From: an uncultured Paracoccaceae bacterium
Lineage (GTDB): Bacteria > Pseudomonadota > Alphaproteobacteria > Rhodobacterales > Rhodobacteraceae
Assembly: GCA_947487205.1 (NCBI GenBank)
Contig: CANKVU010000002.1
Span: forward strand, 124,001 to 188,000
Length of the DNA: 64,000 nucleotides
Reading direction: 5' to 3'
The notes beneath the pieces are model-generated. The model ran no database searches. It was not told the origin of the DNA and worked only from the letters and a program-made list of their open reading frames with translations. A program made the translations under genes and the position numbers. This document shows positions 1 to 64,000 of the stretch, one piece after another (within the stretch, counting starts at the first letter, position 1; each line of letters opens with the position of its first letter).

Positions 1-1628
1 CCGCCCGAGATCCCCGCCGGGAACGCGTCCGCCGCCCGTCCCGCATCCGTCCCGACCGCGTCGGGCCGCGCGGGGGCGTCCGCCGGCGCGCCGTCCCGAC
101 CCTGTCCCGGCAGGCCGGCCATGTCCCGCCCCGCCGCCGCCGCGCCCGGCGTCGCGGCCCCGCCCGGGCCCGCCGCGGCCGCCGCCGCCGGCCCGGCGAA
201 GCCGGTCTCGACGGTATCGGCGTCGAGAAGGACGTTGGTCTGCTCGATCACGGCGAGGTCGATCATGTCGCCGCCCACCACGATCAGGTCGTAGGCGAAG
301 CCCAGCTCCCAGAAGCTCGCGGCGTTGACGAGTTCGTTGCCGCCCATCTCGATGCGGGTCTCGCGGCCCGACAGGGTGATCTCGGCCCGGTCGTGGTCGG
401 TGGCGAAATTGTACTGCTCGACCCAGTTGATCTGGGTCACGTCGCCCTCGATCCGCACCACCGACCAGGCCGCGGGGGCGTCGCCCCCGCCCCCGCCGCC
501 CGGCGCCGCGCCGGGCCCGGGGGTCTGCGCGATCTCGGCGGCGTTGACCGCGGCGGACGGGCCGGACGGGGCGCCGGCCGGGCCGGGGACGGCGTCGCGG
601 TCCACCACCACGTTGCGCTGGGTGATCGCGTCGAGCGCGACGATCCGCCCCCCCACCGCGATCACCGGGGCGTCGAGCCAGTTCGATACGATCGCGGCCT
701 GGTTCACCGCGACATTCGCCCCGGTCCAGATCCCGGGGCCGGAGGAATGCGACGATCCCCCGCCGTCCCCGTCGCCGTCCCCGTCCCCGTCGCCGCCGGG
801 CAGGCCCGCGAAGGGATCAGGCGGGGCGGCGTCCGATGGCCCCTGCCCGTCCTCCGCGTCCGGGTCCGCCCCCGCTGGCACGGGCAGCGGCAGGTCGCGC
901 CCGGCCAGGTGATCGGGGCGGAACGCGGCCCAGTCGGGCATCTCGTCCGCGCGCTGGCCGTCGACGCGGATCCCCGCCGCCTCGGGCCCGCGCAGCGTCT
1001 CGATCCGGAGCGGGCCGCTCTCGACGCTGCCGGCGGGCGGCAGGTCCGCGATCGCCGCGACGGCCGCGTCGCCCCAGCCCGCCTCCTCTGTCGGGGGGGC
1101 GAGCGCGACCGGGCCGATCCGCGCCGCCGCGTCGGCCAGCGCCATCAGCGCCTCCGTGGCGGGGGCCACAGGGGCGAAGCCGGCCGCGTCGATATCGCCC
1201 CGATTGTCGTTATCCGTCAGGACGTTGCGCTGCACCGTTACCGCGACGAGGGAAGAGGGCGGCAGGATCAGCACCTCCGCCCGCGACGTCGCCTCCGCGG
1301 CGACGGGCCCCGCGGGGGCGGCGCGATCGGGCGCCATGGCGAAGGAGAGCGGCTCCACCCGGCCCTGGACCGGGCCGGTGTCGACGCGCTGGACGGAATG
1401 GTGAAGGGGATGATGCGCGCCTTCGTAATCGAGCCGGGGCGCCACGCCGGCCAGATCGTGCGGCGCCTCGGCGGCCGCGCGCCCCAGGTCGAGCGGCGGC
1501 CGGGCGGCCGCGTCGGGCTCAGGATCGACGAAGGGGTCGTAGCCGTCGCGCGCGCGCCCCTCCTCGATGGCGAGGGCGAAGAGGCCGGCGAAATGCGCGA
1601 TGGCGTCTGTGGTCGGATCGAGCGGCAT
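1..1628 (-). CDS. Protein with duplicated VGG/QxNVxxD module, 3' end outside window
   Basis: About 542 residues are visible and the frame stays open to the window edge. The ATG at 1626-1628 follows an AGGA-type site. Residues 1-290 are low complexity and end in a (GD)n run. A structured core spans about 295-475. Two stretches, residues 322-345 and 448-471, align without gaps over 24 positions with 11 identities; each has VGG followed ten residues later by QxNVxxDxD. A third QRNVLTDND copy sits at 133-141. The segment 396-445 (INWVEQYNFATD, ITLSG, EMGGNEL, SFWELGF) resembles a conserved alphaproteobacterial protein I associate with type I secretion loci, but this is from memory. It lies downstream of the large acidic gene on the same strand, after two hairpins. 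There is no signal peptide or membrane segment. Function is unknown. Confidence 0.75.
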   Translation of the reverse strand, partial: MPLDPTTDAIAHFAGLFALAIEEGRARDGYDPFVDPEPDAAARPPLDLGRAAAEAPHDLAGVAPRLDYEGAHHPLHHSVQRVDTGPVQGRVEPLSFAMAPDRAAPAGPVAAEATSRAEVLILPPSSLVAVTVQRNVLTDNDNRGDIDAAGFAPVAPATEALMALADAAARIGPVALAPPTEEAGWGDAAVAAIADLPPAGSVESGPLRIETLRGPEAAGIRVDGQRADEMPDWAAFRPDHLAGRDLPLPVPAGADPDAEDGQGPSDAAPPDPFAGLPGGDGDGDGDGDGGGSSHSSGPGIWTGANVAVNQAAIVSNWLDAPVIAVGGRIVALDAITQRNVVVDRDAVPGPAGAPSGPSAAVNAAEIAQTPGPGAAPGGGGGGDAPAAWSVVRIEGDVTQINWVEQYNFATDHDRAEITLSGRETRIEMGGNELVNAASFWELGFAYDLIVVGGDMIDLAVIEQTNVLLDADTVETGFAGPAAAAAAGPGGAATPGAAAAGRDMAGLPGQGRDGAPADAPARPDAVGTDAGRAADAFPAGISG

Positions 1629-1676
1629 GGTCCTGTCCCATCGGTCGCGTCAGTCCGGTCGGCGCCGGAGGAGATC

Positions 1677-1741
1677 GGCCCGCGCGCGAAGGCGCGGGCC
1701 GCCTGCAGAAGGCCCCGGGGCCGGCGCACCGGCCCCGGGGC
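1677..1741 (-). terminator. Tandem GC hairpins between the two left-edge genes
   Basis: Two perfect inverted repeats occupy the 127-bp gap after the stop of the large acidic gene. The first met by the minus-strand transcript has a 13-bp all-GC stem (1712-1724 with 1729-1741) and a 4-nt loop. The second has a 9-bp stem (1677-1685 with 1692-1700) and a 6-nt loop. Neither has a T-run after it on the minus strand, so a classic intrinsic terminator is not assured. Partial termination or mRNA stabilisation that raises expression of the upstream gene over the downstream one is an equally good reading. Confidence 0.55.
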
Positions 1742-1755
1742 GCGGGACACGGCGA

Positions 1756-4700
1756 TCAGGCGTCGCCGTCCTCGCCCGTGTAGGCGGAGCTGAACGCGCC
1801 GCCGACCACCGTCATGTCGACGGTGTTGCCGAGCACGTTGGCGCCCATGACGATGTCCTGGTTGAACGCGCCCACATCGAGCTGCGCCGCCGAGGAGGCG
1901 AAGGATTCGCCGGTCACGTAGCCGTCGTCCCCGTTGCCAGAGCCCCACGAGCCGGCATTGCCGCCCATGCCGCCGTCGCCGGTCGAGGCGCTGCCGCCGG
2001 CACCGCCGGCGCCCATGCCGCCTTCGGCGGCGCCGCCGGTGGACATGCCGCCCATGCCGTCCCCGGTGCTGCCGCCGGTGGCGGTGCCGCCGCCGCCCGC
2101 GCCAGACCCGCCCGAGGCGGCCGAGACGGCGCCGCTGGTCGCGGTGTCGGACGAGGCCATGGCCTCGTTGCCGACCGCGCCGCCGGCGCCGGTGCCCAGA
2201 TCGGTGGTGTTGCCGGTCGCCGATTCGGCCAGCGCCTCGGCCGCGATCTCGGACAGACCGCCGAAGCCCGCGTCGCTGTCGGCATAGCCGTCGGCCGAGC
2301 CGTCGGCCGTGGCATCGGTGTCGGAGGCGCTGGCGCCGCCGTCGCCGCTATCGGCGGCGGCATCGGCCGCCCCCGTCGCGCTGCCGCTGGAGGTGGCGCT
2401 GCCCGCGGCATCGGCATTGCCGCCGGTGGCCGCCGATTCGCCGCTGCCGCTGCCGGTGGCATCGGCATCGTTCGCCGCCTCGCCGGCCGCGCCGCTCCCG
2501 CTTTCGGAATCGGTGCCGCCGGTGGCGCTCGCCGTGGCGTCGTCGTCGGTCGTGGCCGCGCCCGAGGCGCCCGCCCCGGTCGTGCCCTCGGCGGTGCCGT
2601 CGCCCGACACGTCGGTGTCGAGCATGCCGGTGGTCGTGGTGGCGGTGCCGCCCGCGCCCGAGGCGCTGTCGGACCGGCCGCTGCCATCGGCCGCGCCGTC
2701 ATTGCCGGCCGTGCCGGCCGCGCCCGCGCCGCTTTCGGAATCGGAGCCCGCGGCGGTATCGGCCGTGGCGTTGTCATCCGTCGCGGCCTGGCCGCCCGTC
2801 ACCGACCCGGTGGCGCCGCTGTTGGCGGCCTCGCCGGTCACGTCGGCATCGGCCGGACCGGAGGTGGTGGTGGACCCGCCCCCCGCGCCGCCGCTGCCCG
2901 TGCCCGTGCCGGTGCCGGTGCCCGTCGATCCCGCCGCGCCCGACGTGGCGCTGCCCGCGCCGCCCGCGCCGCCGGCGGCATCGCCCGCATCCCCGGTCTC
3001 GGTCCCGGAGGCGGTGGCGCCGTGATCGCCGTCGCCGTGGCCGTGGCCCGTCGCGGCCGAGATGTCGGTATCGCTGTCGGTGTCGGTGTCGCTCGACCCG
3101 CTGCCTCCCGACCCGCCGGCGCCGTCGGCCCCGGTTTCGGCGTCGGCCATGCCGTCGCCCATGCCCGAGGCGTCGGCCGCGCCGCCATCGCCGCCATCGC
3201 CCGCGCCGTCGCTGGCCGCGTCGCCCATGGCGTCGGCCGCGGCCTCCTGCGCGCTGTCGCCGCTGTCGCCCGCCTGGGTCTCGGCGGAGCTGGCGGTGCC
3301 GGCCGCGCCGTCGGCGCTCACGTCGCCGTCGATGGCGCCGCCATCGCCGCCCGCCGCGTCGCCGTCGGTGCTGCTGGAGGCGGTGCCGGCCACGTCGGTG
3401 TCGACATCGCCCGAGGCGCCGCCGTCGGAGGCCGCGTCGGCCGCCGCATCGCCCTGCGCGTCGCCGTCGGCCGATTGCGATTGCGCGCCCCCGGCGCCGC
3501 CCGTGGCCATGGCGTCGCTGGCGCTCTCGGCGTCGGACCCCGTCTCCACGTCGCCGTCGATGGCGCCGCCATCGCCGCCCGCCGCGTCGGCCGCCGAATC
3601 GGAGCTGCCGCGCCCGGTCCCCTCGGCGGCGCTGTCGGAATCGCCGCCGCGGCCGCTTTCGGTGTCGCTGTCGCTGTCCGCCGATCCGTCGGCGTCCTGG
3701 CGGGCCTCGGCCTGGGTGTCGCCGGCATCGCCGCCCGCATCGTCGGAGGCCGCGTCGGCCGTGCTCTCGCCGTCCACGGCGCTGTCGGACCGCGCCGTGC
3801 CGCCGTCGCCGGCCCGCCCGTCGGTGTCGGTATCGGCCTGGGTGTCGGCGTTGCCGCCCGAGGTCTCGAGCCCGGAGCTGTCGCCGCCATCGCCGCTCTC
3901 GCCGTCCGAGGTGGCGTCCACGTCGCCGCCCGACGCGTCATGGCCCGTGCCGTCGGCGTCGCCCGTGTCGCCGCCGTCGCCGGCCGCGGCGTCGACATCG
4001 CCGGTCCCGCCGCTCTGGCCGCCCGCGGCCTTGGAGAAGCCGCCGACCGCGACGCCGCCCAGGCCCGCGCCGCCGGCCGTGGCGGCATCGCCGCCGCCCG
4101 CGGCGCCGTTGCTCGCGACCTCGATCCCGTCCTCGGCCGTGGCGGTGCCGCCGGTGGCGCTGCCGCTCTGGTCGAAGCTGCCGTGATTGGCCACGCTCGC
4201 CTCTTCGAGGTGGTCGGCATCGTCGAGATCGTTGCTCAGCGTGTTGACGAAGCCGGCATCGTTGCCGTCCCCGCCCAGGGCGCCGGTCAGCACGTCGCCC
4301 ATGTCGATGTCGTTGCCCGGATCGTAGGCCAGGTCGCCGCCGGCGAACATGATGTCGCCGGTCGATCCGCCATCGAGGTCGAAATCGCCGAAATCGTCGT
4401 CGCTGGGCTCGTAGCCCGACAGGTCGGCGGACATGTCGAGATCGGCCGAGACGCTGACATCGACGCCGACATCGCTCGATGTCGAGGTGTCGGTCGCATT
4501 GGCGTTCTCGTTGACGTTCGAATTGTCGCTCTCGGTATCGGCCGAGGCATCGCTGCCGGCCTCGGAGGCGCTGTCACTGTCGCTGTCACTGGCGCTTTCG
4601 GCCGAGGCGGCGCTGGAACTGTCCGTCTCGGATTCGTTGCGATTGGCGTTCTCGCTGGAATTGTCCGAGTAATTGACGTTGTCGTTCACGCTGCCGTTGT

Positions 4701-4887
4701 CGTTGCCGTTGGAATTGGCATTGTCGTTGCCATTTCCGCTATCGTTGGAATTGTCGTTGTCGCTCTCGGAGGCGTTGACGTTCTCGTTGAGGTTCTCGTT
4801 CTTGCTCTTGTCGAGATCCACGTCGTAGCCGTCATGGCCGTGGCCGATCCCGTCGCCCCAGCCGATGATGTTGTTTCTCTGTGCCAT
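1756..4887 (-). CDS. Large acidic Ser/Asp/Gly/Ala/Asn-rich repeat protein
   Basis: The product is about 1043 residues. The ATG at 4885-4887 has AGGAG eight bases upstream, which is preferred over a start seven codons earlier. A short conserved-looking head (NNIIGWGDGIGHGHDGYDVD) is followed by an Asn/Asp/Ser-rich tract to about residue 130, a more ordered acidic patch (about 140-250; YEPSDDDFGDFDLDGG), then roughly 700 residues of degenerate Gly/Ala/Ser/Asp/Thr repeats. No cysteines were noticed and there are very few Lys or Arg. The C-terminus turns structured again: NQDIVMGANVLGNTVD, then MTVVGG. That tail resembles the NQ...VGG segment of the downstream protein. No Sec signal is seen, so export, if any, would be by a leaderless route such as type I secretion. 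A secreted or surface biofilm polymer is inferred, not shown. Confidence 0.75.
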   Translation of the reverse strand: MAQRNNIIGWGDGIGHGHDGYDVDLDKSKNENLNENVNASESDNDNSNDSGNGNDNANSNGNDNGSVNDNVNYSDNSSENANRNESETDSSSAASAESASDSDSDSASEAGSDASADTESDNSNVNENANATDTSTSSDVGVDVSVSADLDMSADLSGYEPSDDDFGDFDLDGGSTGDIMFAGGDLAYDPGNDIDMGDVLTGALGGDGNDAGFVNTLSNDLDDADHLEEASVANHGSFDQSGSATGGTATAEDGIEVASNGAAGGGDAATAGGAGLGGVAVGGFSKAAGGQSGGTGDVDAAAGDGGDTGDADGTGHDASGGDVDATSDGESGDGGDSSGLETSGGNADTQADTDTDGRAGDGGTARSDSAVDGESTADAASDDAGGDAGDTQAEARQDADGSADSDSDTESGRGGDSDSAAEGTGRGSSDSAADAAGGDGGAIDGDVETGSDAESASDAMATGGAGGAQSQSADGDAQGDAAADAASDGGASGDVDTDVAGTASSSTDGDAAGGDGGAIDGDVSADGAAGTASSAETQAGDSGDSAQEAAADAMGDAASDGAGDGGDGGAADASGMGDGMADAETGADGAGGSGGSGSSDTDTDSDTDISAATGHGHGDGDHGATASGTETGDAGDAAGGAGGAGSATSGAAGSTGTGTGTGTGSGGAGGGSTTTSGPADADVTGEAANSGATGSVTGGQAATDDNATADTAAGSDSESGAGAAGTAGNDGAADGSGRSDSASGAGGTATTTTGMLDTDVSGDGTAEGTTGAGASGAATTDDDATASATGGTDSESGSGAAGEAANDADATGSGSGESAATGGNADAAGSATSSGSATGAADAAADSGDGGASASDTDATADGSADGYADSDAGFGGLSEIAAEALAESATGNTTDLGTGAGGAVGNEAMASSDTATSGAVSAASGGSGAGGGGTATGGSTGDGMGGMSTGGAAEGGMGAGGAGGSASTGDGGMGGNAGSWGSGNGDDGYVTGESFASSAAQLDVGAFNQDIVMGANVLGNTVDMTVVGGAFSSAYTGEDGDA
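3319..3589. repeat. Pair of near-perfect 42-bp direct repeats inside the acidic gene
   Basis: The stretches 3319-3360 and 3547-3588 appear identical by eye and encode DAAGGDGGAIDGDV-type blocks 228 bp (76 codons) apart. Looser copies of other blocks, such as SDSESGxGAAG around 2480-2520 and 2720-2760, also recur. Identity at the DNA level suggests recent duplication or gene conversion, so repeat number may vary between strains. Assembly errors are also possible in such sequence. Confidence 0.7.
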
Positions 4888-5482
4888 ATCCTGGACTCCT
4901 GGCGGCACTGGACACGGGTCGCCACTCTGTCAAAAGCGACCGACGGGCCCGATCCGCCCTGATGTGAATTTATGGATTGCGGCTTTCTGTTGCGCCCGGG
5001 AAAGCCCACCGGACCCGATGTGCAGCTACATCGTACCCCCCTTCGTGAAATACCGGCCCGTTCCCCGAGGGCCGGTCCGGCGGAATACGCGCCCGGCCGG
5101 ATCGTTCTGAAATGTATTTGCGGCCCTATTGGCGCGAGCCGTGAGAGGAAATATGCCGAAACGCCCATTGGCTGGCATCCCGGTAATCCGATTATCCTCG
5201 AATCGCGCGGGGCCGGGGGAATGGCTGGCAATCGACCGATCAATCTCACCCGTTCGGTGAAGGGGTCCGCGCCCGGGCGGGCGGCGGCCCGCAGACGCGG
5301 CTCGGCCACGCGCCTGATTCCAATCGAACTTCGCGTTAACGGGGAAATGAGATTTGATTCATTCGCGCCAAGCGTGTCCGCCGGCGGATTGATCTTTCGG
5401 ATAGTTTACGACTGGTTATCGAGAGGTAAACTTGGGACTACTTCCGTTGTTTACAACCGATTTTCCAGAACCGACTTTTTCA
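4888..5482. promoter_or_regulatory. Long divergent intergenic region upstream of acidic gene and LuxR regulator
   Basis: Nearly 600 bp without a convincing gene separates the acidic-protein gene (minus) from the LuxR-type gene (plus). The outer parts are noticeably less GC-rich than the coding DNA around them. Near 4955-4985 a minus-strand CATAAATTC-like sequence could serve as a -10 element for the acidic gene. Several open frames cross the region but have poor codon bias and no ribosome binding site. It probably holds both promoters and their operators; see the GTTTAC sites near 5404-5457. Confidence 0.6.
5404..5457. promoter_or_regulatory. Repeated GTTTAC half-sites, putative operator
   Basis: GTTTAC occurs at 5404-5409, its inverse GTAAAC at 5426-5431, and GTTTAC again at 5449-5454 inside the near-palindrome GTTGTTTACAAC (5446-5457). 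The half-sites start 22 and 23 bp apart, about two helical turns, in an AT-rich island just upstream of the LuxR-type gene. The spacing fits a dimeric HTH regulator on one face of the DNA. The cognate protein is not known; the adjacent regulator is the obvious candidate. Confidence 0.45.
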
Positions 5483-6220
5483 ATGAAGGACACCGAGCGG
5501 ATGATTTCTGGCGAACCCGCCCTGATCGGACCACGGACATTCTCGAAATGCAGCGTCACCTTCGCGGGGAGCGCGCGGCAATTCTCCGACCGGATGCTGT
5601 CGGCGCTGGCCGCCGAGTTCCCCGATGTCGATTTCGACCGCGTCGAGCGCATCGGGTCGGTCGAGCAGCATTGCCGCCGCGACGCCGGCCGGCGGCCGGT
5701 GCTGCTGGTCATCGACGAGGAGGATATCGACGACCTGCTCGAACGGTCGGACCATTACGTGGCGCTGGCCGAACCGGGCCGGCTGGTGGTGGGCTACCGC
5801 GACGCGCGCGCCGCCTCGGGGCTGCTGTCGGCGATCGAGATGCAGCCCAGCCTGCTGCGGATCGGGTTCCTGCCGCTCAACGTGCAGATCGACGCCTGGA
5901 TCTCGATCACGCGGCTGCTGATGTGCGGCGAGATCGTCTATCCGCAGGACCTGCTGCCCGAACGGTTCCGCTCGGCGCCCACCGACGCCGCCGCGATCGA
6001 CGGCGACCTGCTGACCCCCCGCGAATGGGAGATCCTGGAACTGGTCGCCACGGGGATGCAGAACAAGCTGATCGCCCGGGACCTGTCGGTGTCGGAGCAC
6101 ACGGTGAAGCTGCACGTCCACAACATCCTGCGCAAGCTCGGCGTCCCGAACCGCACCGGCGCGGCGCAATGGTACGCGAAATGCGTGGCCGCCAGCGGGC
6201 GCGGGGCGCGCCGGGAATGA
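5483..6220 (+). CDS. LuxR/GerE-type transcriptional regulator
   Basis: The C-terminal 65 residues are a GerE helix-turn-helix (LTPREWEILELVATGMQNK, then SVSEHTVKLHVHNILRKLG). The N-terminal half resembles a degenerate receiver-like or CsgD-type domain with no obvious phospho-acceptor pattern (VLLVIDEEDIDDLLERSDHY). The start is uncertain. ATG 5483 is used here; ATG 5501 has an AAGGA ten bases upstream, and a TTG at 5432 follows AGAGG but would encode an AT-rich, unlikely-looking head. It diverges from the acidic-protein gene and is translationally coupled to the next gene, so control of the left-edge locus is a reasonable inference. By analogy CsgD, also LuxR-type, controls curli. Confidence 0.8.
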   Translation: MKDTERMISGEPALIGPRTFSKCSVTFAGSARQFSDRMLSALAAEFPDVDFDRVERIGSVEQHCRRDAGRRPVLLVIDEEDIDDLLERSDHYVALAEPGRLVVGYRDARAASGLLSAIEMQPSLLRIGFLPLNVQIDAWISITRLLMCGEIVYPQDLLPERFRSAPTDAAAIDGDLLTPREWEILELVATGMQNKLIARDLSVSEHTVKLHVHNILRKLGVPNRTGAAQWYAKCVAASGRGARRE

Positions 6221-6708
6221 CGGCGCAGGCGCCGTTCGACGGCCTGCTGCTGCGGATCGGGCGCCTGAACTACGCCTGGACGAACACCGAGAGCCTGCTG
6301 ATCCACGTCATCGCGGGCCTGGCGGGGACCGGCAAGAACCCGGCCGTCATCATCTTCCTGACGCTGAACACGACCCGCGCCCGGATCGACCTGGTGGAGC
6401 GGCTGGCAAAGATGGAGGCGACGCCCGCGGCGCAGCGCCGGCGCGTCCTGGACCTGACGGGCCGGATCGTGAAGCATTCGGCGCTGCGGAACCATTACAA
6501 TCACAGCCTCTACGCGTTCGACCCCGCCGACGGGGCCGCGCGCACGATCACGATGCGGATCGCCGACCGCAAGGACGACATCAGGGTCGGTCGCCCGCGG
6601 GCGATCGATGCCGGGGCGCTGGCCGACATCGACGCGGCGATCGCCTCGCTGTCGGCCCTGAACCGCGACTTCTGGCAGGCGATCCACGAGTTCCGCTTTC
6701 CGGTCTGA
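6217..6708 (+). CDS. Small hypothetical protein coupled to the LuxR gene
   Basis: The protein has 163 residues and starts at an ATGA overlap with the stop of the LuxR-type regulator, so the two are very likely co-translated. It is soluble and mostly helical in character, with a central NTTRARIDLVERL helix and a conserved-looking HSALRNHYNHSLYAFD segment rich in His, Asn and Tyr. I do not recognise the family. An accessory or sensor partner of the regulator is possible but is inferred only from the overlap. Confidence 0.7.
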   Translation: MTAQAPFDGLLLRIGRLNYAWTNTESLLIHVIAGLAGTGKNPAVIIFLTLNTTRARIDLVERLAKMEATPAAQRRRVLDLTGRIVKHSALRNHYNHSLYAFDPADGAARTITMRIADRKDDIRVGRPRAIDAGALADIDAAIASLSALNRDFWQAIHEFRFPV

Positions 6709-6712
6709 GCGG

Positions 6713-7396
6713 CTAGGGCGCCACCGCCCGGAGGAACATCGCCAGGCCCGTCTCGAACCGGGCGCGGGTCTCGGCGGGGGCGGGCGGCGCGCCCGGGTTC
6801 AGCAGGATGTCGGCGAGCGAGGGGCGCAGCATGCCCTCCAGGATCGCGGCGGCCTGGGCGGTGTCGGCGATCTCGGCCTCGCCCCGCGCCACGGCCCGGT
6901 CGAGCTCGTCGCGGATCAGGGCGCGGTCGTGCAGGATGCAGCGCGACAGGCAGGCCTGCGCCGCCTCGGGGCGCGATTCGGCCCCCGCCACGGCGAAGCG
7001 CAACACCGCCGCGGGCAGCCCCGAGGGCCGGGCGCGGGGGCACGGGGCGAGCAGCAGGCGCAACCGCTCCTCCAGCGGGCGGGCGCGGCCGGCGGCGTCG
7101 AGCTCGCGGACGAACTGGCTGCGGATCCGGCCCATATAGGCGGCGAAGAGCTCGTCGCGATCGGCGAAGAGGCCGTAGAGCGTGCGCTTGGACATGCCCG
7201 CCTCGGCGGCGATGGCGTCCATCGTCATCCCGTCGAGCCCGGCGCGCGCGAAGACCGCGTCCAGCGCCTCGAAGATCCGCTCCATCCGGTCGGCGGCCGA
7301 CATCACCGGCGGCCGCCCGCGGGCGCGCCCCCGGCATCCCCCGCCCCCGCAGCCGCCCGGCTTTCGCGATGCATCGTTCCGCTCTTGCAAGATCAC
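6713..7396 (-). CDS. TetR-family repressor of the adjacent RND pump
   Basis: The N-terminal HTH region is clear: RGRPPV, then MTMDAIAAEAGMSKRTLYGL at about residues 58-77, followed by FADRDELFAAYM. The remainder is a typical ligand-binding all-helical domain, for about 227 residues in total. The RGRPP block is commonly present at the start of this family, which favours the upstream GTG (7394-7396) or a TTG two codons later with a better-spaced GGAG; an ATG at 7303 would cut into the domain. It is transcribed divergently from the efflux operon 90 bp away, the usual arrangement for AcrR-like local repressors. Its inducing ligand cannot be read from sequence. Confidence 0.85.
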   Translation of the reverse strand: MILQERNDASRKPGGCGGGGCRGRARGRPPVMSAADRMERIFEALDAVFARAGLDGMTMDAIAAEAGMSKRTLYGLFADRDELFAAYMGRIRSQFVRELDAAGRARPLEERLRLLLAPCPRARPSGLPAAVLRFAVAGAESRPEAAQACLSRCILHDRALIRDELDRAVARGEAEIADTAQAAAILEGMLRPSLADILLNPGAPPAPAETRARFETGLAMFLRAVAP

Positions 7397-7485
7397 TCCG
7401 CCCGATTTAGGGAACCGGTGAGTTTTTTATCCTGACGCCCGCCGGACATCAAGCGCCCGCAGGCCCCGCCGAAAGAAAGATCGCC
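7397..7485. promoter_or_regulatory. Divergent promoter region of TetR and RND genes
   Basis: This 89-bp gap contains the only AT-rich stretch nearby, GTGAGTTTTTTATCCTGA (about 7420-7437), preceded by AACCGGT, which contains the 6-bp palindrome ACCGGT. It must hold both divergent promoters and, by family analogy, the TetR operator. No longer symmetric site stands out. Confidence 0.4.
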
Positions 7486-8706
7486 ATGGTCAGCCTTCCG
7501 AGACCCGCGGCCCTCGCCGCCCTCCTCTGTCTCGCGGCCGCGGGCGCCGTCGCCCAGGACGCGCCCCCGCCGCCCGCCGTCAGCGTCGAGACGCTGGAGC
7601 CGCAGAGCGTCACCCTGACCTCGACCCTGCCGGGCCGGGTGCGCGCCTCGTCCGAGGCGGAGGTGCGCCCGCAGGTGAACGGCATCGTCGTCGAACGCCT
7701 GTTCGAGGAGGGCGGCCTGGTGCAGGAGGGCGACATCCTCTATCGGATCGACCCGTCGAGCTACGAGGCGGCGACGGCGCAGGCCCGCGCCGCGGTCGCG
7801 CAGGCCGAGGCGACGCTGCGCGCCGCCGAGCGCGAGGCCGAGCGCATCCAGACCCTGAGCGAGCGCGGCGTCTCGTCCACCGCGACGCAGGACCAGGCGG
7901 TGTCGACCCGCGACGCCGCCGCCGCGGCGCTGGAGGTGGCGCGCGCCCAGCTCAGGACCGCCGAGATCGAGCTGGACCGGACCGAGCTGCGCGCCCGCCT
8001 GTCGGGGCGGATCGGCTTCTCCGAGGTCAGCCAGGGCGCGCTCGTCACGGCGAGCCAGGCGACGCCGCTGGCCACGATCCGCACGCTCGACCCCGTCCAC
8101 GTGGACGTGACCCAATCCGCCGCCGACCTGCTGAAATGGCGCCGCAGCGCCGGCCCCGGCGCCGCGGGCGAGGCCGGGCGCGACGTGACGCTCGAACTGG
8201 CCGACGGCTCGATCTACGAGGAGACGGGGCAGCTCGGCGCCGCCGAGCCGCATGTGGACGAGCAGACCGGCGTCGTGGTCCTGCGCATGACCTTCGGCAA
8301 TCCCGACGGGCTGCTGCTGCCCGGCATGTACGTGCAGGTGGAGATGCCCACCGGCACCGCCGAGAACGTGTTCCTCGTCCCGCAGGAGGGGGTGACGCGC
8401 GACCGGCGCGGCAACCCCACGGCGCTGGTCGTCAACGCCGAGAACGTGGTCGAGGAGCGCGCACTCACGATCGTGCAGGACCGCGGATCGGACTGGATCG
8501 TCAGCGACGGGCTGGCCCCGGGCGACCGGGTGATCGTGTCCGGCCTGCAGAGCGCCGCGCCCGGCGCCACCGTCGCCGCCGAGGAGCGCACCGAGGCCGC
8601 GCCCGAGGGCCAGGCCGCCGCCGGTCAGGCGCCGGACGGCCAGGAGCTGGCCGAGGCGGACCCGGAGGACGGGCCCGCCGCCGGCCCCGCGGACGGAGCG
8701 CAATAG
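7486..8706 (+). CDS. RND efflux periplasmic adaptor (AcrA/MexA family)
   Basis: The 406-residue protein has a Sec signal (AALAALLCLAAAGAVAQ). A lipoyl half (VRPQVNGIVVERLFEEGGLV) is followed by a long alpha-helical hairpin rich in Ala/Glu/Arg (about residues 90-165), the second lipoyl half with barrel, and a membrane-proximal domain (DGLAPGDRVIVSGLQ). It ends in an unusual Ala/Glu/Asp/Pro tail of about 40 residues. The family links the inner-membrane pump to an outer-membrane TolC-type channel. The permease begins three bases after its stop. No outer-membrane factor is encoded here, so one must be borrowed from elsewhere in the genome. Confidence 0.93.
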   Translation: MVSLPRPAALAALLCLAAAGAVAQDAPPPPAVSVETLEPQSVTLTSTLPGRVRASSEAEVRPQVNGIVVERLFEEGGLVQEGDILYRIDPSSYEAATAQARAAVAQAEATLRAAEREAERIQTLSERGVSSTATQDQAVSTRDAAAAALEVARAQLRTAEIELDRTELRARLSGRIGFSEVSQGALVTASQATPLATIRTLDPVHVDVTQSAADLLKWRRSAGPGAAGEAGRDVTLELADGSIYEETGQLGAAEPHVDEQTGVVVLRMTFGNPDGLLLPGMYVQVEMPTGTAENVFLVPQEGVTRDRRGNPTALVVNAENVVEERALTIVQDRGSDWIVSDGLAPGDRVIVSGLQSAAPGATVAAEERTEAAPEGQAAAGQAPDGQELAEADPEDGPAAGPADGAQ

Positions 8707-8709
8707 ACC

Positions 8710-11700
8710 ATGGCACGCTTCTTCATCGACCGGCCCGTCTTCGCCTGGGTGATCTCGATCCTGATCATGGGGATCGGGGTCCTGGCGATCCGCACCCTGC
8801 CCGTCGCGCAATACCCCGAGATCGCCCCGCCGACGGTCGAGGTCAGCGCCGCCTATCCCGGCGCCTCGGCGCAGACGGTGGCCAACACCGTCACCCAGGT
8901 GATCGAGGAGCAGATGACCGGCCTCGACGGGCTGCGCTATTTCTCGTCGACCTCGTCCTCGGCCGGCACGGCCTCGATCACGCTCACCTTCGAGACCGGG
9001 ACCGATCCCGACATCGCCCAGGTGCAGGTGCAGAACAAGGTCAGCCAGGCGACAGCGCTGCTGCCCGAGCCGGTGCAGCGGCAGGGCGTGACGGTGCAGA
9101 AATCCTCCTCCGGCTTCCTGCAGGTGATCGCGCTGCTGTCGACCGACGGCAGCTACGACCAGGCGGACCTGTCGGATTACCTGTCCTCCAACCTGCGCGA
9201 CGACATCAGCCGCATCGACGGCGTCGGCAACGTCCAGGTCTTCGGCGCGCCCTACGCGATGCGGATCTGGCTCGACCCGTCCAAGCTGTCGGCCTACGGG
9301 CTGACCGCCGCCGACGTGGTCGCCGCCGTGTCGGAGGAGAACGCCCAGATCTCCGCCGGGGCGTTCGGCACCCGCCCGGCCGAGGCGGGCCAGATGCTCA
9401 ACGCCACGATCACCGCGCAATCGCTGCTGCAGACGCCCGAGGATTTCCGCCAGATCGTGCTGCGCGCCGAGACCGGCGGCGGGCTGGTGCTGCTCGGCGA
9501 CGTGGCCGAGGTGGAGATCGGCGCCGAGAACTACGATTTCGTCACCCGCTTCAACCGCGCGCCCGCCGCCGGCATGGCGATCAGCCTGGCCCCCGGCGCC
9601 AACGCGCTCGACACCGCCACGGCGGTCGAGGAGCGCATGGGGGCGTTCGAACAGACCTTCCCCGAGGGGATCGACTACGTCATCCCCTACGACACCACGC
9701 CCTTCGTGGAGATCTCCATCGAGGAGGTGATCAAGACCCTGCTGGAGGCGATCGTCCTCGTCTTCCTGGTGATGCTGCTGTTCCTGCAGAACCTGCGCGC
9801 CACGCTGATCCCGACCCTCGCCGTGCCGGTCGTCCTGCTGGGCACGTTCGGCATCCTGGCGGTGGCCGGATACTCGATCAACACGCTGACCATGCTGGCC
9901 ATGGTGCTGGCCATCGGCCTGCTCGTCGACGACGCGATCGTGGTGGTCGAGAACGTCGAGCGGGTGATGGAGGAGGAGGGCCTGTCGCCCAAGGAGGCGA
10001 CCTACAAGTCGATGGGCCAGATCACCGGCGCGCTGATCGGCATCGCCATGGTGCTGTCGGCGGTGTTCGTGCCGATGGCCTTCTTCGGCGGCTCGACGGG
10101 CGTCATCTACCAGCAATTCGCGATCACCATCGTGTCGGCCATGGCGCTGTCGGTGCTGGTGGCGCTGACGCTGACGCCGGCGCTCTGCGCCACGATCCTG
10201 AAGCCCGAGGCGCATGGCGCGCGGCGCGGCCCCTTCGCGTGGTTCAACCGCGGCTTCGACCGGACGCTCGGGGGCTATGCCGGGGCGGTGGGCTGGATCC
10301 TGCGCCGGCCGCTGCGGATGGGCCTCGTCTATCTGGCGCTGGCGGTGGCGATGGGGCTCCTGTTCGTGCGGACCCCCACCGGCTTCCTGCCCGAGGAGGA
10401 CCAAGGCATCCTCTTCACCCTGATCCAGGCGCCGACCGGCGCCACGCTCGAACGCACCGTCGACGTGATCGAGCAGGTCGAGACGCATTACCTCGAAAAC
10501 GAGAGCGAGGCCGTCGAATCCGTTTTCGGGGTGGGCGGCTTCAGCTTCGCGGGGGCGGGGCAGAACATGGGCATCGCCTTCGTGCGGCTAAAGGATTGGG
10601 ACGAGCGGACCGACCCGGAACTGTCGGCGCAGGCGGTGGCGAACCGCGCCTTCGGCGCCTTCTCGCAGATCCGCGACGCCATGGTGTTCCCGATCGTGCC
10701 GCCCTCGGTCATCGAGCTCGGCAACGTGTCGGGCTTCGACGTGTACCTCCAGGCGCAGGGGGGGCAGACCCACGACGAGCTCCTGCAGGCGCGCAACCAG
10801 CTTCTGGGGCTGGCGGCGGGCAGCGACCTGATCGCCTCGGCGCGGCCCAACGGGCTCGAGGACGCGTCGCAGTTCAACATCGACATCGACTGGCGCAAGG
10901 CCGGCGCGATGGGGGTGTCGGCCACGAACGTGTCCGACCTGCTGGCCACCGCCTGGGCGGGCACCTACGTCAACGACTTCATCGACCGGGGCCAGATCAA
11001 GCGCGTCTATGTCCAGGGGCAGGCCGAATCCCGCTCCACCCCCTCCGACATCGAGAAATGGCGGGTCCGCAACGATTCGGGCGGGCTGGTGCCGTTCTCC
11101 AACTTCGCCACCGGCGGCTGGAGCGAGGGCGCGCAGGGCGTCTATCGCTACAACGGCCTGCCGGCGATGCAGATCCAGGGGTCGCCGGCGCCCGGCGTGA
11201 CGACCGGCGAGGCCATGGCCGAGATGGAGCGGCTGGCCGGGCAATTGCCCGACGGCTTCTCGCTCGCCTGGACCGGCCTGTCGCTGGAGGAACGCGAATC
11301 GGGCAGCCAGGCGCCGCTGCTCTATGCGCTGTCGCTGGCGGCGGTGTTCCTGTCGCTCGCGGCGCTCTACGAAAGCTGGACGATCCCCTTCGCGGTGATG
11401 CTGGCGATGCCGATCGGCGTTCTGGGCGCGCTGGTGGGCGCCTGGCTGGGCGGGTTCGAGAACGGGGTGTTCTTCCAGGTGGGGCTGCTGACGGTGATCG
11501 GGCTGACCGGCAAGAACGCGATCCTGATCGTCGAATTCGCCCGCGAGCGGCTGGAGGGGGGCGAATCGCTCTTCGCCGCGACGCAGGAGGCGGCGCGCCA
11601 GCGCTTCCGCCCGATCGTCATGACCTCGATGGCGTTCTCCCTGGGCGTGCTGCCGCTGGTGCTGAGTTCGGGCGCGGGCGCGGGCGGGCGCAACGCCATC

Positions 11701-11844
11701 GGCTCGGGCGTGCTGGGCGGCACGCTGTCGGCCACGATCCTGGGCGTGCTCTTCGTGCCGCTCTTCTTCGTGGCGGTGATGCGGCTCGTCGGCCGGTTCC
11801 GCAAGCAGCCCGCCCCCGCCGCCACGGCCACGCCGGCGGAGTGA
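8710..11844 (+). CDS. RND multidrug efflux permease (HAE-1/AcrB family)
   Basis: The 1044-residue length matches AcrB-type trimeric drug/proton antiporters. The start [14 protein letters not shown] is family-typical. The paired proton-relay aspartates fall at D407-D408 ([13 protein letters not shown]), the same numbers as in AcrB, and the second TM block carries [14 protein letters not shown]. Two large periplasmic loops follow TM1 and TM7. It forms an operon with the upstream adaptor. Substrates are likely amphiphilic drugs, detergents or solvents, as known for the family; the specific ones cannot be predicted. Confidence 0.95.
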
Positions 11845-11880
11845 CGCCCCCGCCCCCCCGGGTCCGCCGGTTCGGGGGAG

Positions 11881-12515
11881 CGGCGCCCCGTCCCTCGGGA
11901 CGCGCCGGGTGCGCGTTCGGCGCAGGGGAGCGGGCCGGAGCGCCATGGCCTGGGCCGGCTGGAGGCCGTCCTTCCCGAGGATTGCGACGGCGCGGGCGCG
12001 TGCGTCGACTGGCTGGGCATCGCGACCGAGGTGCAGCGGCCCGAGGACTCGCAGGAGCAGCGGGCGGTCCTGGTCGCCGAGCTGCAGCATCGCATGCGCG
12101 ACCTGATCGCGGTGGTCGAGGCCATCGCCGGGCGCATCATGTCCCGGACCGGGCCGACCGGGGAGTTCCGCGCGGAATTCGACCACCGGCGGGAGGCGCT
12201 GGCCCGCATGCGGGGCCTGCTGCCGCGCGCCGAGGCCGCGCCGGTCACGATCGGCAGCCTGATCCGCATGGAGATCGGCGGCCGGGCGGTTCGACGGAGC
12301 GGCGCGCGGCCTCGACCTGCGGGGCGGGATGGCCCGTCCGGTGGCCGACGCGCCGTGCGGGCGGGCCGTCCCGTTCGTGTTCGCGGCCGGCGACGACCGG
12401 GGCACATCCCGCCCCGCCATGGGGGGGGGTGCGCTGCTCGGGCAAGCCGGGGGGCGTGGTGAACGCCGCCCGCGCCCTCTTCGGTCCGGGCGCGGAGGCG
12501 GGGCCGCCCGGCTGA
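11881..12515 (+). pseudogene. Decayed hybrid HWE histidine kinase
   Basis: Frame 1 around 11941-12275 reads RLEAVLPEDCDGAGACVDWL and GIATEV, the end of a PAS domain, then LVAELQHRMRDLIAVVEAIA, a HWE/HisKA_2 dimerisation helix with its phospho-accepting His. Homology then stops. From about 12290 a second frame gives MARPVADAP...VPFVFAAGDDRG, which matches the second half of a receiver domain. A third frame gives SGKPGGVVNAARALFG, its conserved Lys-Pro end, up to a stop at 12515. The ATPase domain and the receiver phosphorylation site are missing. At least two frameshifts and one large internal deletion are therefore needed. It is a relic and should not be functional. Confidence 0.65.
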
Positions 12516-12687
12516 GGGACCCGCGCGGCGGGGTTCCGCACGGCCCCGGCGGCGGTGCCGGCACCTGGCCGCCGATCAGGACGGGCCCGGCGGCCGGCCT
12601 TGCATCTCCGCCGCCGCTGCCCGTCTATCCGGCCAAGGCGCGGCCCCGCGCCGATCCCGACCCGTCCCGCATCGAAGGGAGCCTTGC

Positions 12688-14166
12688 ATGACCCGCACGT
12701 TCCAGCCCGCCGATCCCGCCGACGCCCCGATCGGGGCCGCCCCCCCGGCCGCCAACGGGGGCGCGGCCGCGCCCCTTCCGACCTACGGGGTGGACCGGAT
12801 CGCCGCCTACCTGACCGAGGGGTACTGGGCGGAGACGGGGCGCGGGCCGCGCAGTTTCGACGTGGCGCCGGGCGAGGCGCTGACGGTCGACCTGTCGGCG
12901 CTCTCAGGCGCCGCGCGCGCGGTGGCGGGGACGGCGCTCGACGCCTGGACGGCGGTCAGCGGCATCGGTTTCGCGGCCCCGCCGACCGGCACGGGCCGGG
13001 CCGACATCACCTTCGCCGAGGACGGCGCGGGCGCCCATGCCTCGACGCTCGTCTCGGAGGGCCAGATCTATTTCGCGGCCGTCAACGTCGCCGAGGATTG
13101 GTCGGATTACGGCGGCTATTACCTGCAGACCTACATCCACGAGATCGGCCACGCCCTGGGGCTGGGCCATGCGGGCGATTACAACGCCACGGCCGATCAC
13201 GCCACCGACGCCCATTACGCCAACGATAGCTGGCAGATGTCGGTCATGTCCTATTTCGACCAGGACGCGACGCCCGCCGATGACGGCACGCGGCTCTACC
13301 TCGACACGCCGCAACGGGCCGACATCGCCGCGATCCACGACCTCTACGGGAGGCCCGCCTGGCTGCGCGGGGACGACACGACCTATGGCGACGGCGACAG
13401 CACCGGCGATCCGGGGATGGACCTGGCGCCGGGGCGGGCGCGCACGATCCACGACGGCGGCGGGCGCGACACGATCGACCTGTCCGCGCGCGGCGCCGAC
13501 CAGGTGCTGGACCTGGCGCCGGGGCGGTTCTCGGACCTCGACGGGGCGCGCGGCAACCTGGGCCTGACGGCCGGCACGGTGATCGAGGTGGCGCGCACCG
13601 GGCCGGGACGCGACACGATCCACGGCAACGGCGCGGCGAACGACTTGTCGGGCGGGGCGGGCGACGACACGCTGCACGGCCGCGGCGGCGACGACCGGCT
13701 GGCCGGGGGGCCGGGCTCGGACCGGATCGACGGCGGCGCGGGGACCGACCGGGCGGTGTTCGACGGAACAGTGGCGGAATGGGACGCGATCTGGGACGCG
13801 CGCGGCGCGGCCGGCGCGCTCGGCCTGACGCGCGCCGCGACCGGCGAGACCGACCGCCTGACCTCGGTCGAGGCGCTGTCCTTCGGGTCGCAGGAGCTGG
13901 CCGTCGCGGCACTGCTGTCGGAGCTGTCCGACCGGTTCGGCCCGATCGCGCCCGGATCGGACGCGGTCCATCGCGCCCCCGTCGCCGCGCTGGTGGACGA
14001 CGACGATCCGCTGCCGCTGCTGGCGGCGGATATGGCGGGCCCGGCGAATGGATGGGCGGTGCCGCCCGGCGGGGACGACCGGGACATCTGGACCGGCACG
14101 GACGACGATGGCGGCGCGGGCCTCGCCGCCTGGCCCGACCCGGCGGGGCTGCCCGACATCGCATGA
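12688..14166 (+). CDS. Serralysin-like RTX zinc metalloprotease
   Basis: The 492-residue protein has a metzincin zinc site, HEIGHALGLGH, with ligands H151, H155 and H161 and catalytic E152. A Met-turn SVMSYF (M187) follows. Glycine/Asp nonapeptide repeats (GGAGDDTLHG, RGGDDRLAGG, GGAGTD) lie around residues 330-355 and would bind calcium in a beta-roll. It has no Sec signal; the first 30 residues are a Pro/Ala-rich linker, as in leaderless type I substrates. A long acidic tail follows the RTX block (DDDD at about 438). Secretion by a type I exporter is known for the family, but none is encoded here. It stands alone, with a kinase relic upstream. Start ATG 12688 follows GGGAGCC. Confidence 0.9.
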   Translation: MTRTFQPADPADAPIGAAPPAANGGAAAPLPTYGVDRIAAYLTEGYWAETGRGPRSFDVAPGEALTVDLSALSGAARAVAGTALDAWTAVSGIGFAAPPTGTGRADITFAEDGAGAHASTLVSEGQIYFAAVNVAEDWSDYGGYYLQTYIHEIGHALGLGHAGDYNATADHATDAHYANDSWQMSVMSYFDQDATPADDGTRLYLDTPQRADIAAIHDLYGRPAWLRGDDTTYGDGDSTGDPGMDLAPGRARTIHDGGGRDTIDLSARGADQVLDLAPGRFSDLDGARGNLGLTAGTVIEVARTGPGRDTIHGNGAANDLSGGAGDDTLHGRGGDDRLAGGPGSDRIDGGAGTDRAVFDGTVAEWDAIWDARGAAGALGLTRAATGETDRLTSVEALSFGSQELAVAALLSELSDRFGPIAPGSDAVHRAPVAALVDDDDPLPLLAADMAGPANGWAVPPGGDDRDIWTGTDDDGGAGLAAWPDPAGLPDIA

Positions 14167-14236
14167 CGGGGCCCGAGGGGGCCTGACGGGCGCGCCGCCC
14201 GGCCTATGTCGCGGGGCGGGCGACAGGGGGGATGCC

Positions 14237-15487
14237 ATGGCCGGACCGCTCGACGGGATTCGCATCGTCGATCTGACGACGATGATCTCGGGCCCCTTCG
14301 CCACCATGATCCTGGCCGACCAGGGCGCCGAGGTGATCAAGATCGAACGCCCCGCGGGCGGCGACCATACCCGCCAGGTCGCCGACCGGCGCGGCGGCAT
14401 GGCGGCCTCGTTCCTCAACAACAATCGCGGCAAGCGCTCGGTCACGCTGGACCTGAAGGATGCCGGCGGCCGCGACGCGGCGCTGCGCCTGATGCGCGAG
14501 GCCGACGTGGTGGTGCAGAATTTCCGCCCCGGCGCGGCCGAGCGGCTGGGCCTCGGCGAGGCGGCGGTGCGGGAAGTGGCGCCCGGCATCGTCTATGCCT
14601 CGATCTCGGGCTTCGGCTTCGCCGGCGAATGGGCGGGGCGCCCGGTCTATGACCCGCTGATCCAGGCGCTGTCGGGCCTGGCCGCGGTGCAGGGCGGCGA
14701 GAGCGGCCGGCCGCGCCTAGTCCGCACGATCCTGCCCGACAAGGTCACGGCGATCCAGGCCGCGCAGGCGATCACCGCCGCCCTGTTGCAGCGCGCCCGG
14801 ACCGGGCGGGGCAGCCACGTGCAGCTGTCGATGCTCGACACCGTGGTGGCGTTCCTGTGGTCGTCGGACATGGCCGGCCAGACCTTCGTCGGCGACGAGG
14901 AGGAGGACGCGGTGGACGGCGCAACGGGCGCCGCGGAAGGTGGCGCGGCGGACCGGGACGCGCCGGCGCAGGATTACGTCGAGCTGATCTATCGCACGCA
15001 GGACGGGTTCATGGCCGTGTCGGCCCATACCGACGCCACCTGGGCGGGGCTGTCGCGCGCCGCCGGGCGGCCAGACTGGCTGCGCGACCCGCGCTTCGCC
15101 ACCGTCGCCGCGCGCGAGACGCACAAGGCCGACCGGCTGGCCCTGACGCAGGAGGTGCTGGGGACGGACACGACCGAGAGCTGGCTGGCCCGGCTCGCGG
15201 CCGAGGACGTGCCCTGCGCCCCCGCCCTGTCGCGCGGCCAGATGATCCGCCATCCGCAGATCGCCGCCACCGGCATCGTGGCGCGGATCGCGCATCCGCA
15301 GGCCGGCCCGATCCGGCAGGCCCGCCCGCCCGCCGCCTTCGACGGGGCCCTGGCCCCCGGCCGCCCGGCGCCGCGGCTGGGCGAGGATACCCGCGCCGTC
15401 CTGGCCCGCGCGGGCTATGCGCCCGCCGAGATCGACGCCCTGATCGCCCGGGGCGTCGCCACCGAGGCCCAGGAGGGAGAGCCATGA
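14237..15487 (+). CDS. CaiB/BaiF family III CoA transferase
   Basis: The 416-residue protein has the family III opening (GIRIVDLTTMISGPFATMIL, GAEVIKIERP) and the catalytic aspartate, most likely D168 in LPDKVTA. The central VQNFRPGAAERLGLG and ASISGFG motifs are standard. These enzymes move CoA between two carboxylic acids through a mixed anhydride on the Asp. ATG 14237 is preceded by AGGGGGGATGCC. It overlaps the following GST gene by 4 bp. The acceptor acid is not predictable. A short acidic insertion (GDEEEDAVDG, about residue 220) is not typical. Confidence 0.88.
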   Translation: MAGPLDGIRIVDLTTMISGPFATMILADQGAEVIKIERPAGGDHTRQVADRRGGMAASFLNNNRGKRSVTLDLKDAGGRDAALRLMREADVVVQNFRPGAAERLGLGEAAVREVAPGIVYASISGFGFAGEWAGRPVYDPLIQALSGLAAVQGGESGRPRLVRTILPDKVTAIQAAQAITAALLQRARTGRGSHVQLSMLDTVVAFLWSSDMAGQTFVGDEEEDAVDGATGAAEGGAADRDAPAQDYVELIYRTQDGFMAVSAHTDATWAGLSRAAGRPDWLRDPRFATVAARETHKADRLALTQEVLGTDTTESWLARLAAEDVPCAPALSRGQMIRHPQIAATGIVARIAHPQAGPIRQARPPAAFDGALAPGRPAPRLGEDTRAVLARAGYAPAEIDALIARGVATEAQEGEP

Positions 15488-16197
15488 TCGAGTTCCACTA
15501 CGCCCCGACGCCCAACGGCTGGAAGGTCGCCATCATGCTGGAGGAGACCGGGCTCGCCTACCGGCTCCACCTGATGGACCTGGCGGGCGGCGACCAGTTC
15601 GACCCCGCCTTCCTGGCGATCAGCCCCAATGCGCGGATGCCCGCGATCCTCGACCGCGCGCCGGGCCCGGACTGGGGCGCCGATCCGGTGCCGGTCTTCG
15701 AATCGGGGGCGATCCTGCGCTACCTCGCCGGCAAGGCCGGGGCGTTCGGGGCGGGCGACGACCCCCGCGCGCGCAAGGAGCTGGACGAGTGGATGTTCTG
15801 GCAGGCGGGCAACCAGGGGCCGATGGGCGGACAGCTCAGCCATTACCGCAACTATGCCCCCGAAGCCGAGCGGGCATACGGATTTTCCCGCTACCTCGGC
15901 GAATACGACCGCAGCCTGGGGGTGCTGGAACGGCGGCTGGCCGACCGCGACTGGATCCTGGGCGCCTATTCCATCGCCGACATGATGGCCTTTCCCTGGG
16001 CCTTCATCGCGCGCCCCCTCGGCGCCTCGCTCGACGCGTTTCCGCGCGTCGCCGACTGGCGCGGCCGGATCAAGGCGCGCCCGGCGGTGCGCCGCGCCAT
16101 CGACCTGCACAAGGACGCGCAGAACGGCGGCCGCCACCGGGTCGACAACAACGACGTGCTGTTCTCGCAATCGTCGCGTTCGCTGGCGCGGAACTGA
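15484..16197 (+). CDS. Glutathione S-transferase, YghU/YfcG-like (nu class)
   Basis: The 237-residue protein opens with the thioredoxin-fold signature of the nu/Ure2p-like class: PTPNGWKVAIMLEE, where the Thr-Pro-Asn stretch replaces a catalytic Tyr or Ser. SPNARMPAILD and FESGAILRYLA form the glutathione-binding cis-Pro and ESG sites. The C-terminal helical domain includes the N-capping region (YSIADMMAFPW). Such enzymes usually show disulfide-bond reductase activity. It starts within the ATGA of the upstream CoA transferase gene after GGAGGGAGAGCC, so the two are co-translated. The functional link between them is not obvious. Confidence 0.9.
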   Translation: MIEFHYAPTPNGWKVAIMLEETGLAYRLHLMDLAGGDQFDPAFLAISPNARMPAILDRAPGPDWGADPVPVFESGAILRYLAGKAGAFGAGDDPRARKELDEWMFWQAGNQGPMGGQLSHYRNYAPEAERAYGFSRYLGEYDRSLGVLERRLADRDWILGAYSIADMMAFPWAFIARPLGASLDAFPRVADWRGRIKARPAVRRAIDLHKDAQNGGRHRVDNNDVLFSQSSRSLARN

Positions 16198-16290
16198 TCG
16201 CAAGGCCGATCACGGACGCGCGACGAAACTCTGGCGCGGTGCATCGACGCTTCCGGTTTGGGGCGCTACCATCCCCGGATCGAAACGCGC

Positions 16291-16309
16291 GGGGCCGGGC
16301 AACGGCCCC
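16291..16309 (+). promoter_or_regulatory. GC hairpin in the leader of the TRAP operon
   Basis: GGGGCCG (16291-16297) pairs with CGGCCCC (16303-16309) around a 5-nt loop, 25 bp before the dctP ATG and upstream of its GGGAGGT ribosome site. It could end the upstream pair of genes or shape the dctP leader. There is no T-run. Confidence 0.35.
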
Positions 16310-16334
16310 GCCGATGACGACCTGGGAGGTCCCG

Positions 16335-17348
16335 ATGAAACGTCTTGCATACGCCGCCGGGCTGGCGCTCGCCCTGGGGGGCACCGCCGCCCACGCCCAG
16401 ACCAACCTGCGCTTCCAATCCTCCGATCCCGCCGGCAACCCGAACTTCGAGTTGCAGAAGGGCTGGGCGGAGAACGTGGAGGAGATGACGAACGGCGAGG
16501 TCACGATCGACCTGCTGCCCGTCGAATCGATCGTGTCCCATTCCGAGACGCAGGACGCGATCTCGGCCGGCATCCTGGACGGCCACGTCACCGACACGTC
16601 CTATTTCAGCGGCAAGGACGCGGCCTTCGGGCTGGTGGCCAACCCGGTGGGCGCCTGGTCCGCGCCGCAGGAAATGTTCGACTTCATGGACAATGGCGGC
16701 GGCTACGAGCTGATGAACGAGCTCTTGAACCCCTACGGGCTGCAATTCATCGGCGCGACCACGCCGGGGCTGGAGGCCTTCGTGTCGGCCGTCCCGCTCG
16801 AGGGCGTGGACGACCTGCAGGGGCTGAAGGTGCGCGCCCCCGAGGGGCTGGTGCAGCGCGTCTTCGCCGCCGCGGGCGCGGCGCCGGTGAACCTGCCCGG
16901 ATCGGAGGTCTTCACCGCGCTCGACAAGGGCACGATCGACGCGGCCGATTACACCGTGTTCTCGACCAACGCGGCGCAGGGCCTGCACGACGTGGCGCCG
17001 CACCCGGTCTATCCCGGCTTCCATTCCATGCCGCTCGTGGAGATCTCCATGAACAAGCAGAAATGGGACCAGCTGTCGGAGGAGAACAAGGAGGCGCTGA
17101 AGGAATCGGTCAAGCAGTTCCGCCAGACCCAGGTCGAGGCGCTGCAGGAGGCCGACGAGGCCGCCGCCGAGGCGGCGCGCAACAATCCCGACGTGACCGT
17201 CCACGACTGGTCCGACGAGGACCGCGCCGAGTTCCGCACCATCGCCACCGGCGAATGGGAGAAGGTCGCCAGCCAGTCCGAGAACGCGCAGAAGGTGTAC
17301 GACACGCTGACCGCGTATCTGGAGGAGAAGGGCATGCTGTCGAACTGA
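16335..17348 (+). CDS. dctP: TRAP transporter periplasmic solute-binding protein (DctP)
   Basis: The 337-residue protein has a Sec signal (MKRLAYAAGLALALGGTAAHAQ). The mature part follows the DctP fold, including GLKVRAPEGLVQRVFAAAGA (about residues 165-185), whose Arg usually salt-bridges the substrate carboxylate, and LPGSEVFTALDKGTIDAADY. A helical C-terminal region is rich in Glu/Gln. It captures an organic acid in the periplasm for the DctQM permease encoded next. ATG 16335 follows GGGAGGT. The ligand cannot be named; the Arg indicates a carboxylate. Confidence 0.92.
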   Translation: MKRLAYAAGLALALGGTAAHAQTNLRFQSSDPAGNPNFELQKGWAENVEEMTNGEVTIDLLPVESIVSHSETQDAISAGILDGHVTDTSYFSGKDAAFGLVANPVGAWSAPQEMFDFMDNGGGYELMNELLNPYGLQFIGATTPGLEAFVSAVPLEGVDDLQGLKVRAPEGLVQRVFAAAGAAPVNLPGSEVFTALDKGTIDAADYTVFSTNAAQGLHDVAPHPVYPGFHSMPLVEISMNKQKWDQLSEENKEALKESVKQFRQTQVEALQEADEAAAEAARNNPDVTVHDWSDEDRAEFRTIATGEWEKVASQSENAQKVYDTLTAYLEEKGMLSN

Positions 17349-17408
17349 CGGCGCCGCCGGTCCCGCGCCGACCGGCGCGGAACCCTGACCGACACGGGAG
17401 GAACCGCG

Positions 17409-18029
17409 ATGACGCGCGAGCGCGAGGCCGAGGACGCCCCACAGGCCGGGCCGTCCGCCGAGGACGACGATACCGCACGGGATTTCGCGGGGGAGGAACC
17501 CCCCGAGAAGGAGACCGGTCCGATCCCCGAGGCGGGCCTGCTGGGCCGGATCGTGGACAAGGGCGGCTGGATCTTCGCCGCCGGCATCTTCGTGGCGATG
17601 CTGATCCTGATCCAGGAAATCGTCATGCGCTACGTGTTCAACAACCCCACCTCCTGGGCGCACGAGACGACGGTGTTCCTGTGCGGGGTGGCGTTCGTCT
17701 ATGGCGGGCTCTTCTGCGCCGCGCGGGACGAGCATATCCGCGTCGTGCTGATCTATGACGCGATCCCGGCGGGCGTTCGCCGGATCTTCGACGTGGTGAT
17801 CTCGATCGTCTGCGCGGTGGCCTCGGCCTTCTTCGCCTATGCCGCGGTGCTGATGGTGCAGAAATCGACGTTCCGGCCCGACGGGTCGTTCCGGCTGGAA
17901 AGCTCGGGCAGCGCCTGGGACCCGGTCTATCCGGGCGTGGTGAAGATCTTCCTGATGGCGATCCTCTTCGTTCTGACCGCCCAATTCGTGATCCTGGCCG
18001 TCAATTATGCCCGCGGGGTGCGCAAATGA
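17409..18029 (+). CDS. dctQ: TRAP transporter small permease (DctQ)
   Basis: The 206-residue protein has four predicted membrane helices beginning near residue 55 (GWIFAAGIFVAMLILIQEIV) and the family motif YVFNNPTSWAHETTVFL. An acidic, Pro-rich cytoplasmic extension of about 45 residues precedes the first helix and is longer than usual for the family. The gene is 60 bp after dctP and its stop overlaps the dctM start (ATGA). It stabilises the large subunit in the sodium-coupled importer. Confidence 0.9.
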   Translation: MTREREAEDAPQAGPSAEDDDTARDFAGEEPPEKETGPIPEAGLLGRIVDKGGWIFAAGIFVAMLILIQEIVMRYVFNNPTSWAHETTVFLCGVAFVYGGLFCAARDEHIRVVLIYDAIPAGVRRIFDVVISIVCAVASAFFAYAAVLMVQKSTFRPDGSFRLESSGSAWDPVYPGVVKIFLMAILFVLTAQFVILAVNYARGVRK

Positions 18030-19342
18030 GCTTCTTCGGCTCGATGTCCGGAATGCCCATCGACGACGCCACGCTGCTGATGTTCGGCATGCTGATCGCG
18101 CTTCTGGTCACCGGCATCCCGCTGGCCTTCGTCACGCTGCTGGTGGCGCTGTTCTTCACGCTGGGCTGGTTCGGGCCGATGGCGGTGCCGCTGATCACCA
18201 GCCGGGTCTATTCCTTCGTTAATTCCTTCGTCTTCGTGTCGGTGCCGATGTTCGTCCTGATGGCGGCGATCCTCGACCGGTCGGGGATCGCGCGCGACCT
18301 CTTCGACGCCATGCGGCTGGTGGGCGGGCGGCTCAGGGGCGGGGTCGGCATCCAGACGATCATCGTCGCCGTCATCCTCGCCGCCATGTCCGGCATCATC
18401 GGCGGCGAGATCGTGCTCCTGGGCCTCATCGCGCTGCCGCAGATGCTGCGGCTGGGATACGATCAGGACCTCGCCATCGGCGTGGTCTGCGCCGGCGGGG
18501 CGCTGGGGACGATGGTGCCGCCCTCGATCGTGCTGATCATCTACGGGCTGGCCGCGAACGTCTCCATCGGCGACCTGTTCCTGTCGGCCTTCATCCCCGG
18601 CTTCATGCTGGCGACCTTCTACGCGTTCTATGTCCTGTTCCGGGGCTGGATGGACCCCAATGCCGCCCCCGCCCTGCCCGCCGACGAGGTCCCGCGCGCC
18701 GAGAAGCTGCGCCTGCTGAAGGGGCTGGTGCTGCCGATCCTGGTGGTCGCCGCGGTGATGGGCTCGATCTATGGCGGCATCGCCAGCGTCACCGAGGCCT
18801 CGGCGGTGGGGGTCGCGGGGGTGCTCGTCTCGACGCTCATCCGGGGCGAGCTGACCTTCGATCTGGTCAAGCAGGCGTCGCTCAGGACGCTGCAGACGGT
18901 GGGCATGATCGTCTGGATCGGCATCGGCGCCTCGGCCATCGTGGGGGTGTTCAACCTGATGGGCGGGATCGACTTCGTGTCGGGGCTGCTGACGGGGTTG
19001 AGCGAGAACCGCTACGTGATCCTGCTGACGATGATGGGCATCCTGTTCGTCCTCGGCATGTTCCTCGACTGGGTGGGGATCGCGCTCCTGACGATCCCGA
19101 TCTTCATCCCCATCGTGCGCGAGCTGGAATTCGATCCCGTCTGGTTCGGGGTGCTGTTCGCGCTGAACATGCAGGTGAGCTTCCTGTCGCCGCCCTTCGG
19201 CCCGGCCGCCTTCTACCTGAAATCGGTGGCCCCGCCGCATATCGGGCTGGGCGACATCTTCAAGGCGCTGCTGCCCTTCATCGCGCTGCAGATCCTGGCG
19301 CTGGCGATCGTGATCGTCTTTCCGGGGATCACCGGGCGCTGA
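18026..19342 (+). CDS. dctM: TRAP transporter large permease (DctM)
   Basis: The 438-residue integral membrane protein has the DctM pattern: about 12 helices with two re-entrant hairpins. GGEIVLLGLIALPQMLRLGY and GALGTMVPPSIVLIIYG mark the first substrate/sodium region, and GMFLDWVGIALLTIPIFIP the second. It imports carboxylate or related solutes using the sodium gradient, with DctP as receptor. It is co-translated with dctQ. It ends shortly before the convergent toxin gene. Confidence 0.93.
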   Translation: MSFFGSMSGMPIDDATLLMFGMLIALLVTGIPLAFVTLLVALFFTLGWFGPMAVPLITSRVYSFVNSFVFVSVPMFVLMAAILDRSGIARDLFDAMRLVGGRLRGGVGIQTIIVAVILAAMSGIIGGEIVLLGLIALPQMLRLGYDQDLAIGVVCAGGALGTMVPPSIVLIIYGLAANVSIGDLFLSAFIPGFMLATFYAFYVLFRGWMDPNAAPALPADEVPRAEKLRLLKGLVLPILVVAAVMGSIYGGIASVTEASAVGVAGVLVSTLIRGELTFDLVKQASLRTLQTVGMIVWIGIGASAIVGVFNLMGGIDFVSGLLTGLSENRYVILLTMMGILFVLGMFLDWVGIALLTIPIFIPIVRELEFDPVWFGVLFALNMQVSFLSPPFGPAAFYLKSVAPPHIGLGDIFKALLPFIALQILALAIVIVFPGITGR

Positions 19343-19345
19343 GGC

Positions 19346-19732
19346 TCACCAGATCCGGGCCAGTCCCGGATCACCCAGGGTGTCGAGGGTCGCGTCCCTC
19401 GACACCAGCGGCATCCGGTGGACGAGGGCGGTGGCCGCGATCAGGCGGTCGAACGGGTCGCGGTGGGCCCAGTCGAAGCCCCCCGCCCGCTCCATGATCA
19501 GGCCGGTCGCGGGCAGGATCTCCACCCCCGCGGCGGCCAGCCGGTCGGCCAGGCCCGGCCCGGCATGGGGCGCGACCTCGGGCCATTTGCCGATACCGGC
19601 CTTGTAGGTGATCTCGTAGAGGCTGGCGGCGGACAGCGCCCGCGGACCGGCCGCGATGGCGTCCCGCGCCGCGGCCGACAGCATGTCCGGCGCCATCAGC
19701 GCCCAGACCAGGGCATGGGTGTCGAGGAGCAC
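19346..19732 (-). CDS. PIN-domain toxin (VapC-like)
   Basis: The 128-residue protein carries the PIN acidic active site: DTHALVWA (D4), SLYEITYKAGIGKW (Glu), and HRDPFDRLIAATA (Asp), then LVSRD near the end. Proteins of this class are magnesium-dependent RNases; those starting DTHALVWA pair with Phd/YefM or similar antitoxins. It lies 6 bp downstream of the antitoxin gene on the same strand, the usual antitoxin-first order. It is convergent with dctM only 3 bp away. Confidence 0.88.
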   Translation of the reverse strand: MLLDTHALVWALMAPDMLSAAARDAIAAGPRALSAASLYEITYKAGIGKWPEVAPHAGPGLADRLAAAGVEILPATGLIMERAGGFDWAHRDPFDRLIAATALVHRMPLVSRDATLDTLGDPGLARIW

Positions 19733-19738
19733 GATTGC

Positions 19739-19981
19739 TCAGAGGCCCATCCCGTCCAGCGTCTCGGCATCGGTGGGATCGGCCAGGTGCGCCAGCCCGG
19801 CCCCGCCGTCGGCGCCGTCCGGCCGCCCCCAGGCGCCGAAGGGGAACGCCCCCGGCGCGCGGGCGGGCACGCATTCGGCCACCGGGCGGCCGTTGCGGCA
19901 GATCGTGACGGTCTCGCCCCGCTCGACCGCGGCGACGAGGCGGGAGAACTGCGTCTTGGCCTCGTGGATGTTGAACTGCAT
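19739..19981 (-). CDS. Phd/YefM-family antitoxin
   Basis: The 80-residue protein starts MQFNIHEAKTQFSRLVAAVE, then GETVTICRNGRPVAECVP, the Phd/YefM DNA-binding fold. The ATG at 19979-19981 has GGAGGTGGCG before it, so the in-frame codons upstream, which cross the operator palindrome, are not used. The C-terminal half is Gly/Ala/Asp-rich (DGADGGAGLAHLADPTDAET) and should wrap the PIN toxin. It is expected to autorepress the pair through the palindrome just upstream. Confidence 0.88.
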   Translation of the reverse strand: MQFNIHEAKTQFSRLVAAVERGETVTICRNGRPVAECVPARAPGAFPFGAWGRPDGADGGAGLAHLADPTDAETLDGMGL

Positions 19982-19995
19982 CGCCACCTCCGTCC

Positions 19996-20022
19996 CGGGA
20001 TGGACTAAGCTAGTCCATCCCG
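19996..20022. promoter_or_regulatory. Perfect 12-bp palindrome, toxin-antitoxin operator
   Basis: CGGGATGGACTA (19996-20007) and TAGTCCATCCCG (20011-20022) are exact inverted repeats around AGC, 15 bp upstream of the antitoxin ATG. On the minus strand TTGCGT, a 17-bp spacer and TAGCTT make a plausible promoter overlapping the palindrome. It is therefore a strong candidate operator for autoregulation by the Phd/YefM protein and the toxin-antitoxin complex. Confidence 0.75.
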
Positions 20023-20038
20023 GCCCCGAACGCAACCC

Positions 20039-21829
20039 TCACTGGCCCAGGGCGATGCCCTCGCGGCGCGGGTCGGCCCCGCCCCGCAGCGTCTCGCCGA
20101 TCTCGATCGCGTGGAGGCCCGAGGTCAGCTCGCGCACTTCGGTCTCGTAGCCGAGCTCCTGCAGGGCGCCGGCCTGGTCGGCCATCGCGGTGCCGTCCTC
20201 CAGGTCGTAGGTGCCGAAGCGGTTGACCGCGTGCGGCGCGGCCAGCGCCTGTTGCACGTTCATGCCGAAATCGACGTGGTTGACGATGGCCTGCGCGACA
20301 TAGCCGATGATGCGGCTGCCGCCGGGCGAGCCGATGGCCAGCACCGGGGCGCCGTCCTGCATCACGATGGTCGGCGCCATCGACGAGCGCGGCCGCTTGC
20401 CCGGCTCCACCCGGTTGGCGATCGGGCGGCCGTCCTCGTGCGTCTCGAACGAGAAATCGGTCAGCTCGTTGTTCAGCAGGAACCCGCCCGGCGCCATCAG
20501 GCGCGAGCCGAAGCCGTTCTCGATCGTCGTGGTCATCGACAGCACGTTGCCCTCGCCGTCCACGATCGAGATGTGGCTGGTGGAGGGGAACTCGATCGAC
20601 CGGTCAGCGGCCCAGTCCATGGCGTGCGACCATTCCGGATCGCCCGCCGACACCTCGGGCAGCGCGTCGTCGCCGGCCAGCAATTCCGCGCGCGAGGCAA
20701 GGTAATCGGCATCGACCAGCCCCTCGGTCGGCATGGGCACGTAATCGCTGTCGGCCATGTAGAGGCCCCGGTCGGCGAAGGCGAGCCGCGAGGCGTCGCC
20801 CAGAAGGCGCAGCGCCTCGGGGTCCTGCGGCCCCAGCGCCGCCAGGTCGTGGCTGTCGAGCATGCCCAGGATCTGGCCCACCGTCAGCGCCCCCGAGGAG
20901 GGCGGCCCCATCCCGCAGACATCGCGGCCCCGATAGGCGGCGCAGATCGCGGGCCGTTCCTTCGGCTGGTAGATCGCCAAATCCGTGAGAGACAGCACGC
21001 CCGGATTGCCCTCGGCATTCCGCACCGTCTCGACGATGCCCTGCGCGATCTCGCCGGTATAGAAGGCGCGCGCGCCCTCGGTCGCGATGGCCTCCAGCGT
21101 GTCGGCATAGGCGGCGTTGGTCAGCGTGTCGCCCTCGGCCACCGCCTCACCGCCGGGGAAGAAGTAGTCGGCGGTGGCGGCGAACCGGGTCAGCCGCGCC
21201 TCGTCCTCGGCCACGAGCGCGGCCAGGCGCGGCGAGACGGTGAAGCCCTCGCGCGCCAGCCGCGTCGCCTCGTCGAAGAGGCCCTGCCATTCCAGGTTGC
21301 CCCATTTCTCGTGCGCCATCTCCATCAGCGCGGGCGTGCCGGGGGTGCCGACCGAGCGGCCGCCGACCACGGCGTCGTAGAATTCGAGCGGCTCGCCCGC
21401 CTCGGTCTGGAACAGCTGCGGCGTGGCCGAGAGCGGCGCCGTCTCGCGCCCGTCGAGGGTGGTCAGCTCGCCGTCCCCGGCATCGTACCAGACCAGGAAC
21501 GCGCCGCCCCCCAGCCCCGAGGATTGCGGCTCCACCAGCCCCAGCACGGTCTGGACGGCGATCATCGCGTCGGCCGCCGAGCCGCCCGCCTCCAGCACCT
21601 TGGCGCCGGCCTCCACGGCCAGCGGGTTGGCGGCGGCGACCATCCATTCCTCCGCCTCGACGGGCTCGCCGGCCGTCTTGCGCTCGAGCGCCGCGCGGAC
21701 GCGGTCGGGAAGCCCGGCGAAGGCCTCGACCCCGCCGCCGGCCGCGGCCTCGGGATCGACGGCATCGGTCGTCTGCTGGGCGTGGAGCGGCTGGGCGGCG
21801 AGGATCAGGAACGGCAGCAGGCGGCGCAT
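20039..21829 (-). CDS. ggt: Gamma-glutamyltransferase
   Basis: The 596-residue precursor has a Sec signal (MRRLLPFLILAAQPLHAQ). The autocleavage and nucleophile Thr is T417 in FPSTSHISIVDGEGN; processing there gives the large and small subunits. SMTTTIENGFGSRLMAPGGF and GSPGGSRIIGYVAQ are small-subunit binding motifs. It is a periplasmic enzyme that hydrolyses or transfers gamma-glutamyl groups from glutathione and related compounds. AGGAGGAGATCCC precedes the ATG. It is the last gene on this strand after the CoA-enzyme run, with a 114-bp gap, so it may have its own promoter. Confidence 0.93.
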   Translation of the reverse strand: MRRLLPFLILAAQPLHAQQTTDAVDPEAAAGGGVEAFAGLPDRVRAALERKTAGEPVEAEEWMVAAANPLAVEAGAKVLEAGGSAADAMIAVQTVLGLVEPQSSGLGGGAFLVWYDAGDGELTTLDGRETAPLSATPQLFQTEAGEPLEFYDAVVGGRSVGTPGTPALMEMAHEKWGNLEWQGLFDEATRLAREGFTVSPRLAALVAEDEARLTRFAATADYFFPGGEAVAEGDTLTNAAYADTLEAIATEGARAFYTGEIAQGIVETVRNAEGNPGVLSLTDLAIYQPKERPAICAAYRGRDVCGMGPPSSGALTVGQILGMLDSHDLAALGPQDPEALRLLGDASRLAFADRGLYMADSDYVPMPTEGLVDADYLASRAELLAGDDALPEVSAGDPEWSHAMDWAADRSIEFPSTSHISIVDGEGNVLSMTTTIENGFGSRLMAPGGFLLNNELTDFSFETHEDGRPIANRVEPGKRPRSSMAPTIVMQDGAPVLAIGSPGGSRIIGYVAQAIVNHVDFGMNVQQALAAPHAVNRFGTYDLEDGTAMADQAGALQELGYETEVRELTSGLHAIEIGETLRGGADPRREGIALGQ

Positions 21830-21943
21830 GGGATCTCCTCCTTGTCACGGGCTTGTCACGGGCGGCTACAACCTGTGGCGGCAGGACGCAGCGGCAAGGG
21901 CAACCGCACCCGGCCGACGCGACACCGCTCACGGGATATTGCG

Positions 21944-23728
21944 TCAGCGATCTCCGACGGTTGCAGACGCCTTCTCACGTATCGGATCGGTCGCGGCCCC
22001 GCCCTCCGCGACGGGCGGGTCGGCGCGGGCGTCGATCCCCGCCCGCGCCAGCAGCCCCTCCAGGTCGGGCGCCGGGGCGGCGGGGGCCAGCGGGTCGGTC
22101 ACGCCCAGGCGGTGGGCCAGGACCATCTCGGCCAGGCGGGTGCGGTCGGCGGCCACCCCGGGCGCGACGGGGCCGAGCCGCGCCCCCTCCCAGGCGAGCA
22201 CGATCGCCGAGGTGGCGTTGTAGAGCGCGGTGGCGGCGCGGCGCGTCTCGGCCTCGGCGGCCGGACCCTCAATCCCGGCCGCCGCCGAGACGAGGGCCGC
22301 GGCCCGGTCGAGCGCCCCCGACAGGTCGCGGGCGAGGCCGGGCGCGACCTCGGACAGGCAGGTGCCGAGATACGCCGCCAGCGCGTCGAGCGCGCCCTCG
22401 CGCCGGGCGGCGCGGGCCACGTCGAGCGCCACGATGTTGCTCGTCCCCTCCCAGATGGAGCCGAGATGGGCGTCGCGCAGCACCCGCGCATCCGAGAAAT
22501 CCTCGATATAGCCGCAGCCGCCCCGCACCTCCATCGCGTCGCCCGCGACCTTGCGCGCGTCGCGGCAGGTGCGGAACTTCAACAGCGGCGTCAGGATCCG
22601 CAGCACCCCGGCGGCGCCCGCCTCGCCGGCATCGGCGGCGGCCAGCACCCGGGCGGTGTGGAACACCATGGCGCGCCCCTGCTCGGCCGGAACCAGCATC
22701 TTGACGAGCTGGCGGCGCATCAGGTCCATGTCGGCAAGCTTCCGCCCGAAGGCGCGGCGGTGGCGGGCGATATAGAGCGCCTCGGCCACCGCGCGGCGCA
22801 TCAGCCCGGCGCTGCGGACCCCGTTGGCCAGCCGCGACATGTTGATCATGTCGGTCATCTGCCGGAAGCCCTGCCCCGCCTCGCCGACCAGATAGGCCTC
22901 GGCCCCGTCGAGCACGATCTCGCCCGAGGCCATGGAGCGGGTGCCGAGCTTGTCCTTCAGTCGCACGATCCGGTAGGCGTTGCGGCTGCCGTCGGCGCGG
23001 GTCCGGGGCAGCAGGAACAGCGACAGGCCGCGCGTGCCCGCGCCCCCCGCCTCGGGGCGGGCCAGGACCATGGCAAGCCCGGCATCGGGGTTCGAGCAGA
23101 ACCACTTGTCGCCCCAGAGCCGCCAATGCCCGTCCGCGGGCCGCGCCACGGTGGCGATCGCGCCCACGTCGGAACCGGCCTCCCGTTCGGTCATGAACAT
23201 CGCGCCCTGGCAGAGCGCGTCCATGTCCTGGCTGGTCAGGGACGGCAGGAAGCGCGCGGCCAGGTCGTCGGACCCGAATTTCCTCAGCGTCCGCGTCAGG
23301 CTGTCGGTCATGCTGAGCGGGCAGCACAGGCCGAACTCCGCCTGCACGAACAGGTAGACGAGGGCGTATTTCGCCATCGGGTGCAGCGGCGCGTCGGTCC
23401 CGAACACGCCGGCGCGATGCGACATGGCCGCCAGTCCGAACTCGCCGAAGGCCACCCGCTCCAGCTCCGCGTAGGCGGGGTGCCTCTCCACGCGCTCGTC
23501 CGGCAGGCCGGTGCGGTCGCGGTGGGACAGGGTCGGGGGATTGCGGTCGGCGGCCAGCGCCAGCCGTTCCAGCCGGTCGCCCACCAGCGCCCCCATCCGG
23601 TCGAGCCGCGGCCGGATCACCGCCTGAAGGTCGGGCGGCAGGTAGATCGACAGCAGCGCGTCGAAGGCCGGATCGGCGCGATAGGCGTTGGTGCCGCGGC
23701 TGTCGGGCACCGCGCTGGTCTCAGTCAT
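21944..23728 (-). CDS. AidB-like acyl-CoA dehydrogenase family protein
   Basis: The 594-residue flavoprotein is longer than ordinary acyl-CoA dehydrogenases. It carries TEREAGSDVG and GDKWFCSNPDAG in the flavin/substrate site, LKDKLGTRSMASGEIVLDGA, and the AidB-type segment RGGCGYIEDFSDARVLRD then IWEGTSNIVALD, where the Glu sits at the usual catalytic position. The family includes both alkylation-response proteins and true dehydrogenases. Its ATG overlaps the stop of the upstream oxidoreductase gene (ATGA), so it belongs to the CoA-enzyme operon and is more likely metabolic than a DNA-damage protein. Confidence 0.88.
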   Translation of the reverse strand: MTETSAVPDSRGTNAYRADPAFDALLSIYLPPDLQAVIRPRLDRMGALVGDRLERLALAADRNPPTLSHRDRTGLPDERVERHPAYAELERVAFGEFGLAAMSHRAGVFGTDAPLHPMAKYALVYLFVQAEFGLCCPLSMTDSLTRTLRKFGSDDLAARFLPSLTSQDMDALCQGAMFMTEREAGSDVGAIATVARPADGHWRLWGDKWFCSNPDAGLAMVLARPEAGGAGTRGLSLFLLPRTRADGSRNAYRIVRLKDKLGTRSMASGEIVLDGAEAYLVGEAGQGFRQMTDMINMSRLANGVRSAGLMRRAVAEALYIARHRRAFGRKLADMDLMRRQLVKMLVPAEQGRAMVFHTARVLAAADAGEAGAAGVLRILTPLLKFRTCRDARKVAGDAMEVRGGCGYIEDFSDARVLRDAHLGSIWEGTSNIVALDVARAARREGALDALAAYLGTCLSEVAPGLARDLSGALDRAAALVSAAAGIEGPAAEAETRRAATALYNATSAIVLAWEGARLGPVAPGVAADRTRLAEMVLAHRLGVTDPLAPAAPAPDLEGLLARAGIDARADPPVAEGGAATDPIREKASATVGDR

Positions 23729-24696
23729 TCTCGCTCTCCGTCATGGGGGGCGCCGCAAAGCGCGGCGCGCGCGGCGCGGTATTCGCGCGCCAGCCGCGCG
23801 ACGATTGCCGCCGCCGGTTCCACCGCGCGCGATTGGCCGACCGCCTGTCCCGCGCTCCAGACATCCTTCCAGGCCTTCGGGCGGTCGGGGTCGCTCTTGG
23901 CGGTCATGCGGCGCGGCTCGGCGGTGCGGGCCGCCTGCAGGTCGATGCCGGCCGCCGCGATGCTGGGGGAGAGGTAATTGCCGTGGGTGCCGGTGAAGAG
24001 CGGCGTATAGAGGATCTCGTCCGCCCCGGCGGCCACGATCATGTCCTTGTGGCCGGCGGGGGCGATCGCCTCCTCGGTGGCGATGAAGATCGTGCCGGCA
24101 TAGGCCAGATCGCAGCCGAGCGCCTCTGCGGCCAGGACCGCGCGCCCGTTCGCCACCGCCCCCGACAGGACCAGCGGCCCGTCCCAGACCGCGCGCACCT
24201 CCTCGACCAGCGCGAAGGGACTGAGCGTGCCGGCATGGCCCCCCGCCCCGGCCGCGACGAGGATCAGGCCATCCACCCCGGATTTCGCCGCGCGGGCGGC
24301 GTGGCGGGCCTTGATCACGTCGTGAAAGACCAGCCCGCCATAGCCGTGCACCGCCTCCACTACCCGGTCGGGGGCGGAGAGGGAGGTGATGACGAGCGGC
24401 ACGCGGTGGCGCACGATCGTGGCCAGGTCCGCCTCCAGCCGGTCGTTGTAGGGATTGACGATGAGGTTCACGCCGTAGGGCGCCGGGGGCCGGTCCGCCG
24501 GCTGGGCCAGGCGGGTCTCGATCTCGGTCAGCCAGGCGTCGAGCGCCGCGGCGGGGCGGGCGTTCAGCGACGGGAAGGTGCCGATCACCCCGGCGCGGCA
24601 TTGCGCCACGACCAGGTCCACGCCCGAGGCCAGGAACATCGGCGCCCCGATCAGCGGCAGCGCCAGGTCGGCGGTCAGACGGTCGATCGCGGTCAT
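23725..24696 (-). CDS. Nitronate monooxygenase/FabK-like flavin oxidoreductase
   Basis: The 323-residue TIM-barrel protein has GAPMFLASGVDLVVAQCRAG at the start. The FMN/catalytic region AAGAGGHAGTLSPF (about 170-185) holds the family His. AEALGCDLAYAGTIFIATEE provides the phosphate site. Relatives oxidise nitronates or reduce enoyl thioesters; many sit in acyl-CoA operons with unproven roles. It overlaps both neighbours by 4 bp, so it is tightly coupled to the hydratase and the AidB-like gene. A role in handling an unsaturated CoA intermediate is plausible. Confidence 0.88.
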   Translation of the reverse strand: MTAIDRLTADLALPLIGAPMFLASGVDLVVAQCRAGVIGTFPSLNARPAAALDAWLTEIETRLAQPADRPPAPYGVNLIVNPYNDRLEADLATIVRHRVPLVITSLSAPDRVVEAVHGYGGLVFHDVIKARHAARAAKSGVDGLILVAAGAGGHAGTLSPFALVEEVRAVWDGPLVLSGAVANGRAVLAAEALGCDLAYAGTIFIATEEAIAPAGHKDMIVAAGADEILYTPLFTGTHGNYLSPSIAAAGIDLQAARTAEPRRMTAKSDPDRPKAWKDVWSAGQAVGQSRAVEPAAAIVARLAREYRAARAALCGAPHDGERE

Positions 24697-25529
24697 GGCG
24701 CGGCCTCCTCCAGCGGATCGAAGCGGGCCTCGAAGGTGACGGTGCCGTCGGACTTGCAGAGGCGCAGCGCCCCGTCGCCGTCCGGCTCGACCGTGACCGG
24801 CTCGCCCGCGACGAGGGGCGAGAGGCCCCGATAGGCGAAGCGGAGCGCGGCGGTGCCCGCCCGCGCGGCGGCCGCGTTCATCAGGAGCGTCGCCTGCAGC
24901 GGCCCGTGCACGACGAGGCCCGGATAGCCCTCCGCGCCGGTGACGTAGGGGTGGTCGTAATGGATGCGGTGGCCGTTGAAGGTCAGCGCCGAGTAGCGGA
25001 AGAGCGTCACCGGATCGCAGACGAAGGCGCCCGGCGGCACCGGCGCCCGCACCGGTTCGGGCCGGCCCGCGCCCGTCGCGGGGCGATAGACGATGTCCTG
25101 GCGCTCCTCCACGCGGAGCGCGCCCGCGACCTCGTGGCGGTGGGCGACGGTGACGAAGACGAGGGGGCCGGAGCGGCCCGCCTTGGCGGTCACGTCGTCG
25201 ATGCGCGAGCGGCGCAGGACCGTGTCGCCGACCCGCAGCGGGGCGTGGAAGCGGATCTCGCCGCCCGCCCACATCCGCGTCTCGTAGGGGACGGGGGGCA
25301 GGAAGCCGCCGCGCCGGGGATGGCCGTCTGGGCCGAGCTCGGCGGGCGGCACGGCGGCGGGCGCGAGGCACCAGTGCAGGCCCGGCGGAACGCCGTCGCC
25401 GGATTCGTGCAGCCAGCCCGCCAAGGTGGCGCGGTAGCGCGCCACGAGGCCCGGGGAGAGGATGTCGCGCGCCTCTTCCTGCCGGCCGATCCAGGTCCGC
25501 AGGTGGTCGATGTCGGGGGCCGCGCTCAT
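24693..25529 (-). CDS. Mesaconyl-C4-CoA hydratase-like (FAS1-like dehydratase) protein
   Basis: The 278-residue protein is a fused double hot-dog hydratase. The N-terminal hot-dog carries PVPYETRMWAGGEIRFHAPL. The C-terminal one carries the motif RYSALTFNGHRIHYDHPYV, then GYPGLVVHGPLQATLL, where His and Asp/Tyr positions are catalytic. This subfamily includes mesaconyl-C4-CoA hydratase of the 3-hydroxypropionate cycle and itaconyl-CoA hydratase. The start at MSAAPD (ATG 25527-25529) is preferred because the upstream codons are Arg/Pro-rich and poor in homology. It overlaps the flavin oxidoreductase by 4 bp. Confidence 0.85.
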   Translation of the reverse strand: MSAAPDIDHLRTWIGRQEEARDILSPGLVARYRATLAGWLHESGDGVPPGLHWCLAPAAVPPAELGPDGHPRRGGFLPPVPYETRMWAGGEIRFHAPLRVGDTVLRRSRIDDVTAKAGRSGPLVFVTVAHRHEVAGALRVEERQDIVYRPATGAGRPEPVRAPVPPGAFVCDPVTLFRYSALTFNGHRIHYDHPYVTGAEGYPGLVVHGPLQATLLMNAAAARAGTAALRFAYRGLSPLVAGEPVTVEPDGDGALRLCKSDGTVTFEARFDPLEEAAP

Positions 25530-25751
25530 GCCCCGGCCCCGCTTTTCGGCGCGGGGCGGCGCACGCCGGGGCAACGCGCCGTCAAGGGATTCCGGGCAAG
25601 GCTCGGGCAGCCGGTCGAGCCCTGCTTCGGCTCCCGGCGCGCGGGGGCGTCGGGGCGGTGCGGGGGCGACCCGTCCGCCCCGGCGCCCGAGGGGCGATGC
25701 GGGGCGCCGCGCGGGCGGGCATCGGGTCGCAAGGGGCGCGTCGAACCCATC

Positions 25752-26915
25752 TCAGAAGCTGCGGGGCAGGCCGAGCACGTGCTCGGCGATGTAGGACAGG
25801 ATCAGGTTGGTCGAGATCGGCGCCACCTGATAGAGCCGCGTCTCGCGGAACTTGCGCTCCACGTCGTATTCCTGGGCGAAGCCGAAGCCGCCGAAGGTCT
25901 GCACGCAGGCATTGGCCGCCTCCCACGAGGCGTCGGCGGCCAGCAACTTGGCCATGTTGGCCTGGGCGCCGGCGGGCTCCATCGCGTCGAAGCGGCGGCA
26001 CGCCTCGAACCGCATCAGGTTGGCGGCCTCGACATGGGCATAGGCGCGGGCGAGCGGGAACTGGATGCCCTGGTTCTGCCCGATCGGCCGGTCGAAGACC
26101 TGCCGCTCGCGGCCATATCGCGCGGCCTGGTCCAGGAACCAGTAGCCGTCGCCGATGCATTCCGCGGCGATCAGCGTGCGCTCGGCGTTCAGCCCGTCGA
26201 GGATGTAGCGGAAGCCCTGCCCCTCCTCGCCGATCAGGGCGTCGGCGGGGATCTCGAGCGCGTCGAAGAACAGCTCGTTGGTCTCGTGACCGACCATGTT
26301 GGGGATCGGCTTCACCTCCAGCCCCCGTCCCTCCAGCCCGTCGAGCTCGACGAGGAAGACCGACAGGCCGTGCGACTTCTTTTCCACCTCGGAGAGCGGC
26401 GTGGTGCGCGCCAGGAGGATCATCAGGTCGGAATGCTGGATGCGGCTGATCCACACCTTCTGCCCGTCGACGACGTAAGCGTCCCCCTCCCGCCGGGCCG
26501 TGGTCCTGAGGCGGGTGGTGTCGGTGCCGGTGGTGGGCTCGGTCACGGCCATGCTCTGCAGGCGCAGCTCGCCGGCGGCGATGCGGGGCAGGTATTTCCG
26601 CTTCTGCGCCTCCGATCCGTGGCGCAGCAGCGTGCCCATGTTGTACATCTGGCCGTGGCAATGGCCGGCATTGCCGCCCGCCCGGTTGATCTCCTCCATC
26701 ACCACCGAGGCCTCGGCGAGGCCCAGGCCCGATCCGCCGAACTCCTCGGGGATCATGGCGGCGAGCCAGCCGGCGCGGGTCAGGGCCTCGACGAACTCCT
26801 CCGGATAGGTCTCCTCGGCGCCGTGCCTGCGATGGTAGTCGGGGCCGAACTCCGCGCAGAGGGCGCGGAGCGCGTCGCGGAGGTCATCGTGGGTATCGGG
26901 CGCGCTGGTCTGCAT
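25752..26915 (-). CDS. Acyl-CoA dehydrogenase with IVD-type catalytic Glu position
   Basis: The 387-residue protein has the standard fold: IPEEFGGSGLGLAEASVVME, AVTEPTTGTDTTRL in the flavin site, and QTFGGFGFAQEYDVERKFRE near the end. At the usual catalytic position (YEGT in MCAD) it reads LYQVAPISTN, with no Glu. A Glu is instead present at E245 (GLNAERTLIA), where isovaleryl-CoA and long-chain dehydrogenases place theirs. The preference may therefore be for a branched or unusual acyl group. It overlaps the citrate-synthase-fold gene by 1 bp (TGATG). A 222-bp GC-rich gap follows before the hydratase gene. Confidence 0.9.
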   Translation of the reverse strand: MQTSAPDTHDDLRDALRALCAEFGPDYHRRHGAEETYPEEFVEALTRAGWLAAMIPEEFGGSGLGLAEASVVMEEINRAGGNAGHCHGQMYNMGTLLRHGSEAQKRKYLPRIAAGELRLQSMAVTEPTTGTDTTRLRTTARREGDAYVVDGQKVWISRIQHSDLMILLARTTPLSEVEKKSHGLSVFLVELDGLEGRGLEVKPIPNMVGHETNELFFDALEIPADALIGEEGQGFRYILDGLNAERTLIAAECIGDGYWFLDQAARYGRERQVFDRPIGQNQGIQFPLARAYAHVEAANLMRFEACRRFDAMEPAGAQANMAKLLAADASWEAANACVQTFGGFGFAQEYDVERKFRETRLYQVAPISTNLILSYIAEHVLGLPRSF

Positions 26916-27703
26916 CAGGGGGTCCGGGTTCCGCTGTTTCTCAGGATCTCTTCCTCGGTGCGCTGCCACAGCTCGAAGGCCATCGGGTTCTCGCGCTCTT
27001 CCATCAGGTGGCCGACGAGGCCGATGGCGCGCGCCATGACGCCGAAGCCGCGCACGATCTGCCAGGGGAAGCCGAATTCGCAGCAGATCGCGCCGATCGC
27101 GCCGGTGGCGTTGATCGGCAGCGGCTTGCCCCGCGCCGCCTCGGCCCGGGCCTGGATGCGCTGCAGAAGGTCGATGTAAGGCCCCGAGAGGTCGTTCTCG
27201 GCCGCGATCTGGAACAGCCGGGGGGTGCGCGGGTCCACCGGCTTGTGGACCGGGTGGCCGAGGCCGGGGATGATCTCGCCGCGCTCGGCGAAGCCGGCCA
27301 CGACGCGGTCGGCGAGCGCGTCGAGGTCGGCCTCCGCCCCGCCCCCGGGCAGCGCCTCCGACAGCATCTTCGCCGCGCCCTCCATCGAGCCCACGAAGAC
27401 GGTGCCGAGGCCCGACAGGCCCGCGGCGACGGCCGCCTGCAGCGCCTCGGGCGCGCCCATGTAGGTCAGCCGCGCGGCCATCGAGGAGGGCGTGACGCCA
27501 TGCTCGACCAGCGTCACGACCATGGCGTTGAAGACCCGCGATTCCCGGTCCGTCGGCTTGCGGTGCATGGTCAGCAGGAAGGCCATGTCGCCCAGGTTCA
27601 TCTCGCCCAGGATCTCGGTCGGCAGGTCGAGCCCGCGGACGGTGATCCGGTCGGGCGTCGACCAGCCGATATCGGAGGTGAGGTCGTCCTTGCGCTTGGG
27701 CAT
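26915..27703 (-). CDS. Citrate-synthase-superfamily protein, citryl-CoA-lyase-like
   Basis: At 262 residues it is the short form found as citryl-CoA lyase rather than full citrate synthase. The GLGHPVHKPVDPRTPRL segment carries the His equivalent to H320 of pig citrate synthase. By eye the other two catalytic positions are changed: FVGSMEGAAKML stands where LHGGA is expected, and INATGAIGAI where N-V-D is expected. ATG 27701-27703 follows AAGGGACCC. Its genomic partners are an acyl-CoA dehydrogenase and a two-subunit CoA transferase, which suggests cleavage or formation of a branched hydroxyacyl-CoA rather than citrate metabolism. Confidence 0.82.
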   Translation of the reverse strand: MPKRKDDLTSDIGWSTPDRITVRGLDLPTEILGEMNLGDMAFLLTMHRKPTDRESRVFNAMVVTLVEHGVTPSSMAARLTYMGAPEALQAAVAAGLSGLGTVFVGSMEGAAKMLSEALPGGGAEADLDALADRVVAGFAERGEIIPGLGHPVHKPVDPRTPRLFQIAAENDLSGPYIDLLQRIQARAEAARGKPLPINATGAIGAICCEFGFPWQIVRGFGVMARAIGLVGHLMEERENPMAFELWQRTEEEILRNSGTRTP

Positions 27704-27715
27704 CACGGGTCCCTT

Positions 27716-28351
27716 TCAGGTGTGGATCCGGGCGGCGGTGACGGCCCGCACGCCGTCGAGGTCGCAGCCGGGCGACAGCTCCACCAGGCGGAAGCCGTCC
27801 GCCATCACGTCGAGCACCGCGAGGTCGGTATAGACGCGCGACACGACGCCCAGCCCGGTCAGCGGATAGGTGCAGCGCTCCAGCAGCTTGGGCGCGCCGG
27901 CGCGGTCGGTGTGCTTCATCATCACGAGGATGGTGGGCACGCCCACGACCAGGTCCATGGCGCCGCCGACGGCGGGCGGGAACGTCTCGTCGAGCGTCGC
28001 CCAATTGGCGAGGTCGCCATTTTCCGCGACCTGGTAGGCGCCGAGCACCGCGATGTCGATATGCCCGCCCCGCATCATCGCGAAGCTGTCGCAATGCTCG
28101 AAGAAGGCCGCGCCGGGATTGGCGGTGACGTAGCGCTTGGAGGCGTCGATCAGCTCCACGTCCTCCTCCCCCTCGGGGGGGGTGGGGCCGGTGCCGATGA
28201 TGCCGTTCTCGGAATGGTAGATCACCTCGCGCCCCTCGGGGACGTGGGAGGCGACATGGGTGGGCTTGCCGATGCCGAGATTGACGTAGGAGCCGTCGGG
28301 GATGTCGGCGGCGATGCGGGCGGCGATCTGGGCGTCGGTCCGGGGGGTCAT
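27716..28351 (-). CDS. 3-oxoacid/3-oxoadipate CoA transferase, subunit B
   Basis: The 211-residue protein carries the catalytic Glu in YHSENGIIGTGP (E48) that forms the thioester intermediate, plus NLGIGKPTHVASHV and GGAMDLVVGVPTILVMMKHT. It pairs with subunit A, whose stop overlaps its start (ATGA). The family moves CoA from succinyl-CoA or acetyl-CoA to 3-oxoacids, 3-oxoadipate or related acids. With a TAXI-TRAP importer upstream it is the probable activating enzyme for the imported acid. I leave out pcaJ or scoB because specificity cannot be told. Confidence 0.92.
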   Translation of the reverse strand: MTPRTDAQIAARIAADIPDGSYVNLGIGKPTHVASHVPEGREVIYHSENGIIGTGPTPPEGEEDVELIDASKRYVTANPGAAFFEHCDSFAMMRGGHIDIAVLGAYQVAENGDLANWATLDETFPPAVGGAMDLVVGVPTILVMMKHTDRAGAPKLLERCTYPLTGLGVVSRVYTDLAVLDVMADGFRLVELSPGCDLDGVRAVTAARIHT

Positions 28352-29013
28352 GGGCGCACCGCGTATTCGACGAGGGATTGCACGAAGATGCCGGGCGTCA
28401 CCACGTCCTCGGGATCGAGGGGGCCGGCCGAGAGGTGGCGCACCTCGGCGGTGGCGTGTTTCGAGCCCATCGCCATGACGGGGTTGAAGTTGCGCGCCGT
28501 GGCGTGGAACGACAGGTTCCCCCAGCGGTCGCCGCGCTCGGCGCGCAGGATCGCGAAATCGGCCGGCAGCGGCGCCTCCATCACGTAGCCCACCCCGTCG
28601 ATGACCCGCGTCTCCTTGCCCTCGGCCAGGAGCGTGCCGTAGCCGGTGGGGGTCAGGAAGCCGCCGAGCCCCGCGCCCGCGGCGCGGATGCGCTCGGCGA
28701 GCGTCCCCTGCGGGACCACCTCCAGCGCGACCTGGCCGGCCTCGAAGCGGCGCTCGAACCAGATCGAGCCGGGCGAGCGGGGATAGGAGCACACGACCTT
28801 GGCGACCCGGTTCTCCTTCAGCAGGCGGGCGACGCCGGTTTCCCCGGCGCCGGCATTGTTGGTGATGATCGTCAGGTCGCGCGCGCCCTGCGCGATCAGG
28901 GCGTCGATCAGGCCGAACGGGATGCCGGCCGAGCCGAAGCCCCCGATCATCACCGAGGACCCGTCCTTGATCGGCGCCACCGCGGCGGCCAGGCTGTCTA
29001 GCCTCTTGTCCAT
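28348..29013 (-). CDS. 3-oxoacid/3-oxoadipate CoA transferase, subunit A
   Basis: The 221-residue protein shows the subunit A signature VMIGGFGSAGIPFGLIDAL at about residues 21-39 and VVPQGTLAERIRAAGAGLGG in the middle. The phrase CSYPRSPGSIWFERRF and the LTPTGYGTLLAEGKE stretch look nearer to PcaI than to human SCOT, by eye only. It begins 10 bp after the TRAP permease stop and overlaps subunit B, so transporter and activation are co-transcribed. Confidence 0.92.
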   Translation of the reverse strand: MDKRLDSLAAAVAPIKDGSSVMIGGFGSAGIPFGLIDALIAQGARDLTIITNNAGAGETGVARLLKENRVAKVVCSYPRSPGSIWFERRFEAGQVALEVVPQGTLAERIRAAGAGLGGFLTPTGYGTLLAEGKETRVIDGVGYVMEAPLPADFAILRAERGDRWGNLSFHATARNFNPVMAMGSKHATAEVRHLSAGPLDPEDVVTPGIFVQSLVEYAVRP

Positions 29014-29023
29014 GTCCTGCCTT

Positions 29024-30970
29024 TCATGCGCGGGCGGGCCGGCGCCCGCGCGCCAGGTTGACGGCGATCACCGCCACGAGGATCGCGGCCCCCGCGAGGC
29101 TCGTCATCAATTCGGGAAAGATGATCAGCACGCCGCCGGCCCCGAAGGCCGCGCGGCTGGCGAGGCCGACCCGGCCGACGCCGTAGATCCAGCTTTCGAA
29201 GGCCGAGGTGATCGCCCAGAGCGCCACCAGCGTCAGCGCGATCCGCTCGGCGATGTTGATCCAAGTGCCTTCCATGATCAGCGCCGGGTCGTAGACGAAG
29301 ATGAACGGCAGCACGAAGAGCGGCAGGCCGAGCCGCATGGCGCGGAACCCCGTCTCCATCGGCTTGGAGCCGGCGACGTTGGCGGCCGTGATCGCGGCCA
29401 GCGCCACGGGCGGCGTGATGTAGGACAGCATTCCCCAATAGAGGATGAAGAGGTGGCTGGCGATCGGGTTCAGCCCCGCCTGGACCAGCGCGGGCGCCAG
29501 CAGGATCGACAGGAAGATGTAGCAGGCCGTCACCGTCATCCCCATGCCGAGCACGAAGCTGGTGACCGCGCCCGCGATCAGCATCAGCGCCGTGTTGCCC
29601 CCGGCATAGAGCAGGAGCTCGCGCGAGAAGGCGCCGGCGACGCCGGTATAGGAGAGGCCCCCCACCACCAGGCCGATCCCCGCCAGCACCGCGACCAGCG
29701 TCGCGATGTTGGACGTGGTGTCGATCAGCAGCTCCTTCGCCCGCGCGGGCGTCAGCCGCGTCTCCTTGCGGAAGGCGGTGGCGACGAGCATCACGGCGGA
29801 GGCGTAATAGGGCGAGCGCGCCTCCATCCGGAGGCCCATCAGCACGAAGATCAGCACCGCGAGGCTGAGGAGGTAGGGCCAGCCCTTCGCGAGGACGGGC
29901 AGGATGTCGGGCGTCTCGGTGCGCGGCAGGCCGTGCAGGCCCCGGCGCGCGGCGTACATGTCCACCTGGAACAGCAGCGCGGCATAGAAGAGGAGCGCGG
30001 GGATCACCGCGGCGACGACGATGGTGGAATATTGCACGCCCAGGAACGAGGCCATGACGAAGGCCACCGTGCCCATCACCGGCGGCATCAGCGTGGCGCC
30101 CGTCGAGGCGCAGCTCTCGACCGCCGCGGCGTAGCTGGCCGGGTAGCCCACCTTGCGCATGGTCGGGATCGAGAACGGCCCGGAGGTCAGGATGTTGGAG
30201 ATGACGCTGCCCGAGAGCGAGCCCAGGATGCCCGATCCCAGCACCGCCACCTTGGCCGGGCCGCCGCGGCTGTGGCCAAGGAGCGCCGAGGCCAGCTCCA
30301 TGAAGAAGTCCGACCCCTTGGTGATGACGAGCACCGAGCCGAAGATGACGAAGCCGATCACCAGTTCGGCCACCACCTGCATGGGGATGCCGATGATGCT
30401 CTCCACCCCCAGGACATGGGCGCGCACCGTCTCCACCGCCGAGAATTGCGTCCCCCACAGGAAGCCCGGCATCGAGCCGGCATAGAGCGGGTAGGTCCCG
30501 AAGAGGAGCGCGGTCGCCAGCAGGACCGGCCCGCCCGCGCGGCGCACCCCTTCGAGCACGCAGACGAGCAGGATCGCGGCCATCGCGTCGGCCAGCGGCG
30601 GGGCGTCGTATTCCCAGCCCTGCTGGATGATCTCGAGCCCGTGCAGGCCGAGCCAGGCGCCGCTCGCGAGCGCCGCCGCGGCGAGCGCCAGGTTCAGCCA
30701 GAAGAGCCGCCCGGCCAGCCGCTCGCTGATCGGCAGGGTCAGGAAGGCGACCGCCAGGAAGATGCCGATCAGGTAGTAGAGATACGCGTTGCCGAGCGGC
30801 TGGAAGCCGGCGAGGCCCAGCAGGAATTGCTGGTTCACCGCCATCGCGATGCCCAGGGCCCCGAGCGCCATGACCAGCCAGCGCGCCGCACGGACCGGAG
30901 GCGGGGCCGCCACTCGGCCGTCGGCCGACTGAGCGAGCGTCTCGCCCTTCTGCGCGTCGTCGGACACCAT
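29024..30970 (-). CDS. TRAP transporter fused 4TM/12TM permease, TAXI type
   Basis: The 648-residue membrane protein fuses the small and large TRAP permease subunits. The first third (about 30-190) has the added helices of the DctQ-like part; the rest is DctM-like with LLGHSRGGPAKVAVLGSGI, SGSVISNILTSG, SGATLMPPVMGTVAFVMASF-type motifs and FVLGMGMTVTACYIFLSIL. Such fusions work with TAXI binding proteins. The start is ambiguous between GTG 30973, ATG 30970 and GTG 30967; ATG is used. Ribosome binding is weak. It follows the binding-protein gene by 58 bp. Confidence 0.92.
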   Translation of the reverse strand: MVSDDAQKGETLAQSADGRVAAPPPVRAARWLVMALGALGIAMAVNQQFLLGLAGFQPLGNAYLYYLIGIFLAVAFLTLPISERLAGRLFWLNLALAAAALASGAWLGLHGLEIIQQGWEYDAPPLADAMAAILLVCVLEGVRRAGGPVLLATALLFGTYPLYAGSMPGFLWGTQFSAVETVRAHVLGVESIIGIPMQVVAELVIGFVIFGSVLVITKGSDFFMELASALLGHSRGGPAKVAVLGSGILGSLSGSVISNILTSGPFSIPTMRKVGYPASYAAAVESCASTGATLMPPVMGTVAFVMASFLGVQYSTIVVAAVIPALLFYAALLFQVDMYAARRGLHGLPRTETPDILPVLAKGWPYLLSLAVLIFVLMGLRMEARSPYYASAVMLVATAFRKETRLTPARAKELLIDTTSNIATLVAVLAGIGLVVGGLSYTGVAGAFSRELLLYAGGNTALMLIAGAVTSFVLGMGMTVTACYIFLSILLAPALVQAGLNPIASHLFILYWGMLSYITPPVALAAITAANVAGSKPMETGFRAMRLGLPLFVLPFIFVYDPALIMEGTWINIAERIALTLVALWAITSAFESWIYGVGRVGLASRAAFGAGGVLIIFPELMTSLAGAAILVAVIAVNLARGRRPARA

Positions 30971-31028
30971 CACATCATCCCCGCGCCGGACCGGTCCGCG
31001 CGCCCCTGACGGGGCACGCGGCGGCCGA

Positions 31029-32153
31029 TCAGTTCAGGCCGGCCACGACCTCGTCGCGGCGCGTCATCCAGGCCTCGGCGAAGGCCGCCTCGTCCAGGTC
31101 GGAATTGGCGGCCGCGAACTCCTCCCAGGCGGCGACGAGCGCGTCCATGCGCTCGATCCGGCCGTCGTTCCAGGCCTGGTCCTCCTCGGTCCAGACGCCG
31201 ATCTCCTTTAGGTAGCGGATCGCGCCCTCGTGGAAGGGGATGTCGATGGGCGGGTGGCCCGCCTCCTGCAGCGACCAGCGCCCCATCGTCGCGGTGCCGT
31301 CCTTGTAAAGGTCGAAGCTCTCGTCGAGCGCCTTGGTGAAGGCATAGACCTCGTCGGCGGACTTGTCGGGCGTGGTGGTGATGACCGGATAGCGGTAGGC
31401 GGCCATCGGCACGCTCTCCCCTTCGGCGAGGCCCGCGGCGACATTCTCCTCGAACGGGCCCATGATCGGCAGCACGTCGAGAAGCTGCGCCCAGCCCTCC
31501 TCGTTGTCGGGCTCGACCGGGGCGTAATGGATGCCGCGCGGGCTGTCGGCCAGTTCGTAGAGCTGGCTGGTGGTGGGCGTGGTGCAGGTCGCGTCGGATT
31601 CGTTGCGCGTCATCGACGACATCGCCGCGGCGTAGGTCGGGAAGGTCACCGCCTCCACGTCGTCGAGCGTCAGGCCGCCGAAGGCCAGGAGCGCCTCGCA
31701 CTTGATGTTGACCGACGGGTTGCCCGCGACGAAGGCGATGCGCTTGCCCGCCGCGTCGGCGATCGTGTCGATGCCGGCATCGCCCGCGGCGATGAAGGCC
31801 CAGCCCGCGGGGCGGCCGGCGATGGCGCGCAGCGGCGTCGGCCCCCAATCGGGCGTGGCGAAATCGTAGATCCCCTCGGACACGAAGAACGCCTCGGTGG
31901 CGAGGAAGGCGTAATCGGCCCGGCCCTGGAGCAGCGGCTGCAGCCGCCCGATGCCCGAGCCCGAGGGCTGGATGCGGACCCGGGTGCCGAATTCGCGCCC
32001 GAAGGCGTCGGCGATCGCCGAGGCCTCGGCATAGCCCGCCGAACCCACGTCGTAGGAGGTCCAGACCATGTTGGCCGGAACCTCCTGCGCCGTGGCGGCG
32101 CCGGCCGCCACGAGCACGGATGCCGCGGCCGCAAGCCGGTGATGTCGTGTCAT
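31029..32153 (-). CDS. TAXI-family TRAP solute-binding protein
   Basis: The 374-residue protein has a Sec signal (MTRHHRLAAAASVLVAAGAATAQ), then SYDVGSAGYAEASAIADAFG and the TAXI-type GSGIGRLQPLLQGRADYAFL. The ATG at 32151-32153 has GGGAGGAAGGA directly before it, so the Arg-rich codons upstream are excluded. TAXI receptors are known for glutamate, 2-oxoglutarate and other dicarboxylates, but most are unassigned. It is the first gene of a long minus-strand catabolic run and diverges from a LysR gene, its probable activator. Confidence 0.9.
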   Translation of the reverse strand: MTRHHRLAAAASVLVAAGAATAQEVPANMVWTSYDVGSAGYAEASAIADAFGREFGTRVRIQPSGSGIGRLQPLLQGRADYAFLATEAFFVSEGIYDFATPDWGPTPLRAIAGRPAGWAFIAAGDAGIDTIADAAGKRIAFVAGNPSVNIKCEALLAFGGLTLDDVEAVTFPTYAAAMSSMTRNESDATCTTPTTSQLYELADSPRGIHYAPVEPDNEEGWAQLLDVLPIMGPFEENVAAGLAEGESVPMAAYRYPVITTTPDKSADEVYAFTKALDESFDLYKDGTATMGRWSLQEAGHPPIDIPFHEGAIRYLKEIGVWTEEDQAWNDGRIERMDALVAAWEEFAAANSDLDEAAFAEAWMTRRDEVVAGLN

Positions 32154-32300
32154 TCCTTCCTCCCTGTCCTGGCCGGAAGGGGCGCCGCGCCCGATGGCGG
32201 GTCCGGGCGCGCTCCTCCCTGCCACGACCGGATGCCGGGCCCCGCGGCGCCCCTTCCGCGGCCGAGCCTGCCGCGCTGGCCGCCATGTTGCAAATGCATT

Positions 32301-32317
32301 ATCGCTATAACGGCGAT
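32301..32317. promoter_or_regulatory. Inverted repeat in LysR/TAXI divergent promoter
   Basis: ATCGC (32301-32305) and GCGAT (32313-32317) flank TATAACG, inside the least GC-rich part of the 179-bp divergent gap (TGCAAATGCATTATCGCTAT, about 32289-32308). It starts 32 bp before the LysR ATG. LysR proteins bind short interrupted dyads of this sort, so this is a candidate autoregulatory and activation site. Confidence 0.5.
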
Positions 32318-32332
32318 ATCGGCGGGGCATGA

Positions 32333-33259
32333 ATGGATTTCCGGCAGCTGAGGAACTTCGCCCAGATCGTGGAGCTGGCCTCCATCACCGCGGCGGCCGA
32401 GCGGCTGGCCATCGCGCAGCCCGCGCTCAGCCGCCAGGTCAAGGCGCTGGAGGCCGAGCTGGGCGTGACGCTGCTGCGCCGCCACGGGCGCGGCGTCATG
32501 CCCACCGAGGAGGGGATCCGCCTGGCCGAGCGCGCCCGCGCCATCCTGGAGGAGGTCGAGGACCTGGCCTGGGAGCTCGGCGGCACCCGCCGCTCGCTGT
32601 CGGGCACGCTGACGCTGGGCCTGCCGCCGACGGTGGCCGAGATGCTGGCGACGCACCTGGTGTCGCGCACCATGACCGAGTTCCCCGAGGTGAAGCTGCG
32701 GATCGTGTCGGGATTCTCGGGCCACGTGCAGGACTGGCTGGTGCGCGGCAAGATCGACCTCGGCGTCGCCTACGAGGGGCAGCGCTCGCCCGCGATCCGC
32801 TCGCGCCCCGTGGTGCTGGAACAGCTGTTCCTGATCCAGCACCCGGCCGGGGCGGCCTGCCCCGACGGCACCCCGATCCCCGCGCGCGAGGCGCTGTCGC
32901 TGCCGCTGATCCTGCCGGCGCCCGAGCACGGGCTGCGCGCGCAGGTGGCCGCGATCGCGCAGGCCGCCGGCCTGCCGCTCGACGTGGTTCTGGAGATCGA
33001 CATCCTGCCGGCGATGCTGGCCTTCGTGGAGCGCGGCCTGGGGGCGACGATCCTGCCGCCGGTCAGCGTGGCCGAGCAGGTGCGCGCCGGGCGGCTGGTG
33101 GCGCGCCCCATCGTCGCCGACCCGATCGACCGCACGCTGATCCTGATGTCGCCCGCCCACCGGCCCGGATCGCGGCTGACGAGCGGGTTCTCGGAATTCC
33201 TGATCGCCGAGGTGCACCGCCTGGTGGCCTCGGGGGAATGGCCGGGCACCCGGCTCTGA
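32333..33259 (+). CDS. LysR-family transcriptional regulator
   Basis: The 308-residue protein has the winged HTH at residues 1-60 (MDFRQLRNFAQIVE, AAAERLAIAQPALSRQVKAL) followed by the two-lobed effector domain. The length is normal. It diverges from the TAXI transporter and CoA-enzyme run, and a CoA transferase gene follows on its own strand, so it likely senses the imported acid or its CoA product and activates the divergent operon. A neighbouring out-of-frame ATG at 32329 is ignored. Confidence 0.93.
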   Translation: MDFRQLRNFAQIVELASITAAAERLAIAQPALSRQVKALEAELGVTLLRRHGRGVMPTEEGIRLAERARAILEEVEDLAWELGGTRRSLSGTLTLGLPPTVAEMLATHLVSRTMTEFPEVKLRIVSGFSGHVQDWLVRGKIDLGVAYEGQRSPAIRSRPVVLEQLFLIQHPAGAACPDGTPIPAREALSLPLILPAPEHGLRAQVAAIAQAAGLPLDVVLEIDILPAMLAFVERGLGATILPPVSVAEQVRAGRLVARPIVADPIDRTLILMSPAHRPGSRLTSGFSEFLIAEVHRLVASGEWPGTRL

Positions 33260-33401
33260 GGCGGGGGGCTCGGGGTACTCATGCCCGGGCGGCATGGCTG
33301 AAATCGCCAATCGGTCTTGGGCGCATGGCGCGGCGCGGGATAGAGCCGGGGGCGGCCGACCCCGCGCGCGGGGCCCGGCCCGAGCCCGAGGGAGGACAGA
33401 C

Positions 33402-34532
33402 ATGGCCGAGCCCCCCCTGTCCGGCATGCTGGTCGTGTCGATCGAGCAGGCCGTCGCCGCGCCCTATTGCACCGCGCGCCTGGCCGAGGCCGGGGCGCGG
33501 GTGATCAAGGTGGAGCGCCCCGAGGGCGATTTCGCCCGCGGCTACGACCGGGCGGCGGCGGGCGAAAGCAGCTATTTCGTCTGGCTGAACCGGGGCAAGG
33601 AATCGATCGCGCTCGACCTCTCGGCGGCGGCCGACCGCGCGCTGCTGACGGCGATGACCGACCGCGCCGACGTGCTGGTGCAGAACCTCAGGCCCGGCAC
33701 GCTGGAGCGCAAGGGGCTGGGGATCGCGGCGCTGCGCGCGCGCAACCCCGCCCTGATCGCCTGCGCGATCTCGGGCTACGGCGAGACCGGCCCCTATGCC
33801 GCGCGCAAGGCCTACGATCTGCTGATCCAGGCCGAATCGGGGCTCTGCTCCATCACCGGGGGGCCGGAGGCGCCGGCGCGGGTCGGCATCTCGGTCGTCG
33901 ACATCGCCACCGGCGCGGCGGCGCAGGCGGCGATCCTGGAGGCGTTGATCGCGCGGGCCCGGACCGGGACGGGCGCCGACATCCGGATCTCGATGTTCGA
34001 CGTGATCGCCGACTGGCTGACGGTGCCCTACCTCCATGCCGCGGCGGGGCGGGCGCCGGGCCGGGTGGGCCTCGCCCATCCCTCGATCTCGCCCTACGGG
34101 GTCTTCGCCACCCGCGAGGGCGAGCAGCTTCTGATCGCGGTCCAGAACGACCGGGAATGGGCGGTGCTGGCGGCGGACGTGCTGGGCCGCCCGGACCTGG
34201 CCCGCGCGCCGGAGATGGCCACCAACACCGCCCGCGTGGCGAACCGCGCCGCCGTCGACGCCGCCGTCGCCGCCGCCGCCGGCGCCATGGCGCGCCCCGA
34301 GCTGGAGGCGGCGTTGAGCCGTGCCGGCATCGCCTTCGCGGGCGTGAACGCCATGGACGACCTGATCGCCCATCCGCAGCTCGCGACCGCCCGCGCCCGC
34401 ATCCCCGCCGGCGCCGAGGTGACGCTGCCCGCCGCCGCCGCGGTGATCGACGGCGCGCGGCGCGCGGGCGACACGGCGGTGCCCGCGCTCGACCGGGACG
34501 GGGCCGCGATCCGGGCCGAATTCGCGCCCTGA
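33402..34532 (+). CDS. CaiB/BaiF CoA transferase, mesaconyl-CoA-transferase-like
   Basis: The 376-residue family III CoA transferase has ARVIKVERPEGDFARGYDRA, VQNLRPGTLERKGLG, and SGYGETGPYAARKAYDLLIQ. The nucleophile is most likely D167 (ISVVDIATG). This subgroup includes mesaconyl-CoA C1-C4 transferase and succinyl-CoA-dependent itaconate/citramalate transferases, but I cannot separate them by eye. ATG 33402 follows GGGAGGACAGAC. It lies after the LysR gene, and its family is commonly found with the double hot-dog hydratase type encoded on the opposite strand. Confidence 0.85.
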   Translation: MAEPPLSGMLVVSIEQAVAAPYCTARLAEAGARVIKVERPEGDFARGYDRAAAGESSYFVWLNRGKESIALDLSAAADRALLTAMTDRADVLVQNLRPGTLERKGLGIAALRARNPALIACAISGYGETGPYAARKAYDLLIQAESGLCSITGGPEAPARVGISVVDIATGAAAQAAILEALIARARTGTGADIRISMFDVIADWLTVPYLHAAAGRAPGRVGLAHPSISPYGVFATREGEQLLIAVQNDREWAVLAADVLGRPDLARAPEMATNTARVANRAAVDAAVAAAAGAMARPELEAALSRAGIAFAGVNAMDDLIAHPQLATARARIPAGAEVTLPAAAAVIDGARRAGDTAVPALDRDGAAIRAEFAP

Positions 34533-34536
34533 CCGG

Positions 34537-35964
34537 TCAGACCGCGCCCGTGGCGATCAGTCCCGCCAGCATCGCGCACCACAGGGCCAGGATCGTCAGG
34601 CAATAGGGCCCGTTCCAGACCGGCCCGATCAGGCCCACCGGGCGGCCCACGATGGCCGAGGCGAAGGTGATCGTGGCGATGAAGGGCGACAGGCCGATCA
34701 CCGCCGACCAGCCCCCGGTGATGGCCAGCGCGATCGCCGCGTGCGACAGGCCCGGCACCGCCAGCTCGGCCGCGATGGCGCCCAGGACCGAGGCCGACAC
34801 GATCGGGTTCACCCCCAGGCAGGCCAGGCCCACGATCGCGCCCGTCAGCCCCACTGCCAGCGGCACCGCCCCGAGCCCCGCGCCCGCCAGCGCCGCGCGC
34901 AGCGGCCCCGAGGGCACGAGCGCCAGCAGCAGCGGCGGCAGGAACCCCGCCGAGGCGAAGACGCCGATCTCGCCGGCGGTGAAGGAGAGCCGCGACCAGG
35001 TGGCCCGCGCCGCCGCCGCCACGCCCGCCGCCGCGCCGCCGCCGGTGCGCCGCCCCGACACCGCAGACCACGCCACCGCGTAGCTCGGCACCGTGACGAT
35101 CAGCGCCTCCTGGAAGGTGAGGGGCGCGACCTCGTGCAGGGCCACGACCGCGCCCCCCAAAAGGATCACGTGCCCCACCAGGAGCGCCGCGCCGCGCCAC
35201 GCCCCCGCCGGCACGGCGCGGGCCGGGACGCGGCCGCGCGCCCGCCGCCCCTCGGCCCGGTCGAAGGCCCAGCCGATGCCGGCGAAGACGAACGACATGG
35301 CGAAGCCCAGCGGCCCGAATTCGAGGTAGGACAGGTCCGGCAGGGTCAGCAGCACCGCGTTGATCGAGAAGCCGAGCGGCGACCAGAGCGCGATCAGCCC
35401 GAAGCCGCGGACCACGGCGAGCGTCATCCGCTTCAGCCGCATCTCGCGCAGGTCGTCGGGCAGGTCCTGCGTCGCGCGGTCCGACATCGAGCGCATCGCC
35501 AGGTCGAGGAGCAGCGCCAGGCCGCCGAAATTGATCAGCACCCCGAAGACGTGGCCGCCCATGGTCAGCGCCGCGTAGCGCCGCGCGGCGGGTTGCGCGG
35601 TGACGAAGAGGCCCGCCGCCGCCACCTCGGGCGCGAGCGCGGCGGCCGCGCGCAGGGTGCCCAGCACCGCGATCAGCGCCGACAGGAACAGCATCCGTCC
35701 GGCCGCCTCGGCGAAGGTGCCGCCCGGCACCCCCCGCCAGAGCGCCGCCGCCAGCACCGCGAGCGACAGGAGCACCGGCACCCAGGTGCCGACGCCGAAT
35801 TGCCGCCAGCCGAGCGCCAGGAACAGCCCCAGGAGCGCCGCCGCCCCGGCGGCCAGCCACGGCGCGTCGACGAAGACAAGCAGGATCGCCGCCGCCATCA
35901 CGAGCGCCAGCGCCGCGCGGCGCAGCCCGGCCGCGAGACCGTCGGTCGGGGTGGCCGGGGCCAT
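34537..35964 (-). CDS. Polytopic membrane protein, putative transporter
   Basis: The 475-residue protein is almost wholly hydrophobic, with roughly 11-13 predicted membrane segments. Polar loops include SDRATQDLPDDLREMRLKRM (about 160-180) and DRAEGRRARGRVPARAV (about 235). GLSPFIATITFASAIVGRPVG near the C-terminus looks like a re-entrant or discontinuous helix of ion-transporter-type permeases. I do not recognise the family. It begins 5 bp after the MaoC hydratase stop, so it is the last gene of the IclR-linked operon and may carry the acid degraded there. Confidence 0.75.
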   Translation of the reverse strand: MAPATPTDGLAAGLRRAALALVMAAAILLVFVDAPWLAAGAAALLGLFLALGWRQFGVGTWVPVLLSLAVLAAALWRGVPGGTFAEAAGRMLFLSALIAVLGTLRAAAALAPEVAAAGLFVTAQPAARRYAALTMGGHVFGVLINFGGLALLLDLAMRSMSDRATQDLPDDLREMRLKRMTLAVVRGFGLIALWSPLGFSINAVLLTLPDLSYLEFGPLGFAMSFVFAGIGWAFDRAEGRRARGRVPARAVPAGAWRGAALLVGHVILLGGAVVALHEVAPLTFQEALIVTVPSYAVAWSAVSGRRTGGGAAAGVAAAARATWSRLSFTAGEIGVFASAGFLPPLLLALVPSGPLRAALAGAGLGAVPLAVGLTGAIVGLACLGVNPIVSASVLGAIAAELAVPGLSHAAIALAITGGWSAVIGLSPFIATITFASAIVGRPVGLIGPVWNGPYCLTILALWCAMLAGLIATGAV

Positions 35965-35969
35965 GCCGC

Positions 35970-36875
35970 TCAGCCCGCGCCGGGGCGGTCCGCCGGCCCG
36001 TGCGCGAAGTGCCCGCGGTCGAGCACGATCCGGTCGCGCTCCACCGCGCGGGTGCGGAACGACCCGTCGAACCAGATCTCGGTCCGCAGGGTGTCGCCGG
36101 GCAGGACGGGGGCGGTGAAGCGGCCCCGCATCGCCCCGAACCGGGCCGCGTCGTGGCCGCAGAGCTGGGCCAGGAGCGCCCCCGCCGCCACCCCGAAGGT
36201 GCAGAGCCCGTGCAGGATCGGCTGCGCGAACCCGGCCCGCGCCGCCGCCCGCGGATCGAGGTGCAGCGGGTTGGGATCGCCGTTCCAGCGATAGAGCAGC
36301 GCCTGTTCGGGCCGGGTCGGCGTCTCGACCACCCGGTCGGGCGCGGTGGTGGGCACGCGGTGCGGCGCGGGGGCGGGGGCGGGGGCGCCACCGGTCGCGG
36401 CGGAGCCCCTGGCCTCCCCGAAGCCGCCATCGCCGCGCAGCAGGCTGGTGCCGGTGCAGGTGGCGAGCTGGGCCCCGGTCGCGGCCTCGCGCACGTCCTT
36501 CTGCCAGGTCAGGACGGCGCCCCGGTAGCGGCCGCGATCGGTCAGGCTGGTGACGCGGGTCTTGGCGCGCACCGTCGCGGTGGCCGGCAGGGGCGCGTGC
36601 AGGACCATCCCCTGTTCGCCGTGGAGGACCCGCGTGGCATCGACGCCGGTTGCGGGATCGGCCAGCCAGAAGCCCGGATGGCCCAGCACGCAGGCGAAGG
36701 CCGGCATCACCCGCACGTCGTCGGCCAGCGCGCCGGTATAGGCCAGCGCGGCGAGGTCGGTCGGGTCCTGCCCCATTCCCACCGACAGCGCATAGGTCGC
36801 GACCTCGCGCAGGCCGTAGGTCTGCTCGACCTCGGGGATGTCCCAGGCCAGGAGGCGCTCAGGGTCGATCGGCAT
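35970..36875 (-). CDS. MaoC-type enoyl-CoA hydratase (hydratase 2-like, double hot-dog)
   Basis: The 301-residue protein has the N-terminal hot-dog start of MFE-2-type hydratases (YGLREVATYALSVGMGQDP) and the C-terminal catalytic motif YRWNGDPNPLHLDPRAA, with Asp and His, followed by FAQPILHGLCTFG. A low-complexity Ala/Pro linker (about 155-170) joins the halves. It hydrates trans-2-enoyl-CoA to the 3R-hydroxy product. That stereochemistry matches the SDR dehydrogenase encoded with IclR. GGAGGCCGCCG precedes the ATG. Confidence 0.9.
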   Translation of the reverse strand: MPIDPERLLAWDIPEVEQTYGLREVATYALSVGMGQDPTDLAALAYTGALADDVRVMPAFACVLGHPGFWLADPATGVDATRVLHGEQGMVLHAPLPATATVRAKTRVTSLTDRGRYRGAVLTWQKDVREAATGAQLATCTGTSLLRGDGGFGEARGSAATGGAPAPAPAPHRVPTTAPDRVVETPTRPEQALLYRWNGDPNPLHLDPRAAARAGFAQPILHGLCTFGVAAGALLAQLCGHDAARFGAMRGRFTAPVLPGDTLRTEIWFDGSFRTRAVERDRIVLDRGHFAHGPADRPGAG

Positions 36876-36989
36876 CGGCGGCCTCCACGTCCCGGGCGGC
36901 GTCGCGACGCGCGCGCCCCCCGCCCCGCCGGCGCGCGCCCGGAATCGGCGCCGGGGTCGGAGCCGGGGCGATATGCGCCGGGCGGGGCC

Positions 36990-37412
36990 TCATTCCCGCC
37001 AGTCGAGGACCAGGTGCGTCTGCGTCGTCACCGCCGCGACCTTGCCGTCGCTCCGCGTCATCGTGACCTGCAGCACGATGGTGGTGGTGCCGGCATGGAG
37101 CGGCACGCAGGTCGCGGTGAGGGTGTCGCCCACCTCGACCGCGCGCAGGAAGTTGGTCTTAGCCTCCAGCGTGACGTTCGACCGGCCTTCGGGGATGTTG
37201 ATGAAGGCCGCGCCGCCGGCGGCGTTGTCGGCCAGCGTCATCAACGCGCCGCCGTGCAGGACGCCGTTGCGGTTGCCCAGCCGCTCGGTCACGGCCATGC
37301 GGCAGACCACGCGGTCGGGGCCGACCTCCACCATCTCGATCCCGCAGAGCGCGGCGAAGGCCGATTGACCGGGCATGGCCGAAAGCGGCCGGGCGCCTTC
37401 GCGTCCCTCCAT
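36990..37412 (-). CDS. PaaI-type hot-dog thioesterase
   Basis: The 140-residue single hot-dog protein has the family motif NRNGVLHGGALMTLADNAAG, where HGG and the Asp are active-site elements. It should hydrolyse acyl-CoA thioesters, often as a release valve in CoA pathways. The start at ATG 37410-37412 overlaps the stop of the dehydrogenase gene (TGATG), which suggests coupling. A second ATG at 37376 is possible and would still include the domain. Confidence 0.88.
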   Translation of the reverse strand: MEGREGARPLSAMPGQSAFAALCGIEMVEVGPDRVVCRMAVTERLGNRNGVLHGGALMTLADNAAGGAAFINIPEGRSNVTLEAKTNFLRAVEVGDTLTATCVPLHAGTTTIVLQVTMTRSDGKVAAVTTQTHLVLDWRE

Positions 37413-38575
37413 CAGGCGGCCCGCCGCGCCTTGAGCATCTGGCGGGCGATGACCAGCTGCTGGATCTGGCTCGTGCCCTCGTAGATCCTGAGGAGCCGCA
37501 CGTCGCGGTAGAGCCGCTCGATGTCGTACTCCGCCATGTAGCCCGCCCCGCCATGGATCTGCAGCGCGCGGTCGGCGATCCGGCCCACCGCCTCGGTGCA
37601 GAAATACTTGGTGCAGGACGCCTCGAGGATCGCCCGGCCCTCCCGGTCGAAGGTGTCGGCGGTGGCACGCAGCAGGCCCCGCGCGGCGGCGAGGTCGGCC
37701 TGCGCGTCGGCCAGAAGGCCCTGGACGAGCTGATGCTCGCCGATGGGCTTGCCGAACTGGTGCCGCTCCAGCGCGTAATCGGTGGCGATGTCGAGGATGC
37801 GCTGCCCCTGCCCCACCGCCATCGCGCCGACATGGATGCGCCCCCGGTCGAGCACCTTCATCGCGGTGCGGAAGCCCTGGCCCAGCCGCTCCGGCCCGCC
37901 CAGGATCGCCTCGCCCGGCACCCGCACGTCGTCGAGGATCACGTCGGAGGTCTTGGTGCCGCGCTGGCCCATCTTGCGGTCGGGTTTCGCGACCGTGATG
38001 CCCGGCGTGTCGGCGGGCACGAGGAAGGCGCTGACCCCGTCGGCGCCGGGCCGGTCGGGATCGGTGCGCGCGAAGACGGTGAAGAGCCCGGCATGGACGG
38101 CGTTGGTGATGTAGCGCTTGGTCCCGGCGATCACCCAATCGTCGCCGTCGCGACGCGCGGCGGTGCGGATGCCGCCCGCATCCGATCCGGTATCGGGCTC
38201 GGTCAGCGCGAAGGCGGCGATCGTCGCGCCGCTGGCGATGCCGGGCAGCCAGCGCGCCTTCTGCTCGGGCGTGCCGTCCATCACGAGGCCCTGCGAGCCG
38301 ATGCCGACATTGGTGCCGATCAGCGAGCGGAAGGCGAGCGAGGCGTAGCACAGCGCCTCGATCAGCCGCGCCTCCTGCGCCGCGCCGACGCCGATGCCGC
38401 CGTATTCCTCGGGCGTGGTCAGCCCGAAGAGGCCCAGGGCGCGCATCTCTTCCACGATCTCGGGGGGCAGCGCGTCCTCGTCCTCCACCCGGCGCTCGGC
38501 CGGGATCAGCCGCTCGCGGGCGAAGCGCGCCACCGTCGCCTCGAGCTGCCCGAACACGTCGCCGTCGACCGCCAT
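37412..38575 (-). CDS. Acyl-CoA dehydrogenase
   Basis: The 387-residue flavoprotein has all standard elements: TTPEEYGGIGVGAAQEARLI, FALTEPDTGSDAGGIRT, KMGQRGTKTSDVILDDV, and RIYEGTSQIQQLVIARQML. The catalytic Glu is at the usual MCAD/SCAD position, E366, unlike the other operon's enzyme. It introduces the 2,3 double bond of a short or medium acyl-CoA with electron-transferring flavoprotein as acceptor. ATG 38575 follows GAGAGGGTAC. It is the first gene of the operon divergent from IclR. Confidence 0.93.
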   Translation of the reverse strand: MAVDGDVFGQLEATVARFARERLIPAERRVEDEDALPPEIVEEMRALGLFGLTTPEEYGGIGVGAAQEARLIEALCYASLAFRSLIGTNVGIGSQGLVMDGTPEQKARWLPGIASGATIAAFALTEPDTGSDAGGIRTAARRDGDDWVIAGTKRYITNAVHAGLFTVFARTDPDRPGADGVSAFLVPADTPGITVAKPDRKMGQRGTKTSDVILDDVRVPGEAILGGPERLGQGFRTAMKVLDRGRIHVGAMAVGQGQRILDIATDYALERHQFGKPIGEHQLVQGLLADAQADLAAARGLLRATADTFDREGRAILEASCTKYFCTEAVGRIADRALQIHGGAGYMAEYDIERLYRDVRLLRIYEGTSQIQQLVIARQMLKARRAA

Positions 38576-38635
38576 GTACCCTCTCTCCCGCAGACCGGGA
38601 CCGCGCGCCGCCGGCGCGCTTGTTCCGCGCCCGCC

Positions 38636-38662
38636 ATTCTGTATATTGAACGGTATTCTGCA
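38636..38662. promoter_or_regulatory. ATTCTG direct repeats, putative IclR operator
   Basis: ATTCTGTA at 38636-38643 and ATTCTGCA at 38655-38662 are spaced 19 bp apart in an AT-rich island (GTATATTGAACGGTATTCTG) between the dehydrogenase and IclR genes. The site starts 39 bp before the IclR ATG. Such placement fits a regulator controlling both divergent promoters. Confidence 0.45.
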
Positions 38663-38674
38663 AGGGAAATATCC

Positions 38675-39448
38675 ATGGCCGAGGACCCGCACCGCAAGCT
38701 CGTCCCCGCGGTGCAGAACGCTACGGCGATCCTGCGGCTGCTGGCGCGGCGCGGCGCGCCCATGGGCGCCACCCAGATCGCGCGGGAGGCGGGGCTGAGC
38801 GTGTCCTCGGCGTTCAACATCCCGCGGACCCTGGCCGCCGAGCGGCTGCTGAGCTTCGATCCGGAGGCGAAATCCTACCGCCTGGGGCTCGGGATGCTCG
38901 AAGTGGCGGTGCCGCTGATCGGCGCCGATCCCGGCGCGCTGGTGCGCCCGCTCCTGACCCGCATCGCCGTCGACCACCAGGTGATGATCGCGCTGTGGCA
39001 GGTCACCGACCGGCGCATCGTGCTGATCGACCGCGTCACCGCGCCCCGGATCGTGCAGGCGGTGATCGCGCGCAACAGCCGGCTGCCGGTCTTCGCCGGG
39101 GCGCTGGGGCGCTGCTATGCCGCCGCCGCCGGGCTGGACGCGGCGGCGATCCGCGCGGGCTATGACGGCGTGCGCTGGCAGGCGGCGCCGGGGATCGACG
39201 CCTACCAGGCCGACGTGGCGGCGGCGCGCGAGACGCGCCGGGCGCGCGACCGCGGCAACCTCTTTCGCGGGCTGGAGATCGTGGCGGCGCTGGCGCGCGA
39301 CGGCGCCGGCACGCCGCGGCTGGGGCTGAGCAGCATCACCATCGCGGGCCAGCACGACGAGGCGGGGCTGGAGCGGGTCGGCGGCGCGCTGGTCGCGGCG
39401 GCCGACCGGATCGAGAGCGGCCTCTTCGGCCGCCGCCACGCGGTCTGA
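38675..39448 (+). CDS. IclR-family transcriptional regulator
   Basis: The 257-residue protein has the N-terminal winged HTH (GATQIAREAGLSVSSAFNIP at about 31-50) and the C-terminal effector domain with FAGALGRCYAAAAGLD and LGLSSITIAGQHDE, typical of IclR. AAGGGA eight bases before ATG 38675 supports the start. It diverges from the dehydrogenase-thioesterase-MaoC-permease operon and precedes the SDR gene, so it likely controls both in response to the substrate. Confidence 0.93.
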   Translation: MAEDPHRKLVPAVQNATAILRLLARRGAPMGATQIAREAGLSVSSAFNIPRTLAAERLLSFDPEAKSYRLGLGMLEVAVPLIGADPGALVRPLLTRIAVDHQVMIALWQVTDRRIVLIDRVTAPRIVQAVIARNSRLPVFAGALGRCYAAAAGLDAAAIRAGYDGVRWQAAPGIDAYQADVAAARETRRARDRGNLFRGLEIVAALARDGAGTPRLGLSSITIAGQHDEAGLERVGGALVAAADRIESGLFGRRHAV

Positions 39449-39473
39449 CACAGGGGCAACCGACGGAGGAGAC

Positions 39474-40394
39474 ATGGATCCGAACACCCCCTTGGACGGC
39501 CGGGTCGTGCTGGTCACGGGCGCGGGCGGCGGCATCGGCCGGGCGCTGGCCCGCGCCGCGGCGGCGGCCGGCGCGGCGGTCGTCGTCAACGACATCGGCG
39601 CCACGCTCGACGGGCGGCGCGAGACGAGCGACGCGGCCGCGGATGTCGTGGCCGCGATCGCGGCCGCGGGCGGACGCGCGGTCGCCAGCGGCGAGGACGT
39701 GTCCGACCCCGACGGCGCGGCGGCGATGGTGGCGCGGGCCACCGACGCCTTCGGCCGCCTCGACGCGGTGATCAACAATGCCGGCATCCTGCGCGACGGG
39801 TTCTTCCACAAGATGTCGTTCGCGGATTTCGACGCGGTGATCCGCGTCCACCTCTACGGCACGTTCAACGTCAGCCGCGCGGCGGCGGAGGTGATGCGCG
39901 CGCAAGGGGCGGGCAGCCTGATCCACATGACCTCGACCTCGGGCCTCGTCGGCAACCTGGCGCAGGCGAACTATTCCGCCGCCAAGCTGGGCATCGCGGC
40001 GCTGTCGAAGTCGATGGCGCTGGACCTGGCGCGGTGGAACATCCGCTCGAACTGCATCGCCCCCTTCGCCTGGAGCCGCATGACCTCGTCGATCAAGACG
40101 GAGACCCCCGAGCAGGAGGCCCGCGTCGCCCGCCTGCGGGAGATGACGCCCGAGAAGATCGCGCCGCTGGCGCTGCACCTCGCCTCGGAGGCGGGCGCGG
40201 AGGTGACCGGGCAGATCTTCGCGGTCCGCAACAACGAGATCTTCCTCATGTCGCAGCCCCGCCCGCTGCGCTCGGTCCATCGCGGCGAGGGGTGGCGGAT
40301 CGACACCGTCGCCAGCCACGCGATGCCGGCGCTGAGGGCCAGCTTCGTGCCGCTCGACGTGTCGGCCGACGTGTTCGGCTGGGACCCGGTCTGA
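39474..40394 (+). CDS. SDR-family (3R)-hydroxyacyl-CoA dehydrogenase-like protein
   Basis: The 306-residue protein has the NAD-binding VTGAGGGIGRALARAAAAAG, an acidic residue after beta-2 (VVNDIG) pointing to NAD(H), NNAGILRDGFFHKMS, and catalytic Ser-Tyr-Lys (TSTSGLVGNLAQANYSAAKLG region, about 146-166). Its sequence order closely follows the dehydrogenase part of peroxisomal MFE-2, which acts on 3R-hydroxyacyl-CoA. That matches the MaoC hydratase of the divergent operon. GACGGAGGAGAC precedes the ATG, 25 bp after IclR. Confidence 0.9.
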   Translation: MDPNTPLDGRVVLVTGAGGGIGRALARAAAAAGAAVVVNDIGATLDGRRETSDAAADVVAAIAAAGGRAVASGEDVSDPDGAAAMVARATDAFGRLDAVINNAGILRDGFFHKMSFADFDAVIRVHLYGTFNVSRAAAEVMRAQGAGSLIHMTSTSGLVGNLAQANYSAAKLGIAALSKSMALDLARWNIRSNCIAPFAWSRMTSSIKTETPEQEARVARLREMTPEKIAPLALHLASEAGAEVTGQIFAVRNNEIFLMSQPRPLRSVHRGEGWRIDTVASHAMPALRASFVPLDVSADVFGWDPV

Positions 40395-40457
40395 GCCGGG
40401 GTTTGCGGCGCGCGGCGGGGGCGCTATCGTGACCGTGCACGGGACCGGGAGGCCGCC

Positions 40458-42263
40458 ATCGACGCGATCGACTATCTCGCCCAGCTCGAACCCTGGGCCG
40501 CGCTGCCGCCCGCCGACCGCGCCGGGCTGGCCGAGGCGCTGAGCGGCCGCGACTTCGCCGCCGGCGAGACGCTCTTCGACGCGGGCGAGATGCCGCCCGG
40601 CGTCTTCGTCGTGACCGCCGGGCAGGTCCGTGTCACCGACGGGGACGGCGCCGTCCTGTCGGAGATCGGGCCCGGCGCGGCGGTGGGGGGGCGGCGGCTG
40701 CTGCGCGACGCGCCGAACCCGCTGGCGGCGCGGGCGATCACCGACGGGCGGGCGCTCGTGATCCCGGCGGCGGCGTTCCGCGACCTGGCGCGGGCCCATG
40801 CGCCGGTGCGCGACTTCTTCCGCGTCGACGCCGCCCCGCGCGCCGGGCCGCGCAGCCTCGTCACCACCGCCGTGGCCGAGCTGATGACCGCCGATCCGCT
40901 GGTCATGCCCCCCGACGCGACAATCCGCGCGGCGGCGCTGGCGATGCGGGAGGCCGGCGTCTCCTCGGTGCTGGTGGCCGAGTGGGGGACGCTCCGGGGC
41001 ATCCTGACGGTGCGCGACGTGTCGGCCCGCGTCACCGCCGAGGGCCGCAGCCCCGACATGCCGCTGGCGCAGGCGATGACCGCCGATCCGGTGGCGCTGC
41101 CGCCCACGGCGCCCGGGTCGGACGTGCTGCACCTGATGATGGAGCGGCGGATCAGCCACGTGCCGATCGTCGATGCGGGCCGCATCGCCGGCGTGGTCAG
41201 CAAGACCGACCTAACCCGCGTGCAGGCCGAAAGCTCGGGCGAGGTGATCGGCGACCTGGCCGGCGCCGGCGACGTGGCGGCGCTGGCGCGGGCGACGGCG
41301 CGCATCCCGGCGCTCCTGGCGCAGCTGGTCGGCGCCGGCAACCGCCACGAGGTCGTGACGCGCACGATCACCGACATCGCCGACGCGGTGACGCGGCGCC
41401 TGCTGTGCCTCGCCGAGGCCGATCTGGGCCCGCCCCCGGTCCCCTACCTGTGGGCCGCCTGCGGCAGCCAGGGCCGCCAGGAGCAGACCGGCGTGTCCGA
41501 CCAGGACAACGTGCTGATCCTGTCCGACGCGGTGTCGGAGGAGGACGACGCGTATTTCGCCGCGCTGGCGCGGTTCGTGTCGGACGGGCTCGACCGCTGC
41601 GGCTATGTCTATTGCCCCGGCGAGATGATGGCGACCAATCCGCGCTGGCGGAAACCGGCGCGGGACTGGCGGCACTACTTCCGCGCCTGGATCGACCGGC
41701 CGGGGCCCGAAGCACGGATGCTGGCCTCGGTGATGTTCGACCTGCGCCCCGTGGGCGGGCGCCGCGACCTCTTCGAGGGGCTGCAGGCCGAGACGCTGGA
41801 GGCGGCGTCGCGCAACTCGATCTTCGCCGCGCACATGGCCAGCCAGGCGCTGACCCACCAGCCGCCGATCGGGTTCTGGCGCGGGCTCGCCACCGTCCGC
41901 TCGGGCGCGCATCGCGACACGATCGACATGAAGCATTCCGGCGTCGTGCCGGTGATGGACCTCGCCCGGCTCTATGCCATCCGCGGCGCGCTGAGCCCGG
42001 TCAACACCCGCGCCCGGATCGAGGCGGCGCGGGCCGCGGGCATCGTGTCGCCGAGGGGCGGGCAGGACCTGCTCGACGCCTACGACGTGATCGCCGATGC
42101 CCGCCTGCACCACCAGGCCGCGCAGGTGCGCGCCGGCGCGGCGCCCGACAACTTCATGGCGCCGGGGCGGCTCAGCCCTTTCGAGCAGAGCCACCTGCGC
42201 GACGCCTTCCTCGTCGTCCGCACCATGCAGGCCGCCGCCGGGCAGCGGCGGGGCGTGCTGTGA
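40458..42263 (+). CDS. cNMP-binding/CBS/DUF294 nucleotidyltransferase-like protein, apparent ATC start
   Basis: The 601-residue protein joins a cyclic-nucleotide-binding domain (about 1-115), two CBS motifs (about 135-255; VAELMTADPLVMPPDATIRA, then AQAMTADPVALPP), a nucleotidyltransferase domain with CGSQGRQEQTGVSDQDNVLI (about 335-355) and a C-terminal DUF294-type helical domain. The family is implicated in protein nucleotidylylation signalling. Homology begins at about 40461 but no ATG, GTG or TTG exists in frame between the SDR stop (40392) and 40590. GGGAGG sits five bases before an ATC at 40458, which I take as the start. An ATG at 40590 would delete over a third of the first domain. 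Confidence 0.82.
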   Translation: MDAIDYLAQLEPWAALPPADRAGLAEALSGRDFAAGETLFDAGEMPPGVFVVTAGQVRVTDGDGAVLSEIGPGAAVGGRRLLRDAPNPLAARAITDGRALVIPAAAFRDLARAHAPVRDFFRVDAAPRAGPRSLVTTAVAELMTADPLVMPPDATIRAAALAMREAGVSSVLVAEWGTLRGILTVRDVSARVTAEGRSPDMPLAQAMTADPVALPPTAPGSDVLHLMMERRISHVPIVDAGRIAGVVSKTDLTRVQAESSGEVIGDLAGAGDVAALARATARIPALLAQLVGAGNRHEVVTRTITDIADAVTRRLLCLAEADLGPPPVPYLWAACGSQGRQEQTGVSDQDNVLILSDAVSEEDDAYFAALARFVSDGLDRCGYVYCPGEMMATNPRWRKPARDWRHYFRAWIDRPGPEARMLASVMFDLRPVGGRRDLFEGLQAETLEAASRNSIFAAHMASQALTHQPPIGFWRGLATVRSGAHRDTIDMKHSGVVPVMDLARLYAIRGALSPVNTRARIEAARAAGIVSPRGGQDLLDAYDVIADARLHHQAAQVRAGAAPDNFMAPGRLSPFEQSHLRDAFLVVRTMQAAAGQRRGVL

Positions 42264-42269
42264 GGCCCC

Positions 42270-43655
42270 GTGCGCCGTAGGCTCGCCCTGGGCGCGGCGC
42301 TCGTCGCGGCGGGCTTCGCGCTGGCCGCGGCGGCGGGCCTCGCGCTGGCGCTGCACGCGCCGGGGGGCGGGATCTCGGCGCATGTGGCGCAGGCCGGGGC
42401 CACGATCCTGGGCGGCGTCGTGGTGGCGCTCCTGGCCTGGCGCTGGCTCGACGCGCGGGTCGGGCTGGCCGCCGAGCGGCTGGCCGCCGAGCTGCGCGCG
42501 CGCTGCCATGCCGGCGTCGCCCGCCCGCTGGAAGTCGCCGAAACCGGCGCGCTCGGCGATCTGGGGCCCGCCGCCGCCGCGCTGGCCGGCCGCCTGGCCA
42601 GCGAACGCGCCGACCGCGAGGCGCATCTGCGCGCCGCGACCGAGGCCCTGGCGGCGGAGCGGCGCGAGCTGGTCGAGACGCTGTCCGAACTGCCCGTCGC
42701 GATCCTGGTGGTGGACGGCGACGACCGGCTGCGCCTCTATGACCGGCAATCGAGCCACGCGCTGAGCGGGGTGGCGACGCTGGCGCTCGGCCGGCCGGTC
42801 TTCGACTACCTGGAGGCGGCGCCGCTGCGCGCCGCGCTGGCCACGCTCGACGACCGCCCGCCGGGCCATTTCGTCGATGCCGACCTGCCCCGCGCCGACG
42901 GGTCGGGGGCGCTCCGGGCGCGGCTGCGGCGGCTGTCGGGCGGGCGCGGCTTCATGCTGGCGATCGAGGTCGCCGACGACGTCCCCGCCGAACGCCCGCT
43001 GGTCTTCGACTTCTCGGCCCTGCCCCGCGACGGCGGCGCGGTCGGCGACCGGCGGCTGTCCGACCTGACCTACGTGATCTTCGACACCGAGACGACGGGC
43101 CTCGACCCCGCCCGCGACGCGCTGGTGCAGATCGCCGCCGTGCGCGGCATGAAGGGGCGCCGCATCCCCGGCGAGACGTTCGAATCGCTGGTCGATCCGG
43201 GCCGCCCGATCCCCGCCGCCGCCGCCCGCGTGCACGGCCTCACCGACGAGACGGTGGCCGGCGCGCCGGGGCCGATCCCGGTCATCGCCGCCTTCCACCA
43301 TTTCGCCCGGGGCGCGGTGCTGGTCGCGCATAACGCGCCCTTCGACCTGGCCTTCCTGCGCCGCCAGGGGGGCGGCATCCGGTTCGACCACCCGGTGCTC
43401 GACACCGTTCTGCTGTCGGCGGCGGTCTGGGGCGAGGGCGTGCCCCACACGCTCGACGCCATCGCCGAACGGCTGGAGGTCGAGCTGCCGGCGGCGATGC
43501 GCCACACCGCGCCCGGCGACGCCGCGGCCACCGCCGACGTGCTGTTCCGCCTGATCGGCATCCTCGAGGCGCGGGGCATCGAGACCTTCGGCGACGCGGT
43601 GGCGGCGATGCGGCGCCACGAGCGGCTGCTCCGCGATCCGAACCGCGACGCCTGA
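42270..43655 (+). CDS. Membrane-anchored PAS-DEDDh 3'-5' exonuclease (DnaQ-like)
   Basis: The 461-residue protein has two N-terminal membrane helices (about 5-25 and 40-58), a charged coiled stretch (about 100-140), a PAS-like segment (LSELPVAILVVDGDDRLRLY, about 143-165) and a C-terminal DEDDh exonuclease: VIFDTETTGLDP (Asp, Glu), HNAPFDLAFL, and HTAPGDAAATADVLF for the last His and Asp. It starts at GTG 42270, six bases after the CBS-domain gene, and the pair is a recurrent unit in proteobacteria from memory. The substrate is probably DNA or RNA ends at the inner membrane; the role is unknown. Confidence 0.88.
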   Translation: MRRRLALGAALVAAGFALAAAAGLALALHAPGGGISAHVAQAGATILGGVVVALLAWRWLDARVGLAAERLAAELRARCHAGVARPLEVAETGALGDLGPAAAALAGRLASERADREAHLRAATEALAAERRELVETLSELPVAILVVDGDDRLRLYDRQSSHALSGVATLALGRPVFDYLEAAPLRAALATLDDRPPGHFVDADLPRADGSGALRARLRRLSGGRGFMLAIEVADDVPAERPLVFDFSALPRDGGAVGDRRLSDLTYVIFDTETTGLDPARDALVQIAAVRGMKGRRIPGETFESLVDPGRPIPAAAARVHGLTDETVAGAPGPIPVIAAFHHFARGAVLVAHNAPFDLAFLRRQGGGIRFDHPVLDTVLLSAAVWGEGVPHTLDAIAERLEVELPAAMRHTAPGDAAATADVLFRLIGILEARGIETFGDAVAAMRRHERLLRDPNRDA

Positions 43656-43709
43656 GCGCGGCCCGGGGGCCGAAATGGCGGGCCGCGGCCGGGGGCCGCG
43701 AGGCCGAAC

Positions 43710-43741
43710 CGCGCGACGGGGGCTGTCATACCCCTCGCGCG
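43710..43741. terminator. Bidirectional hairpin between convergent genes
   Basis: CGCGCGACGGGG (43710-43721) pairs with CCCCTCGCGCG (43731-43741), with one bulged C and a 9-nt loop, in the 140-bp gap between the exonuclease (plus) and CocE (minus) stops. There is no T-run, so efficiency is uncertain, but placement between convergent genes supports a termination role. Confidence 0.5.
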
Positions 43742-43795
43742 GCGGGGGGCCGCGAGGCCCGCCCGCGCGGCTCTCGCCGCGACGCCCGGGCGGGG

Positions 43796-45811
43796 TCAGA
43801 CCAGCTTGCGGGGGATGCTCTCGCGCCAGCTCACGTCGCGCACCATCTCGTCGTCGGCCTTGGCGCGCAGGCTCGCCTCGATCTCGAACGTCTCGGCGGT
43901 GGCCCAGAGCCGCGTCCGCGTCACCGTCACCACCTCCCAATCGTCGCGGCGCATGACATGGGTCCAGGTCACCTCCCCCTCGGCCGAGGTCGGATCGCCG
44001 GGCAGCACGGTATAGGTCTCCACCCCTTCGGCGGAATGGAAGAGACCCTGCAGGTCGATATGGGCGCCGCCCTCGTGGTCGCGCACATGGACGGTGTAGC
44101 GGCCGGTATCCATGTCCTCGCTGACCTGCCATTCCGACTGCGCCGGCTCCTTCATCGTCAGCGGCAGCGGGGCGGCGGCGCGGGGCGGGCCGAAATCGCC
44201 GGGCTTCGAGGTCCCCGGCGTCCGCACCGGCAGCGACAGCGCCGTGCCGTCCAGGTGCACCTGCATCGTCACCGGCTCGGGCGCGGGCCAGGCCAGCGGG
44301 AAGTAGCTGGTGGAGATCCCGACGCGGATCCGGTGCCCGGCGCGGAAGGTCTGCGCCACGTGCTTCATCGGCACCCGCACGGTATAGGTCCGCCCCGGCT
44401 CCAGCGGCTCGGGCTCGGCGTGGCTGGTGCGGTGGGTGAGGTTCAGCAGGCCGTAGCTGACCCGCGTCGCGGCGCCGTCCGGGGCCACGTCCACCAGCCG
44501 CACGGCGACCTGGGCCACCGGCCGGTCCACCTGGAAGGTCAGCCGCAGGCCCGGATCGCCCGCGATCTCCACCGCCTCCTCCAGGGGGCCGGTCTCGAAG
44601 GTGAGCGAACTCGCATCCTCCTGGCGCTGGTCGGCCGGCTGGTCGCCGGGATGCGCGTAGGAGCACCACTTGCCCCCGTGCATCCCCACCCAGAGCGGCG
44701 AGGACACCTCCACGATATCGCTGTCGGGCGCGGCGCCGGGGCGCAGGCCGCCATCGGCGCCGGGGATGTACTCGGTCCGGGTCACGTTGGGCGAGGGCCA
44801 GGACGGCTCGGTGATCCAGCGGCCCTCGCGGTACTCGTAATGGGTCCGGGGCTCCGCGTGATCCTGCATGTAGAGGCGCAGCGGCGGCTCGTCCATGATG
44901 CCGGTGTCGCGGCCCTTCAGCCACTGGTCCCACCAGCGCGTCTCCTCGGTCAGCCAGTCGATGGCGGGGCCGGGCTCGCCCAGGTGGGGGTATTTGTGCG
45001 CCCAGGGGCCGACGATGCCCTTGGCGGGAGACCGCAGGTTCTCGACCAGGCGGAACACGGCGCGGCAATACCCGTCGGCCCAGCCCGACACGGCATAGAC
45101 CGGCACCTCGATGTCGGAATAATCCTCGCAGACCGATCCGTGGCGCCAGTAATCGTCGCGGTGCTGGTGGCGCAGCCAGGTCTTGAGCCACAGGCCGGAC
45201 CCGTCGAGCCGGCTTTCCCACATCTCGCGCCAGCGCTCGCCCACGTGGATCGGGTCGGGCGGCAGGGTGTTGATCCCGAACATGATCGACGCCCAGGACA
45301 GCTGGTCGACCAGCATCGTGCCGCCCATGTAATGGATGTCGTCGGCATAGCGGTCGTCGGTCGAGCAGATCGTGACCACCGCCTTCAGCGCCGGGGGGCG
45401 CAGCGCGGCGAGCTGCAGCCCGTTGAACCCGCCCCACGAGATGCCGACGATCCCCACGCCGCCGTCGCACCAGGCCTGGTCGGCGATCCAGGCGATCACG
45501 TCGCAGCCGTCCTGAAGCTCGAGCCGCGTGTATTCGTCGGTCATCACCCCTTCGGATTCGCCGCAGCCGCGCAGGTCCACGCGCACATAGGCATAGCCCT
45601 TGGCAGCCAGCCACGGCGCGCGGGCGAAGTCACGTTCCAGCGTCTTGTCGTTCTTGCGGTAGGGGATGTATTCCAGGATCGCGGGCACGGGTCGGCTGTC
45701 GGCATCCGCCGGCATCCAGATCCGCGCGGCGAGGCGCGTTCCGTCCGCCACCGGGATCTCGATGTGCTCGATCTCCCGGACTTCCTGGGGCAGGTCGTGA
45801 TCGATCTTCAT
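43796..45811 (-). CDS. CocE/NonD family X-Pro-peptidase-like hydrolase
   Basis: The 671-residue protein has an alpha/beta-hydrolase core with the nucleophile Ser in GIVGISWGGFNGLQL (about 149-163) and DLRGCGESEG as the oxyanion region. The C-terminal jelly-roll carries RAGHRIRVGISTSYFPLAWP, typical of CocE/PepX enzymes. Substrates of the family range from X-Pro dipeptides to cocaine and alpha-amino acid esters; this member's cannot be told. It has no signal peptide, so it is cytoplasmic. The ribosome site before the ATG is weak. It is monocistronic and divergent from the BLUF gene. Confidence 0.9.
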   Translation of the reverse strand: MKIDHDLPQEVREIEHIEIPVADGTRLAARIWMPADADSRPVPAILEYIPYRKNDKTLERDFARAPWLAAKGYAYVRVDLRGCGESEGVMTDEYTRLELQDGCDVIAWIADQAWCDGGVGIVGISWGGFNGLQLAALRPPALKAVVTICSTDDRYADDIHYMGGTMLVDQLSWASIMFGINTLPPDPIHVGERWREMWESRLDGSGLWLKTWLRHQHRDDYWRHGSVCEDYSDIEVPVYAVSGWADGYCRAVFRLVENLRSPAKGIVGPWAHKYPHLGEPGPAIDWLTEETRWWDQWLKGRDTGIMDEPPLRLYMQDHAEPRTHYEYREGRWITEPSWPSPNVTRTEYIPGADGGLRPGAAPDSDIVEVSSPLWVGMHGGKWCSYAHPGDQPADQRQEDASSLTFETGPLEEAVEIAGDPGLRLTFQVDRPVAQVAVRLVDVAPDGAATRVSYGLLNLTHRTSHAEPEPLEPGRTYTVRVPMKHVAQTFRAGHRIRVGISTSYFPLAWPAPEPVTMQVHLDGTALSLPVRTPGTSKPGDFGPPRAAAPLPLTMKEPAQSEWQVSEDMDTGRYTVHVRDHEGGAHIDLQGLFHSAEGVETYTVLPGDPTSAEGEVTWTHVMRRDDWEVVTVTRTRLWATAETFEIEASLRAKADDEMVRDVSWRESIPRKLV

Positions 45812-46027
45812 GGGGTATTTGCCGCCGCGTAAGGGAGTTCGAGACGGAAGGCTATGGCGTCCGCGGCCGGCCTTGTCCAGTGCGCGTCGCGGGGTCCCTC
45901 CCCGTGCCGGGTCCCGGCCCGCCGCGCGTGGTGTTGCGCGGCCACCGGCCGGGGCGGACGCCGACTTGAGACCTTGCAAGCCTCGATGAATGTTCCTCGC
46001 CCCATGCAACTGGAGGTAACGAGGCCG

Positions 46028-46501
46028 ATGGGACCGACCCTGCAAGACGCGCCGCTGCGATACTGGATCTACCGATCGCGGGCCAGGGTGCCGGCGCTAT
46101 CGGCGGATAGCACCCTGATCTACCTCCAGGCGCGCAACCGCAACGCCGTCGACGGCCTGACCGGCTATCTCCACCGGGAGGGAGACCTGTTCGTGCAGTA
46201 CATCGAAGGCCCGCCCGCCGCGATGGACCGCCTCGAAAGCGCGATCCGTGCCGATCGGCGCCACGACCGGATACGGTCGATCGGCGCGGGAGAGGTCGCC
46301 GCCCGCCGGTTCGACGGCTGGGACATGGCCTTCACGGAGGTGGAGCGCCACCTCTTCACCACCTACCAGCGCCACCGCGGCCGGAGCGAGGCGATCGAGG
46401 ACGCGCGAGAGGAGGAGATCCTCGCCTTCATGCGGGAGACGATCCGCATCGGGCAGGCGCAGACCGTCCGCGACGCCGTGCCCCGGACCGGGACGCGGTA
46501 G
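46028..46501 (+). CDS. Stand-alone BLUF blue-light photoreceptor
   Basis: The 157-residue protein holds one BLUF domain (10-100) plus a C-terminal helix pair. Counting from ATG 46028, the key residues are Y15, N39, Q57 and W98; their spacing (24, 42 and 83 from the Tyr) matches Y21, N45, Q63 and W104 of AppA exactly. Flavin binding and photochemistry are therefore expected to be intact. The start is chosen because GGAGGT lies ten bases upstream; ATGs at 45986 and 46004 are alternatives. Short BLUF proteins signal through partner proteins; none is obvious here. Confidence 0.9.
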   Translation: MGPTLQDAPLRYWIYRSRARVPALSADSTLIYLQARNRNAVDGLTGYLHREGDLFVQYIEGPPAAMDRLESAIRADRRHDRIRSIGAGEVAARRFDGWDMAFTEVERHLFTTYQRHRGRSEAIEDAREEEILAFMRETIRIGQAQTVRDAVPRTGTR

Positions 46502-46509
46502 CGCCCGCC

Positions 46510-47811
46510 TCACTCCGCGATGTCGGTGAACTCGTAATCCAGCTTCTTGAGCACGTGGTCGTAGTTCCACAGCAGCTTGGAATGTTTCGAGGCGCCCATC
46601 CAGATCGACGCGATGGCGTAGGAATAGGCGTCCTGCTCGGGCAGCTCCGACAGGCGCATGCCGCGGCTGACATGGTTGCCGATGCGGGTGCCGGGCGTGC
46701 CCTGCTCGGCGGCCACCTGGATCTCGGCCTCAGAGGGCACGCGCGCCACCGTCGCGTCGTTGAAGAACACCCGGTAGAAGAATTCGGCCGCGACGTTCTG
46801 CGCCCCCTCGCGATGGGGCATGTCGGGCTTGCGCCCCAGCCCGAGGTCGATCGTCACCTGCTGGTGGCTGACCCCGTCGACCATCTCGAAGAGGTCGCAA
46901 TGGGATTGCGCGATGCGGGTGTTGATCTCCAGCAGCCAGATCTTGTCCTGCACCTCGTCCCAGTAATACTCGACGTTGAAGGCCGCGTCGTCATAGCCGA
47001 TATGGGACATGATCGTGCGCGTGATCTCCCACATCTTGTCTTGCACCTTGGGCGGCAGGGTCGAGGGATAGAGGTAGTAGAAGAAGCTCAATACCTGCGG
47101 GTAGCGGATCGAATCGACCGTGCCGTAGGGGACCACCTCGCCGCCCTGGACATAGCCCTCGACGGTGCATTGGCGCCCGCCGATGACCTGCTCGGCCATG
47201 CAGTAATGCCCCTCCACCGCGCGGATCTCGTCGGGCAGGTCGGCCTGCGCCAGGACGTGGTCGAAGGGTTCGCCGATGGTGCGGATCTCGGCCCTGAGCT
47301 TCTCGGTCGCGTAGTCGAAATCCTCGGGGCTGTCGATCCGGAAGCCAAGCCGCGAGCCCGAGGACTTGATCGGCTTGACGAAGAAGGGGAAGCGCAGCTC
47401 GGCCTCGCCGATCTTCGACAGGGCGTTGTCGTCGAACGGGTCGAAGGCGGTGAATTTCGGGATGTGATCGGGGATCGATTCCCGCATCACCGAGCGCGAC
47501 CAGTACTTGTGCTCGCATTTGAGCAGCGCCTCCAGCGAGGCCTGCGGCGTGCCGTACTTGCGGCACAGGATCGGCAGCATGGTCGAGACGGGAAAGTCCA
47601 TGTAACCTACGATCGCGTCGATCGAGCCGTCGAAGGCGTCGAGCGTCGCCTCGGCATCGCTCAGCATCGCGGGGATGTCGAAATCCTGCGTCTCGTAGAC
47701 CTGCGCGGGCGTCAGCAGGGGGTGGAAGGTCACGTCCTCGACGCCGCGCAGCCGCTTCAGGCGCTCGGCGTTCAGATCGTTCATTCCGATGACGAAGACG
47801 TTGCTGGTCAT
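46510..47811 (-). CDS. ATP-grasp ligase-like protein linked to the cyanophycin locus
   Basis: The 433-residue protein has an N-terminal Rossmann-like part (FVIGMNDLNAERLKRL), then an ATP-grasp fold: FPFFVKPIKSSGSRLGFRI (Lys and glycine-rich loop, about 140-158), GGRQCTVEGYV, and FNVEYYWDEVQDK then WLLEINTRIAQSH with the Glu and Asn that bind magnesium (about 282-307). ATP-grasp enzymes join a carboxylate to an amine or thiol. It follows cphA by 70 bp on the same strand. A role in modifying cyanophycin or its Asp/Arg products is inferred from position only. Confidence 0.82.
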   Translation of the reverse strand: MTSNVFVIGMNDLNAERLKRLRGVEDVTFHPLLTPAQVYETQDFDIPAMLSDAEATLDAFDGSIDAIVGYMDFPVSTMLPILCRKYGTPQASLEALLKCEHKYWSRSVMRESIPDHIPKFTAFDPFDDNALSKIGEAELRFPFFVKPIKSSGSRLGFRIDSPEDFDYATEKLRAEIRTIGEPFDHVLAQADLPDEIRAVEGHYCMAEQVIGGRQCTVEGYVQGGEVVPYGTVDSIRYPQVLSFFYYLYPSTLPPKVQDKMWEITRTIMSHIGYDDAAFNVEYYWDEVQDKIWLLEINTRIAQSHCDLFEMVDGVSHQQVTIDLGLGRKPDMPHREGAQNVAAEFFYRVFFNDATVARVPSEAEIQVAAEQGTPGTRIGNHVSRGMRLSELPEQDAYSYAIASIWMGASKHSKLLWNYDHVLKKLDYEFTDIAE

Positions 47812-47881
47812 GCGAGACCTCCCCAGGGTGACAAAAGGCGCGACCCCGGAGGGCCGCGCCGCCGTTCAGGTTCTCAAGACA

Positions 47882-50524
47882 TCACGTCTGCGCGAGTTCC
47901 GCCTGCCGGGGGAAGCTGCGCCCCTTGAGCCGATCGGTCGTGCCCTCGATGTCGTCGACGAGCAGCAGCAGGAAGTCGCCCGGGCGGGCATCGGCCATGG
48001 CGCGGTCGACCGCCGCGCTCTCCTCCAGGACCGTCTCCACCCGGCAGGGATGATCGGCCCCGACGGCGCCCTCGTGGATCAGGCGGGCCGTCTCGCCGGG
48101 GGACCGGCCGCGGCTGTCGCTCTCGTAGACATAGAGGATGTCGCACATCCGGGCGAGCTGGGCGCCGAGGTCGCGCAGGTCCTCGTCGCGGCGGTTGCCC
48201 GGCGCGGTGGAGACGCCGATCTTCTGCTGCTGGCCGAGGCCCCGCACCAGCGGCTCCAGCGCGACCAGGGCGGGCACGTTGTGGCCGTAATCGATCAGGC
48301 ACTTGACCCCGTCGGCCTCGAAGTAGTTGGTCCGGCCCGGCATCTGCGCGGGCGTGGGGTGGAACGTGGCCAGCCCGTTGCGGATGTCGGACAGGTCGAG
48401 CCCGTGCGCCAGGCCCACCGCCGCCGCCGCCATGGCGTTCTTGACGTTGAAGGGGGCGTGCCCCTCGAACGCGATGGGCACGTCGTTGACCTCGATGATC
48501 TCGGCCTCGACGCGGCCGCGGCGCATGATGATGCGGCCGTTCTTGACCGTGATGACGATGCCCATGTTGCCCTGGTGCCGGGCCAGGTCGGGATTGTCGG
48601 GGTCCATGGTGAAATAGATGATCTCGCCCCGCGCCCAGTAGGTGCCGTGCTCCATCACCAGCGGGTCGTCGGCGTTCAGGACGCAATATCCGCCCTCGCG
48701 CTTGACCGCGTCGACGACCACCGTCTTGGCCCGCGCCAGTTCCTCCAGGGTGTGGATGTCGCGCTCGCCCAGATGGTCCGAGGCGATGTTGAGCAGCACC
48801 CCCACATCGGCCTCGTCGAAGCCGAGGCCGCGGCGCATGATGCCGCCGCGCGCCACCTCCAGCACCGCGTGCTCCACCGTCGGCTCGCGCAGGACGGCCT
48901 GCGCCGCGGCGGGGCCGGAATAGTCGCCCCGCAGGATGACGTGGTTGTCGATCTCCACCGTGCCGGTGCAGCCCAGGCCCACCGAATTGCCCGCCTGGCG
49001 CAGGATATGGGCCGAGAGGCGGGTGGTCGTGGTCTTGCCGTTGGTGCCGGTGATGGCGGTGATCGGGATGCGGCCGTTATCGGTCGGGTCGGGGAAGAGC
49101 ATGTCCACGACATGCTCGCCCACCGGCCGGGGATGGCCGTGGGTGGGCGCCATGTGCATGCGGAAGCCGGGCCCGGCATTCACCTCGACCACGCCGGCCG
49201 ATTGCTCGCTCAGGGGCTTCGACAGGTCCTCGGCCAGCAGGTCGATGCCGATGATGTCGAGCCCGACCAGCCGCCCGATCCGCTCCATGGTGAACTTCAC
49301 GTCCGGGTGCACGTCGTCGGTCAGGTCCGTCGCCGTCCCCCCGGTGGAGATGTTGGCGGTGGATTTCAGGAATGCCAGCTCGCCCTCGGGCAGGACGGTG
49401 TCGAGCGTCAGGTTGGCCTGTTCCAGCATCCGCAGGGTCTGCTCGTCGACCTTGATCTGGGTCAGCAGGTTCTCGTGGCCGACGCCGCGCCGCGGATCCT
49501 CGTTCTCCCGGTCGATCAGCGCCTGGATGGTGGCGCGGCCGTCGCCGACGACGTGGGCGGGCCGGCGCCGCGCGGCGGCGATCAGCTGGCCGTCCATCAC
49601 CAGCATCCGGTGATCCTCGCCCTTGATGTAGCTCTCGACGATCACCGCCTGGTCGGCGTCGCGGGCGCGGGCCACCGCGGCCTCGTAGCCCGAGGCGAGG
49701 TCCTCGCGGGTGTTGATGTCGGTCGTCACCCCGCGGCCGTGATTGCCCGACAGCGGCTTGGTGACCACCGGCCAGCCGATCCAGTCGGCCGCCGCCTCCG
49801 CCTCCTCGTAGGAATAGCAGATCTGGCCCTGCGGCACGGGGATGCCGGCATCGCCCAGGATCTGCTTGGTCCAGTCCTTGTCGTCGGCGATCGAGTGGCC
49901 GATGATCCCGGTCCCGCTCGTCACCGTGGCCTGGAACCGGCGCTGGCGCGCGCCGTGGCCGAGCTGGGTATAGCTCGTCCCCTCGGTCAGGTTGTACCAC
50001 GGGATGCCGCGCGCCTTGGCGGCGTTGACGATCGCCCCGGTGGAGGGGCCGAGCGCGTTGGCGTCGCGCACCTCCTTCAGCTTGGCGATATGGGGGGCGA
50101 GGTCCACGTCCTTGCCGTCATAGAGGTTCTGCACGATCTCGACGGCGGCCTCCCCGGCGGCGAGGCCGGTCGCCTCGTCGCGGTAGCGGAACACGACGTT
50201 GTAGACGCCCTTGTCGTAGCTGTCGACGGTCTTGCCGTAGCCGACCGAGAAGCCGACCATGTTCTGCAGCTCGATCGCCACGTGCTCGACCATGTGGCCG
50301 GCATAGGTGCCCGCGCGCACCCGCTGCAGGAAGCCGCCGGGCTCGCCGACCGAGCAGCGATGCCCGTAGATGTCGGGCATCAGGGTTTCCAGCCGTTCGG
50401 CGATCCCCTCCACCTGGTCGCTCGGCCGACCCTCCAGTTCCTCGATGTCGAGCCGCATGTAGATCGCGACGTAACGGCTGTAATAGTTCGGTCCGCGCAG
50501 CGCGCGGAGTTCAAGTATGCGCAA
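47882..50524 (-). CDS. cphA: Cyanophycin synthetase
   Basis: The 880-residue length and domain order fit CphA1: N-terminal domain (RILELRALRGPNYYSRY), ATP-grasp domain (about 220-460; YIKGEDHRMLVMDGQLIAAA, ending NAGPGFRMH) and Mur-ligase-like domain with P-loop GTNGKTTTTR near residue 492. It polymerises Asp and Arg into multi-L-arginyl-poly-L-aspartate, an insoluble nitrogen reserve. The start is TTG at 50522-50524, inside the last codons of the cyanophycinase gene, with GGAG seven bases upstream; family members begin with this sequence, so a later start is unlikely. Confidence 0.95.
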   Translation of the reverse strand: MRILELRALRGPNYYSRYVAIYMRLDIEELEGRPSDQVEGIAERLETLMPDIYGHRCSVGEPGGFLQRVRAGTYAGHMVEHVAIELQNMVGFSVGYGKTVDSYDKGVYNVVFRYRDEATGLAAGEAAVEIVQNLYDGKDVDLAPHIAKLKEVRDANALGPSTGAIVNAAKARGIPWYNLTEGTSYTQLGHGARQRRFQATVTSGTGIIGHSIADDKDWTKQILGDAGIPVPQGQICYSYEEAEAAADWIGWPVVTKPLSGNHGRGVTTDINTREDLASGYEAAVARARDADQAVIVESYIKGEDHRMLVMDGQLIAAARRRPAHVVGDGRATIQALIDRENEDPRRGVGHENLLTQIKVDEQTLRMLEQANLTLDTVLPEGELAFLKSTANISTGGTATDLTDDVHPDVKFTMERIGRLVGLDIIGIDLLAEDLSKPLSEQSAGVVEVNAGPGFRMHMAPTHGHPRPVGEHVVDMLFPDPTDNGRIPITAITGTNGKTTTTRLSAHILRQAGNSVGLGCTGTVEIDNHVILRGDYSGPAAAQAVLREPTVEHAVLEVARGGIMRRGLGFDEADVGVLLNIASDHLGERDIHTLEELARAKTVVVDAVKREGGYCVLNADDPLVMEHGTYWARGEIIYFTMDPDNPDLARHQGNMGIVITVKNGRIIMRRGRVEAEIIEVNDVPIAFEGHAPFNVKNAMAAAAVGLAHGLDLSDIRNGLATFHPTPAQMPGRTNYFEADGVKCLIDYGHNVPALVALEPLVRGLGQQQKIGVSTAPGNRRDEDLRDLGAQLARMCDILYVYESDSRGRSPGETARLIHEGAVGADHPCRVETVLEESAAVDRAMADARPGDFLLLLVDDIEGTTDRLKGRSFPRQAELAQT

Positions 50525-51365
50525 CCTTTCGCTCCACCCTCGAGGCCCCGAGCTCCTGCGGAGTCAGGACCCGCCGGTCCGACAGCGAGTATCCGTACCC
50601 GTCGACCAGCGCGTGCATGATGACGTTCGAGACGCTCACCGCCTCGCCGTCGTGTAAATCGTAAACATTGGAACCGGTTATCTGGGAACTGTCAACGATG
50701 ACCACGTGACCCGGCCCGAAAGAGCGGATCACGCCCTCCTCGAACAGCACCGCGGCGTCCTCTCCCAGGCCGATACCGATATATTCGGGGTTGGTCGCGC
50801 CCACCTCCATCAGCCTGGAGAAGCGGCCCCGCTCCAGGAAATGCGTGTCGATGATCACCCCGCTGACGAAGCCGAACCCGGCCGACATCTTCACCGCGCC
50901 CTTGCGGAGCGAATCGTCCGACGGGCCGCCATAGACCATGGTGGTGGACTGGCACGCGGCCCCGGCGCTGGTCCCCGCGACCACCGCGCCCTGGGCGCGG
51001 CGGCGGCGGATCGCCTCCAGCGTCTTGCAGCCGCCCAGCGTGTTGGTCAGCCGCATCTGGTCCCCGCCCGAGATGAAGACGATGTCGCAGCGGTCGATCA
51101 TGTCGACGAACCGCTTGTCGTCGGCCTCGGGGCGGGTGCGGATGCGGATGTCGAGCGTCTCGGCCGCGCCCAGCCGGCCGAACACGCCGGCATAGCTTGG
51201 AAACACCTCCTCGGGGATGCTGCTGGCGGTGGTGATCACCCCGACCACCGGCGCCTCGACCTCCGTCATCTCCATCACCCGCTGCAGGATGACGGCCTCG
51301 GCCGTCTTGTCTTCGGCACCGCCGATGGCGACGAGGGGTCCGATACGGGCGATCTTCTGAGACAT
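50511..51365 (-). CDS. cphB: Cyanophycinase
   Basis: The 284-residue serine exopeptidase of the S51 type has its nucleophile at S133 in VVAGTSAGAACQST, the usual cyanophycinase position, with FISGGDQMRLTNTLGG before it. It cuts cyanophycin into beta-Asp-Arg dipeptides. ATG 51365 is used; an ATG two codons earlier is possible. Its end overlaps the TTG start of cphA by 14 bp, coupling degradation and synthesis in one mRNA. It diverges from the isoaspartyl peptidase gene. Confidence 0.94.
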   Translation of the reverse strand: MSQKIARIGPLVAIGGAEDKTAEAVILQRVMEMTEVEAPVVGVITTASSIPEEVFPSYAGVFGRLGAAETLDIRIRTRPEADDKRFVDMIDRCDIVFISGGDQMRLTNTLGGCKTLEAIRRRRAQGAVVAGTSAGAACQSTTMVYGGPSDDSLRKGAVKMSAGFGFVSGVIIDTHFLERGRFSRLMEVGATNPEYIGIGLGEDAAVLFEEGVIRSFGPGHVVIVDSSQITGSNVYDLHDGEAVSVSNVIMHALVDGYGYSLSDRRVLTPQELGASRVERKVAHT

Positions 51366-51552
51366 GTTCATCTTCTTTCGAGCCTTCTGCCGAATGGCGT
51401 CACCCGAACCTAGCCTCCCCGACGCCGGGATCACAGGCCATTTCCGCGCGGGCGGCGCGCTGCTAATGGACAAGACACGAATCGCCCGAAAATGTGACCA
51501 ATCGGTGCATGCGCGCCACGGTCCGGGGCGCGACCGCGAAAGGACAGCCGCG

Positions 51553-52521
51553 ATGACGTATTCCCTGGCGATCCACGGCGGCGCGGGCGTGATCTCGCGC
51601 GACCGCATGGCGGAGGGGGCCGAGCGGGCGCACCGCGCCGCGCTGGAGCGCATCCTGGCCGAGGGCGAGGCGGTGCTGGCGGCGGGGGGATCGGCGCTCG
51701 ACGCGGTGACGGCCACCGTCGCCGCGCTCGAGGACGAGCCGCTCTTCAACGCGGGGCGCGGCGCCGTCTTCACCTCCGCCGGCGCCCAGGAGATGGACGC
51801 CGCGATCATGGACGGGCGCGACCGGCGCGCCGGCGCGGTCGCGGGGATCTTCGGGCCGCGCAACCCGATCCGCGCCGCCCGCGCGGTGATGGAGCGCACC
51901 GACCACGTCCTGATGATCGGCCAGGGCGCGCTCGACGTGGCCCGCGACGCGGCCCTGCCCTTCGAGGGGGCGGCGTATTTCCGCACCGAGGCGCGGTGGG
52001 ACGCCCTGCAGGAGACGCTGCGCCAGATGGCCGCCGGCACGCTCGACGACGACCCCGCCCGCCGCCACGGCACCGTGGGCGCCGTGGCGCGCGACCGCGA
52101 CGGCCACCTGGCTGCCGCCACCTCCACCGGCGGCATGACCGCCAAGCGGCCCGGGCGGGTGGGCGACAGCCCGATCCCCGGCGCGGGCACCTTCGCCTGC
52201 GACGCCACCTGCGCCGTCTCGGCCACCGGCGACGGCGAGGTGTTCATCCGCTGGGCCGCCGCGCACGAGATCGACGCCCGGATGCGGCTCGGCGGGCAGG
52301 ATTGCGCCACCGCGGCTCACGGCATCGTGATGGGAGATCTGCACGCCAATGGCGGCTCCGGCGGGCTGATCGCGGTGGACCGCGACGGGCGGATCGCCCT
52401 GCCCTTCAACTGCGAGGGAATGTATCGCGGCTGGACGATCGAGGGCGGGCCGCGCGGCGTCGCGATCTACGGTCCCGCCGCGGACCCCGGCACCGACAGC
52501 GGCACCGACAGCGGCACGTAG
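51553..52521 (+). CDS. iaaA: Isoaspartyl peptidase/L-asparaginase (Ntn hydrolase)
   Basis: The 322-residue precursor has the autocatalytic nucleophile T174 in ARRHGTVGAVARD, with LFNAGRGAVFTSAGAQEMDA and STGGMTAKRPGRVGDSPIPG as binding sites. Cleavage before T174 gives the two subunits. The family hydrolyses beta-aspartyl dipeptides; cyanophycinase makes beta-Asp-Arg, and its gene is divergent 187 bp away, so this enzyme should release free Asp and Arg. AAAGGA precedes the ATG. The last residues come from short DNA repeats (GTDSGTDSGT), and the gene overlaps the convergent WGR gene. Confidence 0.93.
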   Translation: MTYSLAIHGGAGVISRDRMAEGAERAHRAALERILAEGEAVLAAGGSALDAVTATVAALEDEPLFNAGRGAVFTSAGAQEMDAAIMDGRDRRAGAVAGIFGPRNPIRAARAVMERTDHVLMIGQGALDVARDAALPFEGAAYFRTEARWDALQETLRQMAAGTLDDDPARRHGTVGAVARDRDGHLAAATSTGGMTAKRPGRVGDSPIPGAGTFACDATCAVSATGDGEVFIRWAAAHEIDARMRLGGQDCATAAHGIVMGDLHANGGSGGLIAVDRDGRIALPFNCEGMYRGWTIEGGPRGVAIYGPAADPGTDSGTDSGT

Positions 52522-52724
52522 CCCCGGCGCCGCTTCGCCCCGAGGCGCCGCGCGGCCAGCGCCTCGGCGGCCGCGCGGCTCGCCACCGTCTCCAGCATCA
52601 CGCGCGAGGCGCCGCCGATCCGGCCCCATTCGCGCCGCACGCACCATTCCCCGAACAGGGTCGGCACCACCTCGACGTGATAGAAGCGCGCCATGCGCCG
52701 AGCGTGGTCGATCTTGCGCAGCAT
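52467..52724 (-). CDS. Small WGR-domain protein
   Basis: The 85-residue protein is a WGR domain: YHVEVVPTLFGEWCVRREWG, then RIGG and TVASRAAAEALAARRLGAK. The ATG at 52722-52724 has GGAGG seven bases upstream. WGR domains occur in PARPs and MolR-like regulators and can bind nucleic acids; single-domain bacterial versions have no known role. Its 3' end overlaps the convergent iaaA 3' end by 55 bp, so its terminal residues (VPLSVPLSVPGS) come from the same 12-bp repeats that encode the iaaA tail. Confidence 0.8.
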   Translation of the reverse strand: MLRKIDHARRMARFYHVEVVPTLFGEWCVRREWGRIGGASRVMLETVASRAAAEALAARRLGAKRRRGYVPLSVPLSVPGSAAGP

Positions 52725-52746
52725 CTCCGCCCCTCCGGCCGCCATC

Positions 52747-53490
52747 CTAGCCTGCCTCCCCGCCCGCCGTCCCGCCCATCCCACCCGTCCCGACCAGCCC
52801 GCAGGCCGGGGCCGCGCCGCCGGGGGGGCGCAGGAACGGGCGGGCGATCCGCGCCCCCTCGCCCACATCGGCGGCGATCGCGGCGCGCAAAGCGTCCGCG
52901 TCGCGCGCGCGGAGCGCCGCCAGGATGTCGGCATGGCGGTCGAAGCTGCCCGGATCGCCCGCCGCCGCCACCGCGCGGCGCTGGAACGGGCCCAGCTGCA
53001 GCCAGACGCTCTCGATCATCGGCATCGCCGCCTGGTCGGGATTGACCTCCACCAGGGCGCGGTGGAAAGCGTGGTTCAGCGCCGTCAGCCGGTCCAGCTC
53101 GCCCGCCGCCGCGGCCGCCGCCATGCCCGCGTCGAGCGCCGCCATCCGGTCGGCCAGCCGGTCCGAGACATGCGGCAGGCTGCGCGTGGCGGCATGGCCC
53201 TCCAGCGCCACGCGCAGCGCCACCAGCTCCTCGAAGCGGCCCGCGCCCATGTCGGGGACCCGCAGGCGGCGCGTCTCCAGCACCTCGATCGCGTTCTCGG
53301 AATGGAGCCGGCGCACCGCCTCGCGCACCGGCGTCGGGCTCAGCCCGAAGGCCGCGGCGACCCCGCGCAGCGTCAGCGACGCGCCCGGCGGCAGCGCCCC
53401 GGTGATCAGCGCGTAACGCAGCCGCCCATAGGCGTATTCCTGGCCCGTCGCGCCGGCCGCGCGGTCGATCTCGGGCAGGTCGGGGTCCAT
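52747..53490 (-). CDS. GntR-family regulator (FadR/FCD-type) of the polyamine operon
   Basis: The 247-residue protein has the winged HTH (LTLRGVAAAFGLSPTPVREA at about 40-60) followed by an all-helical FCD domain (ELVALRVALEGHAA, LNHAFHRALVEVN, DRHADILAALRARD) with the His and Asp residues that usually bind a metal. ATG 53490 with GGAG seven bases upstream is preferred to a start 12 codons earlier. It diverges from the polyamine genes and is their likely repressor. A Gly-rich tail closes the protein. Confidence 0.9.
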   Translation of the reverse strand: MDPDLPEIDRAAGATGQEYAYGRLRYALITGALPPGASLTLRGVAAAFGLSPTPVREAVRRLHSENAIEVLETRRLRVPDMGAGRFEELVALRVALEGHAATRSLPHVSDRLADRMAALDAGMAAAAAAGELDRLTALNHAFHRALVEVNPDQAAMPMIESVWLQLGPFQRRAVAAAGDPGSFDRHADILAALRARDADALRAAIAADVGEGARIARPFLRPPGGAAPACGLVGTGGMGGTAGGEAG

Positions 53491-53524
53491 CCGCTCGCTC
53501 CGGCGCGGTGATTGACACGCCTTC

Positions 53525-53559
53525 ATACGAGTGTATCACATCTTTGCAAATGGTATCAC
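53525..53559. promoter_or_regulatory. Putative GntR operator: ATAC dyad and GTATCAC direct repeats
   Basis: ATAC-GAGT-GTAT (53525-53536) is an inverted repeat, and GTATCAC occurs at 53533-53539 and 53553-53559, exactly 20 bp apart, two helical turns. The site lies in an AT-rich window between the GntR-type and glutamine-synthetase-like genes, 17 bp before the latter's ATG. It is well placed to block transcription of both. Confidence 0.55.
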
Positions 53560-53575
53560 GCCCGGACGGACGCCC

Positions 53576-54928
53576 ATGGCCGACCTGACCCCGATCGACC
53601 GGCTGGCGGCCGACCACCCCGAGGTCGACGCCGTCTTCGCCTGCATCTGCGACCTGAACGGGGTGATGCGCGGCAAGCGCCTGCCGGCCGACCAGATCGA
53701 CAAGGTGCGGGCCGGCGGCCTCAGGATGCCGCTGTCGCTGCTCGGCATGGATATCTGGGGCGAGGACGTGGAGGGCTCGGACCTCGTCTTCGACACCGGC
53801 GACGCCGACGGGATCTGCGAGCATACCGGCCGCCCGCTCAGCCTCCTGAACTGGACCGCGCGGCCCACCGCCTTCGTCCAGCTCTGGACCCGGCAGGAGG
53901 ACGGGCGCCCGTTCCCGGGCGATCCGCGGCGGGCGCTGGCCGCGGCGGTGGAGCGCCTCGCGGCGATGGGCCTGACGCCGGTGGTCGCGACCGAGCTGGA
54001 ATTCTACATCGTCGATCCCGCCCGCGCCGCGCCCAAGCCGCCCTGCTCGCCCGTCACCGGCAAGCGGCTCGACAGCGACGGCGCGCTGTCGCTCGACGAG
54101 CTGCAGCATTTCGACGCCCTCCTGAACGAGATCTACGACGGCTGCCGCGCCCAGGACATCCCCGCCGACAGCGCCATCTCGGAGAACGGCGCCGGCCAGT
54201 TCGAGATCAACTTCGCCCATGCCGCCGACGCGCTGAAGGCCGCCGACGACGCGGTGCTCTTCAAGCGGCTGGTGCGGGGGCTGGCGCGCAAGCACGGCTT
54301 CGCCGCCACCTTCATGGCCAAGCCCTACGGCGACCGGGCCGGGTCGGGGATGCATGCCCATGTCTCGCTGATCGACGCGGAGGGGCGCAACGCCTTCGAC
54401 GGCGGCAACGCCGAGGGCACGCCGCTTCTGCGCCAGGCGGTCGCGGGCCTGCTCCGCACCATGCAGGAGAACGCGCTGGTCTTCGCCCCGCACGAGAACT
54501 CGTATCGCCGGCTCCTGCCCGGCGCCCATGCCCCCGCCGCCGTCGCCTGGGGCTACGAGAACCGCACCGTGGCGATCCGCATCCCCGGCGGCCCCTCCGC
54601 CGCACGGCGCATCGAGCACCGCGTCGCCGGCGCGGACGCCAATCCCTACCTGGTCCTCGCCTCGATCCTGGGCGGCATGGCGCTCGGGATCGAGCGGGGA
54701 TGGGAGCCGCCCGCGCCGGTGGCGGGCGACGCCTATTCGATGCGCCTCGACCGGCTGCCGCCCGACTGGGCCTCGGCCATCGACGCCTTCTCGGGGGGCG
54801 CCCATGTCCCGGCCATCTACGCCCCGCGGCTGGTGCGGATGTTCGAGCAGACCAAGCGCCAGGAGCTGCGCCGCTTCACCCGCCACGTCACCGATTTCGA
54901 ATACCATTCCTACCTGGAGGTGGTGTGA
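53576..54928 (+). CDS. Glutamine synthetase-like gamma-glutamylpolyamine synthetase (PuuA-type)
   Basis: The 450-residue glutamine synthetase family protein has VFACICDLNGVMRGKRLPA, typical of PuuA-like rather than GlnA enzymes; VVATELEFYIV and ENGAGQFEINFAHA supply metal ligands, and HAHVSLIDAEGRN and YRRLLPGAHAPAAVAWGYEN the active site. It should ligate glutamate to putrescine or another polyamine. The context (flavin oxidase next, then a polyamine ABC importer) supports this over ammonia assimilation. Its stop overlaps the next start (TGATG). Confidence 0.88.
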   Translation: MADLTPIDRLAADHPEVDAVFACICDLNGVMRGKRLPADQIDKVRAGGLRMPLSLLGMDIWGEDVEGSDLVFDTGDADGICEHTGRPLSLLNWTARPTAFVQLWTRQEDGRPFPGDPRRALAAAVERLAAMGLTPVVATELEFYIVDPARAAPKPPCSPVTGKRLDSDGALSLDELQHFDALLNEIYDGCRAQDIPADSAISENGAGQFEINFAHAADALKAADDAVLFKRLVRGLARKHGFAATFMAKPYGDRAGSGMHAHVSLIDAEGRNAFDGGNAEGTPLLRQAVAGLLRTMQENALVFAPHENSYRRLLPGAHAPAAVAWGYENRTVAIRIPGGPSAARRIEHRVAGADANPYLVLASILGGMALGIERGWEPPAPVAGDAYSMRLDRLPPDWASAIDAFSGGAHVPAIYAPRLVRMFEQTKRQELRRFTRHVTDFEYHSYLEVV

Positions 54929-56232
54929 TGCCCGCCGCCCCCTATCCCGGCACCGGCGACCACGTCGCCAGCTACTACGCCGCCACCGCCAATCCCGCCC
55001 CCGACCGCCCGCCGCTGGAAGGCGTCCACGAGGCCGATATCTGCGTCGTGGGCGCGGGGTTCTCGGGCCTGTCGACGGCGCTCGAACTGGCCGAGCGCGG
55101 CCACCGCGTCACCGTGATCGAGGGCGCGCGCGTGGGCTGGGGAGCGTCGGGGCGCAATGGCGGCCAGGTGGTCAACGGGCTGAACGCCGGGCTCGACACG
55201 TTCCGCCGCCGCTTCGGCGAGGGGGTCGCCCGCTTCGCCGCCGGGCTGATGCTCGAAGGCGGCGACATCATCCGCGACCGGGTGGCGCGCTACCGCATCG
55301 ATTGCGACCTGAAGGACGGCAACGTCTTCGCCGCGCTGACGGGGCGCCACCTGCGCGACCTGGAGGCGAAGCGCGCGCTCTGGGCCTCCTACGGGCTCGA
55401 CCACCTAGTGCCGCTGGACCGCGCCGGGATGCGCGACCACGCCGCCAGCGACCTCTATGCCGGGGGCCTCCTGGACCCGCGGGGCGGCCATCTCCACCCG
55501 CTGAACCTCGCCCTCGGCGAGGCCGCCGCATTGGAGGGCCTGGGCGGCGTCATCCACGAACGCTCCCCCGTCACCTCGGTCGACGCCGACGCCCCCCGCC
55601 CGGTGGTCCGCACCGAACGGGGCGAGGTCCGCGCCCGCACGCTGGTCCTGTGCGGCAACGCCTATCTGGGCGGCGCCGTGCCCGCGCTCGACCGGCGCGT
55701 CATGCCCGTCTCGACCCAGGTCATGGCGACGGAACCGCTGGGCGCCGAGCGCGCCCGCGCGCTGATGCCCGCCGGCACCTGCGTCGAGGACGTGCGCTAC
55801 ATCCTCGACTATTACCGCGTCTCGGCCGATCACCGGCTGCTGTTCGGCGGCGGCACCGTCTATGGCGGCAGCGATCCGCGCGACATCGCCGCCAAGCTGC
55901 GCCGCGCCATGGACCGGGTATTCCCGCAGCTGCGGGGCGTGGCGATCGAGCATGCCTGGTCGGGCAATTTCGCGCTCAGCTTCTCGCGCGTGCCGCAGAT
56001 GGGGCGCCTCGGGCCCGGCACCTATTTCGCCATGGGCTATTCCGGGCACGGCGTCACCGGCTCGCACCTCTTCGGGCGCATCCTGGCCGAGGCCATCGAC
56101 GGCGATCTGGGGCGGTTCGACACCTTCGCCGGCCTGCCCTGGCTGCCCTTCCCCGGGGGGCGCGCGCTCCGCGTCCCCTATTCCGTCCTGGGCTCCTGGT
56201 GGTACGGTCTGCGCGACCGCCTCGGGACCTGA
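54928..56232 (+). CDS. FAD-dependent gamma-glutamylputrescine oxidase-like enzyme (PuuB-type)
   Basis: The 434-residue DadA-fold flavoenzyme has the dinucleotide-binding ADICVVGAGFSGLSTALELA (about 31-50), the E of VTVIEGARVGWG, and GASGRNGGQVVNG, as in PuuB and related oxidases. C-terminal FAMGYSGHGVTGSHLFGRIL closes the FAD site. It oxidises the gamma-glutamyl-amine made by the upstream ligase to an aldehyde. No aldehyde dehydrogenase or PuuD-like hydrolase follows in this operon, so later steps must be encoded elsewhere. Confidence 0.9.
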   Translation: MPAAPYPGTGDHVASYYAATANPAPDRPPLEGVHEADICVVGAGFSGLSTALELAERGHRVTVIEGARVGWGASGRNGGQVVNGLNAGLDTFRRRFGEGVARFAAGLMLEGGDIIRDRVARYRIDCDLKDGNVFAALTGRHLRDLEAKRALWASYGLDHLVPLDRAGMRDHAASDLYAGGLLDPRGGHLHPLNLALGEAAALEGLGGVIHERSPVTSVDADAPRPVVRTERGEVRARTLVLCGNAYLGGAVPALDRRVMPVSTQVMATEPLGAERARALMPAGTCVEDVRYILDYYRVSADHRLLFGGGTVYGGSDPRDIAAKLRRAMDRVFPQLRGVAIEHAWSGNFALSFSRVPQMGRLGPGTYFAMGYSGHGVTGSHLFGRILAEAIDGDLGRFDTFAGLPWLPFPGGRALRVPYSVLGSWWYGLRDRLGT

Positions 56233-56251
56233 TTTCCTCATGGAGACCTGC

Positions 56252-57334
56252 ATGATCCGGACGTTCCCCGCCGCCCTGATGATCCTCGCCGTGCCCGCCG
56301 CGGCGGCCGCGCAGGGCAGCCTGAACTTCTACAACTGGTCGGATTACATCGCCGACGACACCCTCTCGGGCTTCGAGGCGGAGACGGGCATCGACGTGAA
56401 CTACGACGTGTTCGATTCCAACGAGGTGGTGGAGGCGCGGATGCTGACCGGCAGCACCGGCTACGACCTGGTGGTCCCGTCGCTCGAATTCATGGCCCGT
56501 CAGGCCCAGGCGGGGGTGTTCCAGCCGATCGACAAGAGCCAGATCCCCAATTACGACAACCTCGACCCGGAGATCCTGCGCATCGTCTCGGCCAACGACG
56601 AGGGCAACACCTATGGCGTGCCCTACATGATGTATTCGGTGGGCCCGGGCTACAACGTCGCGATGGTCGAGGAGCGTCTGCCCGATGCGGACATGGACAG
56701 CTGGTCGCTGGTCTTCGACCCCGACAACGCCGCGGCCCTGGCCGATTGCGGCATCGCCCTGCTCGACAGCCCGTCCGAGATCACCGCCGCGGCGCTGAAC
56801 TACCTGGGCCTCGATCCCACCTCCGAGGATGCGGGCGACCTGGAACAGGCGATGGAGCTCCTCCAGGGCATCCGCCCGCACATCCGCTACTTCCATTCCT
56901 CGCAATACATCAACGACCTGGCCAATGGCGACATCTGCCTGGCGGTGGGCTATTCGGGCGACATCCTGCAGGCCAAGGACCGCGCCGCCGAGGCCGGCCA
57001 GGGGGTCGAGATCCGCTACACCATCCCCGCCGAGGGCGCGCAGCTCGGCTTCGACATGATGGTGATCCCGGCCGACGCGCCGAACCCGGAGGCCGCGCAC
57101 CAGTTCATCAACTACTTCCTGCAACCGCAGGTGACGGCGGCGATCTCGGACGCGGTGTTCTACGCCAACGCCAACAAGGCCGCGACGGACCTGGTCTCGG
57201 ACGAGGTGCGGACCGATCCCGGCATCTACCCGCCCGAGGAGACGCTGGCCAAGATGTATTCCGCCAAGCCCCATTCGGCCCGCTACGACCGCTCGCTGAC
57301 CCGCGCCTGGACGGCGCTCAAGACCGGCCAGTAG
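56252..57334 (+). CDS. potF: Polyamine ABC transporter periplasmic binding protein (PotF/PotD-like)
   Basis: The 360-residue protein has a Sec signal ending AAAAAQ, then LNFYNWSDYIADDTLSGFEA, the hallmark start of PotF/PotD. Acidic and aromatic residues that cage polyamines are visible, including the SWSLVFDP region and FDMMVIPADAPNPEAAHQFI. ATG 56252 with TGGAGA five bases upstream is used; an in-frame ATG at 56240 is less well placed. It feeds the ABC permease encoded just downstream. Confidence 0.92.
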   Translation: MIRTFPAALMILAVPAAAAAQGSLNFYNWSDYIADDTLSGFEAETGIDVNYDVFDSNEVVEARMLTGSTGYDLVVPSLEFMARQAQAGVFQPIDKSQIPNYDNLDPEILRIVSANDEGNTYGVPYMMYSVGPGYNVAMVEERLPDADMDSWSLVFDPDNAAALADCGIALLDSPSEITAAALNYLGLDPTSEDAGDLEQAMELLQGIRPHIRYFHSSQYINDLANGDICLAVGYSGDILQAKDRAAEAGQGVEIRYTIPAEGAQLGFDMMVIPADAPNPEAAHQFINYFLQPQVTAAISDAVFYANANKAATDLVSDEVRTDPGIYPPEETLAKMYSAKPHSARYDRSLTRAWTALKTGQ

Positions 57335-57361
57335 GCGGCCTCCCCCGCGACGGAGAGCACC

Positions 57362-58456
57362 ATGCCCGAGGACGCGCCCTTCGTCCGGCTCGAGGGATTG
57401 ACCAAGCGCTTCGGCGGCTTCACCGCCGTCGAGGCGGTCGATCTCGAGATCCGCCGGGGGGAGCTCTTCTGCCTGCTGGGCGGGTCGGGCTGCGGCAAGT
57501 CCACGCTCCTGCGGATGCTCGCGGGGTTCGAGACGCCGAGCGCGGGGCGCATCCTGATCGAGGGCCGCGACATCGGCGCCGTGCCGCCCCATGCCCGCGA
57601 CACCAACATGATGTTCCAGTCCTACGCGCTCTTTCCCCACATGAGCGTCGAGCGGAACGTGGGCTACGGGCTGCGCCGCGCGGGCCTGCCCCGCCGCGAG
57701 ACCGCCGCCCGCGTGGCCGAGATGCTGGACCTGGTGCAGATGTCCCACCTGGCGCGGCGCCGGCCCGACAGCCTGTCGGGCGGCCAGCGCCAGCGGGTGG
57801 CGCTGGCCCGGGCGCTGGCGCGGCGGCCGAAGCTTCTGCTCCTCGACGAGCCGCTGGGCGCGCTCGACCGCAAGCTGCGCGAGGAGACGCAGCTCGAACT
57901 GGTCAAGATCCAGCAGGGCCTCGGCATCACCTTCGTCGTCGTCACCCACGACCAGGAAGAGGCGATGATCCTGGGCGACCGGCTGGGGATCATGCGCGAG
58001 GGCCGGATCGTCCAGGTGGGCACCCCGCACGAGATCTACGAATATCCCCGCTCCCGCTTCGTGGCCGATTTCATCGGCACGGTGAACCTGCTCGACGGCA
58101 CCATCGCCGAGGACGCGGCGACCCATGCCCGCATCGCCTGCCCCGAGGCGGGCATCGACATCGTGGTGGACCACGCCGTCACCGGCGCGCGCGGCGCGGC
58201 CGTCGCCGTCGCGCTCCGCCCCGAGAAGATCGCCATCTCCCGCGATCCCCTGCCCCACGACAACCGGGTGGCGGGGCGGGTGGCCGACATCGTCTACAAC
58301 GGCAACCTGTCGGTGTTCCACGTCACGCTCGACACCGGCCGCCGGCTGCGGGTCGCGCGCGCCAACGCGGTCCGGGCCGAGGACGCCCCCCTCGCCCCCG
58401 GCGACCGGGTGCATCTGGGCTGGAGCGGATCGGCCAGCGTCGTGGTCGCGCCATGA
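57362..58456 (+). CDS. potG: Polyamine ABC transporter ATPase (PotG/PotA-like)
   Basis: The 364-residue ATPase has Walker A GGSGCGKSTLL (about 40-50), the Q-loop MMFQSYALFPHMSV, signature LSGGQRQRVALARALA, Walker B LLLLDEPLGALD and the H-loop THDQEEA. The C-terminal TOBE/OB region (about 240-364) is normal for spermidine/putrescine importers. It overlaps the first permease by 4 bp. Confidence 0.94.
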   Translation: MPEDAPFVRLEGLTKRFGGFTAVEAVDLEIRRGELFCLLGGSGCGKSTLLRMLAGFETPSAGRILIEGRDIGAVPPHARDTNMMFQSYALFPHMSVERNVGYGLRRAGLPRRETAARVAEMLDLVQMSHLARRRPDSLSGGQRQRVALARALARRPKLLLLDEPLGALDRKLREETQLELVKIQQGLGITFVVVTHDQEEAMILGDRLGIMREGRIVQVGTPHEIYEYPRSRFVADFIGTVNLLDGTIAEDAATHARIACPEAGIDIVVDHAVTGARGAAVAVALRPEKIAISRDPLPHDNRVAGRVADIVYNGNLSVFHVTLDTGRRLRVARANAVRAEDAPLAPGDRVHLGWSGSASVVVAP

Positions 58457-59325
58457 GGCGGCTGGTGGCGCTGGTGCCGCTCGCGTGGCTGGGGCTGTTC
58501 TTCCTCGTGCCCTTCGCGGTGCTGCTCAAGATCTCGCTGTCCGAGCCCGCCATCGCGCAGCCGCCCTTCCTGCCGCTGACCGACTGGGCCGAGGGCGTGC
58601 TCACGATCACCCTCAACCTCGGCAATTACGTCTTCCTGGGGCAGGACCCGCTCTACCTTCTGTCCTATCTCAGCTCGGTGCGGATCGCGGCGGTCTCGAC
58701 GCTGATCACGCTCCTGATCGGCTACCCGATGGCCTATGCCATCGCCCGCGCCCGTCCCGCCCGGCGCACGCTCCTCTTGATGCTGGTGATCCTGCCGTTC
58801 TGGACCTCGTTCCTGCTGCGCGTCTATGCGTGGATCGGCATCCTCAAGGGCAACGGGATCGTCAACAATTTCCTGCTCTGGATCGGCGCGATCGACGCGC
58901 CGCTGGTGCTGATCCAGACCGATTTCGCGGTCTATCTGGGCATCGTCTACACCTACCTGCCGTTCATGATCCTGCCGCTCTACGCCACGCTGTCGCGCCT
59001 CGACGCGTCTTTGCTGGAGGCCGCGGCCGACCTGGGCGCGCGGCCCCTGACGACCTTCGCGACCGTCACGCTGCCGATGTCGTGGCCCGGCATCGTCGCG
59101 GGGTCGATGCTGGTCTTCATCCCCGCGGTGGGCGAATACGTGATCCCCGCGCTGCTGGGCGGGCCCGACACGCTGATGATCGGGTCGGTCCTGTGGAACG
59201 AGTTCTTCCTCAACCGCGACTGGCCGGTGGCCTCGGCGGTGGCGATCGTGATGGTGCTGGTGCTGGCGCTGCCGATCGCGCTGCTGCGCCGCGCCCAGGG
59301 CCGCGACGGGGACGCGGCGCCATGA
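58453..59325 (+). CDS. potH: Polyamine ABC transporter permease (PotH/PotB-like)
   Basis: The 290-residue inner-membrane protein has six membrane segments. The EAA loop contacting the ATPase reads EAAADLGARPLTTFATVTLP at about 185-205. The N-terminal VPLAWLGLFFLVPFAVLLKI and VGEYVIPALLGGPDTLMIG follow PotH/PotB. It is translationally coupled to both neighbours by ATGA overlaps. Confidence 0.93.
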   Translation: MRRLVALVPLAWLGLFFLVPFAVLLKISLSEPAIAQPPFLPLTDWAEGVLTITLNLGNYVFLGQDPLYLLSYLSSVRIAAVSTLITLLIGYPMAYAIARARPARRTLLLMLVILPFWTSFLLRVYAWIGILKGNGIVNNFLLWIGAIDAPLVLIQTDFAVYLGIVYTYLPFMILPLYATLSRLDASLLEAAADLGARPLTTFATVTLPMSWPGIVAGSMLVFIPAVGEYVIPALLGGPDTLMIGSVLWNEFFLNRDWPVASAVAIVMVLVLALPIALLRRAQGRDGDAAP

Positions 59326-60113
59326 AACGCGCGACCCCCCTCGCGATCGTCACCGCGGCGGGCTTCGCCTTCCTCTATGCGCCGATCCTCAGCCTGGTGA
59401 TCTACTCGTTCAACGACAGCCGGCTGGTCACGGTCTGGGGCGGCTTCTCCACCCGCTGGTACGGGGCGCTCCTGAACGACCGGCAGATCCTCGACGCCGC
59501 CTGGATCAGCCTCCAGGTCGGGGTCGCGGCGGCCACGCTCGCCACGGTGATCGGCACCCTCGCCGCCTATGCGCTGACGCGCCACGGCCGGTTCCGGGGC
59601 CGCACGCTGCTGGGCGGGATCGTCACCGCGCCGCTCGTCATGCCCGAGGTGATCGTCGGCCTGTCGCTCCTGCTTCTCTTCGTCGCGCTCGAGGACCTGG
59701 CGGGATGGCCGGCCGGGCGCGGCTTCACCACCCTCGTCATCGCCCACGCCACCTTCGGCGCGGCCTTCGCGGCGGTGGTGATCCAGGCGCGGATCGGATC
59801 GCTCGACCGCGCCATCGAGGAGGCGGCGCAGGATCTCGGCGCGCGGCCGCTGCGGGTCTTCGTCGACGTGACGCTGCCGGGCCTCGCGCCGGCGCTGGTC
59901 TCGGCCTGGCTCCTGGCCTTCACGCTGTCGCTCGACGACGTGGTGATCGCCTCCTTCGTCTCGGGGCCCGGCGCCTCGACCCTGCCGATGGTGATCTTCT
60001 CCAAGGTGCGGCTCGGCGTCAGCCCCGAAGTCAACGCGCTCGCGACGCTCGTCATCCTCGTGGTATCGCTGGCGATCGGCCTGGCCGCCTGGGCGACGGC
60101 GCGCCGCGGCTAG
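59322..60113 (+). CDS. potI: Polyamine ABC transporter permease (PotI/PotC-like)
   Basis: The 263-residue second permease also has six membrane segments. YAPILSLVIYSFNDSRLVTV opens it and EEAAQDLGARPLRVFVDVTL is the EAA loop. FTLSLDDVVIASFVSGPGAS is the PotI/PotC core motif. It closes the polyamine operon; 65 bp separate it from the di-haem protein gene. Confidence 0.93.
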   Translation: MKRATPLAIVTAAGFAFLYAPILSLVIYSFNDSRLVTVWGGFSTRWYGALLNDRQILDAAWISLQVGVAAATLATVIGTLAAYALTRHGRFRGRTLLGGIVTAPLVMPEVIVGLSLLLLFVALEDLAGWPAGRGFTTLVIAHATFGAAFAAVVIQARIGSLDRAIEEAAQDLGARPLRVFVDVTLPGLAPALVSAWLLAFTLSLDDVVIASFVSGPGASTLPMVIFSKVRLGVSPEVNALATLVILVVSLAIGLAAWATARRG

Positions 60114-60178
60114 GGGCGGTTGCGCGCGCCGGGGATCGGGCGCATAACCCGCACGGATACCCGACCGGATTTCTCGGA

Positions 60179-61693
60179 ATGCGCCGCCCCGCCCGCCTGC
60201 CGCTCTGCCTCGCCGCCGCGCTCCTCGCGGCCGGGGCGATGGCGGCGCGGAGCGAGGCGCCGGGGCGCGCCGACCTCTCGCCCGAGGACCGCGCCCGCGT
60301 CGCCGCCGTGACCGCGCCGCCCGCCGCCTTCGACGCGCCCGAGACGTTCGAGGCGATGCAGGGCGGCGCCGGCACCTCCACCGCGCGGCCCGACCGCGAC
60401 GCCTTCTCCCATCCGGCCGCGAACCTCTCCTTCGCCGAGGAGGAGCGGTTCAAGCTCGGCAACGCGCTCTTTCGCAAGCAATGGGTGGCGGCGCCCGCCT
60501 CCACCCGCGCCTCGGACGGGCTGGGGCCGCTCTACAACGCGCGGGCCTGCCAGAACTGCCACCTCAAGGACGGGCGCGGCCATCCCCCCGCCGCGGGCGA
60601 GCCGGCGGTGTCGATGCTGATCCGCCTCGCCCGGCCGCCGCGCGACGCCGACGAGGCGGAGCGGATCGCCTCCTTCCTCGCCCCCGCGATCCCCGACGAC
60701 ACCTATGGCGGGCAATTGCAGACCGCCGCGGTGCCGGGCCTGCCCCCCGAGGGGGACGTGGCGATCACCACCGAGGAGGTGCCGGTGACGCTGGACGACG
60801 GCACCGTGGTCCGCCTGCAAAAGCCCCATTACCGGGTGGAGAACCTGGGCTACGGGCCGCTCGACCCCGACGTGACGCTGTCGCCGCGCATCGCCAATCC
60901 GATGATCGGCATGGGCCTGATTCAGGCCATCCACCCCGACGACCTGATGGCCGACCCCGACGACGCCGACGGCGACGGGATCTCGGGGCGGATGGCGCTG
61001 GCCCGCGGCCATACCGACGCCCGGCCCTATCCCGGCCGCTTCGGCTGGAAGGCGCAATCGGGCAGCGTCCGCGAGCAGAGCGCCGAGGCCTTCGCCGGCG
61101 ATATCGGCATCTCCTCGCCCGACATCGCCGCGCCCCACGGCGATTGCACCGATGCCCAGCCCGCCTGCCTGGCGATGCCCGACGGCGTGCAGGACGATCT
61201 GGGCCGGGGGGAGGCGACGGCCCAGGTCATGGACCTCGTGACCTTCTACGCCGAGAACCTGGCCGTGCCCGCCCGCCGCGACGTGGACGATCCGAAGGTG
61301 CTGCGCGGCAAGGCGCTGTTCCACCGGGCCGGCTGCCCGGCCTGCCACACGCCGAAATTCGTCACCCGGCGCGACGCCGCGAATCCCGCCCATGCCTTCC
61401 AGCTGATCTGGCCGCATTCCGATTTCCTGCTCCACGACATGGGGCCGGGGCTGGCCGACGGGCAGCGGGTCGGGGTGGCGGGCGGCGCCGAATGGCGCAC
61501 CCAGCCGCTCTGGGGGATCGGGCTGACGGCGGCGGTGTCGGGGCGGACGCGGTTCCTCCACGATGGCCGCGCCCGCAACCTGGAGGAGGCGATCCTGTGG
61601 CATGGCGGCGAGGCGCAGGCCGCCCGCGACCGCTATGCCGGCCTCGACGCGGCCGATCGCGCCGCCCTGATCCGGTTCCTGGAGTCGCTATGA
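60179..61693 (+). CDS. DUF1111 di-haem cytochrome-like periplasmic oxidoreductase
   Basis: The 504-residue protein has a Sec signal (LPLCLAAALLAAGAMAARSE) and two c-type haem sites: CQNCH (C124, C127, H128) and CPACH (C386, C389, H390). GLGPLYNARACQNCH and RTQPLWGIGL are family landmarks. DUF1111 proteins are called thiol oxidoreductases in databases without strong proof, and commonly sit beside imelysins in iron-regulated loci. The start ATG 60179 lacks a clear ribosome site. It overlaps the imelysin gene by 4 bp. Confidence 0.9.
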   Translation: MRRPARLPLCLAAALLAAGAMAARSEAPGRADLSPEDRARVAAVTAPPAAFDAPETFEAMQGGAGTSTARPDRDAFSHPAANLSFAEEERFKLGNALFRKQWVAAPASTRASDGLGPLYNARACQNCHLKDGRGHPPAAGEPAVSMLIRLARPPRDADEAERIASFLAPAIPDDTYGGQLQTAAVPGLPPEGDVAITTEEVPVTLDDGTVVRLQKPHYRVENLGYGPLDPDVTLSPRIANPMIGMGLIQAIHPDDLMADPDDADGDGISGRMALARGHTDARPYPGRFGWKAQSGSVREQSAEAFAGDIGISSPDIAAPHGDCTDAQPACLAMPDGVQDDLGRGEATAQVMDLVTFYAENLAVPARRDVDDPKVLRGKALFHRAGCPACHTPKFVTRRDAANPAHAFQLIWPHSDFLLHDMGPGLADGQRVGVAGGAEWRTQPLWGIGLTAAVSGRTRFLHDGRARNLEEAILWHGGEAQAARDRYAGLDAADRAALIRFLESL

Positions 61694-62760
61694 GAATCCC
61701 GACCGCCCTCGCCCTTTCCCTCGTCCTCGCCCTGCCCGCCGCCGCAGAGACGCCCGACGGGCCGGCGGTCGAGGCCGCCCTGTCCGCCGCCGCCGACACC
61801 GTGGCCACCGGATACGAGCGCGTCGCCACCTCCGCCGAGGCGCTGGTCACGGCGACCGACGCGCTCTGCGCCGAGCCGTCCGGGACCGCGCTGACCCGGG
61901 CACGCGACGCCTTCGCCGACGCCGTCCTCGCCTGGTCGCGGATGGAGCCGATCCGCTTCGGCCCGATCCTGTCGGACAATGCCGCCGAGCGGATGCACTT
62001 CTTCCCCGACCGGCGGGGGATCGGCCTGCGGCAGGTTCAGGCCGCGCTGGCCGAGACGGACCCGGCGGTGACCGACCCCGCCACCCTCGCCGGGCGCAGC
62101 GTGGCGCTGCAGGGGCTGGGGACGGCCGAATACCTGCTCCACGGGACGGAGGCCGGCACGCTCGCGACGCCCGAGGGCGCGTTCCGCTGCGACTTCGCCG
62201 CCGCGGTGGCCGCGCGCCTCGCCGCCACCGGGCAGGAGGTCGCGGATGCCTGGGCCGACCCGGAGGGCATCGCGCGGCGCTTCGCCCATCCGGCCCCGGA
62301 CCACGCCGATTTCCAGAGCGTCGACGACGCGCTCCGCACCCTGGTCGGCGTCTTCACCAACGGGATGGAGGGGATCCATGACGGCCGCGTCGCCCCCTAT
62401 CTGGAGGACGGCGCCGACATGACCGGCCCGCGCGGCGCGGCCTGGACGCGCTCGGGCCTTTCCGGCCCCGCGATCAAGGCCAACCTCGCCGGCCTCCGCG
62501 ACCTCTTCGAGGGCGCCCGGATCGAGAGCCTGAACGCCGGGGATCACGCCCCCCTCTGGGACGAGATCGCCTTCGAATTCGACAACCTGCTCGCGCTGAT
62601 GGGCGCCTTCACCGCCGACCCGCCCCCGCCGGAGGCCGAGCGGCGCGACCTGATCGGCGCCGTCTGGCTCGCCACCGGCACGCTGCGCGACACGTTCGGC
62701 GGGCGCATGGCGCCGGCCCTGGGGCAATCGGCGGCCTTCTCGGTCACGGACGGCGATTGA
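61690..62760 (+). CDS. Imelysin-family periplasmic protein
   Basis: The 356-residue protein has a Sec signal (ALALSLVLALPAAAET). It shows the imelysin layout of helical bundles, with WSRMEPIRFGPI (about 78-89) and LQGLGTAEYLLHGTEAG (about 140-155) as conserved pieces. Imelysins (IrpA, Psp3 types) are periplasmic or lipoproteins linked to iron uptake; a protease activity has been proposed and disputed. It is coupled to the DUF1111 gene and its stop overlaps the DUF1513 start. Confidence 0.9.
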   Translation: MRIPTALALSLVLALPAAAETPDGPAVEAALSAAADTVATGYERVATSAEALVTATDALCAEPSGTALTRARDAFADAVLAWSRMEPIRFGPILSDNAAERMHFFPDRRGIGLRQVQAALAETDPAVTDPATLAGRSVALQGLGTAEYLLHGTEAGTLATPEGAFRCDFAAAVAARLAATGQEVADAWADPEGIARRFAHPAPDHADFQSVDDALRTLVGVFTNGMEGIHDGRVAPYLEDGADMTGPRGAAWTRSGLSGPAIKANLAGLRDLFEGARIESLNAGDHAPLWDEIAFEFDNLLALMGAFTADPPPPEAERRDLIGAVWLATGTLRDTFGGRMAPALGQSAAFSVTDGD

Positions 62761-63830
62761 TGGCGCAGTTCGGCCGCCGCGCGCTCCTGCAGGGGCTGGG
62801 CGCCGGGCTCGCCGCGTGGCCGTTCCGCGCCGCCGCCGCGGCCGGGCCGCTCTTCGCCGCCGCGCTGGTGGAGGGGGATGCCCACGCCATCGCCATCCTC
62901 GACCGCGACGGGGCGATCCTGCGCCGCCTGCCGCTGCCCGGGCGCGGCCATGACGTGACCCAGGGGCGGGGCTGGCTGGTGGCCTTCGCCCGCCGCCCCG
63001 GCACCTTCGCGCTGGCGATCGACCCGGCGGGAGGGCGCGCGCCGGTGGCCTTCGCCGCGCCGCCGGGGCGGCATTTCTACGGCCACGGCGTCTTCACCCC
63101 CGACGGCCTGCTGGCCGCGACCGAGAACGATTACGAGGCCGGGCGCGGCATGCTGGGCCTCTATGACCCCTCCGACGGCTTCGCCCGCATCGGCGAATGG
63201 CCGACCCACGGGATCGGCCCGCACGACCTGGCGCTGCTGCCCGGGGGCGCGCGGCTCGCGGTGGCGAATGGCGGCATGGACACCCATCCCGATACCGGCC
63301 GCGAGATCCTGAACCTCGCCTTCATGGAACCCTCGGTCGCGTTCCTCGACGCGCGCGACGGCACACTGCTGGAGCGTCACACCCTGCCGGCGGCGTGGTC
63401 GCGCCATTCCACCCGCCACATGGACCTGCTGCCCGACGGATCGGTCTTCGTGGGCTGCCAATGGCAGGGCGCGGCGGCGGAATGCCCGCCGCTGCTCTTG
63501 CGCTTCCGCTTCGGCGAGGGCCATGCCGCGCTGCCGCTCGGCGCGGCCGAGCGGGCCTTCGACGGCTATGTCGGATCGGTCGCCGCGAACCCGGCCCGGG
63601 GCACGGTGGCGCTGACCTCGCCCCATGGCGACGTGGCCGCGGTGGTCGAGGGGGCGACCGGGCGGCTCCTGCACCTCCACCGCCAGGCCGAGGTCTGCGG
63701 GGTGGCCCCCGCCGGCGCGGGCTTCGTGCGCTCCAGCGGCACCGGCGCCTTCGGCCCGGCGCGCCATGCGGGCCTGGCCTTCGACAACCACGTCCTCGCC
63801 CTCGATCCCGCGTCCCGGGCCGGCGATTGA
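62760..63830 (+). CDS. DUF1513 beta-propeller-like protein with Tat signal
   Basis: The 356-residue protein begins MAQFGRRALLQGLGAGLAAW, a twin-arginine signal (GRRALLQG), so it should be exported folded, perhaps with a cofactor. The rest is beta-rich with repeated Asp/His/Gly loops (FYGHGVFTPDG, ENDYEAGRGMLGLYD, THGIGPHDLALLPGG, NGGMDTHPDTGR), consistent with a propeller. DUF1513 proteins recur with imelysin and DUF1111. ATG 62760 overlaps the imelysin stop (TGATG); a TTG one codon earlier is less likely. Confidence 0.88.
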   Translation: MAQFGRRALLQGLGAGLAAWPFRAAAAAGPLFAAALVEGDAHAIAILDRDGAILRRLPLPGRGHDVTQGRGWLVAFARRPGTFALAIDPAGGRAPVAFAAPPGRHFYGHGVFTPDGLLAATENDYEAGRGMLGLYDPSDGFARIGEWPTHGIGPHDLALLPGGARLAVANGGMDTHPDTGREILNLAFMEPSVAFLDARDGTLLERHTLPAAWSRHSTRHMDLLPDGSVFVGCQWQGAAAECPPLLLRFRFGEGHAALPLGAAERAFDGYVGSVAANPARGTVALTSPHGDVAAVVEGATGRLLHLHRQAEVCGVAPAGAGFVRSSGTGAFGPARHAGLAFDNHVLALDPASRAGD

Positions 63831-63908
63831 CGGGCGGACGCCGCGCCGCTACGCCTAGTCCGACCGTTTCTCTCAGGCTTACGGGCCGCGACCCGAAGGA
63901 ACCGCTCC

Positions 63909-64000
63909 ATGACACCTTTCCGCCCGGCGCTGCTCGCCACCCTCGCCGCCCTGCCCGCCACCGCGCAGGCGGCGCCGGACCCCGCCGCGGTGCTCGCCAC
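63909..64000 (+). CDS. Exported protein, start only (possible second imelysin)
   Basis: Thirty residues are visible: a clear Sec signal (TPFRPALLATLAALPATAQA) followed by APDPAAVLAT at the edge. GAAGGAACCGCTCC precedes the ATG. It lies 78 bp after DUF1513 on the same strand. In related loci a second imelysin (IrpA-like) accompanies these genes, so that is the best guess, but the visible sequence cannot confirm it. Confidence 0.6.
   Translation, partial: MTPFRPALLATLAALPATAQAAPDPAAVLA

Follow-up and report, generated by a model that had tools for sequence, protein, structure and literature searches.

The 64,000-nt window (the whole stretch of DNA that was analysed, from an uncultured Paracoccaceae bacterium) opens on a six-gene cassette that we consider likely to be a dedicated type I system, working with a shared TolC, for the export of a two-protein surface or matrix polymer. 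Four of its genes encode a repeat protein, a partner protein, an ABC exporter and an HlyD adaptor; the other two, pointing the opposite way, encode a LuxR-type regulator and a protein of 163 aa (Table 1). An earlier note had forecast type I secretion genes to the left of the window, and extending the contig leftwards (L003) bore this out. The repeat-protein and partner genes are followed immediately by genes for a PrtD-type ABC exporter (TIGR01842, 700.5 bits against a curated cut-off of 510) and an HlyD-type membrane-fusion protein (MFP) adaptor (TIGR01843, 398.9 bits against a curated cut-off of 208.65). One open reading frame (ORF) for a TolC-family OEP was found genome-wide, on contig C8, outside the cassette. 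Protein composition, the lack of a long hydrophobic leader in the first protein and the synteny indirectly but strongly suggest that both proteins leave the cell through the cassette's exporter, probably without Sec.

Table 1 Features of the cassette within the window.
Feature	Position	Strand	Basis
Start of the 739-aa partner protein (its first 542 complete codons)	1..1628	-	ORF; remainder left of the window, to L003:11409
Two GC-rich hairpins in the interval between the repeat-protein and partner genes	1677..1741	-	Fold of the gap
Candidate main subunit, exported repeat protein, 1043 aa	1756..4887	-	ORF and composition
Repeat protein, strongly conserved C-terminal domain, WGSxNGDDGYVTGES ... 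FNQxIVMGANVLGNTVDMTVVGG	1759..1950	-	Alignments
Repeat protein, conserved middle domain, GYxPxDDDFxDxDL ... GNDxGxVNxxSNxLxDxD ... GI	4117..4470	-	Alignment of 30 substrates
Repeat protein, Asn-alternating (NxNxN) tract	4636..4803	-	Alternation against shuffles
Divergent regulatory gap, 595 bp, 60% GC	4888..5482	.	Sequence composition
LuxR-type regulator (GerE), transcribed away from the export operon	about 5483..6220	+	GerE 5e-21; alignment of 11 orthologues
Small basic helical protein, conserved, 163 aa, pI 10.3, RNxxxH motif	6217..6708	+	Alignments; AlphaFold2

The first gene, with an ATG start and AGGAG upstream, encodes the very acidic protein of about 1040 residues that had been noticed earlier; at its exact length of 1043 aa it has a pI of 4.05, 197 Asp/Glu against 11 Lys/Arg and no Cys. 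Alternating Q/N tracts and a Gly-rich middle lead to a strongly conserved C terminus (mean column identity of 68% in an alignment of 13 loci), which likely contains the export signal. The densest 60 residues hold 22 N/Q, with an alternation z of 6.6 against shuffles, and an alternation z above 3 against shuffles recurs in 79 of 93 related substrates. Acidity is a trait of the protein in this genome, but many relatives have only 9–13% D+E, and the commoner family traits are Q/N alternation, Gly-richness and scarce Lys/Arg (Lys+Arg below 3% in 82/85 substrates). Complete substrates among the relatives range from about 264 to 1634 aa. Pfam and NCBIfam gave no match to the repeat protein of this genome, and Pfam returned only TrAA12, in 3 of 30 substrates. 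The absence of Sec signals, also claimed earlier, is likely for the repeat protein and less firm for the partner, because the longest hydrophobic run in the first 45 aa by a crude run count is 5 in the former and 9 in the latter, where it lies inside a conserved helix.

From its start at position 1628 the partner gene extends past the left edge of the window by 591 bases; its product is Cys-free with a pI of 4.08. A duplicated module had been described in this protein; the repetition is real, but the count was not, as profile comparison of the family reveals at least five homologous modules (M1–M5, matching in 9/10 pairs). QxNxxxDxD motifs occur at five places, the partner has invariant DxD pairs, and Lys/Arg make up 1–5% of the protein across 13 loci. 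Complete partners are about 610 aa or more and share a conserved C-terminal end, D-V-M-Q-x-x-L-A, which we take to resemble the Asp-plus-hydrophobic terminus of PrtD-type substrates. In the AlphaFold2 model of a relative's partner, an N-terminal helix (residues 5–42) is followed by beta modules. When residues 281–600 of the beta part are divided into 32 blocks of ten, 21 of the blocks have a mean pLDDT of at least 90. The partner of this genome had no match in Pfam or NCBIfam, 13 partners had no Pfam family at E 0.1, and a structure search with the model, outside the 'viral' fold library, found no clear fold.

The hairpins reported between the two genes are present as GC-rich stems at 1712–1741 and 1677–1700. 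A strong hairpin right after the stop codon of the first gene is conserved, reaching −20 kcal/mol or lower in 72/73 loci, a value reached by 159 of 1460 random 80-nt stretches from the same loci. This is a stronger control than mononucleotide shuffles, against which 52/71 first-to-second-gene gaps gave a fold z below −2. T-tracts at the hairpins have at least five T in eight bases in 17 of the 73 loci, and at least four in 29.

Scanning species-representative genomes with the C-terminal alignment located 233 stretches encoding a relative of the repeat protein; the full-length partner, used as a single-sequence query, found no relatives. Synteny was assessed in the best 80 of the 233 loci, and 71 of these 80 hold all six genes together. 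The misses are contig ends or rearrangements, the latter in L115 and L122, where luxR and the small gene, or the small gene, have shifted downstream. The proposed pairing of the two proteins holds across genomes, with the partner adjoining the repeat-protein gene downstream in 80/80 loci and the exporter following in 78 (the other two contigs end first); upstream, the regulator gene is found in 74 and the small gene in 73. One of the 80 loci contributed to the search profiles, because L084 and L038 are the same contig, and others may have done so. The loci come mainly from Rhodobacteraceae, with rhizobia and others also represented. Within 194 related genomes the partner occurs in 13 (its own included), each of which also encodes the small protein, and two further genomes have weak small-like matches only. 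Seven distant loci all retain partner, ABC and MFP genes, with the small gene in six; two match the substrate profile strongly and five at 17.7–48 bits. Component distances correlate across 72 loci (r 0.50–0.87, permutation maximum 0.20), with species phylogeny uncontrolled.

In our model of cassette function, the LuxR-type regulator would control the operon across the long intergenic region. The first gene would supply the major subunit, which is lysine-poor, Q/N-alternating and Gly-rich with a conserved C terminus, and the second a modular beta partner serving as anchor, nucleator or cross-linker. The first subunit may be made in excess because the hairpin behind its gene shields the mRNA or thins read-through. 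The ABC exporter, the HlyD adaptor and the cell's shared TolC would export both proteins independently of Sec, and outside the cell the Q/N ladders, together with acidic DxD motifs that perhaps bind calcium, may drive folding and assembly into a surface or matrix polymer with a putative role in fibre formation and biofilm.

Curli (CsgA/CsgB, CsgD) and Fap (FapC/FapB) are built from two subunits with imperfect Q/N-rich beta modules, and a LuxR-type HTH regulator diverges from their subunit operon; the cassette resembles them in its proposed two-subunit logic, its predicted modules and the placing of its regulator. We entertain, tentatively, the joint proposal that it produces a functional-amyloid-like alphaproteobacterial fibre in which type I secretion replaces Sec and a dedicated pore. 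The fibre would then be built from the Q/N-alternating protein and nucleated or anchored by the modular beta partner, with a CsgD-like regulator as the switch. The RNxxxH protein might be a HEPN-type RNase or an RNA-binder that adjusts the ratio of the subunits, perhaps by acting at the conserved hairpin. Membership in curli itself is rejected, as the Pfam curlin repeat is absent from 13 partners and 30 substrates, and the regulator scores 53.6 bits against the CsgD model, under its cut-off of 250, with the HTH in common.

The two-protein polymer has to be weighed against three other readings. It is rather unlikely that the repeat protein alone is exported and that the partner stays in the cytoplasm or periplasm, acting there as a chaperone or export helper to keep the repeat protein soluble. 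The hydrophobic run in the partner's conserved helix and the position of its gene between the substrate and exporter genes would suit such a helper, but the partner is acidic, poor in Lys/Arg, Cys-free here and made of repeated beta modules, and it presumably ends like a PrtD-type substrate. Somewhat less improbable, though still a minority view, is a matrix protein that binds calcium, in the manner of Vibrio CabA or Paracoccus denitrificans BapA, a polyanion that gels the matrix in a calcium-dependent manner and forms no fibre. CabA of Vibrio vulnificus, a type I substrate of 190 aa with RTX-type repeats, is acidic (pI 3.95) and encoded in a single operon with ABC and MFP genes (PMC4584020), and BapA (pI 2.4) is required for calcium-stimulated biofilm in P. 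denitrificans (PMC5588039). The invariant DxD pairs of the partner fit this reading; the modest D+E content of many relatives and the widespread Q/N alternation of the substrates do not. Nor does the absence of the full RTX nonapeptide GGxGxDxUx from the repeat protein, which together with the lack of a Pfam match rules out RTX membership (GGxGxD occurs once in the repeat protein and once in the partner). CabABC further differs in having one substrate, and its available description includes no LuxR or small gene of the cassette's kind (PMC4584020).

Because P. denitrificans has the cassette, BapA was considered first as a serious candidate. In the bapABCD locus, too, the gene for a large, acidic protein of low complexity has dedicated type I ABC and MFP genes next to it; the locus differs in the 891 Asp-Ala repeats of BapA and an adjoining outer-membrane gene, both absent here, and the accessible text describes neither a partner gene nor a small gene with it, and one type I surface system for the species (PMC5588039). 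In P. denitrificans DSM 413, contig C26 carries an Asp-Ala frame followed by two profile-assigned genes, ABC and OEP, that flank a frame judged adaptor-like by eye, and the present cassette is a second system on contig C56 (L095). As the Asp-Ala protein and its ABC and OEP genes lie elsewhere in the genome, the cassette is distinct from bap and identity with BapA is rejected. Far less probable than either reading above is contact-dependent killing, with both proteins forming a surface-held aggregate toxin like CdzC/CdzD of Caulobacter crescentus and the small protein conferring immunity. In Cdz, a type I system from an alphaproteobacterium, the cluster includes ABC and MFP genes and TolC lies outside it; the accessible text describes its two Gly-rich exported proteins, the glycine-zipper proteins CdzC and CdzD (86 and 84 aa, hydrophobic), as insoluble surface aggregates that kill neighbours, with a CdzI immunity protein of three predicted membrane spans (PMC5380434). 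The patchy occurrence (13/194 genomes) would suit a killing system, but the cassette lacks glycine-zipper proteins of about 85 aa: its exported proteins are hundreds of residues long, acidic and hydrophilic, and its small protein is basic and predicted to be a compact helical domain. Immunity genes are typically fast-changing, unlike that of the small protein, whose median identity is 53%.

No description of the cassette was found in the literature searched, largely freely accessible main texts; these yielded no expression, secretion or phenotype data, and a proteogenomic study of Epibacterium mobile, a Tritonibacter relative, nothing relevant on secretion or adhesins. Judged from its genes, the cassette looks like an undescribed route to an extracellular protein coat or fibre. 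The confirmed loci include P. denitrificans, a laboratory model species, to which it would add another type I surface system beyond the one described, and laboratory strains allow it to be tested directly. For Rhodobacteraceae and rhizobia it would be a candidate fibre or matrix made of protein and, should fibres form, it would exemplify amyloid-like assembly via type I secretion.

The regulatory gap, put at 600 bp in the earlier note, is of nearly that length and markedly less GC-rich than the window (72.6%). A consensus scan of 1600–5500, which says little for a GC-rich group, found no sigma-70-like site. The divergent LuxR-type gene is coupled to the small gene as described, through a four-base ATGA overlap. 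AlphaFold2 predicts a compact helical domain for the small protein (pLDDT 89, pTM 0.82). Structure searches, likewise outside the 'viral' fold library, returned only generic helical bundles, no HEPN-named protein was among the 50 Foldseek matches listed, and nothing useful came from Pfam or PADLOC, the weak hits (HTH_30, LisH and others) being taken as chance. Its RNxxxH presumably corresponds to R-x4-H, the HEPN catalytic motif, and R91 and H96 are invariant in 67 aligned sequences. RNxxxHxx[YF] is present in 67/74 small proteins (L063 was dropped before the count); five of the misses, and likewise L112 and L117, read RHRYNH or RNRxNH, Trp replacing Tyr/Phe.

The stretch analysed (bases 124001-188000 of contig C2, in a draft genome of 4.18 Mb) contains part of a real, strongly conserved and unnamed type I secretion cassette. 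Six genes encode an acidic repeat protein (the substrate), a modular partner, an ABC exporter, an HlyD adaptor (MFP), a LuxR-type regulator and a small protein of 163 aa. The first two proteins are probably exported, and we regard the overall reading, with a surface or matrix polymer as the best function, as fairly likely.

The very acidic protein of about 1040 residues described in the earlier note is borne out by its reading frame and composition (see table). From the N to the C terminus, it comprises an Asn-alternating tract, a conserved middle domain, a Gly/Ala/Asp/Ser/Thr-rich stretch and a conserved end domain. A C-terminal pattern identified the substrate in 85 of the 93 loci; these 85 range from fragments up to 1634 aa, and Lys and Arg together make up less than 3% in 82. 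In the N-terminal parts, Q or N takes turns with residues that are either small or acidic (QGQGQ, NLNGNGN), and the lag-2 over lag-1 excess gives z >3 in 79 of 93 substrates. With such alternation, the amides of a beta-strand all point to the same side, as in a polar zipper. In alignments, conservation within the family is highest in the C-terminal ~65 residues. Neither exported candidate of the own genome has a match in Pfam or NCBIfam, and stray matches in relatives' substrates (TolA at 1.1e-4 in 1 of 30, TrAA12 in 3 of 30) were taken as low complexity. The longest substrates (1491-1634 aa; L108, L116 and L120) occur with unusually long partner (1021-1250 aa) and ABC (1033-1068 aa) frames, starts as read.

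The partner gene starts at window position 1628 and is truncated by the window edge; a stretch fetched to the left completes it at 739 aa. The ABC exporter and then the HlyD adaptor follow on the same strand, their ends overlapping, both above NCBIfam type I secretion cut-offs, as the earlier note had predicted for this side. No outer-membrane gene adjoins the ABC/MFP pair at this locus; a single OEP-family ORF occurs in the own genome, on contig C8, and two more PrtD-type exporters there exceed the cut-off.

Among 194 related genomes searched, the partner is found in 13 (own included) and the small protein in 15, including all 13; the two without the partner give weak matches only (1.7e-16 and 1.2e-4). 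The co-occurrence proposed for checking holds: in the other 12 partner-carrying loci, fetched from this set, partner and substrate stand together in 12/12 (the substrate of L044 recognised by eye). ABC and MFP are present in 11, the remaining contig ending first. Eleven loci have the small gene and 10 an upstream LuxR gene; one LuxR miss is a contig end and the other is L044, the divergent G003 locus, with only a weak HTH match, downstream. Scanning species-representative genomes with the substrate's 80-aa C terminus yielded 233 encoding stretches, and the best 80 of these carry the substrate with the partner (80), ABC (78), MFP (77), upstream LuxR (74) and upstream small gene (73), all six in order in 71; these counts apply to the best matches and not to the other 153. 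Wherever a contig extended far enough by the rule applied (9 kb downstream, 8 kb upstream), none of the genes is absent from these 80; in L115 luxR and the small gene, and in L122 the small gene, lie downstream. Locus profiles were built from the own genome and the 12 relatives; among these relatives, L038 and the locus numbered L084 in the set of 80 are one contig. In the 72 loci where all five profiled genes are present, component distances correlate, with the species tree ignored; this would be expected of a cassette that is transferred or inherited in one piece. With the own genome counted, the partner occurs in 2 of 385 genomes of an even class sample and 8 of 299 of an even phylum sample. 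It also occurs in 32 of 72,556 plasmid records, in Sulfitobacter, Paracoccus, Ensifer and others, whose displayed annotation is either hypothetical, missing or 'type I secretion protein ATPase'.

In the available parts of the sources, the closest functional model is BapA, the Asp-Ala repeat adhesin of Paracoccus denitrificans (PMC5588039, PMC13235738), and CabABC of Vibrio vulnificus (PMC4584020) and the two-protein Cdz system of Caulobacter (PMC5380434) have the ABC-MFP logic in common with the present locus. In none of the three do those portions describe a partner, a regulator and a small protein combined as they are here. A bapA-type locus (L134) and the present one (L095) coexist at separate sites in a P. 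denitrificans record (G194). One predicted type I system is reported for this species in the part available (PMC5588039); in its DSM 413 genome, two PrtD-type exporters exceed the cut-off as well, one of which belongs to the present locus.

In 72 of 73 loci, the 80 nt immediately behind the substrate stop contain a local hairpin of at most -20 kcal/mol, against 159 of 1460 random stretches from the same loci, and in 57/73 the hairpin is stronger than all 20 controls from its locus. Stem sequences vary between loci and pairing persists. At least five T in eight bases follow in 17/73, so a minority of the hairpins may act in partial termination and the others in mRNA protection or processing; we infer that either would yield the first protein in excess.

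The regulatory gap (595 bp) between the repeat-protein gene and the divergent LuxR-type gene is as previously described, and the coupling of the latter to the small gene was confirmed as an ATGA overlap. The regulator combines a GerE domain with a divergent N-terminal half in alignment, and resembles CsgD in the HTH only. The small protein is basic, with a confidently predicted helical domain (pLDDT 89), and Pfam and NCBIfam returned nothing credible for it. It carries an RNxxxH-type motif, a pattern that marks the active site of HEPN RNases, and the R and H do not vary among 67 sequences; family and fold searches gave no firm support for HEPN. The gap also holds a hairpin upstream of the repeat-protein gene, which may have arisen by chance or may serve as a leader attenuator. 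Directly next to the small gene lies a gene for a TetR-type repressor with an AefR-like C-terminal domain, and this TetR/RND stretch (window 6713-11844) reads as an ordinary efflux locus.

Coordinates of features at the own locus (window) and in relatives' loci (L numbers)
Feature	Location	Strand	Details
Repeat-protein gene	window 1756-4887	minus	1043 aa, pI 4.05, 197 acidic vs 11 basic residues, no cysteine (ORF, composition)
Hairpin in regulatory gap	window 5156-5183	minus	10 pairs, then CATATTTCCT
RND efflux adaptor	window 7486-8706	divergent from TetR-type gene	by eye
RND efflux pump	window 8710-11844	divergent from TetR-type gene	by eye
Tandem substrate genes	L148:7012-9006		two copies, Q-alternating
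Extra gene, ~140-190 aa	L146:7508-7990		by eye
Extra gene, ~140-190 aa	L147:2294-2854		by eye
Extra gene, ~140-190 aa	L148:2659-3150		by eye
Extra gene, ~140-190 aa	L044:12919-13332		by eye
518-567 aa neighbour	L144:16855		
518-567 aa neighbour	L145:15161		
518-567 aa neighbour	L148:3334		

Seven partner matches outside the family were fetched from the class and phylum samples; the partner shows in six when the fetched loci are searched, and in the seventh (L146) in the sample search. All seven keep ABC and MFP; substrate-profile matches score 17.7-48 bits in five loci and are strong in the other two, six loci have the small gene (not in the fetched stretch of L143), and luxR matches occur in L142, L144, L145 and, weakly, L146. 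The substrate C-terminal ~65 residues are divergent here. Among eight distant substrates, alternation is strong in L142, L145, L146 and both copies of L148, a distant alphaproteobacterium, and absent in L144 and L147; that of L143 is a fragment. An extra gene (RRARKAAVALI..VERSRW-like) adjoins the small gene in divergent loci. Neighbouring proteins of three distant loci share, by eye, a similar start (VIDSLERLxxVRxxWExVYDxD, IDIIDTIAGFEAVRDNWD); they look like GNAT/CelD-type transferases and might modify the exported protein.
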